Below are positions 1 through 64,000 of a DNA stretch of 64,000 bases, in pieces. The notes under the pieces were generated by a model. The model did not search any database, was not told the origin of the DNA, and saw only the letters and a list, made by a program, of their open reading frames with translations. The DNA comes from Hanstruepera ponticola. Its GTDB lineage: Bacteria; Bacteroidota; Bacteroidia; Flavobacteriales; Flavobacteriaceae. The stretch is taken from contig NZ_JABANC010000001.1 of NCBI RefSeq assembly GCF_012931685.1, positions 372,001 to 436,000 of the forward strand, given 5' to 3'. Every line of letters starts with the position of its first letter. Position 1 is the first letter of the stretch. A program made the translations under genes and the position numbers.

Positions 1-780
1 CTCGCTAAAAATATCTTTAGCTGATTTCCCAAAAATATTAGTAAGTGTACTTAAACGACCTCTATGAGCCATTCCCATGACAAATTCCTTAACATCATAT
101 TCTGAAGCTTTTTCAATAAGCGTATCCAATGCTGGAATTAGAGATTCCCCTCCTTCTAATGAAAATCGTTTTTGACCCACATATTTAGTATGCAAAAAAG
201 TTTCAAACGAAACAGCTTCATTTAGTTTTTTAAGGATGTGTCTTTTTTCATCAGCAGAAAATTTTGGCTGATTATCATTTATGTTTAGCTTATTTTGAAT
301 CCACTGAATTTCTTCAGGTTTTCTAATATACATGTATTCAATTCCAATGGAGTCACAGTAAATATTTTCAAGGTGATTTACAATTTGCCTTAACGTTTGT
401 GATCCAATTCCTAATATTTCGCCAGCACTAAAAACCGAATCCATATCAGCTTGAGACAGCCCGAAATTCTCAATTTCAAGTGTGGGAGCATATTTTCTTC
501 TAGCTCTAACAGGATTTGTTTTGGTAAATAAATGCCCACGTGTTCTATATCCATCAATAAGTTTCACTACTTGAAACTCCTTTTGAACATGCTCTGGCAC
601 TTGGGTTGAAACACCTTCAACAATCTCGCCGTTCATTCCATAATTTTCACTCCCAAAATCGTAACCTTGAAAGAAAGCTCTCCAACTAGGCTCAATGGAA
701 TCTGGGTTTTCTAAATATTGTTCGTATAAATCAGCAAAATAGGCTGTATGTGCGGCGTTTAAAAAGGAATATTTATCCAT
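1..780 (-). CDS. sucA: 2-oxoglutarate dehydrogenase E1 component, N-terminal part (leaves window)
   Basis: The reverse strand is open from an ATG at 780 to the window edge (260 codons). It starts MDKYSFLNAAHTAYFADLY, the short N-terminal helix of oxoglutarate dehydrogenase E1, followed by PSWRAFFQGYDFG and, near residue 246, GMAHRGRLSTL at the start of the thiamine-diphosphate domain. The enzyme decarboxylates 2-oxoglutarate in the TCA cycle as part of the OGDH complex; the E2 gene would be expected downstream, outside the window. A good -7 element lies at 819-826. The family assignment is firm; the C-terminal two thirds are not visible. Confidence 0.93.
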   Translation of the reverse strand, partial: MDKYSFLNAAHTAYFADLYEQYLENPDSIEPSWRAFFQGYDFGSENYGMNGEIVEGVSTQVPEHVQKEFQVVKLIDGYRTRGHLFTKTNPVRARRKYAPTLEIENFGLSQADMDSVFSAGEILGIGSQTLRQIVNHLENIYCDSIGIEYMYIRKPEEIQWIQNKLNINDNQPKFSADEKRHILKKLNEAVSFETFLHTKYVGQKRFSLEGGESLIPALDTLIEKASEYDVKEFVMGMAHRGRLSTLTNIFGKSAKDIFSE

Positions 781-818
781 AAATGACTTAAAACTGAATC
801 TTGTCGATAAAATTTATA

Positions 819-826
819 CAAAAGTA
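819..826 (-). promoter_or_regulatory. -7 promoter element of sucA
   Basis: The reverse strand reads TACTTTTG, a perfect match to flavobacterial TAnnTTTG, about 39 bp before the sucA ATG. Confidence 0.55.
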
Positions 827-869
827 CAACTTTTAGTAAAATTAGATATGGTTTTATTATTTTTATAAC

Positions 870-1439
870 ATGATTATTGCTTCAAAAAAAATGAAAATGA
901 AAAAAGATCACACTAGATTGCATAAGGTATTATTATTTCTACTTCTTTTATGCTGTTTTCAAACAACAGTTTTATCTCAAAATCAAAAAAGTGATTTTTG
1001 GAATCATGTAGCAATTGGTGGAGGTTTGGGCTTAAGTTTTGGTGACGGTTTTTTTAGTGGTACAATAGCTCCCAGCGCTATTTATAGGTTTAGCCCTCAA
1101 GTTGCTGCAGGATTGGGTTTGAATTACACTTATAACGAAAGTAAAAACTTTTACAGATCATCTATTATTGGGGGAAGCATTATTGGGCTTTTCAATCCCA
1201 TAAGAGAAGTTCAATTGTCAGCAGAATTTGAACAATTAAATGTCAATAGAAATTATGATAAATCCACTCCCTTTATAGACGAAGATTATTGGTATCCTGC
1301 TTTATTTCTAGGTGCTGGATATAGTATTTTTAGCGAATCTGTATCAGCAACTATTGGTATTCGATTTGATGTACTATATGACAGGGATCAAAGTATTTAT
1401 GCAAATTCTTGGGCTCCATTTATACGCTTCTATTTCTAA
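870..1439 (+). CDS. Putative outer-membrane beta-barrel protein, unknown function
   Basis: A 189-residue protein with an N-terminal hydrophobic stretch (residues about 18-36, ending TTVLSQ), which looks like a signal peptide. It continues with alternating aromatic and glycine-rich strands (GGGLGLSFGDGFF, AAGLGLNYTYN) and ends in the aromatic WAPFIRFYF, typical of barrel proteins recognised by BamA. ATGs at 891 and 897 are equally likely starts because the signal peptide would be intact. Its end overlaps the convergent neighbour by 4 bp. No substrate can be inferred. Confidence 0.7.
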   Translation: MIIASKKMKMKKDHTRLHKVLLFLLLLCCFQTTVLSQNQKSDFWNHVAIGGGLGLSFGDGFFSGTIAPSAIYRFSPQVAAGLGLNYTYNESKNFYRSSIIGGSIIGLFNPIREVQLSAEFEQLNVNRNYDKSTPFIDEDYWYPALFLGAGYSIFSESVSATIGIRFDVLYDRDQSIYANSWAPFIRFYF

Positions 1440-1783
1440 TAATTATTGCGGTACCAAACCTTTTGCCATTCCCTTTGAAGAATTAAAAAAGTGATGTGCT
1501 CTGACAATTCAACCATGTCATGACTATCAAGTTGTTTAACTTTTTTTTCTGGAACGTCAATTATGTATAATAAATTTAAATATTCCATAAATTTTTCTTG
1601 AATCAATTTATAGATAGTTTCATGCAGAATCAACTTTAAACTGGTTGGCAAAACAGTTTCATCAAACTCCAACTGAATATTGGCCAGACCAAAATCTTTA
1701 TTTAACTGATTTATAAGTTTACCATAAAGATTTAAGTCGTTTGCTTCCTGAATCAATTCATCATATGAAATGGGTAAATTCAC
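1436..1783 (-). CDS. Conserved hypothetical protein downstream of polyprenyl synthetase
   Basis: A 115-residue, mostly helical, acidic protein without signal peptide or membrane segment; I do not recognise a named domain. It uses a GTG start (1783-1781) that shares its first base with the TAG stop of the polyprenyl synthetase gene, so the two are almost certainly translationally coupled. The only functional hint is the conserved-looking coupling to isoprenoid synthesis. It overlaps the end of the convergent barrel gene by 4 bp. Confidence 0.72.
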   Translation of the reverse strand: MNLPISYDELIQEANDLNLYGKLINQLNKDFGLANIQLEFDETVLPTSLKLILHETIYKLIQEKFMEYLNLLYIIDVPEKKVKQLDSHDMVELSEHITFLILQREWQKVWYRNNY

Positions 1784-2757
1784 TATACTTTACGATTCAT
1801 TAATTCGCTCCCGAAATTTTTTAATATCTCTTTTTTATTATCAGAAACCTCTAAATTATCTAAAACATCCATAGCTTTTTTGGTATAATTAACAATGGCT
1901 TGTTTAGTGGCTTCATTAGCTCCCGAATCAATAAAAATTTGCTTTATGGAATTTATTTTATCCGTTTGATCTGAAGGACATAAGCTATATAAATGCACCA
2001 ATTGTAATTTATCGTTTTCATTAGACAGCTCTAAGGCTTTTAGAAACAGATATGTTTTTTTGTTTTCAATAATATCTCCTCCAACTTGTTTCCCAAAAGT
2101 TTTTGGATCTCCAAAAGCATCCAAAAAATCATCTTGAAGCTGAAAAGCTATCCCCAAGTTTTTACCAAACTCATAAATACTATTCTGGTCTTCAACACTA
2201 GCTTGAGCAACGATTGCTCCCATTTTCATAGCAGCACCAACCAATACGGCCGTTTTATATTCTATCATTTTTAGGTACTCATGAATTTCAACATAATCTT
2301 GCGTTTCAAAATCCACATCATATTGTTGTCCTTCACAAACTTCCAAAGCGGTTTTACTAAATAATTGAGCTAATGCGTGGAATGTTTTAGTATCATAATT
2401 TTCAAACAACTGATAAGCCATAATAAGCATGGCATCACCTGATAATATTCCCGTATTAATATCCCATTTTTCGTGAACCGTCTCTTGACCTCTTCTTAAC
2501 GGTGCGTCATCCATAATATCATCATGTATTAATGAGAAATTATGAAATACCTCGATACTTAAAGCAGCATCTAACGCTTTTTTATAATCGCAATCAAAGA
2601 TTTCTGTTGTTAGAAGTGTTAAGACTGGTCTTAAACGCTTTCCTCCCAATTCTAAAATATAATTGATAGGCTTATATAACCTTTCAGGCTCTCGGTGTTT
2701 TATAAACTTCTGAAGATAGTCCACAAAAGCCTCTTGATAAAATGGAATATTCTGCAT
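1783..2757 (-). CDS. Polyprenyl (geranylgeranyl/octaprenyl-type) diphosphate synthase
   Basis: A trans-isoprenyl diphosphate synthase, which condenses isopentenyl diphosphate onto an allylic diphosphate. It carries the GGKRLRP substrate motif, the first aspartate-rich motif in HDDIMDD followed by RRG, and the second in QDDFLD, all with canonical spacing; length 324 residues is normal. The frame is open further upstream, but a perfect -7 element (TATTTTTG, 2762-2769) lies inside that extension, so translation should begin at MQN (2757) or one codon earlier (2760). Product chain length cannot be read from the sequence with confidence; the menaquinone side chain or carotenoid precursors are the likely uses. 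Confidence 0.9.
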   Translation of the reverse strand: MQNIPFYQEAFVDYLQKFIKHREPERLYKPINYILELGGKRLRPVLTLLTTEIFDCDYKKALDAALSIEVFHNFSLIHDDIMDDAPLRRGQETVHEKWDINTGILSGDAMLIMAYQLFENYDTKTFHALAQLFSKTALEVCEGQQYDVDFETQDYVEIHEYLKMIEYKTAVLVGAAMKMGAIVAQASVEDQNSIYEFGKNLGIAFQLQDDFLDAFGDPKTFGKQVGGDIIENKKTYLFLKALELSNENDKLQLVHLYSLCPSDQTDKINSIKQIFIDSGANEATKQAIVNYTKKAMDVLDNLEVSDNKKEILKNFGSELMNRKV

Positions 2758-2761
2758 CATG

Positions 2762-2769
2762 CAAAAATA
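2762..2769 (-). promoter_or_regulatory. -7 element of polyprenyl synthetase gene, almost touching the start codon
   Basis: The reverse strand reads TATTTTTG. Its final G is only 1-4 bases from the candidate ATGs (2760, 2757), so the predicted transcript would start at or next to the start codon. Confidence 0.55.
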
Positions 2770-2830
2770 ATGCAATTGTAGTCATAAACACAACTAGTTT
2801 ATCCTAATGTTAAGAAATTATTAAAACTTG

Positions 2831-2871
2831 GGAAACTTTTATTGTTTTTAAAGTTTCCTTGCTTACTTTTG
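2831..2871 (+). promoter_or_regulatory. tetR efflux operon promoter with palindromic operator
   Basis: A TTG at 2842-2844 and TACTTTTG at 2864-2871, spaced 19 bp, form a textbook flavobacterial promoter. The -33 box lies inside an inverted repeat with perfect 9-bp arms, GGAAACTTT (2831-2839) and AAAGTTTCC (2850-2858), separated by 10 bp. This is the size and position expected for a TetR-family operator, so the encoded regulator probably represses itself and the pump genes. Confidence 0.72.
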
Positions 2872-2882
2872 CATCCTGAATT

Positions 2883-3491
2883 ATGAGAGAAAAGATTTTA
2901 ACACACTCGGCAGAATTGTTTTTGACCTATGGTTTTAAAAGTGTAACCATGGATGATATTGCCAATAATTTGGGGATTTCAAAAAAAACGATTTATCAAC
3001 ATTTTGATAATAAGACCAAGCTGGTAGAAGCTACAACTTTGCACATGTTTGATGTTATATCGCATGGTATTGATTGTATTTGCGAGCTTAAAAAGAACCC
3101 TATTGAAGAACTTTACGATATAAAGAACTTTGTGATGGAGCATTTAAAAAATGAGAAATCATCACCTCAATATCAATTACAAAAGTATTACCCTAAAATT
3201 TTCTCAACATTAAAGTCTAAACAATTTGAAGTTATGCAAACATGTGTAACTGCAAATCTAGAGCGAGGTGTTAAAGACGGACTTTATAGAAACAATATAC
3301 ACATTGACTTTATAGCTAGATTATATTTTAATGGCATGGTATCGCTTAAGGATCAGGACTTATTCCCCTTAACACATTTTTCAATGAATGTATTGTTGGA
3401 AAATTATTTAGAATATCATTTACGTGGTATTTGTACAGATAAGGGTAACCAAATATTAAATAAAATTATCAATCAAACCAAAAATCAATAA
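2883..3491 (+). CDS. TetR/AcrR family transcriptional regulator
   Basis: A 202-residue protein. Residues 1-50 form the TetR helix-turn-helix: ILTHSAELFLTYGFKSVTM, then DDIANNLGISKKTIYQHF. The C-terminal ligand domain is divergent, as usual. It is the first gene of the efflux operon, with 13 bp to the TolC-like gene, and its own promoter carries a palindrome over the -33 box. The expected role is ligand-relieved repression of the RND pump; the inducer is unknown. The leader is very short, because the -7 G is 12 bp before the ATG. Confidence 0.9.
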   Translation: MREKILTHSAELFLTYGFKSVTMDDIANNLGISKKTIYQHFDNKTKLVEATTLHMFDVISHGIDCICELKKNPIEELYDIKNFVMEHLKNEKSSPQYQLQKYYPKIFSTLKSKQFEVMQTCVTANLERGVKDGLYRNNIHIDFIARLYFNGMVSLKDQDLFPLTHFSMNVLLENYLEYHLRGICTDKGNQILNKIINQTKNQ

Positions 3492-3504
3492 CTGTACTAA
3501 AACA

Positions 3505-4848
3505 ATGAAATATACATTAATCATACTATTCAGTTTCTTTTTATCTAGGTTAAGCTTTGCTCAAGAAAGCAGCTATAGTTTTAGTTTATCTGGAGCCATA
3601 GATTTTGCTTTAGAAAACAATAGAAATGCTAAAAACGCTGTTCGTGATATTGAGATAGCCAAAAAAGAAAAATGGGAAACAACAGCTACAGGCTTACCAC
3701 AAATAAATGGTAATATTGACTACCAAAACTGGATAAAACAACAAGTCTCCTTAATTCCTGGAGAAATTGCAGGTGGTGAGCCTGGCACTTTTGTCCCTGT
3801 TGTATTTGGCACACAGCAAAGCATGAATGTTGGCGCCACTTTAAATCAATTGCTTTTTGATGGCTCTTACCTAGTTGGCCTGCAAGCAGCAAAGGTTTAT
3901 TTACTCATTTCAGAAAATTCAAAAATCAAAACAGACCTTGAAGTGCGTAATGCCGTAATCAATTCATATGGTAACATTTTGTTAGCTGAAGAAAGCTTAA
4001 AAATTGTAAACAATAACATTGCTGTTCTAGAAAAAAACCTTGAAGAAACGACTAAAATTTACGAGAACGGTCTTGAGGAAGAAGAAAGCGTAGAGCAACT
4101 TCAAATTACCTTATCCAATTTAAAAAACTATTTGAACAACAACATCCGCTTAAAAGATTTGGCTTATAAAATGTTCAACATTACGCTTGGTTTAGATGTT
4201 AATACAGATATTGTTTTGACCGATGACCTTGAAACACTCACACTTCAAAATATTTCGTTAGATATTTTAAGTGCTGACTCAAATGTTGAGAACACTATAG
4301 ATTATAGAATTGCTGCCAATTACATGGAAACGCAAGAACTACTCTTAAAATTAGAAAAAAGCACCTTTTTACCACGACTGAATGCATTTGTATCTGCAGG
4401 CTACAATGGCTTTAATGATGAGTTCACTTTTACTAACAATAATCAACAATGGTATGGTCAGGCATTATTTGGTGTTGGTATGTCTATACCAATATTCAGT
4501 TCAGGAATGCGTAGTGCCGCAACACAGCGTGCAAAAATAAATGTTGAAAAAGCTAAAGAAGAACTTACTGAAACCGAACAGCAGTTACAATTTCAAATTG
4601 CCAATGCCAAAAGCGCCTATCAATTTGCCATTGATGAATACGCTAATAAGAAAGACAACCTAAATCTTGCTGAACGCATAGAATCAAAAAACGAAACTAA
4701 ATTCTTTGAAGGCATTGCTTCTAGTTTTGATTTAAGACAAGCGCAGACACAATTATATACAGCCCAACAAGAGTATTTACAATCTATGCTTAATGTTATT
4801 GCAACAAAAGCAGAACTAGAAACCATTTTAAACACTGTTAATTATTAA
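3505..4848 (+). CDS. TolC-family outer membrane efflux protein
   Basis: A 447-residue protein with signal peptide (SRLSFAQ, cleavage near residue 20) and the two repeated long-helix OEP regions of TolC-like proteins (AIDFALENNRNAKNA near the N-terminus; LRQAQTQLYTAQQEYLQS near the C-terminus). It forms the outer-membrane exit duct of the tripartite pump whose other parts follow directly (18 bp to the adaptor gene). Length and layout are normal for flavobacterial members. Confidence 0.92.
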   Translation: MKYTLIILFSFFLSRLSFAQESSYSFSLSGAIDFALENNRNAKNAVRDIEIAKKEKWETTATGLPQINGNIDYQNWIKQQVSLIPGEIAGGEPGTFVPVVFGTQQSMNVGATLNQLLFDGSYLVGLQAAKVYLLISENSKIKTDLEVRNAVINSYGNILLAEESLKIVNNNIAVLEKNLEETTKIYENGLEEEESVEQLQITLSNLKNYLNNNIRLKDLAYKMFNITLGLDVNTDIVLTDDLETLTLQNISLDILSADSNVENTIDYRIAANYMETQELLLKLEKSTFLPRLNAFVSAGYNGFNDEFTFTNNNQQWYGQALFGVGMSIPIFSSGMRSAATQRAKINVEKAKEELTETEQQLQFQIANAKSAYQFAIDEYANKKDNLNLAERIESKNETKFFEGIASSFDLRQAQTQLYTAQQEYLQSMLNVIATKAELETILNTVNY

Positions 4849-4866
4849 GCTATTAATTAGACTATC

Positions 4867-6051
4867 ATGAAAAATATATTATCAATCGCCATTCTAACTC
4901 TTATCATAACCTCCTGTGGTAGCGATAAGAAAAATTCACTCGAAAGTGTGATAAGCTCCAACAATCTTGAGCTCATGCGTAAAAAAAGAGCTGAAATAAT
5001 TGAGCAACAACAAACAATAAACGACCAATTAACAACATTAGATCAGGCGATTTCAAAAGTAGATACCGTTAAAAAAATCCCACTGATAACTACATTTAAA
5101 ACTAAAAACCAAGCCTTTAATCATTACTTTGAAATACAAGGAAATGTCACAACAAAAGATCTTTTGGTTATCACACCAGAATATAATGGCATCCTAACAC
5201 GTATTTATGTTAAAGAAGGTGAAAAAGTAAAAAAAGGGCAAACCCTTGCCAAAATTGATGATGGTGGATTAAGCCAACAATTAGCCCAGTTGCAAATTCA
5301 AGCTGAATTAGCCAAAACAACCTATGAAAGACAAAAACGCCTTTGGGATCAAAATATAGGAAGTGAAATTCAGTTTTTACAGGCAAAATCCAATTATGAG
5401 GCACAAGCAAAAGCCGTTAATCAATTGGAGCAACAAATTGCTAAAACAGTTGTAAGAGCCCCTTTTTCAGGAACAATAGATGATGTTATCACAGAACAAG
5501 GTAGTGTCGTAGCTGCAGGACAATCGCAACTTTTTCGTTTGGTAAATCTTGATAACATGTACATTGAAACAGAGGTTCCTGAACGTTATATTGAAGACGT
5601 AACTAAAGGAAAACATGTTGTGGTTGAGTTTCCAGTATTAAATAAAACCATTGAAACAGAAATTCGTCAGGCAAGTGATTTCATTAATCCTGCCAATAGA
5701 ACCTTTAAAGTTGAAGTTGCTATTCCTAATTCAGAAAAAAATATTAAACCAAACTTAACAGCAAGACTCAAAATAAACGATTATACGAGTAAAGACGCTA
5801 TTTTAATCCCACAAAGTGTGATTTCTGAAAATGCTGAAGGCGAACAATATGTTTATACCGTAGCAGATAAGAACAGTGATAATGAAGGCATAGCAAAAAA
5901 AACCATTATTACAACTGGCAAAACGCAAGGCGATGTTATTGAGGTTCTTTCTGGAATAAAAGATAACACCGAAGTTATAAAGGAAGGTGCACGTAGTGTA
6001 AAAGACAGTCAAACCGTTAAGGTTATTGATTACAAGAAAGATGCGCAATAA
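4867..6051 (+). CDS. RND efflux periplasmic adaptor lipoprotein
   Basis: A 394-residue HlyD/MFP-family adaptor. The lipobox ends ITSCGSDKK (Cys 17), so it should be lipid-anchored. After a coiled coil, residues about 105-135 form the first half of the lipoyl domain (GILTRIYVKEGEKVKKGQTL), then a helical hairpin, then the second half (VVRAPFSGTIDDVITEQGS), then a beta-barrel domain. It bridges the inner-membrane pump to the TolC-like channel. Lies between these two genes in one operon. Confidence 0.93.
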   Translation: MKNILSIAILTLIITSCGSDKKNSLESVISSNNLELMRKKRAEIIEQQQTINDQLTTLDQAISKVDTVKKIPLITTFKTKNQAFNHYFEIQGNVTTKDLLVITPEYNGILTRIYVKEGEKVKKGQTLAKIDDGGLSQQLAQLQIQAELAKTTYERQKRLWDQNIGSEIQFLQAKSNYEAQAKAVNQLEQQIAKTVVRAPFSGTIDDVITEQGSVVAAGQSQLFRLVNLDNMYIETEVPERYIEDVTKGKHVVVEFPVLNKTIETEIRQASDFINPANRTFKVEVAIPNSEKNIKPNLTARLKINDYTSKDAILIPQSVISENAEGEQYVYTVADKNSDNEGIAKKTIITTGKTQGDVIEVLSGIKDNTEVIKEGARSVKDSQTVKVIDYKKDAQ

Positions 6052-6080
6052 ACTAACTTATTAGCCAAAAGATTTAAAAC

Positions 6081-9000
6081 ATGACCGAAAGACAGAAAAA
6101 AGTCGATAAAGAATTTGGACTATCATCATGGGCCATTAATAATAAAACCACAATTTATGTCCTGATTTTAGTGTTCTTTTATTTAGGGTTATCAGCATTT
6201 TTTGAAATGCCAAGAGAAAATTTCCCAGAAGTAAACGAAACTAAAATATATGTTAGTACCATTTATCCTGGCAATACAGCCGAGGATATTGAAAAGCTTA
6301 TTACAGATCCGTTAGAAGACGAGTTAAAAACCGTTAGTAATGTTGTTGAGATAACCTCTACGTCTCAAGAGGATTATTCTATGGTTGTTATAGAATTTGA
6401 TGAAGGTATTTCAGTTGAAGATGCCAAGCTAAAAGTGAAAGATGAAGTAGAATCAAAAACCACTGGAGAAGATTGGCCAACTTTTAATGGTGCTAAAGTA
6501 GAACCTGATGTTTTTGATTTGAGTATGTCTGAAGAAATGCCCATACTCAATATAAATATTTCTGGAGATTACCCTGTTGAGAAACTCAAAGAATACGGTG
6601 AATATCTTCAAGATGAAATTGAAGATTTACTAGAAATTAAAGAAGTAGCCATTCGTGGTGCTCAAGAAAAAGAAGTTGAAGTAGCTGTTGATATTTACAA
6701 AATGATGGCTGCCCAAGTTTCTTTTGACGATGTTATAAATGCCATCAAAGGCGGTAATGTAACTATGTCTGCTGGAAATATAAAAGCAAGCGGGCAAAGA
6801 AGAACGATAAGAATTCTTGGAGAAATTGAAAACCCTGATGAACTAGAAAATTTTGTTGTAAAATCAGAACGAGACAATCCAATTTACCTTAAAGATATTG
6901 CAACGGTTAGTTTTCATGAAGAAGATAAAACCACGTTTGCTAGGGAATATGGTGAGCCTGTTGTTATGCTTGATGTAAAGAAGCGTGCTGGAAAAAACAT
7001 GGTGGCTGCGGCTGAACAGATTCAAGAGATTGTAAAAATTGCTAAAACAGATGTTTTTCCTCCTGATCTAGAAGTAACAATTGCCAACGACCAATCATCC
7101 GTAACAATTGGCCAAGTTGATGACTTGGTTAACAACATTATTTTTGGTGTTATTCTGGTAGTAACGGTTTTAATGTTCTTTTTAGGTTTCAAAAATGCCA
7201 TTTTCGTAGGATTTGCAATACCTATGTCTATGTTCATGTCACTCATGATTTTAAATATGTTTGGCATTACCCTAAATACGATGGTGTTGTTTGGATTAAT
7301 TATGGGACTTGGTATGTTAGTTGACAACGGTATTGTTGTTGTAGAAAACGTTTATCGTTTAATGGACGAAGAAGGCATGAGTCGTATTGAAGCTGCTAAA
7401 AAAGGTATTGGCGAAATAGCTTTTCCAATTATCATTTCAACAGCAACAACAGTTGCAGCCTTTATCCCTCTTGGGTTATGGCCAGGAATTATGGGTGAAT
7501 TTATGATGATTTTACCTCAAACATTATCTATTGTTTTAGGTTCTTCTCTTTTTGTTGCCATATTTTTTAATTCAGTGTTGGTGTCTCAATTCATGAAAAT
7601 CGAAGATAAAAACATGCCTTTAAAACGAATTGTCACTCTCACTTCAGTTATGGCTTTACTAGGCTTACTGGTTTATTTCGTGGCAGGCGAATATAGAGCA
7701 TTAGGAACACTTATGGTCTTTACGGCCATAATGTTATGGGTTTATCGCTTATTCTTACGAAAGTGGGCTAATAATTTTCAAACTAAAACATTAGTCAAGC
7801 TAGAGCGTTTTTACGAAAGAACGTTGCGCTGGGCACTATCAGGTTGGAAACCCTATGCGTTGAGTTTTGGTACGTTCTTATTATTAATAGTAGCTTTTAT
7901 GGCTTTTGGCGCTTCCCTTTCTACACAACGTACCAAAGTAGAGTTTTTTCCAGATAATATCCCTAATCAAATCATAGTTTACATCGAATATCCTGAAGGA
8001 ACTGCTATTGAAAAAACCAATGCCATCACAAAAGAAATTGAAAAACGTGTATATAACGTATTGGATGACTCACAGTATAAAGATGGTAATTACAATTTTA
8101 TGGTTGAAAGCGCTGTTTCGCAAGTTGGTGAAGGTGCCGGAAATCCTCAAACAGATGGTGGTTCGGCAGCTGAAATGCCTCATAAAGCTAAAATAACAGC
8201 TTCCATGCGAGAGTTTAAATACCGCCAAGGTGAAGACAGTGAGGTTTTACGTCAAAAAGTTCAAAAAGCTTTAGTTGGCATTTATCCTGGCGTTTTGATT
8301 TCTGTTGAAAAAGATGCAGCTGGACCACCTGCTGGATCGCCTATTAATATTGAAATAGAAGGTAAAGATTACGATGAATTAATCAATACTGCTGAACAAA
8401 TGCGCGAGTTTATTAATAGTAAAAATGTTGCAGGTGTTGATGAACTTAAAATAGATGTGAATAAAGACAAACCCGTTATGCGTGTTGTTGTTGACCGTGA
8501 AAAAGCGGGTGAATTAGGTATTAGTGCATCGCAGGTTGGACAACAACTTCGAAATTCTATTTTTGGTTCAAAAGCTGGTATTTACAAAGAAGATGGTGAT
8601 GATTATGATATCTATGTGAGGTTTAATGAAGAAAATCGCTATAATAAAAGTGCCCTTTTTAATCAAAAAATAACCTTTAGAGATATGGCTTCAGGGCAAA
8701 TCAAGGAAATTCCTGTTTCAGCTGTAGCTACCTACGAGAACACATCTGGTTTTAGTGCCATAAAACATAAAGACACTAAACGTGTCGTAACCGTTTATTC
8801 AGCTTTAGCTCCTGGTTATACAGATGCTGGTGCAGTAGTAAATCAAATACGAAACGAAATGAAAAGTTTTGAGGGTTTACCACAAAACATTAAAATAGAT
8901 TATACTGGTCAAATTGAAGAACAAAATAAGCAAATGGCTTTTTTAATGGGAGCTTTCTTTACAGGTTTAGGCCTTATATTCTTTATTTTAATCTTCCAGT

Positions 9001-9587
9001 TTAACTCCATATCAAAACCTGCCATAATCATGTTAGCTATATTTTTGAGTTTAATAGGTGTTTTTGGCGGCATTGTCATAACAGGAAGTGCCTTCGTAAT
9101 AATGATGACCATGGTTGGCATCATTTCTCTGGCTGGTGTTGTGGTTAACAATGGAGTTGTTTTATTGGATTATGCTCAATTATTGATTGATCGTAAAAAA
9201 GTAAAACTTAATTTAAGTGACAATGATTACTTGGAGACAGAAGATTTATTTGAATCTATCGTAAAAGCTGGAAAAGCACGTTTACGTCCTGTTTTACTTA
9301 CAGCCATTACAACAATTTTAGGTTTAATACCATTGGCTGTTGGCTTTAACATTAACTTCTTTACGCTTTTCAAAGACTTTGACCCTAATATTTATATTGG
9401 TGGTGATAACGTGGTTTTTTGGGGTCCTTTAGCTTGGACCGTAATCTATGGACTATTTGTAGCGACATTTTTAACCCTTATCATAGTGCCAGTTTTATTT
9501 TTCTTAATAATGAAGCTTAAAATGTGGATTAGAAAAAAACGTATGGGATCTATACAACCTGAAAGCGAATCCTTATCCCTTGAATAA
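6081..9587 (+). CDS. RND-family efflux pump, inner-membrane subunit
   Basis: An 1168-residue AcrB/MexF-type proton-driven exporter: one N-terminal membrane helix, a large periplasmic loop, a block of helices (about residues 350-560) containing GLIMGLGMLVDNGIVVVEN, a second periplasmic loop, and a second helix block with GIISLAGVVVNNGVVLLDY. It is about 100 residues longer than E. coli AcrB. It is the last gene of the tetR operon and is followed by a strong terminator. Substrates cannot be inferred; metal export is less likely because typical heavy-metal motifs were not recognised. Confidence 0.93.
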   Translation: MTERQKKVDKEFGLSSWAINNKTTIYVLILVFFYLGLSAFFEMPRENFPEVNETKIYVSTIYPGNTAEDIEKLITDPLEDELKTVSNVVEITSTSQEDYSMVVIEFDEGISVEDAKLKVKDEVESKTTGEDWPTFNGAKVEPDVFDLSMSEEMPILNINISGDYPVEKLKEYGEYLQDEIEDLLEIKEVAIRGAQEKEVEVAVDIYKMMAAQVSFDDVINAIKGGNVTMSAGNIKASGQRRTIRILGEIENPDELENFVVKSERDNPIYLKDIATVSFHEEDKTTFAREYGEPVVMLDVKKRAGKNMVAAAEQIQEIVKIAKTDVFPPDLEVTIANDQSSVTIGQVDDLVNNIIFGVILVVTVLMFFLGFKNAIFVGFAIPMSMFMSLMILNMFGITLNTMVLFGLIMGLGMLVDNGIVVVENVYRLMDEEGMSRIEAAKKGIGEIAFPIIISTATTVAAFIPLGLWPGIMGEFMMILPQTLSIVLGSSLFVAIFFNSVLVSQFMKIEDKNMPLKRIVTLTSVMALLGLLVYFVAGEYRALGTLMVFTAIMLWVYRLFLRKWANNFQTKTLVKLERFYERTLRWALSGWKPYALSFGTFLLLIVAFMAFGASLSTQRTKVEFFPDNIPNQIIVYIEYPEGTAIEKTNAITKEIEKRVYNVLDDSQYKDGNYNFMVESAVSQVGEGAGNPQTDGGSAAEMPHKAKITASMREFKYRQGEDSEVLRQKVQKALVGIYPGVLISVEKDAAGPPAGSPINIEIEGKDYDELINTAEQMREFINSKNVAGVDELKIDVNKDKPVMRVVVDREKAGELGISASQVGQQLRNSIFGSKAGIYKEDGDDYDIYVRFNEENRYNKSALFNQKITFRDMASGQIKEIPVSAVATYENTSGFSAIKHKDTKRVVTVYSALAPGYTDAGAVVNQIRNEMKSFEGLPQNIKIDYTGQIEEQNKQMAFLMGAFFTGLGLIFFILIFQFNSISKPAIIMLAIFLSLIGVFGGIVITGSAFVIMMTMVGIISLAGVVVNNGVVLLDYAQLLIDRKKVKLNLSDNDYLETEDLFESIVKAGKARLRPVLLTAITTILGLIPLAVGFNINFFTLFKDFDPNIYIGGDNVVFWGPLAWTVIYGLFVATFLTLIIVPVLFFLIMKLKMWIRKKRMGSIQPESESLSLE

Positions 9588-9608
9588 AGATTGATTAATA
9601 GCTAAATG

Positions 9609-9635
9609 AGCCCTAACAAATGTTAGGGCTTTTTT
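9609..9635 (+). terminator. Intrinsic terminator of the efflux operon
   Basis: Perfect 10-bp stem AGCCCTAACA / TGTTAGGGCT with a 2-base loop, followed by a run of six T, 21 bp after the pump stop codon. Confidence 0.9.
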
Positions 9636-9638
9636 AAT

Positions 9639-9667
9639 TTGATAATCATTTAACTTCATTAAATTTG
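9639..9667 (+). promoter_or_regulatory. Promoter of aspS
   Basis: TTG at 9639-9641 and TAAATTTG at 9660-9667, spacer 18 bp; both match the flavobacterial consensus. Confidence 0.65.
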
Positions 9668-9685
9668 CAACTCTAAATTTAGATT

Positions 9686-11440
9686 ATGTATAGAAGTCAT
9701 AATTGTGGTGAATTAAGAGCATCACATATCAACGAAGAAGTAACGTTAGCAGGTTGGGTACAAAAATCTCGTGACAAAGGATTTATTGTTTGGGTCGATT
9801 TACGTGATAGGTATGGTATTACTCAATTGGTTTTTGATGAAGAGCGTACGTCTAAAGATATGATGAAAAAAGCTCAAAATCTAGGTCGGGAATTTGTTAT
9901 TCAAGTAAAAGGAACAGTCATTGAACGTGCCTCGAAAAACCCGAACATCCCAACGGGTGACATAGAATTATTGGTTTCAGAATTAAACATTTTAAACGAA
10001 GCTAAATTGCCACCGTTCACTATTGAAGACAAAACCGATGGCGGTGAAGACATCCGAATGAAATACCGCTATTTAGATATTCGACGTAATCCTGTTAAAA
10101 ACAGTTTGATATTTAGACATAAAGTTACACAGGAAGTTAGAAATTATTTATCAAAACAAGGCTTTATTGAAGTTGAAACACCTTATTTAATAAAATCTAC
10201 GCCTGAAGGTGCTCGCGATTTTGTAGTTCCAAGTAGAATGAATGAAGGTCAGTTTTATGCGCTACCACAATCACCTCAAACGTTTAAACAATTGCTAATG
10301 GTTGGTGGCATGGATAAGTATTTTCAAATTGTAAAGTGCTTTAGAGATGAAGATTTACGTGCAGATAGACAGCCTGAGTTTACACAGATAGATTGTGAAA
10401 TGGCATTCATAGAGCAAGAGGATATTTTAAATGCTTTTGAAGGTTTAACAAGACATCTTCTTAAAGAAATAAATGGTGTTGATATTGAAAAGTTCCCTCG
10501 AATGCTCTATGACGATGCGATGCGATTGTATGGTAATGATAAACCAGATATCCGCTTTGGAATGGAATTTGGCGAGTTAAATCAAGTTGCACAACATAAA
10601 GATTTTAATGTATTCAATTCAGCTGAATTGGTTGTTGGAATTGCTGTTCCTGGTGGAAATTCTTATACTAGAAAAGAAATTGATAAGCTTATTGATTGGG
10701 TAAAACGTCCTCAAGTTGGTGCATTAGGCATGGTTTATTGCAGGTATAATGAGGATGGTTCATTCAAATCATCAGTTGATAAATTTTATGACCAAGATGA
10801 TTTAGCTAAATGGGCAGAAGCTACTAAAGCGAAACCAGGCGATCTAATTTGTGTATTATCAGGTGAGACAAACAAAGTAAGAGCTCAATTAAGTGCTTTA
10901 CGTATGGAATTAGCTGAACGTCTAGGCTTAAGAAAGCCTAACGAATTTGCACCACTTTGGGTTATGGATTTTCCATTATTAGAATGGGATGAAGAAACCG
11001 AGCGTTATCATGCCATGCATCACCCGTTCACTTCACCTAAACCCGGACAGATAGAACTATTAAAAACCAATCCAGGCGAAGTAAAAGCTAATGCATACGA
11101 TTTAGTTTTAAATGGCAATGAAATTGGTGGTGGTTCTATAAGAATTCATGACAAAGAAACACAAGCTTTAATGTTTGATTATTTAGGATTTACCGAAGAA
11201 GAAGCTAAAGCACAATTTGGTTTTTTAATGGATGCTTTTCAATATGGAGCACCTCCTCATGGTGGTCTAGCATTTGGACTAGACCGACTAGTTGCCATTT
11301 TAGGTGGTCAAGAAACGATTCGAGATTTTATTGCATTTCCTAAAAATAATGCTGGGCGTGATGTCATGATTGATGCGCCTGCGCCTATTGACGAGGAGCA
11401 ACTTCAAGAATTGAGTTTAAAATTGAATTTGAAATCATAA
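9686..11440 (+). CDS. aspS: Aspartyl-tRNA synthetase
   Basis: A 584-residue class IIb synthetase charging tRNA-Asp. It has an OB-fold anticodon-binding domain ([20 protein letters not shown]), class II motif 2 ([17 protein letters not shown]), the bacterial GAD insertion, and motif 3 ([13 protein letters not shown]). Length is typical of bacterial AspRS. It stands alone between its own promoter and terminator. Confidence 0.97.
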
Positions 11441-11445
11441 AAATT

Positions 11446-11471
11446 AAATCCTGCTAAATGCAGGATTTTTT
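11446..11471 (+). terminator. Intrinsic terminator of aspS
   Basis: 9-bp stem AAATCCTGC / GCAGGATTT, 5-base loop, T tract, directly after the aspS stop. Confidence 0.85.
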
Positions 11472-11500
11472 AGTAGTTTTAATTTGTTCAATTAAAGTAA

Positions 11501-13279
11501 ATGACCATTAGGCAATTTATAAAACGAGTTCATATCTGGAGGTATAAATATATATCTCAAAAGAATTTTGTTATTTTATTAAGTATGCTAATTGGTTTAT
11601 TAGCAGGCCTCGTATCAGTAACTATAAAAAATATAACTTTTGGGATTGAATGGTTGCTGGAGAAAGTTGTTATTTGGTCTCAAAATAGCATCTATTTTAT
11701 CCTACCAGTAATTGGTATCTGGCTGGTGTATTTGTTCATGAAATATATTGCTAAAAAACCTGTTGAGCATGCCATTCCCAGTATTCTGTTTTCACTTTCT
11801 AAAAAGAATGGGCTTATTAAACCTAGTAAAATTTATTTACCATTAATTACTGCACCGCTAACAGTTGGTTTTGGTGGTTCGGTGGGTTTGTTAGGACCAG
11901 CCATTGCATCTGCTTCTGCCATAAGCTCCAATATTGGTCAATTATTCCATATTGATCGAAAAACGCGTACGCTTCTTATTGGTTGTGCTGCTGCAGGAGC
12001 TATTGCCTCTATATTTAAGTCGCCAATTGCAGCTATTATTTTTGCCATTGAAGTTTTTAGCCTAGATCTTACATTTGCTTCGTTATTACCATTATTAATC
12101 GCTTCTGTTTCATCAGTATTAACTTCTTACTTTTTTCTAGGGGATGGTGTTTTATTTAATTATAACGTATCTGATAAATTCGCGTTAAAAGACACACTTT
12201 TTTATATTGTATTAGGGATAGGAACTGGAATTGCATCTATCTATTTTTCCAAAATTTACTTTGCTACTTATTCCTTTTTTAACCGCTTTAAAACTAATGG
12301 TCAAAAACTTATAGTTGGTGGTCTTGCCATAGGAGCCATGTTGTACTTTATTCCTCCATTATACGGTGAAGGTTTTGGTTTTATTAATGATCTATTAGAT
12401 GGAAATCATCTTCATGCTTTAGGAAAAACCCCTTTTGATAAGTATCTCGATAATATTTGGGTGGTAATTGCCTTACTTATAGGCATTACCATATTCAAGG
12501 CTGTTGCCATGACAACCACTTTTGCGGCTGGTGGTTCAGGAGGTATTATTATACCAACAATGGTTATGGGAAGTGCGCTTGGTAATGTTGTTGCAAAAAT
12601 CATCAATAATATAGGTCTGAACTTTCATGTATCGGAAAGTAATTTCACACTCATTGGTATGGCTGGACTTATATCCGGTGTTTTACATGCACCTTTAACA
12701 GCTATATTTTTAATTGCAGAAATTACAGGTGGTTATGAGTTATTCGTACCATTAATGATAACGGTTTCTATGTCATTCATCATTACTCGAAATACCATTG
12801 AACATACGATTTACACAAAAGAATTAGCCGAGAAAGGTGCATTACTGACGCATGATAAAGATCAAAGTGTATTAACTATAATGACTTTAGATAGTGTTAT
12901 TGAACAAAATTTTATTGAATTACATCCTGACATGTCATTAGGTGACATGCTGCATAGAGGTGTTTCAAAATCAAACAGAAACTTATTTCCAGTAGTTGAT
13001 GAGGAAAAACGGTTAGTTGGTATATTGCTTTTAGACGATATAAGAAATATTATGTTTGACCAATCACTATATAGTTCAACTTCAGTTGAAACTTTCATGC
13101 AAATACCACCTGGTTTTATTGATTATGACAAAGACAACATGAAAAAGGTCATGCAAAAATTTCAAGATTTGGGTGTATGGAATTTGCCAGTCATTAAAAA
13201 TGGTAAGTATTTAGGGTTTGTTTCCAAATCAAAATTACTTACGGCCTACAGGCGTGAACTCATTAATTATACAACCTGA
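11501..13279 (+). CDS. ClC-family chloride channel/transporter with C-terminal CBS pair
   Basis: A 592-residue voltage-gated-chloride-channel family protein: ten or more membrane helices in residues about 20-430, then two CBS domains (about 460-590). Family landmarks are HAIPSI (selectivity loop), GSVGLLGP, KSPIAAIIFAIEVFSLD and TGGYELFVPL. At the two glutamates that couple chloride to protons in E. coli ClC (E148 and E203), this protein has Leu131 and Val185, so it may conduct passively rather than exchange protons. It is followed after 2 bp by a small membrane protein gene, probably in the same operon. Confidence 0.92.
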   Translation: MTIRQFIKRVHIWRYKYISQKNFVILLSMLIGLLAGLVSVTIKNITFGIEWLLEKVVIWSQNSIYFILPVIGIWLVYLFMKYIAKKPVEHAIPSILFSLSKKNGLIKPSKIYLPLITAPLTVGFGGSVGLLGPAIASASAISSNIGQLFHIDRKTRTLLIGCAAAGAIASIFKSPIAAIIFAIEVFSLDLTFASLLPLLIASVSSVLTSYFFLGDGVLFNYNVSDKFALKDTLFYIVLGIGTGIASIYFSKIYFATYSFFNRFKTNGQKLIVGGLAIGAMLYFIPPLYGEGFGFINDLLDGNHLHALGKTPFDKYLDNIWVVIALLIGITIFKAVAMTTTFAAGGSGGIIIPTMVMGSALGNVVAKIINNIGLNFHVSESNFTLIGMAGLISGVLHAPLTAIFLIAEITGGYELFVPLMITVSMSFIITRNTIEHTIYTKELAEKGALLTHDKDQSVLTIMTLDSVIEQNFIELHPDMSLGDMLHRGVSKSNRNLFPVVDEEKRLVGILLLDDIRNIMFDQSLYSSTSVETFMQIPPGFIDYDKDNMKKVMQKFQDLGVWNLPVIKNGKYLGFVSKSKLLTAYRRELINYTT

Positions 13280-13281
13280 TT

Positions 13282-13515
13282 ATGAAGTATTTGATTTTTT
13301 TGTTATTTATTTTATCTGTTGGAGCGATTACTACAGGGCTTATTGCAGATTTAGAATATTCTGAAAAGTTAGTAGGATATGGTGTTGCTGGATTATTTTT
13401 TATAGTATTCCCATTATTTTCTTGGCATCGATGGAAAAACAAAGATGTTAAAGATTACTTACTGACTAAAGAAAATTTGGATAAAATGCGAGAAAGAGAA
13501 AAAAGAAATAATTAG
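13282..13515 (+). CDS. Small two-helix membrane protein
   Basis: A 77-residue protein with two hydrophobic segments (residues 1-20 and 33-52) and a charged C-terminal tail. It starts 2 bp after the ClC gene, so it is probably co-transcribed and possibly accessory to it. Its end overlaps tadA by 4 bp on the opposite strand. No known domain recognised. Confidence 0.72.
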   Translation: MKYLIFLLFILSVGAITTGLIADLEYSEKLVGYGVAGLFFIVFPLFSWHRWKNKDVKDYLLTKENLDKMREREKRNN

Positions 13516-13961
13516 TTCAGATTACGTTTCTCAATAAAAAAACGTTTCAACAGTATAGATGCTTCATCTGCCATAACCCCTCCTTCTATTTTTGTTTTAG
13601 GGTGTAGCTTGGTTTGCAATTTGATACATCCACGTTCTTCATCTCGAGCACCAAAAACAATCCTAGAAATTTGACTCCAATACAATGCACCAGCACACAT
13701 TTGGCATGGCTCTAAAGTAACATAAAGTGTACAATCATGTAAATACTTTCCGCCTAAAAAATTGGCTGCAGCTGTGATGGCTTGCATCTCGGCATGAGCT
13801 GTGACATCATTTAATAATTCAGTTAAATTATGTCCTCTAGCAATAATTCTATCCTTAATAACAACAACTGCTCCAACTGGAATTTCACCTTTTTCAAAGG
13901 CTATTTGGGCTTCCTGTAATGCCTTCTTCATAAAATAATTGTCGTCAAATAAAACTTCCAT
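13512..13961 (-). CDS. tadA: tRNA-specific adenosine deaminase
   Basis: A 149-residue zinc deaminase that converts A34 to inosine in tRNA-Arg. The zinc and catalytic motifs TAHAEMQAI and EPCQMCAGAL are intact. The frame is open further upstream, but that part overlaps the neighbouring protease terminator and a -7 element (TATTTTTG, 13969-13976), so MEVLFDDNYFM at 13961 is the start. A general nucleoside deaminase is less likely given PCQMCAGALYWSQI. Confidence 0.92.
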   Translation of the reverse strand: MEVLFDDNYFMKKALQEAQIAFEKGEIPVGAVVVIKDRIIARGHNLTELLNDVTAHAEMQAITAAANFLGGKYLHDCTLYVTLEPCQMCAGALYWSQISRIVFGARDEERGCIKLQTKLHPKTKIEGGVMADEASILLKRFFIEKRNLN

Positions 13962-13968
13962 AGTATTA

Positions 13969-13976
13969 CAAAAATA
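13969..13976 (-). promoter_or_regulatory. -7 element of tadA, very short leader
   Basis: The reverse strand reads TATTTTTG. Its G is 8 bases before the tadA ATG, so only a few untranslated bases are expected. Confidence 0.5.
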
Positions 13977-14007
13977 AAAAAAGGCAACCATCATTGACGG
14001 TTGCCTT
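13972..14007 (-). terminator. Intrinsic terminator of the M36 protease gene
   Basis: Arms AAGGCAACC (13981-13989) and GGTTGCCTT (13999-14007) with a 9-base loop; on the reverse strand the stem is followed by a T-rich tract. It overlaps the tadA promoter. Confidence 0.85.
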
Positions 14008-14029
14008 AAAATATTTTATTTTTTAAAGA

Positions 14030-16690
14030 TTAATTTTTAATAATCTTACTGTTGGAGTTAATGAACTCGCCTTTAATATTTAGAACGTAAATTCCTGATT
14101 GGAATAAGTTCATGTTTATTTCAACTTCTCCAAACAAATCAACTTGTTTAGAGTAAACCTGTCTTCCATTGATATCGGTTAATGTCAAGACAACTTTACC
14201 AAAGTTTTTATTTGTTTTAATGAATACATTGTTATTTGTTGGATTAGGATAAATCAAGTAATCATTTTCATTAAATTCATCTACACTTAAGCTAGTACAG
14301 TTAGCTAAAGTTGGGAATGTATCTGGTGGAAGTGTAAAATCTTCAACTTGATCAGTTCGGCTAAAAGCAGCTCCTTGAGAAGCATTAAGACCTAACCCTC
14401 TTGCAGCAAAAACCTCCCAAATCATACATTGGTCTTCGCCTCCAGTAAGTGCCATGTCAGCAGCTAGAATAGCGTCTCTACCATCAACAAAACCTGGACT
14501 GCATGGTTGTAACTTCAAACCATCCATCACTACTTGCATAACTCTATTATTTCCGCCTGTGCCATTATAATAGTCTTCATCAAAACCATATTTTTGAACA
14601 TAAGCGTAGGCTAAATCATATAATACTGTAGCCCAAATAAATCCGATACCGTGTGGTTGCGATACAGCAGCAGTATTGTTAGTATCAGCGTATGTAAATC
14701 CATTAACAGCAAAATTGGTACTGTATTTGGCATTTCTAATTCCAATTCCGTCTATAGATTGACCAGCTGAATATGTTACAATCCCTCGTCCTGTATCAAA
14801 ATCTTCATCAGCTGTCATTGTTAACATTAGTGAGAACCAATCTGACCATCCTTCTCCCATTTGAGTAGGATTTGTAAGACAATTAGCAGCAGCGGCTCCA
14901 CCAGTTAACCTATTAGAAATTCCATGCCCATACTCATGACCAACAATTCCGTTATCTAAACTACCATCTCTTTCATATGGACCTGCATCTTGCAACGAAG
15001 CATTAATAGTTTCACCGTTTTCCAAAGCGGCAATAATGGCTTCTCCATCAGCTTGATTGACACTAATGGCTGGAATTGATACATTTGCACCTACGGCTCC
15101 TCCTCCCATGGAAATAAATTCAGGATCGGCTACATTATTAACAATTATTACAGCAACAGCTCCAGCATTTTCAGCAGCTAATGTTTTAAAACCAAACTCA
15201 CAAACACCTCTACGAATCACAGCTATTTTTCCAATTAATGAAGCTACATTAGTAATCGTGTTACAAGCATCATTAGGATCAGCAGATTGCATTCCTCCTA
15301 TATTATTGTCTATTACTAAAGCTAAATCTGCCGTTATAGGCGTAGAAGTCAGCGTTCCTCCATATTGAGCAGGAAGACCAGGGTAATCTCCAGCCAAAGA
15401 GCCTGTATTTATTGAAAGTGGATCACCTGGAGGGCCTGATGCCGACCATAAAAACATGGTCATTCCTGGGTTTGAGCCATCAGCTGGTGTACCAAATGTC
15501 GCATTGTTTAATCCAGCACCATCTTGTCCATCAGCAAAGACAAAATCATTACCTAAACCTTGTCCTGAATAGTTGGTTTGTTGGAAATTTCCACTAGCTT
15601 CATCAAATCCATATTGATACCATACATCATGCATGATATTATTCATATAGAACAAGTTTGTGATTGAAACATCTTCATAAAGTGCAGGCGCTTGATCTAT
15701 ATTAAGTGGGAAATCAAAATTTAAAGAAGCTGTTCCGTCAGGTGAATAACCAACATTATTGTTGGCATCTCTATCTTCCATTGCCCATACATTATTACCT
15801 CTGGTAATCGTATGTTCCGCACCAACATTACCATCTGTATCATGCCATCCAAAAGGAGAAGCATTGGCATCAGCTGGTTCACTTAATAATGTTCTTCCTC
15901 CATGAATAGGGCTTTCGGTTGGAATGGCATAAACATTATATTGAGACCCATCCACAAGAAGTGAATTACTCTTGAACAAACTAAAATCTTTTGAACTATT
16001 TTGTTTGGAGTGCCCATGATTAATGTGGTTAGAATCACCAAAATTACATGTCAATATCCAATCAGTTTGATTTATGATTTCTCCATTTAATGCATTTACT
16101 CTGATGCTCCACCAATTCTTACCGTCATTTGTATGAATGCTTAAATCCCAGGATAAAACCAAATCACCTTCGAGTGTTTTAAAATAAACCAATTCAACTG
16201 GTATTTCTGTTTTAGAGACATTACCGTCAGTAAACAAATATTTATTTTGGTCTGCTTCTAACACCTCTAATCCTTCAATACTTCCTAAACTTAAAGAGGC
16301 AACAACACTCTCAATTGCTGCTTGAGCATTGATTAATGGACTGACAGTATTCACTCTACTGGCAATATCACTGATAAAATTATTGGCATAATAAAAAACA
16401 GAATTGTCTTTTATTGCGACACTAGAAATGGCGTTAAAAATATTAATGCCTTGGTAACGTTGATTAACATAAACATGTGTAATCTTCGTTTTTTTTGAAT
16501 AAAATTCTTTACTAATTGATAAATCAGCAATGTCACTGCTTAATAAATTGTAATTTTCTTTTTCTTGGTCAAGGTACATTTGTATCTTAGAGCCATATTC
16601 TGATTCTGTTAGGCCATTTTGCGAAAACCCCTTATGGGCAAACAAAACTATTCCTAAAAAAAACAAAAACTTAAAGTAATTGTACTTCAT
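14030..16690 (-). CDS. Secreted M36 (fungalysin-type) metallopeptidase with PA domain and T9SS sorting domain
   Basis: An 886-residue exported protease: signal peptide (HKGFSQ), fungalysin/thermolysin-type propeptide to about residue 215, catalytic domain with zinc motif HEYGHGISNRL near residue 583, and a PA domain inserted at about 450-550 (KIAVIRRGVCEFGFKTLAAE). The C-terminal type A T9SS domain (LIYPNPTNNNVFIKT to IKN) directs secretion through the outer membrane. It probably degrades extracellular protein for nutrition. Own promoter (TATATTTG) and own terminator. Confidence 0.93.
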   Translation of the reverse strand: MKYNYFKFLFFLGIVLFAHKGFSQNGLTESEYGSKIQMYLDQEKENYNLLSSDIADLSISKEFYSKKTKITHVYVNQRYQGINIFNAISSVAIKDNSVFYYANNFISDIASRVNTVSPLINAQAAIESVVASLSLGSIEGLEVLEADQNKYLFTDGNVSKTEIPVELVYFKTLEGDLVLSWDLSIHTNDGKNWWSIRVNALNGEIINQTDWILTCNFGDSNHINHGHSKQNSSKDFSLFKSNSLLVDGSQYNVYAIPTESPIHGGRTLLSEPADANASPFGWHDTDGNVGAEHTITRGNNVWAMEDRDANNNVGYSPDGTASLNFDFPLNIDQAPALYEDVSITNLFYMNNIMHDVWYQYGFDEASGNFQQTNYSGQGLGNDFVFADGQDGAGLNNATFGTPADGSNPGMTMFLWSASGPPGDPLSINTGSLAGDYPGLPAQYGGTLTSTPITADLALVIDNNIGGMQSADPNDACNTITNVASLIGKIAVIRRGVCEFGFKTLAAENAGAVAVIIVNNVADPEFISMGGGAVGANVSIPAISVNQADGEAIIAALENGETINASLQDAGPYERDGSLDNGIVGHEYGHGISNRLTGGAAAANCLTNPTQMGEGWSDWFSLMLTMTADEDFDTGRGIVTYSAGQSIDGIGIRNAKYSTNFAVNGFTYADTNNTAAVSQPHGIGFIWATVLYDLAYAYVQKYGFDEDYYNGTGGNNRVMQVVMDGLKLQPCSPGFVDGRDAILAADMALTGGEDQCMIWEVFAARGLGLNASQGAAFSRTDQVEDFTLPPDTFPTLANCTSLSVDEFNENDYLIYPNPTNNNVFIKTNKNFGKVVLTLTDINGRQVYSKQVDLFGEVEINMNLFQSGIYVLNIKGEFINSNSKIIKN

Positions 16691-16727
16691 TTTTTCAATT
16701 TTTTGTTATTCATATTTGATAATTTCA

Positions 16728-16735
16728 CAAATATA
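16728..16735 (-). promoter_or_regulatory. -7 element of the M36 protease gene
   Basis: The reverse strand reads TATATTTG, 38 bp before the start codon. Confidence 0.55.
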
Positions 16736-16832
16736 AGGAAGAGTTCGTGATTTTATTGCATTAACTTAAAATAATTAAATTCATAATTGTTTTATACGCT
16801 ATTTTAATAATTTTACACGTTATTACTCACCA

Positions 16833-18593
16833 ATGATGAACAGCTTTTTAAATACCATTAATTCTCCTGATGATTTAAAAAAATTAACTCACGAGCAACT
16901 AAAAGCGCTTGCCAAGGAGTTACGTAAATTCATCATTGACATTGTAGCTGTAAAGGAAGGGCATTTAGGAGCAAGTTTAGGTGTGGTAGAATTAACTTTG
17001 GCAATTCATTACGTTTACAACACTCCTGATGATCTACTGATATGGGATGTTGGCCACCAAGCTTATGTGCATAAAATATTAACAGGTAGAAAAGAAAAGT
17101 TCCATACAAATAGGCAAATTCATGGTATAAGTGGTTTCCCTAAAAGAAGTGAAAGCGAATTTGATACCTTTGGAACAGGACACTCTTCAACCTCAATTTC
17201 AGCTATTTTGGGAATGGCGATTGCCTCTAAAATAAAAGGAGATTCAAGCAGGCATCATATTGCGGTTATTGGTGATGCTTCAATAGCCAGTGGAATGGCC
17301 TTTGAAGGGCTTAATCACGCTGGTGCAACTAACACCAATATTCTTGTTATTCTTAATGATAATGCAATAGGAATAGATCCAAGCGTTGGTGCTTTGAAAG
17401 AGTATTTAACCAATGTAAAAACAGGAAACCAAAAACAAGATAACATTTTTGAAGCTTTAAATTTTAATTACTCGGGACCAGTAGATGGTCATAATATCTC
17501 CAAACTTATTTCTGAATTAGAACGCCTAAAATCTATTAAAGGTCCAAAGTTTTTACATGTCACAACCACCAAGGGTAAAGGACTAAAACAAGCCGAAGAA
17601 AATCAAGTTACATATCACGCTCCAGGTAAATTCAACGCCATTACTGGCGATATTGTGCCAAAATCGGAAGTGATACAACCTCCAAAATTTCAAGATGTTT
17701 TTGGTATTACTTTAGTGGAACTTGCTAAATCAAACGAATCTATTATTGGAATTACGCCAGCTATGCCAACTGGTAGTTCTATGAAGCTCATGATTGATGA
17801 GTTTCCCAACAGGGCTTTTGATGTAGGTATAGCCGAACAGCATGCCGTTACACTTGCGGCAGGCATGGCCACACAAGGAATGATTCCTTTTTGTAATATT
17901 TACTCCACTTTTTTACAACGTGCATATGATCAAATCATTCATGATGTAGCACTACAAAACCTACCTGTAATATTCTTTTTAGATAGATCAGGATTGGTTG
18001 GAGAAGACGGTGCCACACATCATGGCGCTTTTGATATGGCATATTTGAGATGCATCCCTAACATAACCCTGTTTGCTCCTAGAAATGAAATTGAGCTCCG
18101 AAATATTATGTTTACTGCGCAACTTGGTCATTTTAAAGGTCCACTTGCTATAAGATATCCTAGAGGAAGAGGCGTCACATTAAATTGGAACTTACCGTTA
18201 AAAAAAATAAAAATAGGTAAAGGTGTTCAGTTAAAAAAAGGTAAAACAATTGCTGTTTTAAGTATTGGAACAATTTCTAACAATGTGGAGAAAGCTATAA
18301 GAAATATGGATATATCACATTATGACATGAGATTTGTAAAGCCTTTAGACACCAATTTACTTCATGATATTTTTGAAACTTATAAAACTTTAGTAACTGT
18401 TGAAGATGGTTGCGTTATTGGTGGGTTTGGTTCTGCTATTTCAGAATTTGCGACTAAAAATAATTACAAGAACATTATTAAGGTTTTAGGAATTCCTGAT
18501 TATTTTATAGAACATGCTAGTGTGCAAGAACTTCAAGACGAAATTGGCTTAAGCCCTTCAAAAATAAGAACTTATTTAGAGAGTTTAACATAA
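16833..18593 (+). CDS. dxs: 1-deoxy-D-xylulose-5-phosphate synthase
   Basis: A 586-residue thiamine-diphosphate enzyme that makes DXP from pyruvate and glyceraldehyde 3-phosphate, first step of the MEP isoprenoid pathway. It shows VWDVGHQAYVHKILTGR-like and SISAILGMA motifs of DXS, GDASIASGMAFEGLNH for ThDP and magnesium binding, and AEQHAVTLAAGMA with the catalytic glutamate. It is slightly shorter than the usual 620-640 residues. ATGs at 16833 and 16836 are equivalent starts. With the polyprenyl synthetase at 1.8 kb it supplies isoprenoids. Confidence 0.93.
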   Translation: MMNSFLNTINSPDDLKKLTHEQLKALAKELRKFIIDIVAVKEGHLGASLGVVELTLAIHYVYNTPDDLLIWDVGHQAYVHKILTGRKEKFHTNRQIHGISGFPKRSESEFDTFGTGHSSTSISAILGMAIASKIKGDSSRHHIAVIGDASIASGMAFEGLNHAGATNTNILVILNDNAIGIDPSVGALKEYLTNVKTGNQKQDNIFEALNFNYSGPVDGHNISKLISELERLKSIKGPKFLHVTTTKGKGLKQAEENQVTYHAPGKFNAITGDIVPKSEVIQPPKFQDVFGITLVELAKSNESIIGITPAMPTGSSMKLMIDEFPNRAFDVGIAEQHAVTLAAGMATQGMIPFCNIYSTFLQRAYDQIIHDVALQNLPVIFFLDRSGLVGEDGATHHGAFDMAYLRCIPNITLFAPRNEIELRNIMFTAQLGHFKGPLAIRYPRGRGVTLNWNLPLKKIKIGKGVQLKKGKTIAVLSIGTISNNVEKAIRNMDISHYDMRFVKPLDTNLLHDIFETYKTLVTVEDGCVIGGFGSAISEFATKNNYKNIIKVLGIPDYFIEHASVQELQDEIGLSPSKIRTYLESLT

Positions 18594-18598
18594 TAAAT

Positions 18599-18724
18599 CT
18601 AATCCTCAACATAGTATTGCGCCTCAAATTCTGGAGCGTTATCATTAGATATTTCATTTAATGCCAATAAGCAAGCAAATGTTACAAAGAAAATAACAAT
18701 GGCTCCAAGAATATTTTTTTTCAT
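18599..18724 (-). CDS. Small membrane protein, 41 residues
   Basis: Starting from the ATG at 18724, this short frame encodes MKKNILGAIVIFFVTFACLL and an acidic tail. One membrane helix or an uncleaved signal is likely. An upstream in-frame ATG (18781) would add a polar extension with no signal-like features. No known family recognised. Confidence 0.5.
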   Translation of the reverse strand: MKKNILGAIVIFFVTFACLLALNEISNDNAPEFEAQYYVED

Positions 18725-18822
18725 GACAGTATCTTTAAGATTCGAGAAGCTAAACTTATAATAAACATCGTTAAAATTCAAATTTATTCGATGTGTTGCG
18801 TTTTTAGGAAAGATTATTCTTA

Positions 18823-20169
18823 CTAAATGTAAATTCCACGTATTTTTTTATAATCTAATATGGCACGACTGTCAGATAATGATGCGACGTAATTACAAAC
18901 AGCTAATAATTGATCATACAGATTGTCTTCATCCTTAACAAATATTTTATTAGCTAGAGCTTTGAGTATAAGTTTATCATAGTTTGACAGTTTTCCTGAA
19001 AATTTATTTATTATAGCGCTAACATAAGTTTTCAATAATGTATTTATAACACGATAGCCCATAATCTCTTTATCTATAACTTCTTTTGATTGATATATCT
19101 TATTGATGCTTATTTTTATGATATCATTAATTTGGGCTTCATATTTACTTTTATCTAATAGTGCATAATTAAAGCTATCATTGAGTATTTTCTCTTCATT
19201 GGAAATAAAAACATCAACAGCTTCATTTATAAGAGTATTGATTGCCAAAGCTCTTAAATAGCTTATTCTATCTTTGGTTGTTTCTAATTGATTGTACTTT
19301 TTTGTTTGAATAGTATCCCTTACAAGATTTATCAAGTACTCCAACGCAAATTCTTCTTGAATCAAACCTAAATTGATACCATCTTCAAAATCAATAATCG
19401 TATAGCATATATCATCTGCGGCTTCAACTAAAAAAGCAAGTGGATGTCTAGAAAAACTTAAATCATTATTAGCACCTCTTTTTATTAATCCTAATTCATT
19501 TACGATATCAACAAACGCTTCCTTTTCACTTTGAAAAAAACCATATTTTTTGTCGGCAATGTGATTTGATGGTTTTATAGGCAAGGACTCTTTAGGATAT
19601 TTCATAAAAGCACCAAGGGTGGCATAACTCAATCTCAATCCTCCTTCTCTACCTACTCTGCTTTCGGTTAAAATTTTTAAGCCGTTTGCATTTCCTTCAA
19701 AATCGCATAAATCTTGATATTCTTTTTCTGTTAATTGAGATTTAAAAACCTGTCCGTCTCCTGTTTTAAAGAATTCACCAATAGCTTTCTCACCTGAATG
19801 TCCAAAAGGTGGATTTCCAATATCATGAGCCAAAGCAGCAGCAGCAACAATAGCTCCAAAATCATTGGGTTGATACCCATGAATATTTTGTAAATGTGGA
19901 TATTTCTCTATTAATTTTTTACCTGCTTTTCTTCCTAAAGTTCTCCCAACTACACTAACCTCTAAACTGTGAGTTAATCTCGTATGTACAAAGTCTGTTT
20001 TAGACAATGGAATAACTTGGGTTTTATCTTGAAGACTTCTAAATTCTGAAGAAAATATCACGCGATCATAATCTACTTCAAAACCTAACCGCGTTTCATC
20101 CTGTTCTTTTCTTAATCTTTTGTTAGTATCTCCATACCGCTTTAGAGAAAGTAATTGTTCCCAATTCAT
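18823..20169 (-). CDS. dgt: Deoxyguanosinetriphosphate triphosphohydrolase
   Basis: A 448-residue HD-domain dGTPase that splits dGTP into deoxyguanosine and triphosphate. Motifs: FRSLQDKTQVIPL near the N-terminus, RLTHSLEVS, and the HD-type AHDIGNPPFGHSGE, then ICYTIIDFEDGI. The frame is open to 20250, but family members begin at MNWEQLLSLKRYGD (20169), and the upstream part overlaps the putative Pho-regulated promoter of the TonB receptor. The bifunctional nature of some members cannot be judged. Confidence 0.92.
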   Translation of the reverse strand: MNWEQLLSLKRYGDTNKRLRKEQDETRLGFEVDYDRVIFSSEFRSLQDKTQVIPLSKTDFVHTRLTHSLEVSVVGRTLGRKAGKKLIEKYPHLQNIHGYQPNDFGAIVAAAALAHDIGNPPFGHSGEKAIGEFFKTGDGQVFKSQLTEKEYQDLCDFEGNANGLKILTESRVGREGGLRLSYATLGAFMKYPKESLPIKPSNHIADKKYGFFQSEKEAFVDIVNELGLIKRGANNDLSFSRHPLAFLVEAADDICYTIIDFEDGINLGLIQEEFALEYLINLVRDTIQTKKYNQLETTKDRISYLRALAINTLINEAVDVFISNEEKILNDSFNYALLDKSKYEAQINDIIKISINKIYQSKEVIDKEIMGYRVINTLLKTYVSAIINKFSGKLSNYDKLILKALANKIFVKDEDNLYDQLLAVCNYVASLSDSRAILDYKKIRGIYI

Positions 20170-20250
20170 AGATAAATAATTGACTTGCAATATACATTTT
20201 TTCAATGTTAAGAAATCTTTTCTAAATGCAATTTTTTTATCCATTTGCAT

Positions 20251-20326
20251 AACGTTTAGATAACAGTTTTATGATTTAGGTTTAATCTGTAATTAACCTT
20301 GACTTTACATTAGTAAGGTTTCTTTG
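20251..20326 (+). promoter_or_regulatory. Phased Pho-box-like repeat array in front of TonB receptor
   Basis: Hexamers in exact 11-bp phase: AACGTT (20251), AACAGT (20262), two degenerate units (20273, 20284), AACCTT (20295) and TACATT (20306). The last unit starts 17 bp before the TTTG (20323-20326) of a degraded -7 element, TTTCTTTG. No TTG -33 box is present. The repeat unit, the 11-bp period and the distance match the arrays at 24980, 25141 and 26411. Confidence 0.65.
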
Positions 20327-20352
20327 CCGCAAGAAATTTTACAAAAAACTAA

Positions 20353-23163
20353 ATGAAATATTTTCTTCTAACATTAACATTATTTACTACCCTTTTAGCG
20401 TATTCCCAAAATACGGGAACACTTGTAGGTAAACTTACAGATACAGAATATAATGACGAACCATTACCGTTTGCTAATATATTGATTAAAGGAACCACCA
20501 AAGGAACTACTTCTGATATGGATGGGTTGTATTCAATAGAAAATATTGAACCTGGTACTTATACTATTGTTTTTAGTTTTGTTGGTTACCAATCACAGGA
20601 AGTTGAAGCAACAATAATAGCTGGCAAGGTTACCGAAATAAATTTAGCTATGTCTGCAAGTGCAGCTTCTCTAGATGAAGTAGTAATAACTACAACAACA
20701 AAGCGTGAAAGTGAAGTAGCCTTATTATTAGATCAGAAAAAAGCGATTGAAATCAAACAAAGTATTGGCGCTGAAGAACTATCTAGAAAAGGGGTTAGCG
20801 ATGCAGCTGGCGCAGTTGCAAAAATATCTGGTGTTTCAAAACAAGAAGGCTCTAGTAATGTTTATGTAAGAGGTCTTGGCGATCGATACCTAAATACAAC
20901 TATGAATGGCCTGGCTTTACCTTCCAATGACGTCAATAAAAAGAACATTGACTTAAATTTATTCTCTTCTGATATTATTGAAAATGTATCAATAAGTAAG
21001 GCTTATTCAAGTAACTTTTATGGTGATTTTTCTGCAGGTAATGTAAATGTCACTTCAAAAAACTATAAAGGGAATGGTTATTTTGAAGCCTTTATTGGGA
21101 GTGGCTTTAATACCAATGCCATTGGAAAAGACTTCGTAAAAAGTGAAGGCACTGGCTATTTTGGCGACTATGCGAGATATAATCATAATCCATTCGCTGT
21201 AATTCTTTCACATGGAATTGATCCTGAATCTGTTGAGACACCACTTAATGTTTCTTTTGGAGCTTCAGGAGGTAAATCTTTCGATTTTAAAAATGGCTCA
21301 CGTTTAAGCTTGTTTGCAACAGCATCATTTGAAAATGGTTATGAATATCGAGAAGGAACAAATCAAGATTATACGCTAGTTGAGAAAAAAGCCTACATAG
21401 ATAGTGCTGAAGAATATGAATACGCTACCACAACAACCGCTATGGCTAATGTGAATTATCGTATTGATGACAAGAACAGTTTAAAGTACAATTCATTATA
21501 CATTAACAGTTCTTCAGATGTTGTAGGTTATTTTGGTGTTGATGGAAAAGGTAGAAATAGGGATGGTATTGCTAGTACTGACGAAGGTTTTTATCAAATG
21601 AACGTTCAGTTTGATCAAACACAAATGTTTGTCAATCAGTTATTGGGTGAACATACTTCTGGCAAATTAAAATTAGATTGGGGATTTGGTTATAACAATG
21701 TATTCTCAAAACAACCAGATAGAAAACGTGTCAGTTTAGAAAACTATCAATTTGCTTTGGATAATGACCCAACAACTAATCCAATTTTTTACAATAATGT
21801 TGATTATGACAACCAACGCTATTTCCAAAATATTGAAGATGAAGAATACAATGGCATTGCAAATTTAGCATACGAAGTAAGTGAAAAACTTAAATTGAAT
21901 TTAGGTTATAACGGCAGAAGTAAGACACGTGACTTTGACAATATTCGTTACGGTTATCGAATAGTTGATACCGATTATGCTGTAACAGATGTAAACAACT
22001 TCAACAATATATTCAATCTTGATAATTTAAATATAAATGAGAATAGTAACGGTATTTATGAAATAACTGTTATTAATAATATTCCTGGACAACCAAATAC
22101 AAACAGACCAGGACTTCCTGAAAACACCTATAACGGTAAATTGGATATTTATGCTGGTTACGTAAATGCTGAAATAAAAGCTGGAGAAAAATGGCTGTTT
22201 GTACCTGGTGTGCGTCTAGAATCAGTTGAGCAGCGTATTGCCTATGATGTGATTAATTTAGGGAATAATGGAAAAAATGAAATTGGATTTTATGACAATT
22301 TCTTTCTGCCAAGCTTAAATATTAAATATGCTCTTAACGATGAGCAAAATGTTCGTTTTTCTGGAAGTCAAACCATATCAATTCCGGAATTTAAGGAAGT
22401 GGCACCATTTGTTTATGAAAATATTTCTACAAGAATTGGTGGTAACCCAGATTTATTAGACAAAGGCGTTTCTAAAATCTTAAATTTTGATTTAAAGTAT
22501 GAGTGGTTTTTCAGTAAAAGTGAAATCTTTTCAGTTGGCCTTTTTACAAAAGAAATCAACGATCCTGTTAACTTAGTTGTAGTAGGTGATGCAACAGGAA
22601 CACAACGCTATGTAAGAACAGGTGATAAAGCAACTGTCTATGGCGTAGAAGTGGAAGTAAGAAAAGATATCCTAAAAGATGAGAATGAGAATTCAACATT
22701 ATCTGTTGGTTTTAATGCCACGTATATGGAAACTAATCAAGATCTATATGAGCAAATTGATGGCACATTCGATTTAAGTTTTGATAAGGATGAGGATAAA
22801 TTGCAAGGAGCTTCACCACTTCTATTAAATGCTGATATTAGTTATTCACCAACATTCAATAATTATAAACCTGTTGCCAATTTAGTATTCTCTTATTTTT
22901 CTGATAGAATTGACGCACTTGGATCAGGACAGTTAGGAAACATTGTTGAGAAAAGTGTACCCACTTTAGATTTCATTTGGAAAAATACTATTAAAGACAA
23001 TTTCGAAATCAATTTTAGCGTCAAAAACCTATTAAACCCTACCATTAAATATGTGAGAGAAGCCACATTAGGTGATGTTGTTGTTAATTCAGCAAATGGA
23101 ACAGGTGTTTCAGATTACAAGCGTGGGATGAATTTAGGGCTACAACTAAAGTATAAATTTTAA
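20353..23163 (+). CDS. TonB-dependent receptor, probably phosphate-related
   Basis: A 936-residue outer-membrane receptor: signal peptide (LLAYSQ), carboxypeptidase-like domain at residues about 22-112 (PLPFANILIKGTTKGTTSDM), plug domain from about 150 (NVYVRGLGDRY), then a large beta-barrel ending KRGMNLGLQLKYKF. It imports an unknown ligand with TonB energy. It is followed after 46 bp by a beta-helix lipoprotein gene that may act as its surface partner. The Pho-like repeats upstream and the porin and PiT genes downstream suggest uptake of phosphate or a phosphate-containing compound; the ligand is inference only. Confidence 0.88.
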   Translation: MKYFLLTLTLFTTLLAYSQNTGTLVGKLTDTEYNDEPLPFANILIKGTTKGTTSDMDGLYSIENIEPGTYTIVFSFVGYQSQEVEATIIAGKVTEINLAMSASAASLDEVVITTTTKRESEVALLLDQKKAIEIKQSIGAEELSRKGVSDAAGAVAKISGVSKQEGSSNVYVRGLGDRYLNTTMNGLALPSNDVNKKNIDLNLFSSDIIENVSISKAYSSNFYGDFSAGNVNVTSKNYKGNGYFEAFIGSGFNTNAIGKDFVKSEGTGYFGDYARYNHNPFAVILSHGIDPESVETPLNVSFGASGGKSFDFKNGSRLSLFATASFENGYEYREGTNQDYTLVEKKAYIDSAEEYEYATTTTAMANVNYRIDDKNSLKYNSLYINSSSDVVGYFGVDGKGRNRDGIASTDEGFYQMNVQFDQTQMFVNQLLGEHTSGKLKLDWGFGYNNVFSKQPDRKRVSLENYQFALDNDPTTNPIFYNNVDYDNQRYFQNIEDEEYNGIANLAYEVSEKLKLNLGYNGRSKTRDFDNIRYGYRIVDTDYAVTDVNNFNNIFNLDNLNINENSNGIYEITVINNIPGQPNTNRPGLPENTYNGKLDIYAGYVNAEIKAGEKWLFVPGVRLESVEQRIAYDVINLGNNGKNEIGFYDNFFLPSLNIKYALNDEQNVRFSGSQTISIPEFKEVAPFVYENISTRIGGNPDLLDKGVSKILNFDLKYEWFFSKSEIFSVGLFTKEINDPVNLVVVGDATGTQRYVRTGDKATVYGVEVEVRKDILKDENENSTLSVGFNATYMETNQDLYEQIDGTFDLSFDKDEDKLQGASPLLLNADISYSPTFNNYKPVANLVFSYFSDRIDALGSGQLGNIVEKSVPTLDFIWKNTIKDNFEINFSVKNLLNPTIKYVREATLGDVVVNSANGTGVSDYKRGMNLGLQLKYKF

Positions 23164-23209
23164 CACAACTATAAATAATAACATTAAGAATAATTAAACT
23201 CAAAAAAAA

Positions 23210-24391
23210 ATGAAAAATAATTTAATTTTAGGATTAGCAGCAATAGCAATGCTTTTCTCATGTACATCAGATGATACTTCAGATATCATCATAAATGACA
23301 ACAGCGTTACCAACAACAATGGTGGTGGTGGCACAACAGACCCACAAACTATCTTTTTATCTGGAACTTACACTGAAGACTTAACTTTAGATGCTAACAA
23401 TACCTACAAAATTAATGGCTCTTTGATTATGGCTTCTGGAACTACCTTAACAATTCCTGCTTGTATGACTATTGAAGCTTTGTCTTCAGGTGCAGATGTT
23501 TATGTAGCCATATCTCAAGGTGCTAAAATAATTGCAAATGGTACTGCAGACTGTCCAATTGTATTTACTTCTGATGCGTCAAATCCAGCAGCTGGTGATT
23601 GGGGAGGACTTATCTTATTAGGTAGAGCTCCAATAAACTCCGTAACAGGATCGGCTACATCAACTTCTGAAATTGCAAGTTTACCTTATGGTGGCACAAA
23701 TGAAGCTGATGATTCTGGAATTTTAAACTATGTGCGTGTTGAGTATTCTGGCGGTGCAGCGGATGGTCAATCTGAAAACAATGGAATTTCTTTTTATGGA
23801 GTAGGAAATGGCACAGTTGTAAATTACATTCAAACTTATGAAGGGAAAGATGATGGTGTTGAATTTTTTGGAGGTACCGTAAACGTTAATTATGTGTCTG
23901 TAGTTAACGCTCAAGATGATTCAATTGACTGGACAGAAGGTTATACAGGGACTATTACTAATGCTTATGTTAAGCATGGTGCTAGCCATGATAAAGGCAT
24001 TGAAGCTGATGGTTACAACACCGATTTCAGTAATGCAGGTGGGTATTTTTCAAAACCAACTGTAAACAACTTAACCATTATAGGTAATGGTTCGGCTACT
24101 GGTAATGAAGCTATAAGATTAAGAGCTGGCACACAAGGTATTTTTACCAATGTCTATATTGAAGGTTTCGAAGAAGGCTTTGATTTAGATGGTGATGCTG
24201 GAGATAATCCAACAGGAGCAGGTGTGTTAAGTGACGATTTAATGGTTACTGATGCAACTTTTGTTGATGTTATTTTAAAGATGAAAAATGATACAGGTGA
24301 AACATTTACAGAAGCTGACTTTATTTCTGGTGATGGTAACGCAACCGCTACTGATTATGCAACCTGGGGAGCAAACTGGACCAATCAGTAA
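23210..24391 (+). CDS. Beta-helix-type surface lipoprotein, partner of TonB receptor
   Basis: A 393-residue protein with lipobox MLFSCTSDD (Cys 18), a low-complexity linker of N and G, and then repeating short strands (GSLIMASGTTLTIPACMTIEA, GDWGGLILLGRAPIN, NYVRVEYSGG, GVEFFGGTVNVNYVSVVNAQ) that resemble a right-handed parallel beta-helix. Family members are common next to TonB receptors in Bacteroidota, but no biochemical function is known to me. It is probably co-transcribed with the receptor gene and ends at a strong terminator. Confidence 0.82.
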   Translation: MKNNLILGLAAIAMLFSCTSDDTSDIIINDNSVTNNNGGGGTTDPQTIFLSGTYTEDLTLDANNTYKINGSLIMASGTTLTIPACMTIEALSSGADVYVAISQGAKIIANGTADCPIVFTSDASNPAAGDWGGLILLGRAPINSVTGSATSTSEIASLPYGGTNEADDSGILNYVRVEYSGGAADGQSENNGISFYGVGNGTVVNYIQTYEGKDDGVEFFGGTVNVNYVSVVNAQDDSIDWTEGYTGTITNAYVKHGASHDKGIEADGYNTDFSNAGGYFSKPTVNNLTIIGNGSATGNEAIRLRAGTQGIFTNVYIEGFEEGFDLDGDAGDNPTGAGVLSDDLMVTDATFVDVILKMKNDTGETFTEADFISGDGNATATDYATWGANWTNQ

Positions 24392-24417
24392 ATAAAAATG
24401 TCGTTTTAACGCAAATA

Positions 24418-24449
24418 AAAAAAGCACCCTAGTTGGGTGCTTTTTTTAT
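24418..24449. terminator. Bidirectional intrinsic terminator
   Basis: Stem AAAGCACCC / GGGTGCTTT, loop TAGTT, with A runs on the left and T runs on the right. It can serve the lipoprotein gene (plus) and the YwqK-like gene (minus). Confidence 0.88.
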
Positions 24450-24466
24450 TTTCAATATGGTAAGTT

Positions 24467-24823
24467 TTAATCACGTTGTGCTAACGAGGATTTATTCGTC
24501 CATTCATTAACGCTTGCAATTGCATTATTACTATAATCTACTTCTTTTAAGGTTTCATTATTCCAATAAAACCACTTGCCGACTTTTTGCCCATTATCAT
24601 AATTCGCAGAAACAATTTTTTTGCCCGCCGTATTAAAGCTGAACCACTCACCTTGTAGCTTACCATCTAAAGTATATGAACCTGTTTGGCTTACAACTCC
24701 ATTGTCATGATAATAAGTCACATCAATTAAATTCGTGTCTTCGTTAAGCTTTAATTCTCTCTCTTGTTGCGCAAAAGAGACCACAGTTATTAAAAGAGCA
24801 AAAAACAATACCGTTTTCTTCAT
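24467..24823 (-). CDS. YwqK/MORN-repeat-like secreted protein
   Basis: A 118-residue protein with signal peptide (VVSFAQQ) and tandem short repeats of the type GEWFSFNTAGKKI, NGQKVGKWFYWN, resembling YwqK-family antitoxin/MORN-like repeats. The 'antitoxin' label in databases derives from a Bacillus paralogue; no toxin gene is nearby, so an antitoxin role is not supported here. It has its own TATATTTG promoter, 22 bp from the end of a four-unit Pho-like repeat array. Confidence 0.78.
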   Translation of the reverse strand: MKKTVLFFALLITVVSFAQQERELKLNEDTNLIDVTYYHDNGVVSQTGSYTLDGKLQGEWFSFNTAGKKIVSANYDNGQKVGKWFYWNNETLKEVDYSNNAIASVNEWTNKSSLAQRD

Positions 24824-24851
24824 AATTATGGGTTTTTAAAAAATTATATCT

Positions 24852-24859
24852 CAAATATA
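24852..24859 (-). promoter_or_regulatory. -7 element of YwqK-like gene
   Basis: The reverse strand reads TATATTTG, 29 bp before the start codon. Confidence 0.5.
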
Positions 24860-24869
24860 GGGTTTTGTT

Positions 24870-24908
24870 AATATTAAAACAACATTCACATAACATTAAT
24901 TTAACATT
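24870..24908 (+). promoter_or_regulatory. Four-unit Pho-box-like repeat array
   Basis: AATATT (24870), AACATT (24881), AACATT (24892), AACATT (24903): four hexamers at an exact 11-bp period, the cleanest array in the region. No TTTG lies 17 or 28 bp downstream on the plus strand, so it may act on the divergent YwqK-like gene or assist the next promoter, with which it is in phase (88 bp = 8 x 11). Confidence 0.6.
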
Positions 24909-24979
24909 AAGCTTTTAATAAGCTGTTTTTAAGACTATTGAATATTTTTTTTAAAGCGTTTAAAGTTTAATAATTACTT

Positions 24980-25022
24980 AATATTTACATTACATTAAGG
25001 AGACTTTCTTTTTTAATCTTTG
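24980..25022 (+). promoter_or_regulatory. Pho-box-like promoter of candidate small RNA
   Basis: AATATT (24980), TACATT (24991) and GACTTT (25002) lie 39, 28 and 17 bp before TTTG (25019-25022) of an imperfect -7 element AATCTTTG. These are the same distances as at the receptor, porin and PiT promoters. No protein gene follows for 185 bp. Confidence 0.55.
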
Positions 25023-25027
25023 TTAAG

Positions 25028-25127
25028 TCTTAAGACACAAATAGTAATTTCATATAATCTATTAGTTTTTGTCGACTATATTATCATGAATTCTAATGGC
25101 TGCCTTTGGCCAAGGCAGCCTTTTTTT
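25028..25127 (+). ncRNA. Candidate phosphate-regulated small RNA
   Basis: About 100 bp between a Pho-like promoter and a perfect intrinsic terminator, with no credible reading frame; the only ATG (25086) would give 17 codons running through the terminator. By eye the 5' part can fold as an imperfect hairpin between GACA (25034-25037) and TGTC (25070-25073), with further pairing of AAA/TTT and ATAG/CTAT inside. The 5' end is inferred from the -7 element. No known RNA family recognised. Confidence 0.45.
25098..25127 (+). terminator. Strong intrinsic terminator without upstream protein gene
   Basis: Perfect 9-bp stem GGCTGCCTT / AAGGCAGCC, loop TGGCC, then seven T. The stem is far more GC-rich than its surroundings. 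Confidence 0.9.
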
Positions 25128-25140
25128 ATGAGCTATTAAT

Positions 25141-25183
25141 AACCTTTACATAACATTTATTTAACATTAGATTTGGTTATTTG
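25141..25183 (+). promoter_or_regulatory. Pho-box-like promoter of phosphate porin gene
   Basis: AACCTT (25141), AACATT (25152) and AACATT (25163), period 11 bp, at 39, 28 and 17 bp before TTTG (25180-25183). The -7 element GTTATTTG is imperfect, as expected of an activator-dependent promoter. The ATG follows at 25209. Confidence 0.68.
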
Positions 25184-25208
25184 CAGTGACAAAAACTAAA
25201 ATTCTAAA

Positions 25209-26399
25209 ATGAAATTAATAGCACCAGTATTTATACTGTTTATCTCCTTTCAAATAAATATTTATTCGCAAGAAATTGAATCTCCAAAATTTGGAAAAGG
25301 GCTTTTTAATCTTGTAGGCAAAGACAGTTCTTGGACTATGAAAATTGGAACTAGATTTCAATTTTTAGCTAGTAACCTGATGGCAGAGGGTCAGAATCCG
25401 GCAACCAATTTTTTAATTCGTAGAGCTCGTTTAAAGTTTGATGGTTTTGCTGTTTCACCAAAACTTAAATACAAAATTGAACTTGGTTTATCTAACAGAG
25501 ACATGTCGGGAGTATCGCAGTTTACAGGTAATACACCAAGATATGTGATGGATGCTGTAATAAAGTATAACTTTTATGAAAATTTTGTGCTTTGGGTCGG
25601 ACAAACTAAACTTCCTGGAAATAGAGAACGAGTAATTTCATCAGCCAATATGCAACAAGTTGACCGATCTATTCTTAACGCAAGATTTAATATTGATCGT
25701 GATATTGGATTCCAGTTAAGGCATCATTTTACACTTTTTAATGATTTTTTAATTAGAGAAATTTTTGCACTTTCACAAGGTGAAGGTAGAAATGTTGTAA
25801 CAGGAAATCTCGGAGGACATCAATACACTGGTCGTATTGAATTGCTACCTTTTGGAAAATTTAAAGGTAAAGGCGATTACTTTGGCTCCGATTTGAAGCG
25901 AGAGCAGAAACCAAAATTGGCCATTGGTGTTACTTATGATCATAATAATGATGCTGTAAAAACAAGAAGCAATATGGGATCATGGATGGTAACTGATACG
26001 GGATTTCATGAGACCAATATCAATACACTTTTTATAGATTCCATGTTTAAATACAAAGGCTTTAGTTTAATGACAGAATATGCTGTTAGGGATGCCGATG
26101 ATCCTATTGCTAGAAATTCTGATGGAACCGAAACTGGTGATGTTGTTCAAATTGGTGAGGGTATTAACATACAAGGCGGTTACTTGTTTAAAAATAACTG
26201 GGAGATATCAGGAAGATATTCTGGAGTAACATTGGATGAGAATATTACGGGGAAAAATCCAGAACAACAATATACTTTTGGTATCTCAAAATATATTGTT
26301 GGTCATAGCTTAAAAGTTCAAACAGACTTTAGTTTAATAGATTTTGAGAACCAGAGCGATCAGTACTTATATCGCTTACAGTTTGATATACATTTTTAA
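25209..26399 (+). CDS. Phosphate-selective porin O/P family protein
   Basis: A 396-residue outer-membrane porin of the OprO/OprP family: signal peptide (QINIYSQ), KIGTRFQFLASN, then RRARLKFDGFAVSPKLKYKI, then barrel strands to a C-terminal LQFDIHF. Pseudomonas OprO/OprP conduct phosphate and polyphosphate and are made under phosphate starvation; specificity here is inferred from family and from the repeat-bearing promoter. It lies 74 bp upstream of the PiT gene, which has its own promoter. Confidence 0.87.
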   Translation: MKLIAPVFILFISFQINIYSQEIESPKFGKGLFNLVGKDSSWTMKIGTRFQFLASNLMAEGQNPATNFLIRRARLKFDGFAVSPKLKYKIELGLSNRDMSGVSQFTGNTPRYVMDAVIKYNFYENFVLWVGQTKLPGNRERVISSANMQQVDRSILNARFNIDRDIGFQLRHHFTLFNDFLIREIFALSQGEGRNVVTGNLGGHQYTGRIELLPFGKFKGKGDYFGSDLKREQKPKLAIGVTYDHNNDAVKTRSNMGSWMVTDTGFHETNINTLFIDSMFKYKGFSLMTEYAVRDADDPIARNSDGTETGDVVQIGEGINIQGGYLFKNNWEISGRYSGVTLDENITGKNPEQQYTFGISKYIVGHSLKVQTDFSLIDFENQSDQYLYRLQFDIHF

Positions 26400-26410
26400 T
26401 ACAAAATGAT

Positions 26411-26453
26411 AACAATTAGATAACATTTTTGTGAAAATCACTATTGATATTTG
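26411..26453 (+). promoter_or_regulatory. Pho-box-like promoter of PiT transporter gene
   Basis: AACAAT (26411) and AACATT (26422), 11 bp apart, 39 and 28 bp before TTTG (26450-26453) of -7 element GATATTTG. A third, poor unit (GAAAAT) lies at the 17-bp position. Confidence 0.6.
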
Positions 26454-26473
26454 CAAATTATTTTAAATAAAAT

Positions 26474-28777
26474 ATGGATAATATATACTTATTAATGATT
26501 GTTGCCCTAGCGGTATTAGCTATTGCTGATTTGGTAGTTGGGGTGAGTAATGATGCTGTTAATTTTTTAAATTCAGCTATTGGCTCTAAAGCTATTTCCT
26601 TTAGAACTATTATGATTGTTGCCAGTATTGGTGTGGCCGTTGGTGCCATATTCTCTAGCGGTATGATGGAAGTTGCCCGGAAAGGTATTTTTAATCCTGG
26701 CGAATTTATGTTCAGTGAAATCATGATCATCTTTATGGCGGTTATGATAACTGACATTTTGCTTTTAGATTTCTTTAATACGGTTGGTATGCCAACTTCT
26801 ACCACTGTTTCTATTGTTTTTGAATTATTAGGTGCAGCTGTTTGTATGGCCTTTATAAAAATAGGGCATGATAATGGTAGTTTTGGTGATGCTATAAACT
26901 ATATAAATACTTCTAAAGCATCTCAAATTATTTTTGGCATACTCCTCTCTGTCATTGTTGCATTTACAGTTGGGGCTGTAATTCAATGGTTTTCCAGATT
27001 ACTTTTGTCCTATAATTTTGAAAAGAAAGCTGCTTGGGTTGGGGCTGTTTTTGGAGGCGTTGCATTGACTGCTATAACTTATTTCATTTTTATGAAAGGG
27101 TTAAAAGGTACTTCTTATGCCAGTCAGTCTTTTGAAATACTAGGAGGCGAAACCATGAAAGACTTTCTTGAAACACAAGTCCTTTCTATTGTTGGCGTGA
27201 GTCTGGTTTTTTGGTCTTTACTATCATTGGTATTTATTTCAGTTTTAAAAACTAATATTTACAAACTAATTATTATAGTTGGAACCTTTGCATTAGCATT
27301 GGCGTTTGCAGGTAATGATTTGGTAAACTTTATTGGTGTTCCTATTGCAGCTTATAATGCATTTGAACAATGGTCAGCTTCAGGTTTGCCAGCAACTCAA
27401 TTCCCTATGGATGTTCTAGCGGAAAAAGTACCAACCAATAACTGGTTGTTATTTGCTGCTGGTATGATTATGGTTGCGACATTATGGTTTTCTACTAAAG
27501 CTAAAAGTGTTGTAAAAACTTCTCTAGACCTTTCAAGCCAAGGCGATACTAAAGAACGTTTTCAGCCTAACTTTTTATCTCGTGGGTTTGTAAGATTTGC
27601 TATGTTGATGTCTCAAATGTCATCTTATATTCTTCCAGAATCATGGCAAGCTAAAATTGACAAACAATTTGAAACACCTGTAATTGCTTTAAAAAAATCT
27701 AAAACCTATGAATTACCAGCATTTGATTTGGTACGTGCTGCTGTAAACCTTATGGTTGCTGCTGTTTTAATTTCAGTTGCCACATCTTATAAATTACCAC
27801 TCTCAACTACTTATGTAACCTTTATGGTTGCCATGGGTACTTCTTTAGCCGATAGAGCTTGGGGAGCTGAAAGTGCGGTATATCGTGTAGCTGGTGTTCT
27901 TAATGTTATTGGCGGTTGGTTCTTTACGGCTTTTATAGCATTTGTTTCAGCAGCCTTAATTGCTTTTTTATTGAATTGGAATGTAAATGTAATGGTTCCT
28001 GTTTTACTTTTACTGGCTACCATTTTATTAGTTAGAAATTATATTTCTCACAACAAGAAAGTAAAAGAAACTAAAGCTGAAGATAAGCTTCAAAAAGCAG
28101 AAAGCAGTTCTGTACAAGGCGTTATTCATGAAAGTGCTCAAAATATTGCCAACGTGGTTAAAAGAGGAAATAAAATATATACAAATGCCATCAATGGCCT
28201 TTCTAAACAAGATTTACCGCTTCTAAAGAAAAACAAAAAACAAGTTGAAAAGCTTTCTAATGAAATTGATGATTTAAGAGATAATATCTTCTATTTTATC
28301 AAGAATTTAGATGAGTCTAGTGTAGGAGCTAGTAACTTTTATATAAATATTTTAGGCTACTTACAAGATATGGCACAGTCACTAGAGTATATTTCTAAAG
28401 TGAGCCATAAACATATTAATAACAATCACAAAAAATTAAAATTCAATCAGATAAAAGAACTCAAACAAGTTGATGAATCACTTGAACAATTTTTTATTGA
28501 TACCAAAGCAGCTTTTGATTCACGATCTTTTGAGCTAATAGGTGATATTCTTAAAAACAAAAAAGAAATATTTAGTCTAGTTAACGAAAAGATTCAAAAG
28601 CAAGTAGAACGCACCAGAACTGAAGAATCAAGTCCTAAAAACACGACATTGTATTTTAGCGTGTTATTGGAGACAAAAGATTTACTAACAGCAACTATGA
28701 ATCTGCTTGAAGAATATCATAATTCCCATGATAGTTCTGTTGAGCCTGCTTCCATAGTAGAAGATACTGAAGAATAA
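26474..28777 (+). CDS. Inorganic phosphate transporter (PiT family) with C-terminal PhoU-like helical domain
   Basis: A 767-residue inner-membrane phosphate transporter. The two inverted PiT signature regions are VGVSNDAVNFLNSAIGS near residue 25 and FAGNDLVNFIGVPIAAYNA near residue 280. About a dozen membrane helices end near residue 525. Residues about 540-750 are a soluble, charged, all-helical region resembling PhoU/DUF47 proteins, here fused to the transporter. PiT carriers co-transport phosphate with a cation. Own Pho-like promoter and shared terminator with nrdA. Confidence 0.92.
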   Translation: MDNIYLLMIVALAVLAIADLVVGVSNDAVNFLNSAIGSKAISFRTIMIVASIGVAVGAIFSSGMMEVARKGIFNPGEFMFSEIMIIFMAVMITDILLLDFFNTVGMPTSTTVSIVFELLGAAVCMAFIKIGHDNGSFGDAINYINTSKASQIIFGILLSVIVAFTVGAVIQWFSRLLLSYNFEKKAAWVGAVFGGVALTAITYFIFMKGLKGTSYASQSFEILGGETMKDFLETQVLSIVGVSLVFWSLLSLVFISVLKTNIYKLIIIVGTFALALAFAGNDLVNFIGVPIAAYNAFEQWSASGLPATQFPMDVLAEKVPTNNWLLFAAGMIMVATLWFSTKAKSVVKTSLDLSSQGDTKERFQPNFLSRGFVRFAMLMSQMSSYILPESWQAKIDKQFETPVIALKKSKTYELPAFDLVRAAVNLMVAAVLISVATSYKLPLSTTYVTFMVAMGTSLADRAWGAESAVYRVAGVLNVIGGWFFTAFIAFVSAALIAFLLNWNVNVMVPVLLLLATILLVRNYISHNKKVKETKAEDKLQKAESSSVQGVIHESAQNIANVVKRGNKIYTNAINGLSKQDLPLLKKNKKQVEKLSNEIDDLRDNIFYFIKNLDESSVGASNFYINILGYLQDMAQSLEYISKVSHKHINNNHKKLKFNQIKELKQVDESLEQFFIDTKAAFDSRSFELIGDILKNKKEIFSLVNEKIQKQVERTRTEESSPKNTTLYFSVLLETKDLLTATMNLLEEYHNSHDSSVEPASIVEDTEE

Positions 28778-28805
28778 GAAAACTACATTTATTACTTTCC
28801 ACAAA

Positions 28806-28835
28806 AAAAAGCATCTCAAATGAGATGCTTTTTTT
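28806..28835. terminator. Bidirectional terminator between PiT gene and nrdA
   Basis: 13-bp stem AAAAAGCATCTCA / TGAGATGCTTTTT with a 2-base spacer, flanked by A and T runs; serves convergent genes. Confidence 0.9.
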
Positions 28836-28856
28836 GTTATTAACACTTAATTAGAT

Positions 28857-31328
28857 TTAAGAACCACACATCAAGCAATCATCTCCTTCGGCTTCTTTTG
28901 CTTGAGCAATTAATGCTTTCATTTCTTCAGCAGTCATAGGCTCTACTTCAGCAGCTTGTTTTTCGGCAAATTTAGCTGCTGTTTTTGCTGCCTTTTGCTT
29001 TTGTTGGGCAACAATAGTTTCCGAGACCTCAACGGTTTCGGCAACTGGTTCTTCTTTCTTTTTAGTATCTAATGTAAACTTAATGGCGTCAACGGCACTT
29101 TTAGTACGCAGGTAATACATACCTGTTTTTAAACCACTCTTCCATGCATAAAAATGCATAGACGTTAATTTGGCCATAGTAGCACCTTCCATAAATAAAT
29201 TTAAGGATTGGGATTGATCAATAAAGTATCCTCTATGACGTGACATGTCGATAATATCTTTCATACTCAATTCCCAAACGGTCTTATATAATTCTTTTAT
29301 GTCTTGTGGAATGATATCAATCCCTTGTATGGATCCATTGGCTCTCATAATATCTTGCTTTAAGCCTTCATCCCATAAACCAAGTTCAACCAAATCTTCT
29401 AATAAGTGTTTATTGACCACAATAAACTCACCAGATAATACACGACGTGTGTAAATATTTGATGTGTAAGGTTCAAAACACTCATTATTCCCAAGAATTT
29501 GTGAGGTTGAAGCTGTTGGCATTGGCGCTACTAATAACGAATTACGAACACCATGTTTTTTAACATCTTTACGCAATTTATCCCAATTCCAACGACCACT
29601 TAACTCTTCATCTTTAATACCCCAAAGGTTGTGCTGAAATTCACCCTTACTAATTGGTGAACCCTTGTATGTTTTATAAGGACCGTCTTCTTTTGCCTCT
29701 TCCATACTAGCTGTAACAGCAGCAAAATAAAGCGTTTCAAAAATTTCTTGGTTTAAAGCTTTGGCTTCATCACTTGTAAAAGGCATACGCAGTTTAATAA
29801 AGGTGTCTGCCAATCCTTGAACCCCTAATCCAATTGGTCTATGACGGAAGTTTGAATTTTCAGCTTCCTTAACTGGATAATAGTTTCTATCAATAACCTT
29901 GTTTAAGTTTTTGGTAACGCGTTTGGTAATACGGAACAACTCCTTATGGTCAAATTCGTCATTTTTAATAAACATTGGTAATGCAATGGATGCCAAATTG
30001 CAAACGGCTACTTCATCTGGAGAGGTATATTCTAAAATCTCGGTACATAAATTTGAAGAACGAATAGTTCCTAAATTCTGTTGGTTGGATTTGCGGTTGG
30101 CTGCATCCTTATAAAGCATATAAGGCGTACCTGTTTCAATTTGAGATTCTAATATTTTTTCCCAAAGTTCTCTTGCCTTTATGGTTTTGCGTCCTTTCCC
30201 TTCGGCTTCATATTTTAAATATAATTCCTCAAAGGCTTCGCTGTGTGTTTCATCAAGTCCAGGACACTCATTAGGACACATTAATGTCCAATCTCCATTT
30301 TCTTGAACACGTTTCATAAATAAGTCAGAAATCCACATTGCATAAAACAAATCACGTGCTCGCATTTCCTCTTTACCATGATTTTTCTTTAAATCTAAAA
30401 AGTCGAAAATATCAGCATGCCATGTTTCAATATAAATTGCAAAACTACCTTTACGTTTTCCGCCTCCTTGATCAACATATCTTGCAGTATCATTAAAAAC
30501 CTTCAACATTGGAACAATTCCATTTGATGTACCGTTTGTTCCTGCAATATAACTTCCTGTAGCCCGAACATTATGGATAGCCAAACCTATTCCGCCAGCT
30601 GACTGTGAAATTTTTGCTGTTTGCTTTAGTGTATCATAAATACCGTCGATACTATCTTCTTTCATGGTTAACAGAAAACAAGATGACATTTGAGGTTTTG
30701 GTGTACCTGAATTAAATAATGTTGGTGTAGCGTGTGTAAAATACTTTTTTGACATTAACTCATAGGTTTCAATGGCAGCATCTAAATCATTTAAATGAAT
30801 CCCTATTGAAACACGCATAAGCATGTGTTGCGGACGTTCCGCTATTTGTCCATTTATCTTTAATAAATAAGATCTTTCTAGCGTTTTAAACCCAAAATAA
30901 TCATATCCAAAATCACGATTATAAATAATAGTTGAATCCAATTTTTCTTTGTTTTCATCTATCACTTTATAAACTTCGTCTGATAAAAGTGGTGCTTTTT
31001 TCCCTGTTCTTGGATTTACATACGTGTAAAGATCATGCATAACATCACTAAATGATTTTTTAGTGTTTTTATGTAAATTAGATACAGAGATACGCGCTGC
31101 CAAACGTGCATAATCTGGATGAGCCGTTGTTAATGTCGCTGCAATTTCAGCAGCTAAATTATCAAGCTCACTAGTGGTTACACCATCATACAAGCCTTCA
31201 ATAACTCGCATAGCAACTTTTACTGGGTCCACAAGTTCATTTAATCCATAACACAGCTTTCTAACTCTTGCTGTGATTTTGTCAAACATCATTGGTTCCT
31301 TTCTACCGTCTCTTTTTACTACATACAT
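28857..31328 (-). CDS. nrdA: Ribonucleoside-diphosphate reductase, alpha subunit (class Ia)
   Basis: An 823-residue catalytic subunit that reduces ribonucleoside diphosphates. Residues 1-90 form an ATP-cone ([18 protein letters not shown]) for allosteric activity control. Catalytic landmarks are [14 protein letters not shown] (the Asn-x-Cys-x-Glu triad) and the C-terminal CLMC redox pair that exchanges with thioredoxin or glutaredoxin. A lysine/alanine/glutamate-rich tail precedes the C-terminus. Partner nrdB lies 178 bp upstream on the same strand. Confidence 0.96.
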
Positions 31329-31506
31329 ATTTTTACACGTTTTTTAGTCTTTCCTGATACACCTTCAGAAAATGGGTTAATTAGTTGGTTTATTTGTTTC
31401 AATAATACTACTGAAACACGCTAGTTTTATAAATAAGGAAATAGAGACTTATGCGTGGATACACAAACGATTGCTATTAACTTATTTTAAGGGTTTTTTG
31501 TATTAT

Positions 31507-32487
31507 CTAAAAATCAGCGTCAAAACTGAATTTATCTTTTTCTTCTTCTTTATTTAAAACACCTGCCTTTTGATATTCTGAAACGCGCTTCTCAAAGAAA
31601 TTGGTTTTCCCTTGCAACGAAATCATATCCATAAAATCAAATGGATTGCCTGTATTATACTCTTTTTCACAACCAAGTTCATGTAATAATCTATCAGTAA
31701 CAAACTCTAAATATTGTGACATTAATTTAGCATTCATCCCAATTAAACTTGCTGGAAGCGACTCGGTAATAAACTCACGCTCAATATCCAAAGCATCAAT
31801 AAGAATTTCTCTTATACGCTCTTTAGGAACTTTATTAACCAAATGTTCGTTGTGAAGATGTACGGCAAAATCGCAATGAACACCTTCATCTCTGGAAATT
31901 AACTCATTTGAGAATGTTAATCCTGGCATTAAACCTCTTTTCTTTAACCAGAAGATTGAGCAAAATGCTCCAGAAAAGAAAATACCTTCAACAGCTGCAA
32001 ATGCAATAAGACGCTCTGCAAAACTTGGTGATTCTATCCATTTTAATGCCCAATCTGCCTTCTTTTTGATAGCAGGGAAATTTTCAATAGCATTAAACAA
32101 CTGATTCTTTTCTTTTTCATCTTTTACGTACGTATCAATCAATAAAGAATACGTCTCACTATGAATGTTCTCCATCATGATCTGGAAACCATAGAAGAAT
32201 TTAGCTTCACTATACTGAACTTCATTAACAAAATTCTCGGCTAAATTTTCGTTTACTATACCATCACTTGCTGCAAAAAAGGCTAATATATGTTTAATAA
32301 AATAGCGCTCGTCATCATTTAATTTAGAAGACCAATCTGTCAAATCTTGATGTAAATCAATTTCTTCAGCGGTCCAAAAGCTGGCTTCAGATTTTTTATA
32401 CCATTCCCAAATATCATGATGTTGAATAGGAAAAATCACAAATCTATCTTTGTTTTCTTGTAAAATTGGTTCTGTTGCCTGAGACAT
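31507..32487 (-). CDS. nrdB: Ribonucleoside-diphosphate reductase, beta subunit (class Ia)
   Basis: A 326-residue ferritin-like subunit carrying the di-iron centre and tyrosyl radical. Metal and radical motifs are intact: [24 protein letters not shown] (Glu, His and radical Tyr) and [12 protein letters not shown]. It is upstream of nrdA in one probable operon. The 178-bp spacer has an inverted repeat TGTTTCA-N10-TGAAACA (31395-31418), with no T tract. No NrdR-box pair was recognised. Confidence 0.95.
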
Positions 32488-32779
32488 GTTACTAGTTTTT
32501 TTATTAAATTTTAATGAATATTTTGGTGTTATTTGGGACTAACAAAGATTGAAAAATGTGTTCGAAAATGAAAGGTTAAGTTATAAACATTGTCAACAAG
32601 TTTTTAACAAAAACTTAAGAACAACTAAACACATCAAAAACAAAAAAACATTTTTATATATTTGATTATCAGTTTATTACAATGTTTTTGTTAAGTAGGA
32701 AATTACACGTTAAAACAAGGAAACAATACGGCTAGACTGCGATACAACCCATTTGAAAAATGAGTTCTTTTACAAAAGA

Positions 32780-32805
32780 AAAAAGCAGTATCTCTACTGC
32801 TTTTT
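32780..32805 (+). terminator. Terminator-like hairpin 1 in nrdB-lytTR spacer
   Basis: 11-bp stem AAAAAGCAGTA / TACTGCTTTTT, loop TCTC, T-rich tail. It could end a noncoding transcript started near 32670. Confidence 0.6.
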
Positions 32806-32847
32806 CTTCTAACTAACTAACTAATAAATTTAATGAAATTTAAATAA

Positions 32848-32871
32848 AAAAGCTAGACGAGTCTAGCTTTT
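32848..32871. terminator. Terminator-like hairpin 2 in nrdB-lytTR spacer
   Basis: 11-bp stem AAAAGCTAGAC / GTCTAGCTTTT with a 2-base spacer; the longer U run is on the reverse strand, so it may end a reverse transcript. Confidence 0.55.
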
Positions 32872-33067
32872 CAAGATTAATAGCAATTACCCTTTAATAA
32901 ATGTATAAACCTTTAAATAATTTAATAGCGACACTAATTTCTTACAAAAAAGCTTACCATACACTTCAAAATGTATGGTTGGTAATAAATACTGTATAAG
33001 TGGTTTATTGGAATAAAACCTATCTAAACTTAAAGTAAAATTTAATTTTTAAAATATTTAATATTCC

Positions 33068-33075
33068 TATATTTG
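33068..33075 (+). promoter_or_regulatory. -7 element of lytTR regulator, next to start codon
   Basis: TATATTTG; its G is 6 bases before the ATG at 33081, so a leaderless transcript is predicted. Confidence 0.5.
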
Positions 33076-33080
33076 GAACT

Positions 33081-33815
33081 ATGATAAGAGCCGTAATTGT
33101 TGACGATGAACAAAAAGCTATTGATAGCCTGTCATGGGAATTGAAGAAATTTAATTCTGAAATAACTGTTATTAAAACTTTTAGTAAGCCTGAAGATGCT
33201 ATCCAGTTTCTTAATTCCAACTCAACGGATTGTTTATTCCTTGATATTAACATGCCAACAATGGATGGGTTTCAGTTTTTAGATAAATTGGTTAACAGGG
33301 ATTTTGCAATAGTAATTACCACTGCCTATAACGAATATGCGTTGAAAGCCTTGAAGCATGAAGCAATTGATTACTTATTAAAACCCATAGATTCAGATGA
33401 TCTTAAGGAAACGATAACAAAGATTAAGAAACATAACACCAATAGCTTACCCATATCAAAAATTGAAGAGGTTCTTTTAAATTTCAATAAAAACTTCAAT
33501 CAGAAAAAAATTACCATTAGTACAGATGGAAAGCTTATTTTTCTAGAAACTGACAACATTATATACATAGAATCTGACGGCAACTACAGCACGTTCGTTA
33601 TGCAGGATCAACAAAAAATTGTAGTCACCAAAAAATTAAAGGAAGTAAATGCCATTTTACCTGAAAATTATTTTTTTAGAATCCATAATTCATACATAAT
33701 TAATTTAAATAAGATTAAGGAGTTTATAAAAAATGATGGTTATGTTGTTATGCAAACAAACGATAAAATACCTGTTGCCAGACAACGTAAATCAGATTTT
33801 TTAGACAAAGTATAG
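33081..33815 (+). CDS. LytTR-family response regulator
   Basis: A 244-residue regulator: receiver domain at 1-115 (VIVDDE acidic pocket, FLDINMPTMDG phospho-acceptor Asp, TTAYNEYA, LLKPI) and LytTR DNA-binding domain at about 140-240 (FLETDNIIYIESDGNYST, FFRIHNSYIINLNKI). The kinase gene follows after 3 bp, so the two form a two-component system. No chromosomal target can be named; LytTR sites were not searched. Confidence 0.94.
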   Translation: MIRAVIVDDEQKAIDSLSWELKKFNSEITVIKTFSKPEDAIQFLNSNSTDCLFLDINMPTMDGFQFLDKLVNRDFAIVITTAYNEYALKALKHEAIDYLLKPIDSDDLKETITKIKKHNTNSLPISKIEEVLLNFNKNFNQKKITISTDGKLIFLETDNIIYIESDGNYSTFVMQDQQKIVVTKKLKEVNAILPENYFFRIHNSYIINLNKIKEFIKNDGYVVMQTNDKIPVARQRKSDFLDKV

Positions 33816-33818
33816 AAC

Positions 33819-35786
33819 ATGAATTCCTTTAAACACATCTTATCATCAAAAAAATTCATTGGTTTTATCATTTTTTTTGTTTGTACTAGTAATATCTATG
33901 CTCAAGAACAAATTGCTGATTTCTACAAAAGAGTAGATAGTGTTATTGCGTTAAACATTAAAGACTTAACCTCTTTAGATTCTGTTTTTTTAACAACTAA
34001 AAAAGACACCATAAAAATGTCTTATCTAGTTCATAAAAGTGCTAAAACAGATTATTTAGAAGGTGAATGTTATGCTTTAAATGCTCTAGGGACTTCTTTT
34101 AGAAATATATCTCATTATGATGAAGCTATTTCAATGCATGAAAGAGCTTTAAGAATTTCAAGAGAAATTGAAAACCTCGAAATGGAAGTATTGAGTTTAA
34201 ACATGCTTGGAGTTGTATATAGGCGTATGGATGCCATTAGGTCAGCACTAGACTACCATAAGGACGCATTGGATTTAGCTGAAGCTGAAGCATCTCCTTC
34301 TTTAGAGATTGAACGTAGCATTGCGGTTTCACAGAATAGCATGGGCAACATTTATCTAGCTTTGAAACAATATGATTTGGCGCTGGAACAATTCCACAAA
34401 TCGTTAAAAATTGAAACCAGATTGAACAATCAACTTGGTTTAGCCATAAACAACCACAACATTGGTTATGCAAAAGAGAAAAAAGGGTTACTTAATGAAG
34501 CCCTCGAACACTATCAATTGTCTTTGCGCTATAATAATGAAATTGACTCTGATATTGGACGTGTCATATGCTACAATAGTATTGGCAAAATATACATCTT
34601 ACAGGATGATTATCAAACAGCTTTACCAATCATAAATCAAGCTCTCGAAAAAGCAATTGAAGTAAATGACCAATATTACATTGCGACGTCTTATCTTAAT
34701 TTAAGTCTCATACAATTAAGAAAAAATCAATATGATGTTTCAAAGGAAAATCTTAATAAAGCCTTATCAATTGCCAAAAATTATAATTTAAAATCTTCAG
34801 AAATTGAAGCGTACAACTATCTTTCAGAACTTCACGAAAAAACAGGTGATGTAAGTACAGCGCTATCATATTATAAAGATTATATTAAGTTGGAAGAAAC
34901 TTTAACAAGTGAACGTAATCTGCAATATGTAAACGACTTGATAATAAAATATGAAAGCGAAAAAAAGAACAACCAAATTAAGGAATTGGCTAGTGAGAAT
35001 GAAATAGTAAAACTCAAATTGGCACAGAACAAAAAAACTTTATTATTAAGCCTTTTGGGTGGTTTTTTAATTGTGATTATTCTATTTGTTTTACATAGAC
35101 AAAGACAACTTCGCAATGAAAAGCGTATTGTAACTTTAGAACAAGAGATGTTACGAAACCAAATGAATCCCCATTTTATTTTTAATTCTCTTAACTCCAT
35201 TAAACTTTACATAATAAACAATGAAAAGGAAAATGCTGTTTATTATTTAAACAAATTCTCTAAACTCATTAGGAAAATATTGGTCGCTTCAACTGAAAAA
35301 GAAATCTCTTTGGAAGGTGAACTAGAAACCATGGCATTGTATATGAACATTGAAAACATAAGGTTTTCAAACGGCATAAATTACCATGTAAATATTGATC
35401 CCAATGTGAATACATCAACCGTCAAAGTGCCTTCTCTTATTTTACAGCCTTTTTTGGAAAATGCCATTTGGCATGGGTTGTCAACTAAATCAGATAATAA
35501 AGAAATTACTATTGATATTAAAAAAGCAAACCATAGCCATATTACAATATCAATTACAGATAACGGTATTGGCAGAAAGGCTTCACAAAAAATTAAAAAT
35601 GAAAAAAAACTAAAAAGGCAGTCTGTTGGAATTGAGATAACAAAAGCACGATTGGAGAATTTCTCTAAAAACTTTAATGATGACTACGCTTTAGACATTA
35701 TTGATTTGTTTGAGGCTGGAACACCAACTGGCACAAAGGTAGTTTTAAGTATTCCAATCAAACAATCTAGTTTGAAAATTGCATGA
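33819..35786 (+). CDS. TPR-containing LytS/YehU-type sensor histidine kinase
   Basis: A 655-residue sensor: signal peptide (SNIYAQEQ), periplasmic tetratricopeptide repeats at about 70-360 (NALGTSFRNISHYDEAI, NSMGNIYLALKQYDLAL), membrane helix near 407-425, short coiled coil, and a HisKA_7/PF06580 kinase domain with phospho-His in QMNPHFIFNSLNSIK, N-box ENAIWHGL and G-box ITDNGIGRKA. It pairs with the LytTR regulator. The periplasmic TPRs suggest sensing of a protein or peptide; no ligand known. Confidence 0.93.
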   Translation: MNSFKHILSSKKFIGFIIFFVCTSNIYAQEQIADFYKRVDSVIALNIKDLTSLDSVFLTTKKDTIKMSYLVHKSAKTDYLEGECYALNALGTSFRNISHYDEAISMHERALRISREIENLEMEVLSLNMLGVVYRRMDAIRSALDYHKDALDLAEAEASPSLEIERSIAVSQNSMGNIYLALKQYDLALEQFHKSLKIETRLNNQLGLAINNHNIGYAKEKKGLLNEALEHYQLSLRYNNEIDSDIGRVICYNSIGKIYILQDDYQTALPIINQALEKAIEVNDQYYIATSYLNLSLIQLRKNQYDVSKENLNKALSIAKNYNLKSSEIEAYNYLSELHEKTGDVSTALSYYKDYIKLEETLTSERNLQYVNDLIIKYESEKKNNQIKELASENEIVKLKLAQNKKTLLLSLLGGFLIVIILFVLHRQRQLRNEKRIVTLEQEMLRNQMNPHFIFNSLNSIKLYIINNEKENAVYYLNKFSKLIRKILVASTEKEISLEGELETMALYMNIENIRFSNGINYHVNIDPNVNTSTVKVPSLILQPFLENAIWHGLSTKSDNKEITIDIKKANHSHITISITDNGIGRKASQKIKNEKKLKRQSVGIEITKARLENFSKNFNDDYALDIIDLFEAGTPTGTKVVLSIPIKQSSLKIA

Positions 35787-35788
35787 AA

Positions 35789-36355
35789 TCATCTGTAATC
35801 TGCTGCAACCTTCTCCAATTCAGCATACCAATCTTCACCAAATTTTCTTATGAGCGCATCCTTTACAAATTTATAGACAGGCACTTGGAGTTCTTTACCT
35901 AACGAACAAGCATCATCACAGATTTGCCATTTTTCATAATTCACTGCTGAAAATTCAGAATATTCCTTAATACGGATTGGGTATAGATGGCATGACAAAG
36001 GCTTTTTCCACTTTATTTCACCTTGATTATAAGCCTCTTCAATAGCGCATAAAGCGGTTTTATTTTCATCAAAAATCACATAGGCACAATCTGCTCCATC
36101 AATCAAAGGTGTTTCAAAATCACCATTTTCTGTAGTTATAAAAACCCCTTGTTGTTCAATGGCTTTTATACCTTCTTTTCGCAAAAATGGCTTAACATTA
36201 GGATATATCTCTTGCAAGATATTGGTCTCGCTTTTTTCCAATGGTGCTCCAGCATCACCATCAATGCAACAAGCTCCTTTGCAAGCCGAAAGATTACAAA
36301 CAAAATCTTTTTGGATTATATCCTCTGAAATAATGGTTTTTCCTAGTTGAAACAT
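35789..36355 (-). CDS. DUF3109 family cysteine-rich protein
   Basis: A 188-residue conserved Bacteroidota protein with clustered cysteines (FVCNLSACKGACCIDGDAGA, plus later CAYV, CAIEE, CHLYPIR, CDDAC), suggesting metal or Fe-S binding as in the related YkgJ zinc/iron-chelating family. Function unknown. A perfect -7 element (36360-36367) ends 5 bases before the ATG. Confidence 0.88.
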   Translation of the reverse strand: MFQLGKTIISEDIIQKDFVCNLSACKGACCIDGDAGAPLEKSETNILQEIYPNVKPFLRKEGIKAIEQQGVFITTENGDFETPLIDGADCAYVIFDENKTALCAIEEAYNQGEIKWKKPLSCHLYPIRIKEYSEFSAVNYEKWQICDDACSLGKELQVPVYKFVKDALIRKFGEDWYAELEKVAADYR

Positions 36356-36359
36356 GGTG

Positions 36360-36367
36360 CAAAAATA
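36360..36367 (-). promoter_or_regulatory. -7 element of DUF3109 gene, next to start codon
   Basis: The reverse strand reads TATTTTTG, G 5 bases before the ATG; predicts a leaderless transcript. Confidence 0.5.
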
Positions 36368-36391
36368 ACTAAAGTTTATATTTAATTGCTA

Positions 36392-36421
36392 TTGAATATC
36401 AGAGATAATAGACTACTTTTG
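36392..36421 (+). promoter_or_regulatory. Promoter of the marC-like operon
   Basis: TTG (36392-36394) and TACTTTTG (36414-36421), spacer 19 bp; both consensus. Confidence 0.6.
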
Positions 36422-36444
36422 CCGAAAATTTAAAAACTCCCGTA

Positions 36445-37026
36445 ATGGCACTAGATATAAAAGAGATTTTCACAGCGTTCATGGTGCTTTTCGCTGTTAT
36501 TGATATTATAGGAAATATTCCAATTATTATAGATTTACGCAAAAAAGCTGGGCATATTCAAAGTGAAAAAGCTTCGATTATTGCAGGTATTATTTTGATA
36601 TTGTTTTTATTTGTTGGAAAGAACATTCTCTCACTTATAGGGATTGGTGTTAACAGTTTTGCTGTAGCTGGTGCTTTTATCTTATTCTTTATTGCTTTGG
36701 AAATGATTCTAGGAATAACGCTTTATAAGGAAGATGAAAGCTCTGCAATGACCGCATCGGTATTCCCATTAGCATTTCCACTAATTGCTGGGCCTGGAAG
36801 TTTAACAACTTTATTATCTTTACGTGCAGAGTTTCGTGTTGAAAATATTATTGTTGCCGTTATATTGAATGTTGTAATCATTTATATTGTTCTTAAAACA
36901 TCAGCACGCATTGAAAGACTCATAGGACAGAACGGTATCAATATTATCAGAAAAATCTTTGGTGTGATATTACTGGCAATAGCCGTTAAACTTTTTGCTC
37001 ATAACTTTAAAGAACTAATTGCATAA
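36445..37026 (+). CDS. MarC-family integral membrane protein
   Basis: A 193-residue protein with six hydrophobic segments and the MarC/UPF0056 landmarks FAVIDIIGNIPIIIDL near the N-terminus and FPLAFPLIAGPGSLTTLL in the middle. The family was once linked to multiple antibiotic resistance, but that role is disputed and transport function is unproven. Two small genes follow closely, likely one operon. Confidence 0.9.
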   Translation: MALDIKEIFTAFMVLFAVIDIIGNIPIIIDLRKKAGHIQSEKASIIAGIILILFLFVGKNILSLIGIGVNSFAVAGAFILFFIALEMILGITLYKEDESSAMTASVFPLAFPLIAGPGSLTTLLSLRAEFRVENIIVAVILNVVIIYIVLKTSARIERLIGQNGINIIRKIFGVILLAIAVKLFAHNFKELIA

Positions 37027-37028
37027 CT

Positions 37029-37232
37029 ATGAAACTAATTTCTGCTATACTATCAATTATTGCTGTTGCACTTATTATTTACAACACGATGATGGTTGAT
37101 TTGAACAATCCGTTTGAAGGCGACAGTTTAATTGCACTAATAACCATTTTTGCAGCATTATGCGCCATTATATTGCTTCAAATATTGATGGTTTCAAAAA
37201 AGATTGAAGCGAAATCTAAAAGTAGAAAATGA
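37029..37232 (+). CDS. Small two-helix membrane protein
   Basis: A 67-residue protein with hydrophobic segments at residues 4-22 and 37-56 and a basic tail (KKIEAKSKSRK). It lies 2 bp after the MarC gene and overlaps the next gene by 4 bp (ATGA), so it is translationally coupled. No known family recognised. Confidence 0.7.
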   Translation: MKLISAILSIIAVALIIYNTMMVDLNNPFEGDSLIALITIFAALCAIILLQILMVSKKIEAKSKSRK

Positions 37233-37834
37233 TTTATGATGCACTTATAATTGGTGGTGGTGCCGCAGGTCTATCGTGTGCACTAGTCCTTGGGTCTGCA
37301 GGTCAAAAGGATTTTACTAAAGACAAAATTACAGGTATTATTACGCACCAAAAAGCGTCACATTTACAATCCGCTCTTTTTAATAATGTTTTAGGTTTAA
37401 ATCCTGGGACTACTGGCAAATCCATATTGGAAAATGGCAAAAACCAATTAGCTGAACTGTATCCACGTATTGAACAGATTGACAATGAAAAAGTCACAGC
37501 TGTTATGTCTAAAAATGATTATTTCATCATTACAACCAACAAAGCTATTTACCAAACCAAAATTGCAGTAATTGCTGTAGGATATACCAATTTATTTAAT
37601 ATTCACGGGTTGGAATCCTACATAAAACCGCATCCACGAGCAAAAGCTGAAAAAAATAGAATTTGGTTAGAAAATACAGACCATTTAGTTAGAAAAGGAT
37701 TATATGTCGCAGGCACGTTGGCAGGATGGCGCAGTCAGTTTGCCATAGCTTGTGGTAGTGGGTCTCATGTAGCGACCGATATTTTAACTCTTTGGAATAA
37801 TGGTGAGCACACCAAAGTTCATGATAAACTATAA
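37229..37834 (+). CDS. Short FAD-dependent pyridine nucleotide-disulfide oxidoreductase-like protein
   Basis: A 201-residue flavoprotein-like protein. The FAD-binding motif LIIGGGAAGLSCALVLGSAG opens the chain, and GLYVAGTLAGWRSQFAIACGSG near the end matches the second FAD contact of thioredoxin-reductase-like enzymes. It lacks the NADPH-binding domain and the CxxC pair, and is about 100 residues shorter than TrxB. It could be a natural single-domain flavoprotein, since both ends look intact and no frameshift is seen. Its end is 1 bp from the convergent ctp gene. Confidence 0.78.
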   Translation: MIYDALIIGGGAAGLSCALVLGSAGQKDFTKDKITGIITHQKASHLQSALFNNVLGLNPGTTGKSILENGKNQLAELYPRIEQIDNEKVTAVMSKNDYFIITTNKAIYQTKIAVIAVGYTNLFNIHGLESYIKPHPRAKAEKNRIWLENTDHLVRKGLYVAGTLAGWRSQFAIACGSGSHVATDILTLWNNGEHTKVHDKL

Positions 37835-37835
37835 T

Positions 37836-39425
37836 TTAGTTTTCTTGGTCTAATTTAATGACCTCATCAATCATAATATCATTTTGATTGATGACTTCTT
37901 CAAAGGCACCATTACCAAATAATTGAGAAGCTAACGTAGCTTTTATATATTGTTTCACCTCTTCATTGTAGGCTACAAACGTGATATTAGCTTTTGTTTT
38001 GGCATTCAAATAATCTTGAAAAGCCATAACCATATCATCACTTACATTGTAAAATTCAATGAATTCATCGCGAGAAATATTCTTGTAAAAGCTCCTGTCT
38101 TTTTCTAATTCCTCAAAAACAAAATTACTTATAAAACCCCTACGTCTTAAAAACGTTAACGTTTCATTCTGCATACTTAAATCCAATGGCACGAAAATAT
38201 CAGGTATAATACCACCTCCACCATATACTACTTTCCCTTTTGGTGTCGTGAATTTTAAAGAGTCTGCGACTTCTATTTTTTCGGGATCAAGAAACTCACC
38301 TCTATTTAATCTCTCAAAATAATCATCATAATAATCCTTATTCCCATTTTCATAGGAACGTTGAATAGATCTGCCAGTTGGTGTATAATACCTTGAAACG
38401 GTTAATCGAACAGCACTACCATCTCCCAACTCCATCTCGCGCTGTACCAATCCTTTGCCATAAGAGCGGCGACCCACTATTGTCCCTTTGTCATTATCTT
38501 GCAATGCTCCTGCAACTATTTCACTAGCTGAAGCTGAATTTTCATCAATCATTACATAGACTTTAGCATTTTCAAAATCACCTTTTTTAGTAGCGTAGCT
38601 TTTCTCAATATTACCACGCTTATTTTTTGTGAAGAGTATTAATTTGTCATCTTCTAAAAATTCATCAACTATTTGCTCGGCTATCCCTAGAAAACCGCCA
38701 GGATTTCCTCTCAAATCAATTGCTAGGTCTTGAACACCTTGTTTTTTTAGCTTTTTAAGTTCTTTAGAAAATTCTTTATACGTAGATTCAGCAAATCTAT
38801 TTATCTTAATATACCCTAATGTTTCGGTCAACATATAAGCGGCATCAACACTCTGAATTGGGATATTATCTCGTTTCACATTAAACTTTAGGACTTTAGG
38901 CTCACCTTTTCTGACAACTCCTAACTCAACTTTTGAGTTTATTGGACCTTTTAATTTATTTACAATTTCAGAATTGCTCAAATCCTTTCCAAAAATAGAG
39001 TCTCCATTAGCCGTTATAATACGATCTCCGCCTTTTATTCCTGCTTTGTCACTAGGACTACCTTCAATAGATCGAATAACAGTTATGGTGTCTTTATAAG
39101 TATAAAAGCTAATACCAATACCTACAAAATCGCCTTTCATGTTTTCAGATACGCGCTGCATATCTTCCTTGGGAATATAAACAGAATGTGGATCTAGATT
39201 TTCTAGAATACCATTAACAGTTACATCAACAATACTATCTGTATTAACATCATCAACATACTCATAGTCAATAAAATCTATTAGTCTGTTTAGTTTGTCT
39301 TTTTTACTATTGGAAGAAAACAGTCTATCAGAATTGTCAGAAAAATTCAATTTTCCACCAATAAAGATACCAGCAGCGATGCCGATACCTAATAACAATG
39401 GAAGATATTTTTTTTGAATTTTCAT
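37836..39425 (-). CDS. S41-family C-terminal processing peptidase
   Basis: A 529-residue periplasmic protease of the CtpA/Prc type. N-terminal membrane anchor or signal (LPLLLGIGIAAGIFIGGKL), PDZ domain at about 85-165 (GIGISFYTYKDTITVIRSI), S41 catalytic domain with Ser in ENSASASEIVAGAL and Lys in RRSYGKGLVQ (Ser/Lys dyad). The C-terminal 150 residues are less conserved. It overlaps the upstream dCMP deaminase gene by 4 bp. Confidence 0.93.
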   Translation of the reverse strand: MKIQKKYLPLLLGIGIAAGIFIGGKLNFSDNSDRLFSSNSKKDKLNRLIDFIDYEYVDDVNTDSIVDVTVNGILENLDPHSVYIPKEDMQRVSENMKGDFVGIGISFYTYKDTITVIRSIEGSPSDKAGIKGGDRIITANGDSIFGKDLSNSEIVNKLKGPINSKVELGVVRKGEPKVLKFNVKRDNIPIQSVDAAYMLTETLGYIKINRFAESTYKEFSKELKKLKKQGVQDLAIDLRGNPGGFLGIAEQIVDEFLEDDKLILFTKNKRGNIEKSYATKKGDFENAKVYVMIDENSASASEIVAGALQDNDKGTIVGRRSYGKGLVQREMELGDGSAVRLTVSRYYTPTGRSIQRSYENGNKDYYDDYFERLNRGEFLDPEKIEVADSLKFTTPKGKVVYGGGGIIPDIFVPLDLSMQNETLTFLRRRGFISNFVFEELEKDRSFYKNISRDEFIEFYNVSDDMVMAFQDYLNAKTKANITFVAYNEEVKQYIKATLASQLFGNGAFEEVINQNDIMIDEVIKLDQEN

Positions 39426-39856
39426 GACGACTGTAAATCTTCAATTAATTTTAAATCTATTCCTGCCTTTTTTAAAAACCGTAATCCAGAATCATCCTTG
39501 TAAGCTTCACTGTAAACAACTCTAATAATACCAGCCTGATGAATAAGCTTGCTACACTCCTTACAAGGTGATAGTGTTATATATAAAGTAGCTCCTCTTG
39601 ATGATTGTGTGGAAGCAGCAACTTTTAAAATTGCATTCGCTTCTGCATGCAATACATACCATTTGGTATAACCCTCGTCATCTTCACAATAGTTTTCAAA
39701 ACCTGTTGGTGTTCCATTATACCCATCAGATATTATCATTCTATCTTTTACAATTATCGCGCCAACTTGCTTTCGTTTACAATAAGAGAGTTTCCCCCAT
39801 TCTTTTGCCATTCTTAAATACGCTTTATCGTATTTAAGCTGTTTCTGTTCTTTCAT
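39422..39856 (-). CDS. dCMP deaminase-type (ComEB) zinc deaminase
   Basis: A 144-residue cytidine/deoxycytidylate deaminase with zinc motifs VLHAEANAIL and LSPCKECSKLIHQAG and the family N-terminal region REWGKLSYCKRKQVGAIIVKD-like. It converts dCMP to dUMP for thymidylate synthesis. Its stop overlaps the start of the S41 peptidase gene (ATGA), so they are coupled although functionally unrelated. Confidence 0.92.
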   Translation of the reverse strand: MKEQKQLKYDKAYLRMAKEWGKLSYCKRKQVGAIIVKDRMIISDGYNGTPTGFENYCEDDEGYTKWYVLHAEANAILKVAASTQSSRGATLYITLSPCKECSKLIHQAGIIRVVYSEAYKDDSGLRFLKKAGIDLKLIEDLQSS

Positions 39857-39952
39857 ACATTTGAATGCTTATAACGAATATAATGGGTTCGTATTTTAAT
39901 TACAACCCGAAGATTGAAGTTTTATGAAAACTTTAGGTTATGAAGACTCTTA

Positions 39953-40543
39953 TTAAGACAGAAAATCACTGCCTAAAATCATAGGGATAACTAGACCAAC
40001 AACTATAGCTGAAATCACCATAATCCAATCGCGTTTCGAAAAACGAAAGACTGTTTGCATGATATATCCTAAAAAAAGAACAATAAATACTATAATCACT
40101 TGGGCTATTTCAATACCTAATGCAAACTCCAATAGGGTTACTAGTTTATTATCTGCTCTGCCAACCAAAATTTGAAATTCTCGGGCAAAACCTAAACCAT
40201 GCACTAAACCAAAAAATAAAGTTGAAAAAAATAAGACACCAACTCGCTCTTTTTGAGCCCCTTTACCAGCAGTAAACACATTAAAAAGTGCTACTACCAT
40301 AATGGTAATAGGTATTAAAAACTCAACCAATTGGCCATTGACACTAACCACGTTATAGGCAGCCAAGACTAAAGACAATGTATGTCCCAAGGTAAATAAT
40401 GACACTAATAGTAATACGCGTTTCCAGTCTTTAAATAAATATGGAACGGTTAATACAATAAGAAATAACACATGATCATAAGCATTTATATCAAGTACAT
40501 GATTAATGCCATATTCAACATTAAACCAAAAATCTTCAAGCAT
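39953..40543 (-). CDS. HupE/UreJ-like membrane protein
   Basis: A 196-residue protein with about six membrane helices and the HupE/UreJ_2 landmarks GINHVLDINAYDHVLFLIVL, LFTLGHTLSLVLA and FGLVHGLGFA with conserved His and Asp. Family members elsewhere accompany nickel enzymes, but no hydrogenase or urease gene is visible here, so a metal role is only a possibility. A TATATTTG element lies upstream. Confidence 0.82.
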   Translation of the reverse strand: MLEDFWFNVEYGINHVLDINAYDHVLFLIVLTVPYLFKDWKRVLLLVSLFTLGHTLSLVLAAYNVVSVNGQLVEFLIPITIMVVALFNVFTAGKGAQKERVGVLFFSTLFFGLVHGLGFAREFQILVGRADNKLVTLLEFALGIEIAQVIIVFIVLFLGYIMQTVFRFSKRDWIMVISAIVVGLVIPMILGSDFLS

Positions 40544-40652
40544 TGTTTATGTAGTTTTAAGGGTGCGTTCAAATATACAATTTAAAACGAAAAGTTTGTG
40601 AATTTTGTATGTTATGGATATCTTGTTCACTAATTTTAATCATCATTATCTT

Positions 40653-41189
40653 ATGATTAATAGTGCTAAAAAATTTCTTGTATTATTCTTTATGCTAATA
40701 GGTTTCTTTGGCTTTGCACAAGAAAATTCAGATGAAATTCATCATCATTCCATTTCAATTCTATTAGGCCACACCACTATTTTTCAAGGTTTTGAAAACG
40801 GCGAAAGAAAAACAGAATCAGAACCTTCTTGGGCTATAAATTATAATTATATGTTCAACGACAAATGGGCTTTAGGCTTACATAACGACATTATAATTGA
40901 AAATTTTGTGGTTGAAAAGACTTCAGGCGATGAAATCCTTGAACGAAATACACCTATTACTTCACTAATAGTTGGAACCTATAAAATATTTGATGGTTTT
41001 GGTGTTGAGCTTGGTGGTGGATTAGAATTTGATAAAAACGAAAGTTTTGGAGTGGCAAGAATTGGCGCTGAATATGGAATAGAGATTACTAAACACAACC
41101 TAGAAGTTCTCATATCCCTTGATTACGACATCGTTATAGACGCATATGATGGACTCAATATTGGGATAGGGATTGCTAAACTGTTTTAA
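40653..41189 (+). CDS. Putative outer-membrane beta-barrel protein, unknown function
   Basis: A 178-residue protein starting at MINSAKKFLVLFF, with signal peptide ending GFFGFAQ. Upstream in-frame ATGs (40605, 40614) would add a polar extension that hides the signal. Alternating strands (WAINYNYMFNDKWALGLHND, GFGVELGGGLEF) suggest a small barrel. Followed by a strong bidirectional terminator. No ligand can be inferred. Confidence 0.72.
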   Translation: MINSAKKFLVLFFMLIGFFGFAQENSDEIHHHSISILLGHTTIFQGFENGERKTESEPSWAINYNYMFNDKWALGLHNDIIIENFVVEKTSGDEILERNTPITSLIVGTYKIFDGFGVELGGGLEFDKNESFGVARIGAEYGIEITKHNLEVLISLDYDIVIDAYDGLNIGIGIAKLF

Positions 41190-41194
41190 ATAAA

Positions 41195-41225
41195 AAAAGG
41201 CTTTACCCAATAAGTAAAGCCTTTT
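41195..41225. terminator. Bidirectional terminator abutting tRNA-Leu
   Basis: 12-bp stem AAAAGGCTTTAC / GTAAAGCCTTTT, 7-base loop, A run on the left. It ends the barrel gene (plus) and, 2 bp past the mature 3' end, the tRNA-Leu transcript (minus). Confidence 0.9.
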
Positions 41226-41226
41226 G

Positions 41227-41308
41227 TACTCAAGGTGGGAATCGAACCCACACTCCCGAAAGAACTGGATTTTGAATCCAGCGCGTCTACCAATTCCGCC
41301 ACTTGAGC
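41227..41308 (-). tRNA. tRNA-Leu (anticodon CAA)
   Basis: The reverse strand folds as a class II tRNA: acceptor GCTCAAG pairing with CTTGAGT (one G-U pair), D arm with GGTAGAC, anticodon stem CTGGA/TCCAG with loop TTCAAAA (anticodon CAA), a variable arm of leucine type (TTCTTTCGGGAGT) and T arm GTGGGTTCGATTCCCAC. 82 bases; CCA is not encoded. Confidence 0.97.
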
Positions 41309-41373
41309 ATTTAGGACTGCAAAATTATAAAATAAAATAGTATAAGCAATTAAAAATAGTAGCTTTTATGCTT

Positions 41374-41401
41374 TTGCAGTTGAAATAAATTCCTAAATTT
41401 G
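41374..41401 (+). promoter_or_regulatory. Promoter of prs-rplY operon
   Basis: TTG (41374-41376) and TAAATTTG (41394-41401), spacer 17 bp; about 50 bp of leader before prs. Confidence 0.6.
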
Positions 41402-41452
41402 CACCTCGTTTAACAAAACCGATTTAATTCGTTATTAAACAACTAATTAACA

Positions 41453-42394
41453 ATGCCTGATATAGCAACTGAAGCCAAGATTTTTACATGCTCTCAAAGC
41501 AAAGTATTAGCCGAGAAAATTGCTAACGCTTTTGGTATTAGTATGGGTAATGTTATTACTTCAACTTACAGTGATGGCGAATTTCAACCATCATATGAAG
41601 AATCTATTCGTGGTGCTCGCGTATTTATTATTGGCTCTACACATCCTGGACCTGAAAATCTGATGGAAATGTTATTGATGATTGATGCTGCAAAACGTGC
41701 ATCTGCGAGACACATCACTGCTGTATTACCCTATTTTGGTTGGGCTAGACAAGATAGAAAAGATAAGCCAAGAGTTCCAATTGCAGCTAAACTTGTTGCT
41801 AAAATGCTTGAAGCCGCAGGAGCTACTCGTATAATTACTATGGATTTACATGCTGATCAAATTCAAGGATTTTTTGAAAAACCAGTTGATCACTTATTTG
41901 CATCAACTATCTTCTTACCTTACTTAAGAAGTTTGAATTTAGATAACTTAACAATTGCTTCACCAGACATGGGTGGATCCAAAAGAGCTTATGCATATTC
42001 TAAGGCTTTAGAAAGTGATGTAGTCATTTGTTATAAGCAAAGAGCCAAAGCCAATGTTATTTCGCATATGGAATTAATTGGCGATGTTACTGGTAAGAAT
42101 GTTGTTTTAGCTGATGATATGGTTGATACGGCAGGCACCTTAACCAAAGCAGCTGATTTAATGATGGAACGTGGTGCGTTAAGTGTAAGAGCAATTTGTA
42201 CGCATCCAATTTTATCCGGCAATGCTTATGAACGTTTAGAAAACTCAAAATTAGAGGAATTAATTGTCACAGATTCTATTCCCTTAAAACAAGAAAGCAG
42301 CAAAATACGCGTATTAAGCTGTGCCGAACTTTTTGCCGAAGTTATGCAGAATGTGCATTACAACAAGTCAATTAGTTCGAAATTTATAATGTAA
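41453..42394 (+). CDS. prs: Ribose-phosphate pyrophosphokinase
   Basis: A 313-residue PRPP synthetase (ATP + ribose 5-phosphate to PRPP + AMP), feeding purine, pyrimidine, His, Trp and NAD synthesis. Landmarks: YSDGEFQPS, the ATP-binding FGWARQDRKDKPR, MDLHADQIQGFF, and the PRPP loop VVLADDMVDTAGTLTKAA. Length is normal. Upstream of rplY by 23 bp, a common arrangement in bacteria. Confidence 0.97.
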   Translation: MPDIATEAKIFTCSQSKVLAEKIANAFGISMGNVITSTYSDGEFQPSYEESIRGARVFIIGSTHPGPENLMEMLLMIDAAKRASARHITAVLPYFGWARQDRKDKPRVPIAAKLVAKMLEAAGATRIITMDLHADQIQGFFEKPVDHLFASTIFLPYLRSLNLDNLTIASPDMGGSKRAYAYSKALESDVVICYKQRAKANVISHMELIGDVTGKNVVLADDMVDTAGTLTKAADLMMERGALSVRAICTHPILSGNAYERLENSKLEELIVTDSIPLKQESSKIRVLSCAELFAEVMQNVHYNKSISSKFIM

Positions 42395-42417
42395 TTTAAT
42401 AATTAATATAAATAAAA

Positions 42418-43080
42418 ATGAAGTCAATTACAATCAACGGATCTCAAAGAGAAAGCGTGGGCAAAAAGTCAACAAAAGCCTTACGTAATGCTGGACAGGT
42501 ACCTTGCGTTTTATACGGAGGTGATAAGCCAGTGCATTTCTCTGCTGATGAAATCGCATTTTCAAAACTGGTTTATACGCCTAACGCGCATACAGTTGTG
42601 ATTACTATGGATAATGGCGAAAGCTACAATGCCATCATGCAGGATATTCAATTTCATCCTGTAACAGATAGAATTCTACATATAGATTTCTACCAACTAC
42701 ACGAAGGAAAACCTATTACTATGGAAGTTCCTGTACACTTTGTTGGTAACTCTAAAGGTGTAAAAGCAGGTGGTGTTTTACGTAAAAACTCTCGTAGATT
42801 ACGTGTTAAAGCTTTACCTAAAAATTTACCAGATTTTATTGAGGTAGATATTACGCCTTTAAAGCTTGGAAACAAATTATATGTAACGGCATTAGAAAAT
42901 GATCTTTATAAAATCATGCACTCTGAAAACACAGTAGTTTGTCAAATTAAACGTGCAAGAGCTGCTATGGTTCTTGAAGTTGAAGATGAAGATGAAGAAC
43001 TTGAAGAAGGAGCAGAAGGAACTGAAGCTACAGCTGAAGGAGCAGAAGCACCTGCAGAAGCTTCTGAAGCTCAAGAATAA
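42418..43080 (+). CDS. rplY: 50S ribosomal protein L25, Ctc form
   Basis: A 220-residue protein: N-terminal L25 5S-rRNA-binding domain ([20 protein letters not shown]), a C-terminal beta domain typical of Ctc/TL5, and a very acidic glutamate/alanine-rich tail (residues about 185-220). It binds 5S rRNA in the central protuberance; Ctc forms are stress-related in Bacillus. Cotranscribed with prs, ends at a terminator. Confidence 0.95.
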
Positions 43081-43101
43081 ATTTCAATTACATGAAATCA
43101 T

Positions 43102-43138
43102 AAAAAGCATTCTGATTATTCAGAGTGCTTTTTTATTT
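43102..43138 (+). terminator. Intrinsic terminator of prs-rplY
   Basis: 14-bp stem AAAAAGCATTCTGA / TCAGAGTGCTTTTT with one G-U pair, loop TTAT, T tract. Confidence 0.87.
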
Positions 43139-43155
43139 TTACATAAATTCTATTT

Positions 43156-43791
43156 ATGTTTCGTTTCATTTATAATTTATTGAAAAGAAAAGAAGCTGAT
43201 CAATTTGATCAAGAAAATGATGTTATGAAAAAGTTTTTAATTGTAGGATTAGGTAATATTGGAGAAAAATACGCTCATACCAGACACAATATCGGATTTA
43301 AGATATTGGATTTTCTGGCTGAAAAAGAAGATTTAAAGTTTGAAGCTCAAAAATTAGGCGATATTACTACGTACAAATTTAAAGGAAGAACTTTTATTCT
43401 TTTGAAACCAAGCACCTATATGAATTTGAGTGGCAAAGCTGTTTTATATTGGCTTACCAAAGAAAAAATTCCTTTGGAAAACCTACTGATTATTACTGAT
43501 GATTTAAACCTACCTTTTGGTAGCATACGATTAAAAACTAAAGGTAGTGATGGTGGTCACAATGGTTTGAAAGATATTCAAGATAAACTACAGACTACAA
43601 AATACAACCGATTCCGGTTTGGAATTAGTGATGAGTTTAGTAAGGGCCGACAAGTAGATTATGTTTTAGGTGAATGGAATGACGACGAAAAATCCAAACT
43701 ACCAGAACGCCTAGAAAAATCTGTTGAACTTATAAAATCTTTTGGAACAGCAGGAGTAAATATCACTATGAATACATTTAACGGAAAATAA
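43156..43791 (+). CDS. pth: Peptidyl-tRNA hydrolase
   Basis: Pth recycles peptidyl-tRNAs dropped by ribosomes. The conserved core starts MKKFLIVGLGNIGEKYAHTR at 43225 with the catalytic His in TRHNIGFK, KPSTYMNLSG, and GSDGGHNGLKDI. The frame includes 23 basic residues upstream (MFRFIYNLLKRKEADQFDQE); similar extensions occur in relatives, so the longer start is kept, but 43225 is a realistic alternative. Total 211 residues. Confidence 0.94.
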   Translation: MFRFIYNLLKRKEADQFDQENDVMKKFLIVGLGNIGEKYAHTRHNIGFKILDFLAEKEDLKFEAQKLGDITTYKFKGRTFILLKPSTYMNLSGKAVLYWLTKEKIPLENLLIITDDLNLPFGSIRLKTKGSDGGHNGLKDIQDKLQTTKYNRFRFGISDEFSKGRQVDYVLGEWNDDEKSKLPERLEKSVELIKSFGTAGVNITMNTFNGK

Positions 43792-43822
43792 AAAAGGAAA
43801 CCATATGATTTCCTTTTTTATT
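43790..43822. terminator. Bidirectional terminator between pth and protease gene
   Basis: 11-bp stem AAAAAAGGAAA / TTTCCTTTTTT, 8-base loop; overlaps the pth stop codon and faces the convergent protease. Confidence 0.82.
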
Positions 43823-43841
43823 TTAGATTGATTGCTAAAAA

Positions 43842-46580
43842 TTACTCTACTAAAATCTTTTTAATAGTTTGTTTGTCACCGTCGTTCACTTTTACAAGAT
43901 ATACTCCTGATTGAGCATTATTTAAATCAATAACCTTATTAAAGTTTGCGTTATTGTTAAATAACTTATTATAAACCGAACGACCTCTTATATCATAGAC
44001 TTCAACAATAATATTACTATTTGAACGCGAATTCAATTTAATTGTAAAAGATCCATTATTAGGATTAGGGAAAATAGCAAATTCTTCAAAACTATTATCA
44101 TCTATTGATAATGAAGGTATGGTACAAACTTCTAATGTCCATTCACTTAATTGTCCACCATCCTGATTAAATGCATCAACGATATTTAATGTCCAATCTC
44201 CTTGAGCATCTTCTCCATTAAAAGCAGATAAAGACTCTGTAGGGACAAAAGTTGCACCGTTGATTGGAGGACAAGGTATTGCACTAGGCGTTACAGCATC
44301 ATCAAATCCAAAATTAAAGTTATCTAAATCGTCACAGATATCACCTACCAATTCTACTTCAGTGCCTGAAGGACTAATTAAGGTGAAAGTTAAATCACTA
44401 ACCCAGGTATGTAAACCTGTTATATTTGTAACATTTACATCAATTACTTCACCACTATCAGGTATGTTAATAATAGAATTATATTCTAATCCCGCACCTG
44501 TTGGAGAAATGGCAACAGGTGTATCGTTGGTGGTTGTAGTACAATTAGGACAACCATCTCCTGAAACTACTGTTATATAATCTTCAATTAATAGAGTATC
44601 TGTCCCTTCAGAATTTGTTACTTCTAATGTCACATCAAAAGTACCAATCGCGTTATAAGTTACTGTTGGGTTTTGGTCATTAGAAACAGCCGGAGAACCA
44701 CCTTCAAATGTCCAAGTCCATGATGTACCTGCTGGTTGCGTTAAATCTGTAAACATAACTGTGTTTTGGGAATCCAAACAAATTACAGTATTATCTGCTC
44801 CTATACCAGCAACTGGTGGTCCATGCAACAAAGCAATAGTGTAACCACAATCTGATAAGCTACTGTATATAATATCTAACTCACTTACATCATAATTAAG
44901 ATTAACAGCTGCTTGGTAAACAGCATTGGCAGCATCATTTTGGCTTGAACCACCATTGGTCATTCCTAAACCTTCATAGAAAATTTTATCCATCTGTTGT
45001 TGGCCAATTTGATCCCAAACACCCATTAAACAAGTAGCCCAAATTTGACCGTTGGCGTGAATGGAACCTGTGAGACCTCCTGGATAAGTAGCCCCATAAT
45101 CGGTTGTGCGACCAGGCCAACATGGGTTGTGTCCATCCCAGTTAAAGACATAATTCCATGCTGGATCCGTATCAGACCAATAACCATTCGCAATACTAAT
45201 TCCTCTATTATAGGACTGCGCTACATAATCTCCACAGCCCTCACTTAATCCATCTACTTGAGATAATCCGCCGCTGGTTACCCAATCATGCAAACCATGA
45301 CCCAATTCATGATGAATAACGTCAGAATCTTCAGCATCATCTACACAACCTTCTCCAAAAGAAAGTCTTCCAGCTCCTCCAGTGTAATAGGAATTGTCCG
45401 CTCCACCAGCACCATGAGGATCATACTGAACACCTCCTGAATATTGATATGGCATAACATCACAACCTAAAGTATTATTTATATAATTCATCATATAATC
45501 AATATGATAATAAGTGTTTACTGGTTCAAAACCTTGATCTTGTCTATTAAAAATAAAATCAGGTGAATTTTGTGTAAATAAACCTGTGTTAGGCGTATCA
45601 AAGTCAATAATTTCAGCACGAGGTCCTACCAATGAATAAGTACTTCCATTTTGAGTAATATCATTCAAGGTTACACTAAAACGAGCGGCATCTAAAGATG
45701 CGTTTGTAGCATCATTTCCATCGACATACTGACCTCCATAAGCAACCGTGTTAGATGTTAATGGGTCTGGGTCAAACACCATTCCTGTGCCATTAACTCG
45801 TCTTCTGTAATTTCTGTTTTCGTTATGCTCACAATTTTCTGAACAGTTTTTATCGTGTTCAGTGTAATAACAGTTTTTATCAACTACCTTAAAAATTTCA
45901 CCAGTCGAAGCATCAATAAAAACATGCCACTCTCCTAGTGGTTCAGTTGCTGAAATAACAACTTCATGAGCTAATTTTGTGATTTTCGAATTTTTATAAA
46001 CAACCAAATGGCTATCTCTAAAACTAATACTACTGTGTACATTTAGATAACTATTTGCAATTGTAAAAGCATCATTTTCAGATATACTTGGATGGATATT
46101 TCTTAAATTCACATGGTTTTGGTAACTATTCATCACATAAACCACTTTGTTTTCAGGGGAAATTGTAATAGTAACTTCATTATTATTTACTGGGTAATTA
46201 CCAAAATATTGTCGGTATCTAACTACAGAACCTACATCAGTGGTTCTTGTGGCATGGTGACGTAAATTAGAAATCTCATTGGTAGGAATACCAAGTTTTT
46301 TTGATTCCTGTTGCAAATAATACATAGCCATAGATTCAGGCGAACCTTGTGGCACTTCAAAATTAAGACCATATAATGCCACTGGTAAACCTGTTGTAAC
46401 ATTATAGCGGCCAGATTTTCTAATTTCAGTTTCAATTAGTTCATCTGCCTCCAAATTTATCTCAATGGCTCTTTGAGGCATTTCCTTTTGAGCAATTGTA
46501 ATTTGGGTAACTAGAATAAAAATGCCAAAGAATAAAAGTTGTCTTTTGCATATTGCATAACGAGTAGTAATTTTTTGCAT
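43842..46580 (-). CDS. Secreted zinc metallopeptidase with PKD, P and T9SS sorting domains
   Basis: A 912-residue exported protease: signal peptide (TQITIAQ), propeptide of fungalysin/thermolysin type to about residue 250, gluzincin catalytic domain with IHHELGHGLHDW near residue 421 and a downstream glutamate in GLSEGCGDY. A PKD domain follows at about 590-670 (TVTYNAIGTFDVTLEVTNSE), then a proprotein-convertase P domain at about 685-815, then a type A T9SS domain (FAIFPNPNNGSFTIKL). M36/M4-like; exact family uncertain. Probably an extracellular nutritional protease. Confidence 0.92.
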   Translation of the reverse strand: MQKITTRYAICKRQLLFFGIFILVTQITIAQKEMPQRAIEINLEADELIETEIRKSGRYNVTTGLPVALYGLNFEVPQGSPESMAMYYLQQESKKLGIPTNEISNLRHHATRTTDVGSVVRYRQYFGNYPVNNNEVTITISPENKVVYVMNSYQNHVNLRNIHPSISENDAFTIANSYLNVHSSISFRDSHLVVYKNSKITKLAHEVVISATEPLGEWHVFIDASTGEIFKVVDKNCYYTEHDKNCSENCEHNENRNYRRRVNGTGMVFDPDPLTSNTVAYGGQYVDGNDATNASLDAARFSVTLNDITQNGSTYSLVGPRAEIIDFDTPNTGLFTQNSPDFIFNRQDQGFEPVNTYYHIDYMMNYINNTLGCDVMPYQYSGGVQYDPHGAGGADNSYYTGGAGRLSFGEGCVDDAEDSDVIHHELGHGLHDWVTSGGLSQVDGLSEGCGDYVAQSYNRGISIANGYWSDTDPAWNYVFNWDGHNPCWPGRTTDYGATYPGGLTGSIHANGQIWATCLMGVWDQIGQQQMDKIFYEGLGMTNGGSSQNDAANAVYQAAVNLNYDVSELDIIYSSLSDCGYTIALLHGPPVAGIGADNTVICLDSQNTVMFTDLTQPAGTSWTWTFEGGSPAVSNDQNPTVTYNAIGTFDVTLEVTNSEGTDTLLIEDYITVVSGDGCPNCTTTTNDTPVAISPTGAGLEYNSIINIPDSGEVIDVNVTNITGLHTWVSDLTFTLISPSGTEVELVGDICDDLDNFNFGFDDAVTPSAIPCPPINGATFVPTESLSAFNGEDAQGDWTLNIVDAFNQDGGQLSEWTLEVCTIPSLSIDDNSFEEFAIFPNPNNGSFTIKLNSRSNSNIIVEVYDIRGRSVYNKLFNNNANFNKVIDLNNAQSGVYLVKVNDGDKQTIKKILVE

Positions 46581-46788
46581 TTAATTAAATGTATTAAGTT
46601 AATTCTTAAGGTGATACTGAACAAAAATGAGGATATATTTTTTTATTCAATAATTTTTTTGCCAAAAACTTAAAAATATTCAATATAATTAAAGGATTTT
46701 ATCAAAAAATCTGAAATCTAACTTAAAAAACTCTTTTTCTTTTGTAATTTAGGCGCTCAATTTTCCTTGAAACTTAATTAATTACATT

Positions 46789-48702
46789 ATGAAAAAAACT
46801 ACATTGCTTAAATTACTATTCATATTTTTCTGTATGCCTAGTTTTTTAATTGCTCAACAAAAAACCTCTCAAGAATCCACAAAATGCTTCACTGACCAAT
46901 ATAATGCAGCATTGCTTGAGAATTACCCAAATATGATGGGTAGTGAAACTTTTAAACAAAGATTAGATTCAAAAATTCAAGAATTAAGTAATTCACCTCA
47001 AAGAAGAGTTGTGATTGAGATTCCATTAGTTGTCCATGTACTTCACAACGGTGAACCTCTTGGTACAGGAGCTAATATTTCAGATGCCCAAGTTATTTCA
47101 CAAGTAACGGTTATGAATGAAGACTTTCGAATGATGATGGGAACACCAGGTGAAAGTACTGCTGGTGGAGTAGATGTTGAAGTTGAATTTGTTATGGCAC
47201 AGCGTACACCCGATGGTTGCCCAACTAATGGTATTAACCGTGTTAATATTTGTCAAGATGGCACAAATAGCGATGATGTTAATTTTTGGAAAACACAGAC
47301 ATTTTGGGATGCTAGCAAGTATATGAACATGTGGTCTTCTAAATATGTTGGCGATTTAGGTGGTATTTTAGGTTTTGCTCAATTCCCTGGAGGCCCAGCC
47401 AATACAGATGGCGTAAGTGCAGGCCATACTTTTTTCGGAAGTTCAGACTATGACGACGGAAGCTTTCAATTAAGCCCACCATATGATAAAGGTCGCACCA
47501 TGACTCATGAAGTTGGTCATTATCTAGGTTTATTACACACTTTCCAAGGTGGATGTAACGGTGGAGACCAAGTAGCTGATACACCTGCTGTAGATTCTCC
47601 AAATTTTGGATGCCCAACTGGTCATGTTTCTTGTAGCACCATTGACATGATTGAAAATTATATGGATTATACTGATGATGCTTGTATGAATACATTTACA
47701 CAAGGTCAAAAAGATAGAGTTCAGGGCGTACTGGCAACATTTGCTAATCGTTCTACATTGGCAACTTCTGACGGTGCTGATCCATTACCTCCAGTTGCTA
47801 ATGACGCTCAAGTAAGTATTGAATGTTTATCTAATGTTCCCTGCACAGCTGACATAAATGCTAATATAAAAATTGAAAACTGGGGTACGGCTACTTTAAC
47901 ATCAGCTACTATAAGCTATGATGTTGATGGTAATAACGCTATGAATTACAATTGGTCTGGTTCATTAGGTTACGGTGAATACGATGTCGTTTCACTACCT
48001 ACAATTACTGCAAGTGGCGGAAATCAAACGCTTAATGTATCAGTTACAAATAGTAATGGTGGTGCTGATGGTAGAGCCTGTAATAATGTTGACTCTAAAG
48101 ATTTCTCTTCATCTGCATCATATGGCACTGCTGAAATAAGATTTAATTTGATTCCAGATGATTATGGTTCTGAAACTACGTGGGAATTTAAAGATGAAAG
48201 TAATAATGTATTATATTCAGGTGGCCCTTACACTGACGACGACTCAACTCCGGTTAATGAGGTTTTCACCTTGAGTAATACTGGCTGCTATACATTTACG
48301 ATTAATGATGATTTTGGAGATGGTATTTGTTGTGAATGGGGCATTGGATCCTATGAATTAAGGACAGATGATGACACTGTTATTTATAGTGGTGGCGAAT
48401 TTACCTCTTCAGAAGATGTTTCAATAAACGTGGCGTCTTTAAGTGTTGATGAGTTTTCATTGGTCAATACTATAAGTATTTACCCTAACCCAACTAGAAA
48501 CGTGTTGAACATATCTGTTAGTAATAATGATTTACCAGACTCCTACAGCATTTATAACATGTTGGGACAAACAGTTACGTCAAAACAAATATCATCAAAT
48601 GCTGATTTAAGCATTAATTCTTCTGAATTAAGCAACGGCATGTATTTTGTTAAAATAATTAAAAGCGATTCAGAAATTACCTTACCTTTTATTAAGGAGT
48701 AG
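46789..48702 (+). CDS. Secreted M43 (pappalysin/cytophagalysin-type) metallopeptidase with T9SS sorting domain
   Basis: A 637-residue exported protease: signal peptide (FLIAQQ), propeptide, metzincin catalytic domain with MTHEVGHYLGLLHTF near residue 240 and Met-turn region ENYMDYTDDACMNTFT near 290, then a CARDB-like adhesion domain (about 340-440), a beta-sandwich with cysteines (DDFGDGICCEWGIGSYELR), and a type A T9SS domain (SIYPNPTRNVLNISVS). It is divergent from the PKD protease gene with 208 bp between, so they could share control. Confidence 0.93.
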   Translation: MKKTTLLKLLFIFFCMPSFLIAQQKTSQESTKCFTDQYNAALLENYPNMMGSETFKQRLDSKIQELSNSPQRRVVIEIPLVVHVLHNGEPLGTGANISDAQVISQVTVMNEDFRMMMGTPGESTAGGVDVEVEFVMAQRTPDGCPTNGINRVNICQDGTNSDDVNFWKTQTFWDASKYMNMWSSKYVGDLGGILGFAQFPGGPANTDGVSAGHTFFGSSDYDDGSFQLSPPYDKGRTMTHEVGHYLGLLHTFQGGCNGGDQVADTPAVDSPNFGCPTGHVSCSTIDMIENYMDYTDDACMNTFTQGQKDRVQGVLATFANRSTLATSDGADPLPPVANDAQVSIECLSNVPCTADINANIKIENWGTATLTSATISYDVDGNNAMNYNWSGSLGYGEYDVVSLPTITASGGNQTLNVSVTNSNGGADGRACNNVDSKDFSSSASYGTAEIRFNLIPDDYGSETTWEFKDESNNVLYSGGPYTDDDSTPVNEVFTLSNTGCYTFTINDDFGDGICCEWGIGSYELRTDDDTVIYSGGEFTSSEDVSINVASLSVDEFSLVNTISIYPNPTRNVLNISVSNNDLPDSYSIYNMLGQTVTSKQISSNADLSINSSELSNGMYFVKIIKSDSEITLPFIKE

Positions 48703-48723
48703 TATAACTGAATTTCTAAATAA

Positions 48724-48765
48724 AAAAAGAGGATTGAACAAATGTATCAATCCTCTTTTTTATTT
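48724..48765 (+). terminator. Intrinsic terminator of the M43 protease gene, overlapping the ribF promoter
   Basis: 14-bp stem AAAAAGAGGATTGA / TCAATCCTCTTTTT with a 9-base loop. Its T tract runs into TATTTTTG (48761-48768), the probable ribF -7 element. Confidence 0.85.
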
Positions 48766-48768
48766 TTG
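48761..48768 (+). promoter_or_regulatory. -7 element of ribF within terminator tail
   Basis: TATTTTTG, 17 bp before the ribF TTG start codon; perfect consensus match. Confidence 0.5.
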
Positions 48769-48785
48769 TATAAATACGTTTCACT

Positions 48786-49721
48786 TTGAAAATTAATCAT
48801 TCCCTAAAAAATTCTTTCAAAACCAAAACTGTTGTTACCATTGGCACCTTTGATGGTGTACATGTTGGACATAAGAAAATAGTAAAAAGGCTCATAGAAA
48901 CAGCTAAAAACAATGATTTAGAATCTGTTATTCTTACTTTTTTTCCGCATCCAAGAATGGTTTTGCAAAAAGATGCGAATATAAAATTGTTAAATACACT
49001 GAAGGAAAAACAAGCAATATTAGAAAATTTGGGGCTGGATCATTTTATAGTTGAAAAATTTACACCTGAGTTTTCAAGATTAACGGCAGAAGAATTTGTA
49101 AAACAATTACTAGTAGAACAATTAAACACTCAAAAAGTCATTATTGGATATGACCACCATTTTGGTAGAAACCGTTCAGCAAATATTGATGATTTAAGAA
49201 ACTTTGGGAAAAATTATCATTTTGATGTTGAGGAAATTTCTGCTCAAGATGTAAACGACGTTTCTGTTAGTTCAACTAAAATTCGAAAGGCATTGATAAA
49301 TGGTGACATAAAAACAGCAAATTTATTTTTGGGTTATCCTTATATGCTCACAGGAAAAGTGATTGAAGGCAAAGGGCTTGGTAAGCAAATAACATTCCCT
49401 ACCGCGAATTTAAAAATAGAAGAAGACTACAAACTTATTCCAAAACAAGGTGTTTACGTTGTAAAAGGTTACTACAAAAATGAGGTTTTGTATGGTATGA
49501 TGAATATTGGGACAAATCCTACCATTGAAAAAAACAACGCACAATCTATTGAAATACATTTTTTCAACTTTAATAAGTCCATTTACAATGAAGAAATTCA
49601 AGTAGATTTATTACACAGAATACGTGATGAGCGAAAATTTGATTCCATAGATCAATTAAAAAATCAGTTAATCATCGACAAAAAGACAGCCGAAAGCTAC
49701 CTTAAATCCAATGAACATTAA
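48786..49721 (+). CDS. ribF: Bifunctional riboflavin kinase / FAD synthetase
   Basis: A 311-residue enzyme making FMN from riboflavin, then FAD. N-terminal nucleotidyltransferase with VVTIGTFDGVHVGHKKI, FFPHPR, GYDHHFGRNR and SSTKIRKAL; C-terminal flavokinase with GKGLGKQITFPTANLKIE. The start must be TTG at 48786: an in-frame TAA lies four codons upstream and no ATG precedes the core. It overlaps the HTTM gene by 11 bp. Confidence 0.94.
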   Translation: MKINHSLKNSFKTKTVVTIGTFDGVHVGHKKIVKRLIETAKNNDLESVILTFFPHPRMVLQKDANIKLLNTLKEKQAILENLGLDHFIVEKFTPEFSRLTAEEFVKQLLVEQLNTQKVIIGYDHHFGRNRSANIDDLRNFGKNYHFDVEEISAQDVNDVSVSSTKIRKALINGDIKTANLFLGYPYMLTGKVIEGKGLGKQITFPTANLKIEEDYKLIPKQGVYVVKGYYKNEVLYGMMNIGTNPTIEKNNAQSIEIHFFNFNKSIYNEEIQVDLLHRIRDERKFDSIDQLKNQLIIDKKTAESYLKSNEH

Positions 49722-51030
49722 CAGTTTTCTTTTCAAACAAATTGATAATAGTCCTCTAATTGTTTTTAGAATAATTTTTGGTCTTTTATGCTTTTTGGAA
49801 TCTGTTGGTGCCATTTTTACTGGTTGGGTAAAACGAACCTTAATAGACCCTGAATTTACGTTTACATTTATAGGTTTTGAATGGTTACAACCATTACCTG
49901 GTTATGGTATGTATGCATACTATATATTGATGGGAATTTTTGGACTCTTTATAATGTTGGGGTATAAGTACCGTTTTAGCACAATTATGTTTACCATCAT
50001 GTGGCTCATAACCTATTTGATGCAAAAATCTTCTTACAACAACCATTATTATCTACTTATACTTTTAAGTGCTATAATGGCGATTTTACCTGCACATAAA
50101 TATGCTTCGATTGACGTAAAAAACAACCCTAATTTAAAAATGATTTCCATGCCCAATTGGTGCAGAGTGATTATTATTTTACAAATGTTTATTGTTTATA
50201 CCTACGGATCTGTTGCCAAGATTTATCCTGACTGGTTGGATTTAACTGTTATGGAGATATTGATGAAAGGCAAACAACATTATTACATTGTAGGCGATCT
50301 ATTACAGCAACATTGGGTTCATTATTTTTTGGCATATGGTGGTATATTGTATGATGGCTTAATTATTCCATTACTGTTATACAAACCAACTCGAAAAGCT
50401 GCCTTTTTTGCTTCAATTTTTTTCCATTTATTTAATTCCATCGTTTTTCAAGTCGGTATTTTTCCCTACCTATCGTTAGCATTTACGTTGTTCTTTTTTG
50501 ATTCAAAAACTATCAATAGACTTTTTTTAAAGAGAAAGCCTTATTACGAAGGCTCCGAAATAAGCATTCCAAGCAACAGAAACATTCTATTAAGTGTGTT
50601 TTCAGTTTATTTTGTTATTCAAATTTTTCTTCCCCTTCGTCATCATGTTATAGAAGATAATGTTTTGTGGACTGAAGAAGCGCATCGTATGTCATGGCGC
50701 ATGATGTTACGATCAAAATATGGTTACGCAACCTATTATGTTGTAGATAACAAAACTAATAAAACCACAACAGTTAATTTAAATGATTATCTGACTAAAA
50801 AACAACAACGTCCAGCTAGTACCAAACCAGATTTTATTTGGCAATTTTCTCAACGTTTAAAAAAAGAATATGCGTCAAAAGGACAAGATATTTCGGTATT
50901 TGTTGACTGCAAAATAAGCGTTAATGGACGTCCATTTTCACCATTAATTGATAAGGAAGTAGATTTAGCTGCGATAGATTGGGACACTTTCAAACACAGC
51001 TCTTGGATTTTACCCTCAAAACTAGATTAA
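49711..51030 (+). CDS. HTTM (vitamin K-dependent carboxylase-like) membrane protein
   Basis: A 439-residue protein with several membrane helices and the HTTM landmarks of gamma-carboxylase-like proteins: FRIIFGLLCFLES at the N-terminus, SYNNHYYLLILLS with the conserved His in the middle, and RKAAFFASIFFHLFNSIVFQVG-type helix later; a soluble C-terminal domain follows from about residue 310. Bacterial members lack a proven substrate. Coupled to ribF by an 11-bp overlap. Confidence 0.87.
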   Translation: MNINSFLFKQIDNSPLIVFRIIFGLLCFLESVGAIFTGWVKRTLIDPEFTFTFIGFEWLQPLPGYGMYAYYILMGIFGLFIMLGYKYRFSTIMFTIMWLITYLMQKSSYNNHYYLLILLSAIMAILPAHKYASIDVKNNPNLKMISMPNWCRVIIILQMFIVYTYGSVAKIYPDWLDLTVMEILMKGKQHYYIVGDLLQQHWVHYFLAYGGILYDGLIIPLLLYKPTRKAAFFASIFFHLFNSIVFQVGIFPYLSLAFTLFFFDSKTINRLFLKRKPYYEGSEISIPSNRNILLSVFSVYFVIQIFLPLRHHVIEDNVLWTEEAHRMSWRMMLRSKYGYATYYVVDNKTNKTTTVNLNDYLTKKQQRPASTKPDFIWQFSQRLKKEYASKGQDISVFVDCKISVNGRPFSPLIDKEVDLAAIDWDTFKHSSWILPSKLD

Positions 51031-51047
51031 ATCTCTAGGCAATTCCT

Positions 51048-51055
51048 TAAATTTG
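51048..51055 (+). promoter_or_regulatory. -7 element of serS
   Basis: TAAATTTG, 20 bp before the serS ATG. Confidence 0.5.
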
Positions 51056-51075
51056 TGCCTTAATTTTTTAAGTAT

Positions 51076-52347
51076 ATGTTACAAGTATCTTTTATTAGAG
51101 AGCACAGGGATTTGGTTGTTGAGCGTTTAGCTAAAAGAAATTTGGATGCTACGCAAATGGTTGACGAAGCAATTCAATTAGATGAAGAACGGAGAGCTAT
51201 CCAAACAGAATTAGACAATACCCTTGCTGAATCAAATAGCCTTTCCAAAGAGATAGGAATGCTTTTTAAGAGTGGTGACGTTGATAAAGCCAATGCTCTA
51301 AAAACTAAAACTACCGATTTAAAAGAGTCTTCTAAAAGTTTATCTGAACAATTAGCTACAACCTCCAATGCCCTAAATGAGCTTCTATATAAGATTCCTA
51401 ATATCCCACATGAGTCTGTTCCTAATGGAACTTCAGACGAAGACAATGAAGAAATTTTTAAAGAAGGAGCTATCCCAAAACTGCATGATAACGCATTACC
51501 TCATTGGGAATTGGCAAAAAAATACGATATCATTGATTTTGAATTGGGAAACAAAATAGCTGGTGCAGGATTCCCCGTTTATAAAAATAAAGGCGCGCGT
51601 TTACAACGTGCTTTAATAGCTTACTTTTTAGACAAAAACACCGAAGCAGGCTATACTGAATATCAATTACCTCATTTGGTAAACGAAGCATCTGGTTTTG
51701 GTACTGGTCAATTACCTGATAAAGAAGGCCAAATGTATCATGTAACTGAAGATAATTTATATTTAATTCCAACCGCAGAAGTACCAGGTACAAATATCTT
51801 TAGAGATGTCATTTTAGATCAAAGCGAATTACCAGTTACTATTACTGGCTATACACCATGTTTTCGTCGTGAAGCTGGTAGCTATGGCGCACATGTTCGT
51901 GGTTTAAACCGTTTACACCAATTCGATAAAGTTGAAATAATAAGAGTTGAGCATCCAGATAATTCTTATAATGCTTTTAATGGTATGATTGAGCATGTAA
52001 AAACCATTCTAAACGAGCTTAAATTACCATATAGAATCTTAAAGCTTTGCGGTGGTGATGTAACATTTGCTTCTGCGTTAACTTACGACTTTGAGGTGTT
52101 TTCTACAGCTCAAGATCGTTGGTTAGAAATATCATCTGTTTCAAATTTTGAAACGTTTCAAGCGAATAGATTAAAGTTACGTTTCAAAAATAATGAAGGG
52201 AAAAAAGAATTGGCTCATACTCTCAATGGAAGTTCTTTAGCATTACCAAGAGTATTGGCTGGAATTTTGGAAAATTACCAAACCGAAAAAGGCATTAAAA
52301 TACCAGATGTATTAATTCCTTACACTGGATTTTCAATTATTGATTAA
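51076..52347 (+). CDS. serS: Seryl-tRNA synthetase
   Basis: A 423-residue class II synthetase charging tRNA-Ser. Residues about 30-105 form the long antiparallel coiled coil that contacts the tRNA variable arm. Class II motif 2 appears in TPCFRREAGSYGAHVRGLNR and motif 3 near NGSSLALPRVLAGILENYQ. Normal length, stands alone between promoter and terminator. Confidence 0.97.
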   Translation: MLQVSFIREHRDLVVERLAKRNLDATQMVDEAIQLDEERRAIQTELDNTLAESNSLSKEIGMLFKSGDVDKANALKTKTTDLKESSKSLSEQLATTSNALNELLYKIPNIPHESVPNGTSDEDNEEIFKEGAIPKLHDNALPHWELAKKYDIIDFELGNKIAGAGFPVYKNKGARLQRALIAYFLDKNTEAGYTEYQLPHLVNEASGFGTGQLPDKEGQMYHVTEDNLYLIPTAEVPGTNIFRDVILDQSELPVTITGYTPCFRREAGSYGAHVRGLNRLHQFDKVEIIRVEHPDNSYNAFNGMIEHVKTILNELKLPYRILKLCGGDVTFASALTYDFEVFSTAQDRWLEISSVSNFETFQANRLKLRFKNNEGKKELAHTLNGSSLALPRVLAGILENYQTEKGIKIPDVLIPYTGFSIID

Positions 52348-52388
52348 TTTGTAGTCTTTTTCTGTCTATTTTAGCAGTTTAAGAACAT

Positions 52389-52438
52389 AAAAATCGTTAA
52401 AAAGCAAAAATCACATGCTGTTTAACGATTTTTTTTTG
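52389..52438 (+). terminator. Intrinsic terminator of serS
   Basis: 13-bp stem AAAAATCGTTAAA / TTTAACGATTTTT with a 19-base loop that holds a small inner AGCA/TGCT pairing; long T run. Confidence 0.8.
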
Positions 52439-52494
52439 TTTTTCAAAAAATAATTTCGATGTTTACAGTCCCAAAACTAAAAAACCTACTTATC

Positions 52495-52623
52495 ATGAAA
52501 AATCTTAAACGCATTTTTCTACTATTGGCTTTAGCATTCATAGCGAGTAAAGTTTTATTTTCAGATATTGATATATCTCAAGAAAACAACTCAATAGTTA
52601 TCGCTACCATAGCTTCTAAATAA
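52495..52623 (+). CDS. Putative secreted 42-residue peptide
   Basis: A 43-codon frame from ATG 52495: MKNLKRIFLLLALAFIASKV then about 20 polar residues ending IVIATIASK. The N-terminus has a good signal-peptide shape (basic, then hydrophobic). It is the only gene-like frame in the 452-bp gap between serS and the TPR gene, and has terminators on both sides. No family recognised; it could still be chance. Confidence 0.42.
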   Translation: MKNLKRIFLLLALAFIASKVLFSDIDISQENNSIVIATIASK

Positions 52624-52710
52624 CATCACGATATAAAAATTGCCCCAATCGAGTAATTGAATCATGTTACAAACTAACAATGATTAATAGCACATTTATT
52701 TTGGTTGGTA

Positions 52711-52742
52711 AATGCCTGAAAAACCTTCAGGCATTTTTTTTA
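52711..52742 (+). terminator. Intrinsic terminator after the 42-residue peptide frame
   Basis: Perfect 10-bp stem AATGCCTGAA / TTCAGGCATT, 4-base loop, then a run of T. It has no larger gene upstream since serS already has a terminator, which supports a separate short transcript from 52440-52710. Confidence 0.9.
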
Positions 52743-52799
52743 TAAAAACATTCACAATAACTAGAGTTCACTTTTGTTATATTTACAAAAAGTACGTGT

Positions 52800-54569
52800 A
52801 TGAGATTGCTGTTTATAATAAGTTTCTTTATAACTACTAGCCTGTTTTCACAAGAAGATTTGCTAGCTAAAGAATATTTTAAAAACGGTGAGTTTGAAAA
52901 AGCATTGGCAACGTATCAAGCCTTATACAATAAAACTCCAAACAACAACACTTATTTTATTGCTCTTATTAAATCACACCAACAGCTTGAACAGTATGAT
53001 GAGGCAGAAAGTTTGTTACAGAAACAAATTTCAAGAATTACCTATCCTGCTTTATATGTTGAATTAGGGTATAATTTTCAATTAAAAAATAATTTAGAAC
53101 AAGCAAATGTCAATTATGACAAAGCCATTTCATTTGTAGATACTAACCCAAATTACGCTTTCTCTGTTGGCAAATATTTTGAAGACCGTTCACTATTAGA
53201 ACGTGCGGTCACTACCTACGAAAAAGCTATGGAACTCAAGGCTGATTTAAATTTCAATTCACAACTAGCCAGAATTTACGGTGAACAAGGTAATATTGAA
53301 AAAATGTTTGAAAGCTACTTAAATTTCATGGAGTTTAATGACACCTATGTTAATAGAATCAAACAAGCTTTTAATCAATTTATATCGGAGGATAGTGAAA
53401 ATGAGAACAATCTCATTCTGAAAAAAATATTACTCAAAAAAATTCAACAAAAACCAGACCTGCTATGGAATGAGTTGTTAAGCTGGCTTTTTATACAACA
53501 AAAGGACTATAAAAAAGCTTTCACACAAGAAAAGGCTATTTTCAACAGAAAGCCTGAAAGTTTAGACCGAATAAATGAACTCGCCTTTATTGCTGAAAAT
53601 GATCAGGAATATGAGATTGCAAAAACAATTTTTACTTATATCACTGAAACAGCACAAGACCCAGAAATCCAAATTGAAGCTTATAATAATTTACTTCAGA
53701 TTGAAGTTGAAACCAATGAGGATACCAATACCATTGATAAAAGTTACCAAGAACTTTTTGAAACCTATGGAAGATCTTTAAGAACATTGTCTCTACAAAT
53801 TTCATACGCTCATTTTTTGGCATTCTACAAACATGAGACTGCAAATGCATCTAAATTACTAAAGAAATGTTTGGATTTACCTTTAACAGACTTACAAGAA
53901 GGTAAAGTAAAACTAGAACTTGCAGACATATTGGTTTTTGAAGAAAAATTTAATGAAGCATTAATTTATTACTCTCAAATTCAACGAAATTTAAAGAACA
54001 GTACCATTTCACAAGAAGCGCGATTTAAGGTGGCGCGAACTAGTTATTTTAAAGGTGATTTTAATTGGGCTGAATCACAACTTAAAGTTTTAAAATCATC
54101 AACTTCTCAATTAATAGCCAACGACGCACTAGACCTTATGCTTTTAATTACTGATAACAAGTTTGAAGATTCAACCCAGACAGCTTTAAAGCTTTATGCC
54201 AAAGCCGATTTGTTAGCTTTTCAAAACAGAACTGATGAAGCCATTACTATTCTAGACAAAGTTTTAATAGAACATAAAGGAAAAACCATTGAAGATCAAG
54301 CATTGTACAAGCAGGCGAAACTTTTTGAAGAGAAAAAAGAATTTGAAAAGGCTGAAGCCAATTATTTAAATATCATTACTAATTACAAAGAAGATCTTTT
54401 GGCTGATGATGCGTACTTTGCCTTGGCAGAACTTTACGAAAAACAACTACAGCAGCCTGAAAAAGCCAAAGAATATTATGAACAAGTTCTGTTTAATTAT
54501 GAGGACAGTATTTACTTTGTTGAAGCACGAAAAAAATACCGTATGCTTCGTGGCGATGCTATAAATTAA
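52800..54569 (+). CDS. Secreted/periplasmic tetratricopeptide repeat protein
   Basis: A 589-residue protein with signal peptide (TTSLFSQ) and TPR motifs through the chain (EYFKNGEFEKALATYQALY, AVTTYEKAMELKADLNFNSQ, ending DAYFALAELYEKQLQQPEKA). The C-terminal repeats resemble YfgC/BamD-like and 'tol-pal' TPR proteins. It probably scaffolds envelope proteins; no partner can be named. Conserved position before DUF4286 and rsmA is likely in Flavobacteria but not tested. Confidence 0.85.
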   Translation: MRLLFIISFFITTSLFSQEDLLAKEYFKNGEFEKALATYQALYNKTPNNNTYFIALIKSHQQLEQYDEAESLLQKQISRITYPALYVELGYNFQLKNNLEQANVNYDKAISFVDTNPNYAFSVGKYFEDRSLLERAVTTYEKAMELKADLNFNSQLARIYGEQGNIEKMFESYLNFMEFNDTYVNRIKQAFNQFISEDSENENNLILKKILLKKIQQKPDLLWNELLSWLFIQQKDYKKAFTQEKAIFNRKPESLDRINELAFIAENDQEYEIAKTIFTYITETAQDPEIQIEAYNNLLQIEVETNEDTNTIDKSYQELFETYGRSLRTLSLQISYAHFLAFYKHETANASKLLKKCLDLPLTDLQEGKVKLELADILVFEEKFNEALIYYSQIQRNLKNSTISQEARFKVARTSYFKGDFNWAESQLKVLKSSTSQLIANDALDLMLLITDNKFEDSTQTALKLYAKADLLAFQNRTDEAITILDKVLIEHKGKTIEDQALYKQAKLFEEKKEFEKAEANYLNIITNYKEDLLADDAYFALAELYEKQLQQPEKAKEYYEQVLFNYEDSIYFVEARKKYRMLRGDAIN

Positions 54570-54704
54570 TAAAAAGATCATACTTTTCAATGCATCACAT
54601 ATTCGCTTAAATTAAATTCTTGTTATAAAAAAGAGATAAAATACTTTGATTATGGCATATAACTCTTGTACTTTGTCTTGTTATTATTTCCAAAAAATGA
54701 GATT

Positions 54705-55034
54705 ATGATTATTTATAACGTTACCATAAATATTGATGATAGTGTTCACAACGAATGGTTAGAATGGATGAAATCTGAACATATACCGCAAGTACTTGCT
54801 ACGGGTAAATTTAAAGAAGCGCGATTAACAAAGGTTTTAGTTGAAGAAGAACAAGGCGGTGTAACTTATTCTATTCAATTTAGAGCTTTGTCACGCCAAG
54901 CACTAGACGATTATTATAATAATGATGCAGAAGCTTTAAGAAATGAAAGCTCAAAAAAGTTTGCTGATAAAATGTTAGCCTTTAGAACTGAATTGGAAAT
55001 AATTGACGAATACACCGTAAATTTTAAGGAATAA
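54705..55034 (+). CDS. DUF4286 family protein
   Basis: A 109-residue protein starting [18 protein letters not shown], as DUF4286 proteins do; the frame is open 13 codons upstream, but that part is not conserved-looking. Small alpha/beta protein of ferredoxin-like size, function unknown. Its stop is 2 bp before rsmA, so the two are in one operon. Confidence 0.85.
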
Positions 55035-55036
55035 AC

Positions 55037-55807
55037 ATGTCAGTAAAAGCAAAAAAACATTTAGGTCAGCACTTTTTAAAAGACGAAAATATTGCTCGCA
55101 AAATAGCAGATACTTTGTCTTATAAAAATTACAATCACGTATTGGAGATTGGCCCAGGAATGGGTGTGCTCACCAAATATTTGCTTGAAAAAGACATTAC
55201 AACTCACGTTATTGAAATCGATACTGAATCAGTTGATTATTTAAAGGCTAACTATCTTAATCTTGCTGATAGGATCATTGAACAAGACTTTTTAAAATAT
55301 AATTTAAAAGATATATTTAACGATGAACCTTTTGCAATCATCGGAAATTTCCCTTACAACATTTCGTCGCAAATTGTATTTAAACTATTAGAAATACGTC
55401 AGCAAGTTCCCGAGTTTTCAGGTATGTTTCAAAAGGAAGTTGCTATGCGTATATGCTCAAAAGAGGGCAGTAAAGCTTATGGTATTCTATCTGTTTTAAC
55501 TCAAGCTTTTTACAATGCCAACTATCTATTTACAGTTCCTCCTTCAGTGTTTAATCCACCTCCAAAAGTAGATTCTGGTGTGTTGCTGCTCAAACGTAAA
55601 GACAACTACACATTACCTTGTGACGAAAAACTATTCTTCAAAGTTGTAAAAACCGGTTTTCAGCAGCGACGCAAGACGCTTCGCAATAGTTTAAAAACAC
55701 TCAATTTATCTGATAATTTAAAAGCAAATGTTATATTTGACAAAAGACCAGAACAATTAAGTGTTTTAGAGTTTATAGAGCTCACATTGCTTATTGAAAA
55801 CGATTAA
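55037..55807 (+). CDS. rsmA: 16S rRNA dimethyladenosine transferase
   Basis: A 256-residue SAM-dependent methyltransferase (KsgA) that dimethylates A1518 and A1519 of 16S rRNA. Landmarks: [18 protein letters not shown] at the N-terminus, SAM loop [15 protein letters not shown], catalytic [16 protein letters not shown], and [15 protein letters not shown]. Normal length. The mgtE gene follows after 5 bp. Confidence 0.97.
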
Positions 55808-55812
55808 ATCCT

Positions 55813-57183
55813 TTGGTAGAAGAAAACGAAAACATACAATTTCAATTGACTGATGAACTCATTGAAAAGGTTGAAACCCTTATCGAACAACAAGACGATA
55901 AAGAGTTAAAAACCCTTTTTAAAGAGTTCCATTACGCTGATATTGCCGAAATTCTTGATGAACTCAATCAAGAGGAAGCAGTTTATGTTATTAAGCTATT
56001 AGATTCCGAAACCACTTCGGATGTCTTAATGGAATTAGATGAGGACATTAGAGAAAAGGTTTTAAAAAATCTTTCAGCCAAAGAGATTGCTGAAGAAATT
56101 GAAGAGCTAGATACCGATGATGCGGCGGACATGATTTCGGAACTTCCCGAAGAACGTCAGGAAGAAGTTATTTCAAATATTGAAGATGCTGAACACAAAG
56201 CCGAAATTGAAGAGCTTTTAGCTTATGATGAAGATACGGCTGGTGGCCTCATGGCTAAAGAATTGGTAAAAGTCTATGAAACCTGGACTGTTGCTGGTTG
56301 TATGCGTCGCATTCGTGGCCAAGCCAAAGATGTTACACGTGTGCATTCCATTTACGTGGTTGATAAAGAAGACAAACTTATTGGAAGATTATCATTAAAA
56401 GATCTCATTACTGCAAAAAGCGACCAAAAAATTGCTGAAATATCTAACTCCAATGTTGACTATGTTTATGTTGATGAAGATGTGGAGGACGTTGCCAAAA
56501 TCATGCAAAAATACGATTTGGAAGCCATTCCTGTTTTAGATAAAAACAACACGCTTGTTGGACGTATTACTATTGATGATATTGTTGATGTCATTCGTGA
56601 AGAAGCTGATAAGGATTACCAGTTAGCAGCAGGTATCTCTCAAGATGTTGAAGCAGATGATAGTATTCTTGAACTCACCAAAGCGCGACTACCTTGGCTT
56701 ATTTTAGGTCTGTTTGGTGGTTTAGGAAGTGTGTTTATTATGAAAGACTATGAGCATATCATGTCTACTGTCCCTTCCTTGTTTTTTTACACACCTTTAA
56801 TAGCTGCTATGGCTGGAAATGTTGGTGTACAATCGAGTGCTATTATTGTTCAAGGTTTAGCAAATGACAATGTAAAAGGTAGTCTACTGAAGCGTTTACT
56901 AAAGGAAGTTGGCTTAAGTCTTATTAACGGCTTTGCTTTAGCTTTACTGGTTATACTCTTTGGGTTTATAATTGGTCAAGACACAACTGAAAGCATTGCT
57001 ATAGCAGTTTCAATGATGTCTGTTATTGTTGTGGCAGCACTTGTTGGGACATTCGTTCCTATTATTCTAGATAAACGCGGAATTGACCCAGCAATAGCGA
57101 CAGGTCCATTTATTACAACTAGTAATGATATTTTAGGTATTTATTTATTTTTTGTTTTAGCAGGATTGATTATTGGGTTCTAA
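55813..57183 (+). CDS. mgtE: Magnesium transporter MgtE
   Basis: A 456-residue magnesium channel: N-terminal superhelical MgtE_N domain (about 10-125), two CBS domains (about 130-255) for magnesium sensing, and five membrane helices (about 285-455) with AAMAGNVGVQSSAIIVQGLA and ATGPFITTSNDILGI. The start is TTG (55813), since no ATG lies before the N-terminal domain; it is 5 bp after the rsmA stop. Confidence 0.94.
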   Translation: MVEENENIQFQLTDELIEKVETLIEQQDDKELKTLFKEFHYADIAEILDELNQEEAVYVIKLLDSETTSDVLMELDEDIREKVLKNLSAKEIAEEIEELDTDDAADMISELPEERQEEVISNIEDAEHKAEIEELLAYDEDTAGGLMAKELVKVYETWTVAGCMRRIRGQAKDVTRVHSIYVVDKEDKLIGRLSLKDLITAKSDQKIAEISNSNVDYVYVDEDVEDVAKIMQKYDLEAIPVLDKNNTLVGRITIDDIVDVIREEADKDYQLAAGISQDVEADDSILELTKARLPWLILGLFGGLGSVFIMKDYEHIMSTVPSLFFYTPLIAAMAGNVGVQSSAIIVQGLANDNVKGSLLKRLLKEVGLSLINGFALALLVILFGFIIGQDTTESIAIAVSMMSVIVVAALVGTFVPIILDKRGIDPAIATGPFITTSNDILGIYLFFVLAGLIIGF

Positions 57184-57211
57184 ATACCGATCGCTTTTGT
57201 ACCTTTATACT

Positions 57212-57577
57212 ATGAAAGCTATAAATATTCAAGATAAATTTTCGAAATTTTCGAAAAACTGGCATCCACATCAGATAGCAGTAGTAGATGATATGCAGGT
57301 TATTTTAGCCAAATTAAAAGGTGAATTTGTTTGGCATAAACACGACAATGAAGATGAGCTATTTCAAGTTATAAAAGGAACCCTTTACATGCAATTCCGA
57401 GACAGAACTGAAACCGTTAATGAAGGCGAATTAATAGTTGTTCCAAAAGGTGTTGAACATTATCCCATGACCAAAAACGATGAGGAAGTACATGTACTTC
57501 TTTTTGAAAAATTAAGTACCGCACATACTGGTCAAGTTAAACACGAGAAAACTCAAACGTATTACCCAAAAATATAA
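57212..57577 (+). CDS. Cupin-domain protein
   Basis: A 121-residue single-domain cupin starting MKAINIQDKFSKF; the frame is open to 57173 but that part overlaps the mgtE end. Metal-binding motifs: FVWHKHDNEDELFQV (His-x-His-xxxx-Glu) and GVEHYPM. Substrate unknown. The DUF6090 gene follows after 2 bp. Confidence 0.87.
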   Translation: MKAINIQDKFSKFSKNWHPHQIAVVDDMQVILAKLKGEFVWHKHDNEDELFQVIKGTLYMQFRDRTETVNEGELIVVPKGVEHYPMTKNDEEVHVLLFEKLSTAHTGQVKHEKTQTYYPKI

Positions 57578-57579
57578 TA

Positions 57580-58320
57580 ATGTTTAAATTCTTTCGAATA
57601 GTACGATATAACCTTATGAATGAAAATAAAACTGGGAAATACTTTAAATACGCCATTGGTGAAATTACACTCGTGGTTATAGGAATCTTGATTGCGCTTC
57701 AGATTAATAATTGGAATGATAATAGAATAGCACAAATTTCAAAAACGCAATATTGCAAACAATTATTGGAAGAATTAGAATTAGACGCTAAAGGAATAAA
57801 CTCTCAAATTGATAAGTTGAGCAGTGCTATAAAAGCTTATAACGCTTATGACGTTATCTACGAATCTTCAAATATACCATTGGATACTATTTATAGTAAT
57901 ATGAAAAAACTTCCTTCAATTTATGATCAAACATCATTCAATACAAAGACAATTGACGTATTAAAATCTACAGGAGATATAAAGCTTTTACCTAATGAAA
58001 TTCAAACACTTTTAGTAACTCTTGAAACTCTACAAGGACTTTACTATAAATATAATGATGCTAATTATGGTATATATTTAAGTTCGGTTAATGAAACATA
58101 TCTTATGAACGTCTTATCTATTGAACGTAAATTAACAAATCAAGATTCTCTTGCTAAAGCATTAGATTTTAAGAACAAATTACCAGAGCAATTAGCTAAG
58201 CAACATTTAGCATTTAACTCAAAACATTTCGCGGATATAAATGCATCAAGAAGCCTAAATACTATTTTAAAAACCGTTAATGAATTGACTATTCTTGTTG
58301 AGAAAGAATTAGAAAATTAG
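57580..58320 (+). CDS. DUF6090 family membrane-anchored protein (copy 1)
   Basis: A 246-residue protein. The N-terminus has a cytoplasmic basic segment, then one membrane helix at about 28-45 (EITLVVIGILIALQINNWND), followed by a helical extracytoplasmic region of unknown function. The adjacent gene, 1 bp downstream, encodes a paralogue with a nearly identical N-terminus, so this is a tandem duplication. Confidence 0.85.
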   Translation: MFKFFRIVRYNLMNENKTGKYFKYAIGEITLVVIGILIALQINNWNDNRIAQISKTQYCKQLLEELELDAKGINSQIDKLSSAIKAYNAYDVIYESSNIPLDTIYSNMKKLPSIYDQTSFNTKTIDVLKSTGDIKLLPNEIQTLLVTLETLQGLYYKYNDANYGIYLSSVNETYLMNVLSIERKLTNQDSLAKALDFKNKLPEQLAKQHLAFNSKHFADINASRSLNTILKTVNELTILVEKELEN

Positions 58321-58321
58321 A

Positions 58322-59038
58322 ATGATAAAATTTTTTAGACATATACGTCATTCTTTAATAAACCAAAATAAAATTGGTAAATACTTTAAATATGCTATTG
58401 GTGAAATATTACTTGTAGTGATTGGAATTTTGATTGCTTTGCAGATTAATAACTGGAATGATGAAAGAAAAAATAGAGCCTACGAAAGAAAAATCTTAAC
58501 ACTCATCAATGAAAATTTAAAAAACGACTCTATTAATCTATCAATTGAATTAAATAAATCGAGAGAATCTAACCAATTAACAAATCGATTATTACAACAA
58601 GTTAATTCAGGAAAATATAGCGACAGTTTAAATAATTGGTTGGGCAAAATAATTTCTTTTGAACGTTTTAAATCGCAATCTAGTGCCTTTGAAGTTTTAA
58701 AATCAAAAGGTATCGATATTATTTCAGATACAGAGTTGCAATTAGAATTAATAAGTTATTATGACGAAAGCGTAAATAATGTTTATGTAGCTCATAAGGA
58801 TGTTGAAGAATCTTTTAAAAAGGATTGGGAACCAATAATTCAAAAAGAATTTTCAGATTATAAATGGCGTGAATATGCTATTCCGAATGATTCGAAAGCG
58901 TTATTTAAGAAAAAGCCAATCGTTAATTATTTAAGGTTTTATAAAGAGAATAGATCTAGTGGTGAAATCTATTCGGAAATTGCATTAGATAAAATATCAA
59001 AAATCAGAAAACTATCTAAAAAATATGTTACGGATTAA
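58322..59038 (+). CDS. DUF6090 family membrane-anchored protein (copy 2)
   Basis: A 238-residue paralogue of the preceding protein. The first 48 residues (basic segment plus helix EILLVVIGILIALQINNWND) are almost the same as in copy 1, while the remaining 190 are strongly diverged, which suggests a conserved anchor and variable outer domain. Function unknown. Confidence 0.85.
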   Translation: MIKFFRHIRHSLINQNKIGKYFKYAIGEILLVVIGILIALQINNWNDERKNRAYERKILTLINENLKNDSINLSIELNKSRESNQLTNRLLQQVNSGKYSDSLNNWLGKIISFERFKSQSSAFEVLKSKGIDIISDTELQLELISYYDESVNNVYVAHKDVEESFKKDWEPIIQKEFSDYKWREYAIPNDSKALFKKKPIVNYLRFYKENRSSGEIYSEIALDKISKIRKLSKKYVTD

Positions 59039-59084
59039 TACTTCATGAAATTATGCTTTTATCTTTCAAAAATTGGACGTTATT

Positions 59085-60029
59085 ATGAAAATCCTCCACC
59101 TCGACACGAATCATCCATTATTAATCAATCAACTTAATGATTTAGGCTTCACTAATCATGAAGATTATTCGTCATCAAAAGAAGAAGTTGAATCAAAAAT
59201 TCATGAATACGATGGTATCGTTATTCGTAGTCGATTTACTATTGATAAACAATTTTTGAATGCTGCTAAAAATCTCAAGTTTATAGGACGTGTTGGTGCA
59301 GGATTAGAAAATATTGATTGTGACTATGCAGAAGAAAAAGGTGTTTATCTTATTTCAGCACCTAAAGGCAATCGAAATGCTGTTGGCGAACATGCATTAG
59401 GTATGTTACTGTCACTTTTTAATAAGCTCAACAAAGCCGATAAAGAAGTGCGCGAAGGAAAATGGCTTCGTGAAGACAATCGTGGTGTAGAATTAGATGG
59501 GAAAATAGTAGGTATTATTGGATATGGCAATATGGGAAAAGCCTTTGCAAAAAAGCTTCGTGGGTTTGATATTGATGTTATTTGTTATGATATAAAAGAT
59601 GGCGTTGGTGATGAATATGCTAAACAAGTTACTTTAAAAGAATTTCAAGAACGTGTTGATGTAGTTAGTTTACACACACCACAAACAGCCTTAACACTGA
59701 ACATGATTAATAAGGCATTTATCAATGCCTTTGCAAAACCGTTTTGGTTTATCAATACAGCTCGTGGGAAAAGTGTGGTAACAAATGATTTGGCAAAAGC
59801 TTTACAATCAGGTAAAATTCTTGGTGCTGGTTTAGATGTTTTAGAATATGAAAAAGCATCCTTTGAAAATTTATTTAAAAAAAGTGATGAAGACATGCCA
59901 TTAGCATTTCGATTTTTAATCGAAGCAAATAATGTAATCCTCTCGCCTCACGTTGCAGGATGGACTGCAGAAAGTAAAGAAAAGCTAGCACAGACAATAG
60001 TCGATAAAATTAAAGCCAAATTTTGCTAA
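59085..60029 (+). CDS. D-2-hydroxyacid dehydrogenase (phosphoglycerate dehydrogenase-like)
   Basis: A 314-residue NAD-dependent dehydrogenase starting MKILHLDTNHPLL. Landmarks: FIGRVGAGLENIDCDYAE, the NAD loop GIIGYGNMGKAFA, catalytic Arg in NTARGKSVV, Glu in LEYEKASF region, and His in LSPHVAGWT. It lacks the C-terminal ACT domain of full-length SerA. It may act in serine synthesis or on other 2-hydroxyacids; the substrate is not decided by sequence. Confidence 0.88.
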   Translation: MKILHLDTNHPLLINQLNDLGFTNHEDYSSSKEEVESKIHEYDGIVIRSRFTIDKQFLNAAKNLKFIGRVGAGLENIDCDYAEEKGVYLISAPKGNRNAVGEHALGMLLSLFNKLNKADKEVREGKWLREDNRGVELDGKIVGIIGYGNMGKAFAKKLRGFDIDVICYDIKDGVGDEYAKQVTLKEFQERVDVVSLHTPQTALTLNMINKAFINAFAKPFWFINTARGKSVVTNDLAKALQSGKILGAGLDVLEYEKASFENLFKKSDEDMPLAFRFLIEANNVILSPHVAGWTAESKEKLAQTIVDKIKAKFC

Positions 60030-60038
60030 CTTTCTAAC

Positions 60039-60449
60039 ATGAAAAAAACAATTCTTGTTTTTGGCTTACTCATTTTAGCACTACTTGTATTATTTCAATT
60101 AAGTAAATTTTCTGTTGTTTCTGGAGATATGAATATTGAAAGCACAATTGCAATTGTAGCTGTTATATTCTTTTTTGTTGGTGTTTATATTCACAAAAAA
60201 AGCTTGCCAAAAGAGCAGTTGGAATCCAATGAAATAGACACTTCCAAAATTCAGCAACTAGATATAACTAATAGAGAGTATGAGGTTTTAAAATTTATAT
60301 CTGAAGGCTTATCGAACAAAGAGATTGGTGAAAAATTATTTGTGTCTGAAAGTACCATAAAAACACATGTGTCTAATCTATTGGTAAAATTGAATGCCAA
60401 ACGACGAACGGAAGCTGTAAAAATTGCCAAACAACTTCAAATTATTTAA
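60039..60449 (+). CDS. Membrane-anchored LuxR-type helix-turn-helix protein
   Basis: A 136-residue protein with two hydrophobic segments at about residues 4-20 and 34-52, then a LuxR/GerE DNA-binding domain at 73-136 (TNREYEVLKFISEGLSNKEI, VSESTIKTHVSNLLVKLNAK). It has no receiver or ligand domain. It is followed by an intergenic region with two 13-bp direct repeats in front of the VOC operon, the likely target of this regulator. It lies 9 bp after the dehydrogenase gene. Confidence 0.88.
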   Translation: MKKTILVFGLLILALLVLFQLSKFSVVSGDMNIESTIAIVAVIFFFVGVYIHKKSLPKEQLESNEIDTSKIQQLDITNREYEVLKFISEGLSNKEIGEKLFVSESTIKTHVSNLLVKLNAKRRTEAVKIAKQLQII

Positions 60450-60465
60450 TTTCTTTACTTTTAGG

Positions 60466-60500
60466 ACTAAAGTATGAGTCATTTGGTACTTTAGTATGAG
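60466..60500 (+). promoter_or_regulatory. Tandem activator site: two 13-bp direct repeats 22 bp apart
   Basis: ACTAAAGTATGAG (60466-60478) and ACTTTAGTATGAG (60488-60500), identical at 11 of 13 bases, start-to-start 22 bp (two helical turns). They end 21 bp before the -7 element of the VOC operon, at the usual place for an activator. Confidence 0.7.
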
Positions 60501-60521
60501 CCTTTTTTTCTACTGTTATGC

Positions 60522-60529
60522 TACTTTTG
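60522..60529 (+). promoter_or_regulatory. -7 element of VOC operon
   Basis: TACTTTTG, perfect consensus; no TTG -33 box at the usual spacing, where the second direct repeat stands instead. Confidence 0.6.
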
Positions 60530-60555
60530 ACAAACAACATTAAATAACTTTAATT

Positions 60556-60927
60556 ATGAAATTAGGAGCTTTTTCTATGAGCTTAAGTGTAAAAGACTTA
60601 TCAGCTTCAAAATTGTTTTATGAGAAATTAGGTTTTCAAGTTTTTGCTGGAGACATGGACAAGAATTATCTCATTATGAAAAATGGCAATGCTTTAATAG
60701 GCTTATTTCAAGGCATGTTTGAAAATAACATTTTAACCTTTAATCCAGGTTGGGATGAGAATGCAAACACGCTTGAAAGCTTTACAAATGTTCGTGATAT
60801 TCAAGCGCATTTAAAAAAACAAGATATCTCATTTCACACCGAAGTAAAAGAAAACACTTCTGGTCCTGGAAGTTTTGTAATTTCAGATCCAGATGGAAAC
60901 ACCATTTTAGTAGATCAACACATTTAA
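60556..60927 (+). CDS. VOC-superfamily (glyoxalase/bleomycin resistance-type) protein 1
   Basis: A 123-residue protein of the VOC fold: MSLSVKDLSASKLFYEKLGF at the N-terminus and PGSFVISDPDGNTILVDQH at the C-terminus, both typical glyoxalase/dioxygenase strands with a metal-binding acidic or His residue. Substrate unknown. First gene of a four-gene operon with the activator-type promoter. Confidence 0.87.
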   Translation: MKLGAFSMSLSVKDLSASKLFYEKLGFQVFAGDMDKNYLIMKNGNALIGLFQGMFENNILTFNPGWDENANTLESFTNVRDIQAHLKKQDISFHTEVKENTSGPGSFVISDPDGNTILVDQHI

Positions 60928-60947
60928 TAAAACTAACTTAAAATATT

Positions 60948-61457
60948 ATGAAAAACACAGTTATTAAGTACGGACTTTACGCATTATTAAGTGGCTTTAT
61001 CTTATTCGGATTACCTTTCTTGTTTGGTATGGGAGTCGATTTTGATTATGGTGAACTGATTGGTTATACATCAATGATACTATCTCTATTATTTGTTTAT
61101 TTTGGCATAAAACATTATCGTGACAAGGTTAATGAAGGGAAAGTTTCTTTAGGAAAAGCTATTAAAATCGGCATGCTGATAGCTTTGTTTTCTGCTGTTG
61201 GTGTTGCGCTATTTGATTACATCTATACAACGCAAATTAACCCTGATTTTGCTAATGAATATCTAGATTATTCTATAAAAAAAATGGAAACCACTTTATC
61301 TCCTGAAGAATTAAAGATTAAAAGTGCAGAGCTCAAACAACAAATGGAAGATTATGGAAGCCCAACTTTTATGGCTATCATGATGTTTGCCTCTGTTGTA
61401 ATCCTAGGATTTGTTATATCTTTAATTTCTGGATTAATTTTACAACGTAAAAACTAA
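60948..61457 (+). CDS. DUF4199 family membrane protein
   Basis: A 169-residue protein with four hydrophobic segments and a polar loop between helices 3 and 4. The layout and GKAIKIGMLIALFSAVGVAL region match DUF4199, a Bacteroidota family without known function. Second gene of the VOC operon. Confidence 0.83.
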   Translation: MKNTVIKYGLYALLSGFILFGLPFLFGMGVDFDYGELIGYTSMILSLLFVYFGIKHYRDKVNEGKVSLGKAIKIGMLIALFSAVGVALFDYIYTTQINPDFANEYLDYSIKKMETTLSPEELKIKSAELKQQMEDYGSPTFMAIMMFASVVILGFVISLISGLILQRKN

Positions 61458-61461
61458 TATT

Positions 61462-61920
61462 ATGCAATATGAAGCTACTTCTCCTGAAGATTACATAAGT
61501 CAAGTACCTGAAGACCGTCAGGAAGCCTTAAAAACATTACGTAAAACTATAAAAGACAATCTGCCAAAAGGATTTGAAGAAGGTATGCAATACAAAATGA
61601 TTGGTTATTATGTGCCACATTCAGTGTATCCAGATGGTTACCATTGTGACCCAAAAACACCATTACCATTTATGAGCTTTGCTTCTCAAAAAAACTCGGT
61701 AAACTTATACCATAGTGGTATTTATGCCAAAAAAGAATTGCATGATTGGTTTGTAAATGAATACCCAAAGCACTGTAAACGTAAACTGGATATGGGTAAA
61801 AGCTGTATTCGTTTTAAAAAAATAGAAGAAATTCCTTTTGAACTCATTGGTGAATTGACTAGAAAAATGACTTGTGACGAATGGATAGACATTTATGAAA
61901 CAGCTTTAAAAAAGAAATAA
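61462..61920 (+). CDS. DUF1801 family protein
   Basis: A 152-residue soluble protein starting MQYEATSPEDYISQVPEDRQ, with RKTIKDNLPKGFEEGMQYKM and a CxxxGKSCIRFKK-like stretch, typical of the DUF1801/YdhG-like fold. Function unknown. It lies 4 bp from each neighbour in the VOC operon. Confidence 0.85.
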   Translation: MQYEATSPEDYISQVPEDRQEALKTLRKTIKDNLPKGFEEGMQYKMIGYYVPHSVYPDGYHCDPKTPLPFMSFASQKNSVNLYHSGIYAKKELHDWFVNEYPKHCKRKLDMGKSCIRFKKIEEIPFELIGELTRKMTCDEWIDIYETALKKK

Positions 61921-61923
61921 AAA

Positions 61924-62310
61924 ATGAAAAAACGCGTAACTGGAATTGGTGGGTTATTTTTTAAAACTAAAGACCCAAATGCTACAAAAAATTGGTATAA
62001 AAAACATCTAGGTTTTAATACCGATGATTATGGCTGTACATTTTGGTGGCAAGATAAAGATGGTAACGATTGCTCAACACAATGGAGCCCATTTCCTGAA
62101 GACACAAAATATTATGAGCCTTCTAAAAAAGATTTCATGTTTAATTACCGTGTCGAAAATTTAAAGGAATTATTAGGCACTTTAAAAGAAGAAGGTGTTA
62201 CAGTTATTGGAGATATTCAAGAGTATGACTATGGAAAATTTGGTTACATTATGGATAATGATGGTAATAAAATAGAACTCTGGGAGCCAGTTGATAGTGC
62301 TTTTAAATAA
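61924..62310 (+). CDS. VOC-superfamily protein 2
   Basis: A 128-residue VOC-fold protein: GIGGLFFKTKDPNATKNWYK at the N-terminus and GKFGYIMDNDGNKIELWEP at the C-terminus. Only distantly like the first VOC protein of the operon, so probably not a recent duplicate. Substrate unknown. Last gene of the operon; no terminator is visible before the convergent gene 3 bp away. Confidence 0.87.
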   Translation: MKKRVTGIGGLFFKTKDPNATKNWYKKHLGFNTDDYGCTFWWQDKDGNDCSTQWSPFPEDTKYYEPSKKDFMFNYRVENLKELLGTLKEEGVTVIGDIQEYDYGKFGYIMDNDGNKIELWEPVDSAFK

Positions 62311-62313
62311 AAA

Positions 62314-63345
62314 TCATTCAAGAGGGATGTAGTCAAGAGGCAAGGCATCTCCCATTCTCATATATCCCATAAAGCCAGAAAATGATAGAGCATTTATTGG
62401 AAAATAATTTCCATAATTATTTAAATAAAAATAAGTGTCGGTAGGTTCTACAGAAGAAATCGTGTTTTCGCCTTTCTTCCCTGAACTATAACCGATATAC
62501 ATAGGTTTGAAAAATCTTACTTTTTTTATTGTCGGATTTTCAGTTGGATACATGCTGATAAAGTTCATTGGCTTCACTTCTTCATTATTATAGTACAATT
62601 TATATCCTTCAGTCCTTAAACTATCTACTAATAGTGCTCTCATAAAATGCAAGACTGATCCTTTATAAGCATCGTCTCTTCTGTTCAAAATTTTACTTCG
62701 AGTGCTTTCTTTTTCATCTTTAAAAAATGCTGTTCCAGAATAATAAAACGCATGTGGATACAATCTTTCTTTTTCGTGCATTTCAAAAATATCACACTTT
62801 ATTTTGAATTCCTGTAAATCATAATTTATTAAATACTCTAACTTTTTATTTCTAATTATAATAGGCTTATCTGAATATGCTATCAACGTGCTATCCGCTC
62901 TGTTTAACTTAAAAACAAGATCGTTCTCATTTAATATGTCACAAGATTTAGCATTTTTAGACGTTCCAATAAAAAAATTTCTAAATAAATCTAACTTATC
63001 ACTTCTTGGCACCTTATCCTTAGCATATAATAAAACTTCATTTAAAGTGCTCACTTCCTCTTTTAAACTAATTTTTAAGGGTTTTCCGGATTTATAGTCT
63101 TTTATTTGTTGCTTTTCATATCCTAAAAAAGAAACAACCAAAGCCGTGTTTATTGAAGTTTTATAGCTTAAAGAGAATTCCCCTTGAGCGTTTGAGGTGG
63201 TACCAATTGTAGTATTATCAAAATAAATAGAAGCACCTTCAATTGGTTGTTGAGAATGACTATCAATGACTACTCCAGAAATTTCTTGAGCATATTGATT
63301 AGAGACACAAAAAAGAATTAAAAAAAACCTAAAACTAATCCTCAT
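62314..63345 (-). CDS. Outer-membrane-type protein with carboxypeptidase-like regulatory domain
   Basis: A 343-residue protein with signal peptide (SNQYAQ) and a CarboxypepD_reg-like beta-sandwich at about 20-105 (GVVIDSHSQQPIEGASIYFD, SFLGYEKQQIKDYKSGKPL). This domain is common at the N-terminus of TonB receptors, but no plug or barrel follows; the remaining 240 residues are not recognised. The start overlaps the upstream acyltransferase gene by 11 bp, which suggests coupling. Confidence 0.82.
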   Translation of the reverse strand: MRISFRFFLILFCVSNQYAQEISGVVIDSHSQQPIEGASIYFDNTTIGTTSNAQGEFSLSYKTSINTALVVSFLGYEKQQIKDYKSGKPLKISLKEEVSTLNEVLLYAKDKVPRSDKLDLFRNFFIGTSKNAKSCDILNENDLVFKLNRADSTLIAYSDKPIIIRNKKLEYLINYDLQEFKIKCDIFEMHEKERLYPHAFYYSGTAFFKDEKESTRSKILNRRDDAYKGSVLHFMRALLVDSLRTEGYKLYYNNEEVKPMNFISMYPTENPTIKKVRFFKPMYIGYSSGKKGENTISSVEPTDTYFYLNNYGNYFPINALSFSGFMGYMRMGDALPLDYIPLE

Positions 63346-64000
63346 TTTGTTCAGAGATTTTTCGCTCTAATTCGGCTTGAAATTCTTCCATGACTGGTTT
63401 TACAGTACTTTCTGGAAGATCTGCTATTTTAATATACATCAAACCATCAACCGAATTATTGAACAAGGGGTCCACATTAAAAGCCACTAGTTTAGCGTTT
63501 TGTTTGATATATTTTTTGAGTAAAACAGGTAATCTTAATGCTCCTGGTTCTACCTCATCAATAATTTTATCAAACTTATTCAAATCGGCTTCAGCTTCAT
63601 CAAAAACAAAATCTTTATCAGCATCTTTGAGCTTCACTTTAAAAGCTTTTTTTGGATGTACATATTGTGCCACATATGGGTCATAATAATGAGACATCAT
63701 GAACTCAATCATTAATGATTTTGAGAAGTTTGAAAATTGATTGCTAATACTCACACCTCCAATCAAGTACTTGTGTTCTGGGTGACGTAATGTTGTATGT
63801 ACAATGCCCTTCCAAAGTAAAAATAAAGGCATAGGTTTTTGTTGATAATCTTTAATGATAAATGCGCGACCCATTTCAATAGATTGACTCATCATTTTAT
63901 ACAATTCTGGTTCAAATCGGAATAAATCCTGAAGGTAAAAACCATCAATTCCATATCGTGAAAATATTTCAGAACCCAAGCCCATTCTATAGGCTCCAGC
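63335..64000 (-). CDS. GNAT-fold (OlsB/hemolysin-like) acyltransferase, C-terminal part (enters from window edge)
   Basis: The frame stays open to the right edge (it reads AGAYRMGLGSEIF at the boundary), so the ATG at 63985 is internal. Visible landmarks: RYGIDGFYLQDLFRF, ELYKMMSQSIEMGRAF, and LLWKGIVHTTLRHPEHKYLI, resembling the acyl-homoserine/ornithine N-acyltransferase-like domain that Bacteroidota fuse to a PlsC phospholipid acyltransferase. The N-terminal half lies outside the window, so the fusion cannot be confirmed. 11-bp overlap with the following gene. Confidence 0.78.
   Translation of the reverse strand, partial: AGAYRMGLGSEIFSRYGIDGFYLQDLFRFEPELYKMMSQSIEMGRAFIIKDYQQKPMPLFLLWKGIVHTTLRHPEHKYLIGGVSISNQFSNFSKSLMIEFMMSHYYDPYVAQYVHPKKAFKVKLKDADKDFVFDEAEADLNKFDKIIDEVEPGALRLPVLLKKYIKQNAKLVAFNVDPLFNNSVDGLMYIKIADLPESTVKPVMEEFQAELERKISEQNED

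Follow-up and report, generated by a model that had tools for sequence, protein, structure and literature searches.

The DNA between a divergent MORN/YwqK-like gene and a Porin_O_P porin gene in Hanstruepera ponticola raises two questions: what occupies the roughly 100 bp in front of the porin promoter, and how it bears on the phosphate genes beside it. An initial annotation of the window (the whole 64,000-nucleotide stretch analysed) proposed a small RNA (sRNA) under Pho-type control. The perfect 9-bp stem and run of seven T on which that proposal leaned are present (Table 1), and they form the strongest of the three sites listed by a terminator scan of 5 kb. Such sites are not in excess there (three found versus 2.7 ± 1.7 in shuffles), so the significance of this one derives from its conservation rather than from the site count. 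The 100-nt candidate has a folding energy of -22.0 kcal/mol, compared with -13.9 ± 2.8 for shuffled sequences (z -2.9). The absence of a reading frame holds as well, in that no ORF of at least 60 aa lies between 24823 and 25209. A coding function was rejected because only short ORFs exist and because sequence conservation follows paired stems. A sigma-70-type promoter match at 25030-25058 was also discarded, as it belongs to the wrong promoter class for this lineage and lies inside the conserved RNA. Further upstream, a strong two-way terminator-like hairpin, AAAGCACCC TAGTT GGGTGCTTT, occupies 24422-24446 between two convergent genes; it is absent from the terminator scan list, probably owing to its long A/T stem ends.

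Table 1. Positions of the putative sRNA gene, its predicted target and the neighbouring genes in the window.
Feature	Position	Strand	Basis or remark
Divergent MORN/YwqK-like gene	24467..24823	-	PF07661 below cut-off; own 11-bp repeat at 24891-24908
sRNA promoter repeats, three 11-bp units TTAATAATTAC TTAATATTTAC ATTACATTAAG	24967..24999	+	Sequence and 155-locus profile; presumed PhoB-type box, regulator inferred
-7 element TTTG of sRNA gene (Bacteroidota type)	25019..25022	+	Locus profile and TAnnTTTG consensus
Expected sRNA transcription start	~25025-25029	+	Inferred
sRNA gene, ~100 nt	25028..25127	+	Conserved in 124/299 family genomes; no Rfam family
SL1, small 5' stem-loop GUC-UUAA-GAC	25027..25036	+	85.6% of cells paired; double changes in 3/3 pairs
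SL2, long imperfect hairpin with antisense sequence in 5' arm and loop	25042..25095	+	Fold and covariation (helices 2-5)
Antisense segment UAAUUUCAU	25045..25053	+	Complementary to porin start AUGAAAUUA (25209-25217)
Antisense core UUAGUUUUUGUC	25062..25073	+	Complementary to 25188-25199
Intrinsic terminator, stem GGCTGCCTT/AAGGCAGCC	25098..25127	+	Stem 25098-25120 (9 bp, loop 5); TTTTTTT 25121-25127
Porin 11-bp promoter repeat TAACATTTATTTAACATT	25151..25168	+	
Porin -7 element TTTG	25180..25183	+	143-locus profile
sRNA target, porin mRNA 5' end GACAAAAACUAA...AUGAAAUUA	25188..25217	+	
Porin_O_P porin gene, target	25209..26399	+	PF07396 5.5e-9
PiT-type (PHO4-family) phosphate transporter	26474..28777	+	PF01384 2.8e-32

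When 60 relatives were searched at the DNA level, the element appeared 5' of the porin in many genera; of 26 porin loci read, 21 have it. A covariance model, R1, was built from 22 sequences. R1 matches 124 of 299 sampled family genomes, representing 104 of 236 genera, and a relative of the porin at E 1e-20 or better is encoded in 179 of the same 299. Both are present in 120 genomes, the RNA alone in four (G074, G098, G137 and G188), the porin alone in 59 and neither in 116. One genome, G011, carries the element although it is among the 59 without an R1 hit. Removal of exact duplicates leaves 156 distinct element loci, 145 of which have the porin directly 3' of the element. A wider sample of the order yielded the element in 6 of 246, all from the same family; how many of the 246 fall outside that family is not apparent from the listing. 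The element was not matched on plasmids. At the gathering score, Rfam recognizes only a tRNA in the window, and its best sub-threshold match in the interval reaches 23.4 bits against a cut-off of 50; the element is not a known Rfam family. Additional copies were seen in individual genomes. In G168, the porin leader and no more than a short start of the porin frame follow a second sRNA gene (L155), an arrangement that looks like a partial duplication, and G149 has one element at L064 and another on a second contig (L188).

The modelled RNA comprises SL1, SL2 and the terminator helix. Across 98 distinct sequences, including that of the window, 88% of pair cells are standard, as opposed to 71% in shuffled and 24-47% in slid controls, and both partners have changed in 28 of 30 pairs. 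SL2, in which the initial annotation had seen an imperfect 5' hairpin, covaries in this set. The terminator stem (helix 6) is paired in 95.8%, with double changes in 9 of 9 pairs, and the outcome that had been named in advance as refuting the proposal, an unconserved terminator between conserved genes, did not materialize. These values come from an alignment (A3) fitted to a structure that we supplied with the model, and they lean towards that structure for this reason; RNAalifold applied to a plain MAFFT alignment (A1) recovers the inner five pairs only, one of them with a double change. A trans-encoded sRNA should be a separate gene with its own promoter and intrinsic terminator, and the promoter profile of 155 loci and the terminator helix meet this expectation. 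The sRNA proposal draws support from conservation across the family, from stem covariation, and from a conserved promoter and a terminator; in the absence of transcript data, comparative sequence evidence makes a small-RNA gene by far the best reading of the element.

The lineage employs -7 elements of the form TAnnTTTG, according to the portion of PMC9723704 available to us. Relative to this TTTG, the repeats of the sRNA promoter lie at -52, -41 and -30 (155 element loci) and those of the porin promoter at -30 and -19 (143 loci). The two sets agree modulo 11, which bears out the common repeat phase noted earlier from the window alone. The porin promoter is conserved, and the YwqK-like gene has a separate 11-bp repeat. 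Direct repeats of 11 bp upstream of the -10/-7 element, as expected for a Pho regulon member, are thus in place, and the element is flanked by the Porin_O_P and PHO4-family genes to one side and, to the other, by a gene that bears a repeat of this kind. Pho-type control is nevertheless supported only indirectly, because the case consists of the phase shared with the porin and the gene neighbourhood, without expression data. Exact TAACATT-N4-TAACATT sites number three in the genome, two of them within this interval; the third (L279) precedes a gene with no evident phosphate role. Box-like sites with one mismatch show no excess in the genome (14 versus 15 in a reversed control). A PF12849 (PstS-type) search of the H. 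ponticola genome gave no match, while 13 of 14 control genomes have one, and hence supplied no second Pho gene for comparison of boxes. Phosphate uptake in this organism may rely on the porin and the PiT transporter.

The likely partner of the RNA emerges from its complementarity. The DNA search of relatives also returned reverse-strand matches lying on porin start codons, and the SL2 loop and 5' arm, both conserved (UUAGUUUUUGUC, plus UUUCAU), are complementary to the porin mRNA at its 5' end and start codon. The initial annotation thus had the hairpin right but missed both the antisense sequence within it and the porin target. In the window, UUAGUUUUUGUC can pair with GACAAAAACUAA and UAAUUUCAU with AUGAAAUUA. 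An 8-nt core is pairable at all 145 element-porin loci, double changes included (variants judged by eye), and GACAAAAA occurs in 138 of the 145 porin mRNAs, that of L180 among them. Double changes in the core are found at L209 and L210 (TTTTAGTC with GACTAAAA, and UUUUAGUC in the sRNA with GACUAAAA), a matching one-base deletion on the sRNA and mRNA sides at L090, and changes that preserve G-U pairs at L062, L106, L114 and L161. Beside the core, AAAG faces CUUU (L020, L189), AAG faces CUU (L168, L181, L190, L191, L194), ACAG faces CUGU (L223) and UUUG faces CAAA (L018).

Exchange of partners among loci weakens the predicted duplex. For the full antisense segment, native pairs at 145 loci average -24.1 kcal/mol and swapped pairs -20.5, a mean cost of 3.6, and the lowest of 10000 permutations reaches -21.25. 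With the core removed, the flanks give -9.13 versus -6.56 kcal/mol at 143 loci (z -15.4, 0 of 5000 permutations) and -10.04 versus -5.76 at 48 divergent loci (z -12.9). The permutations ignore kinship; this objection is answered by four controls (porin codons, reversed mRNA, the sRNA 3' flank and the promoter region), because they share the kinship yet show no effect (|z| at most 1.3). Two of the 145 loci lack a called porin start and were left out of the flank, promoter, co-fold and inverted-repeat counts, which leaves 143; column counts use the 138 loci with both exact cores, and the tree contains 135 proteins. By column, pairing occurs at 131 loci at position 3 beyond the core and at 109 at position 5, where permutations reach at most 123 and 96. 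Ungapped complementarity no longer rises above permutations once position 6 is reached, and pairing farther than position 5 needs bulges. Fitch parsimony on the porin tree counts 15 pair-keeping double changes (5, 4 and 6 at positions 3, 4 and 5, and 0 at position 6), alongside one-sided changes numbering 10, 14 and 23 at positions 3, 4 and 5. Changes to an unpaired state are common on the same tree (6, 10, 21 and 25 at positions 3, 4, 5 and 6). An antisense stretch that covaries with its target mRNA is a further expectation for a trans-encoded sRNA, and it is met. Judged from these comparisons, the RNA almost certainly pairs with the porin mRNA in the region of its 5' end and start codon. The porin is singled out as the target by conservation and not by affinity, since by energy alone its site ranks sixth among non-self sites in the window.

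The target also tends to be missing where the RNA is missing. Among the 59 porin-only genomes, 35 upstream regions belonging to strong porin matches were read; G307 and 22 genomes with weak porin matches were left out. Closer reading uncovered the sRNA in 5 of the 35, as a divergent RNA beside L223, L238, L239 and L243 and at a distance of 3 kb in G128, and all five of these porin loci have the target. It is lacking in 28 of the 30 porin loci without a detectable sRNA. The two exceptions are G318, which has the target in a genome that is 84% complete, and L246, where by our own reading the pattern match lies inside the gene.

Coordinated changes on two sides could also arise by concerted evolution, with inverted repeats in the DNA converting each other and no selection on RNA pairing. 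The perfect 34-bp inverted repeat of L064, which runs through the porin -7 element as it would after a fresh inverted copy, and the resemblance of the sRNA antisense strand to the porin leader are what such conversion predicts. L064 is, however, a single locus of 143; at the other loci, the maximal perfect run measures 8-21 bases and in no case takes in a TTTG, and pairing towards the promoter, past the core, is not in excess. Selection on pairing is indicated instead by single-sided changes in which G-U pairs survive, by bulged duplexes and by the missing target at loci that lack the sRNA, and conversion as the explanation is highly improbable. The 34-bp repeat is formed by the element and the porin promoter-leader at positions 147-340 of L064 (and also at L252), and it hints that inverted copies of the leader can give rise to, or renew, RNAs of this type. 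In the window, the minus strand of 25045-25073 resembles the porin leader including ATGAA, and this similarity suggests that the sRNA originated as an inverted duplication of the leader.

The same complementarity could also work within one long RNA, and a second alternative holds that the element is a 5' leader or attenuator of the porin transcript whose hairpin arm, upon read-through, folds onto the start codon in cis. The two lie on the same strand, with 60-170 bp from element to porin start among the loci listed. On the other hand, the porin has its own conserved promoter, which ends at the target, and in G105 and G128 (L251 and L265) about 3.1 kb separates the sRNA gene from the porin, with pairing kept (-23.3 kcal/mol in G128, where the element is a weak model match at E 0.005). 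The intervening DNA in both is a cassette of a carbonic anhydrase and a SulP transporter on the opposite strand, and the separation may stem from one shared insertion event. The sRNA is not a porin leader, because in these two genomes the genes stand apart behind opposite-strand genes and still pair; the RNA also persists without a downstream porin in G018, G134 and G148. Judging from gene order, without transcripts, the element does not share a transcript with the gene that it would regulate, as a cis-acting leader must, and this alternative is very unlikely. The ability to be encoded away from the target, expected of a trans-encoded sRNA, is conversely satisfied by G105 and G128. It can hardly be entertained, finally, that the inverted similarity between element and leader reflects two copies of a protein-binding site acting at the DNA level rather than interacting RNAs; covariation in SL1, SL2 and the terminator, G-U-tolerant target changes and pairing that is independent of spacing point to RNA.

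In two genomes, G098 and G137, the leader precedes a porin with just 28% identity (at L138, a Porin_O_P protein). The leader is also borne by an additional Porin_O_P gene of G007 (L273) that the window porin does not match, and a divergent sRNA lies next to it. Leader and RNA thus stay together, for the most part whichever porin follows. A different outer-membrane gene in G264 (L272) carries the GACAAAAACTAAG leader, as does L273; no sRNA was seen in the 400 bases read beside the G264 leader. G018, G134 and G148 (L253, L255 and L254) retain the sRNA between the YwqK-like and PiT genes without a porin at that place, and a promoter-anchored exact target was not found in these genomes. A purely porin-directed role leaves the three unexplained unless loss of the porin was recent. 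Searches for additional targets were negative within their scope. The pattern TTTGN{2,7}GACAAAAAC has 4 sites in the H. ponticola genome versus 8 in a reversed control, and the three other than the porin site all lie inside ORFs of at least 100 aa. Across 12 genomes, ACAAAAACTAN{2,25}ATGAA gave 66 matches (summed by hand), 12 of them the antisense of the sRNA itself and 8 porin-type leaders; the remaining 46, against 40 in the control, give no sign of further shared targets.

The element is therefore best described as the putative gene for a base-pairing sRNA of about 100 nt, with a 5' stem-loop, a central antisense hairpin and a 3' terminator. Such an RNA probably acts in trans, is co-regulated with the porin and represses its translation, with expression, response to phosphate and the sign of regulation all inferred. 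Pairing would begin between the loop UUUUUGUC and GACAAAAA at the 5' end of the mRNA, then extend via the 5' arm across the AUG, block ribosome entry and lower porin synthesis. In the predicted duplexes, the AUG is fully paired at 105 of 143 loci, at least two of its bases are paired at 130 and it is uncovered at 7; the net co-fold energy has a median of -16.0 kcal/mol and is below -5 at 141 of 143. No structure sequesters the start of the free mRNA (unpaired probability 0.62, versus 0.54 in shuffled sequences), so nothing there needs opening; against the repressive reading, the mRNA up to codon 20 is overall slightly more folded than shuffles (-9.3 versus -8.0). Shine-Dalgarno sequences are missing in Flavobacterium psychrophilum, whose 5' UTRs have a median length of 24 bp, as stated in the part of PMC9723704 that could be consulted. 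The median distance from the GAC of the target to the AUG is 21 nt (143 loci), and the target consequently spans nearly the whole expected UTR. By analogy with the effect reported for GibS, a block of initiation is the simplest reading, because the duplex covers the AUG, the leader is open there and the target approximates the entire expected UTR.

The opposite sign of regulation, in which the sRNA activates or stabilizes the porin mRNA through a duplex that caps its 5' end and shields it from decay, draws on the position of that duplex, which starts only a few bases from the expected 5' end (GAC follows the -7 TTTG by 4 nt in the 143-locus consensus), and on the simplicity of a coherent loop in which activator and target are co-induced. 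Most predicted duplexes, however, cover the start codon, no structure that would require opening hides the mRNA start, and GibS, the known Bacteroides example of such geometry, represses, as far as the accessible text of PMC7366714 goes. Activation is accordingly considered unlikely. Under the repressive reading, both promoters would respond to one phosphate regulator, and the sRNA would brake a co-induced porin. The incoherent feed-forward loop so formed, inferred because the shared promoter repeats suggest co-induction, could cap porin levels or allow a fast switch-off upon return of phosphate.

Base-pairing sRNAs on porin start regions are a known kind of regulator. In Enterobacteria, MicF, MicC and OmrA/B pair near the starts of outer-membrane protein mRNAs and block translation; they need Hfq and usually act on distant genes. 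The element resembles them in pairing near an outer-membrane protein start, and differs in being encoded immediately 5' of its target, on the same strand and with a shared promoter type. Type I toxin-antitoxin systems such as IstR/TisB likewise employ a dedicated antisense RNA encoded beside a single target, in that case a toxin peptide rather than a porin. The closest functional likeness comes from Bacteroides thetaiotaomicron, where the consulted portion of PMC7366714 describes GibS as a trans-encoded sRNA that represses by long seed pairing over target start codons. GibS belongs to the same phylum, has no obvious Hfq and pairs at the start codon, and one of its repressed target operons adjoins the sRNA gene; its seed is a single-stranded 5' end, its targets are metabolic and it responds to sugar (PMC7366714, seen in part). 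In the element, by contrast, the antisense lies inside a hairpin, the target is one porin and the host is another bacterial family. PhoS of Bacillus shares the tie to phosphate limitation, being a phosphate-starvation sRNA from the phoR 3' end described as an activator of PhoP translation in those sections of PMC12101431 that were available, and differs in phylum and target. Within the same family as the element, F. psychrophilum has sRNAs with predicted mRNA targets, among them Rfp18, linked to proteases; in the main text of PMC9723704, as far as it could be consulted, none is tied to phosphate and the word "porin" does not occur.

The initial annotation regarded a phosphate-starvation sRNA in this position as undescribed, and a search of the open-access literature likewise gave no description, although that search covered mostly titles and the beginnings of abstracts and most subscription papers lay outside it. 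The RNA appears to work like GibS yet to constitute a new family, because it has no Rfam match and no description in the open literature; its sequence was not compared with that of GibS. To our knowledge, flavobacterial regulatory RNAs are hardly known, and we judge strong evolutionary evidence for one sRNA-mRNA duplex to be uncommon anywhere. Here, one RNA and one target can be traced with compensatory changes through many genera (the element is present in 104 of the 236 sampled), and a mechanism that operates without Shine-Dalgarno sequences, and perhaps without Hfq, thereby becomes testable. A broader proposal remains tentative and is possible rather than probable: that a dedicated sRNA with a single target, which began as an inverted copy of the leader and stayed beside it, has served in much of the Flavobacteriaceae as an incoherent feed-forward brake on phosphate entry through the outer membrane, and took on a second role after loss of the porin in G018, G134 and G148. 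The sRNA-porin pair offers a handle on how flavobacteria meter phosphate uptake.
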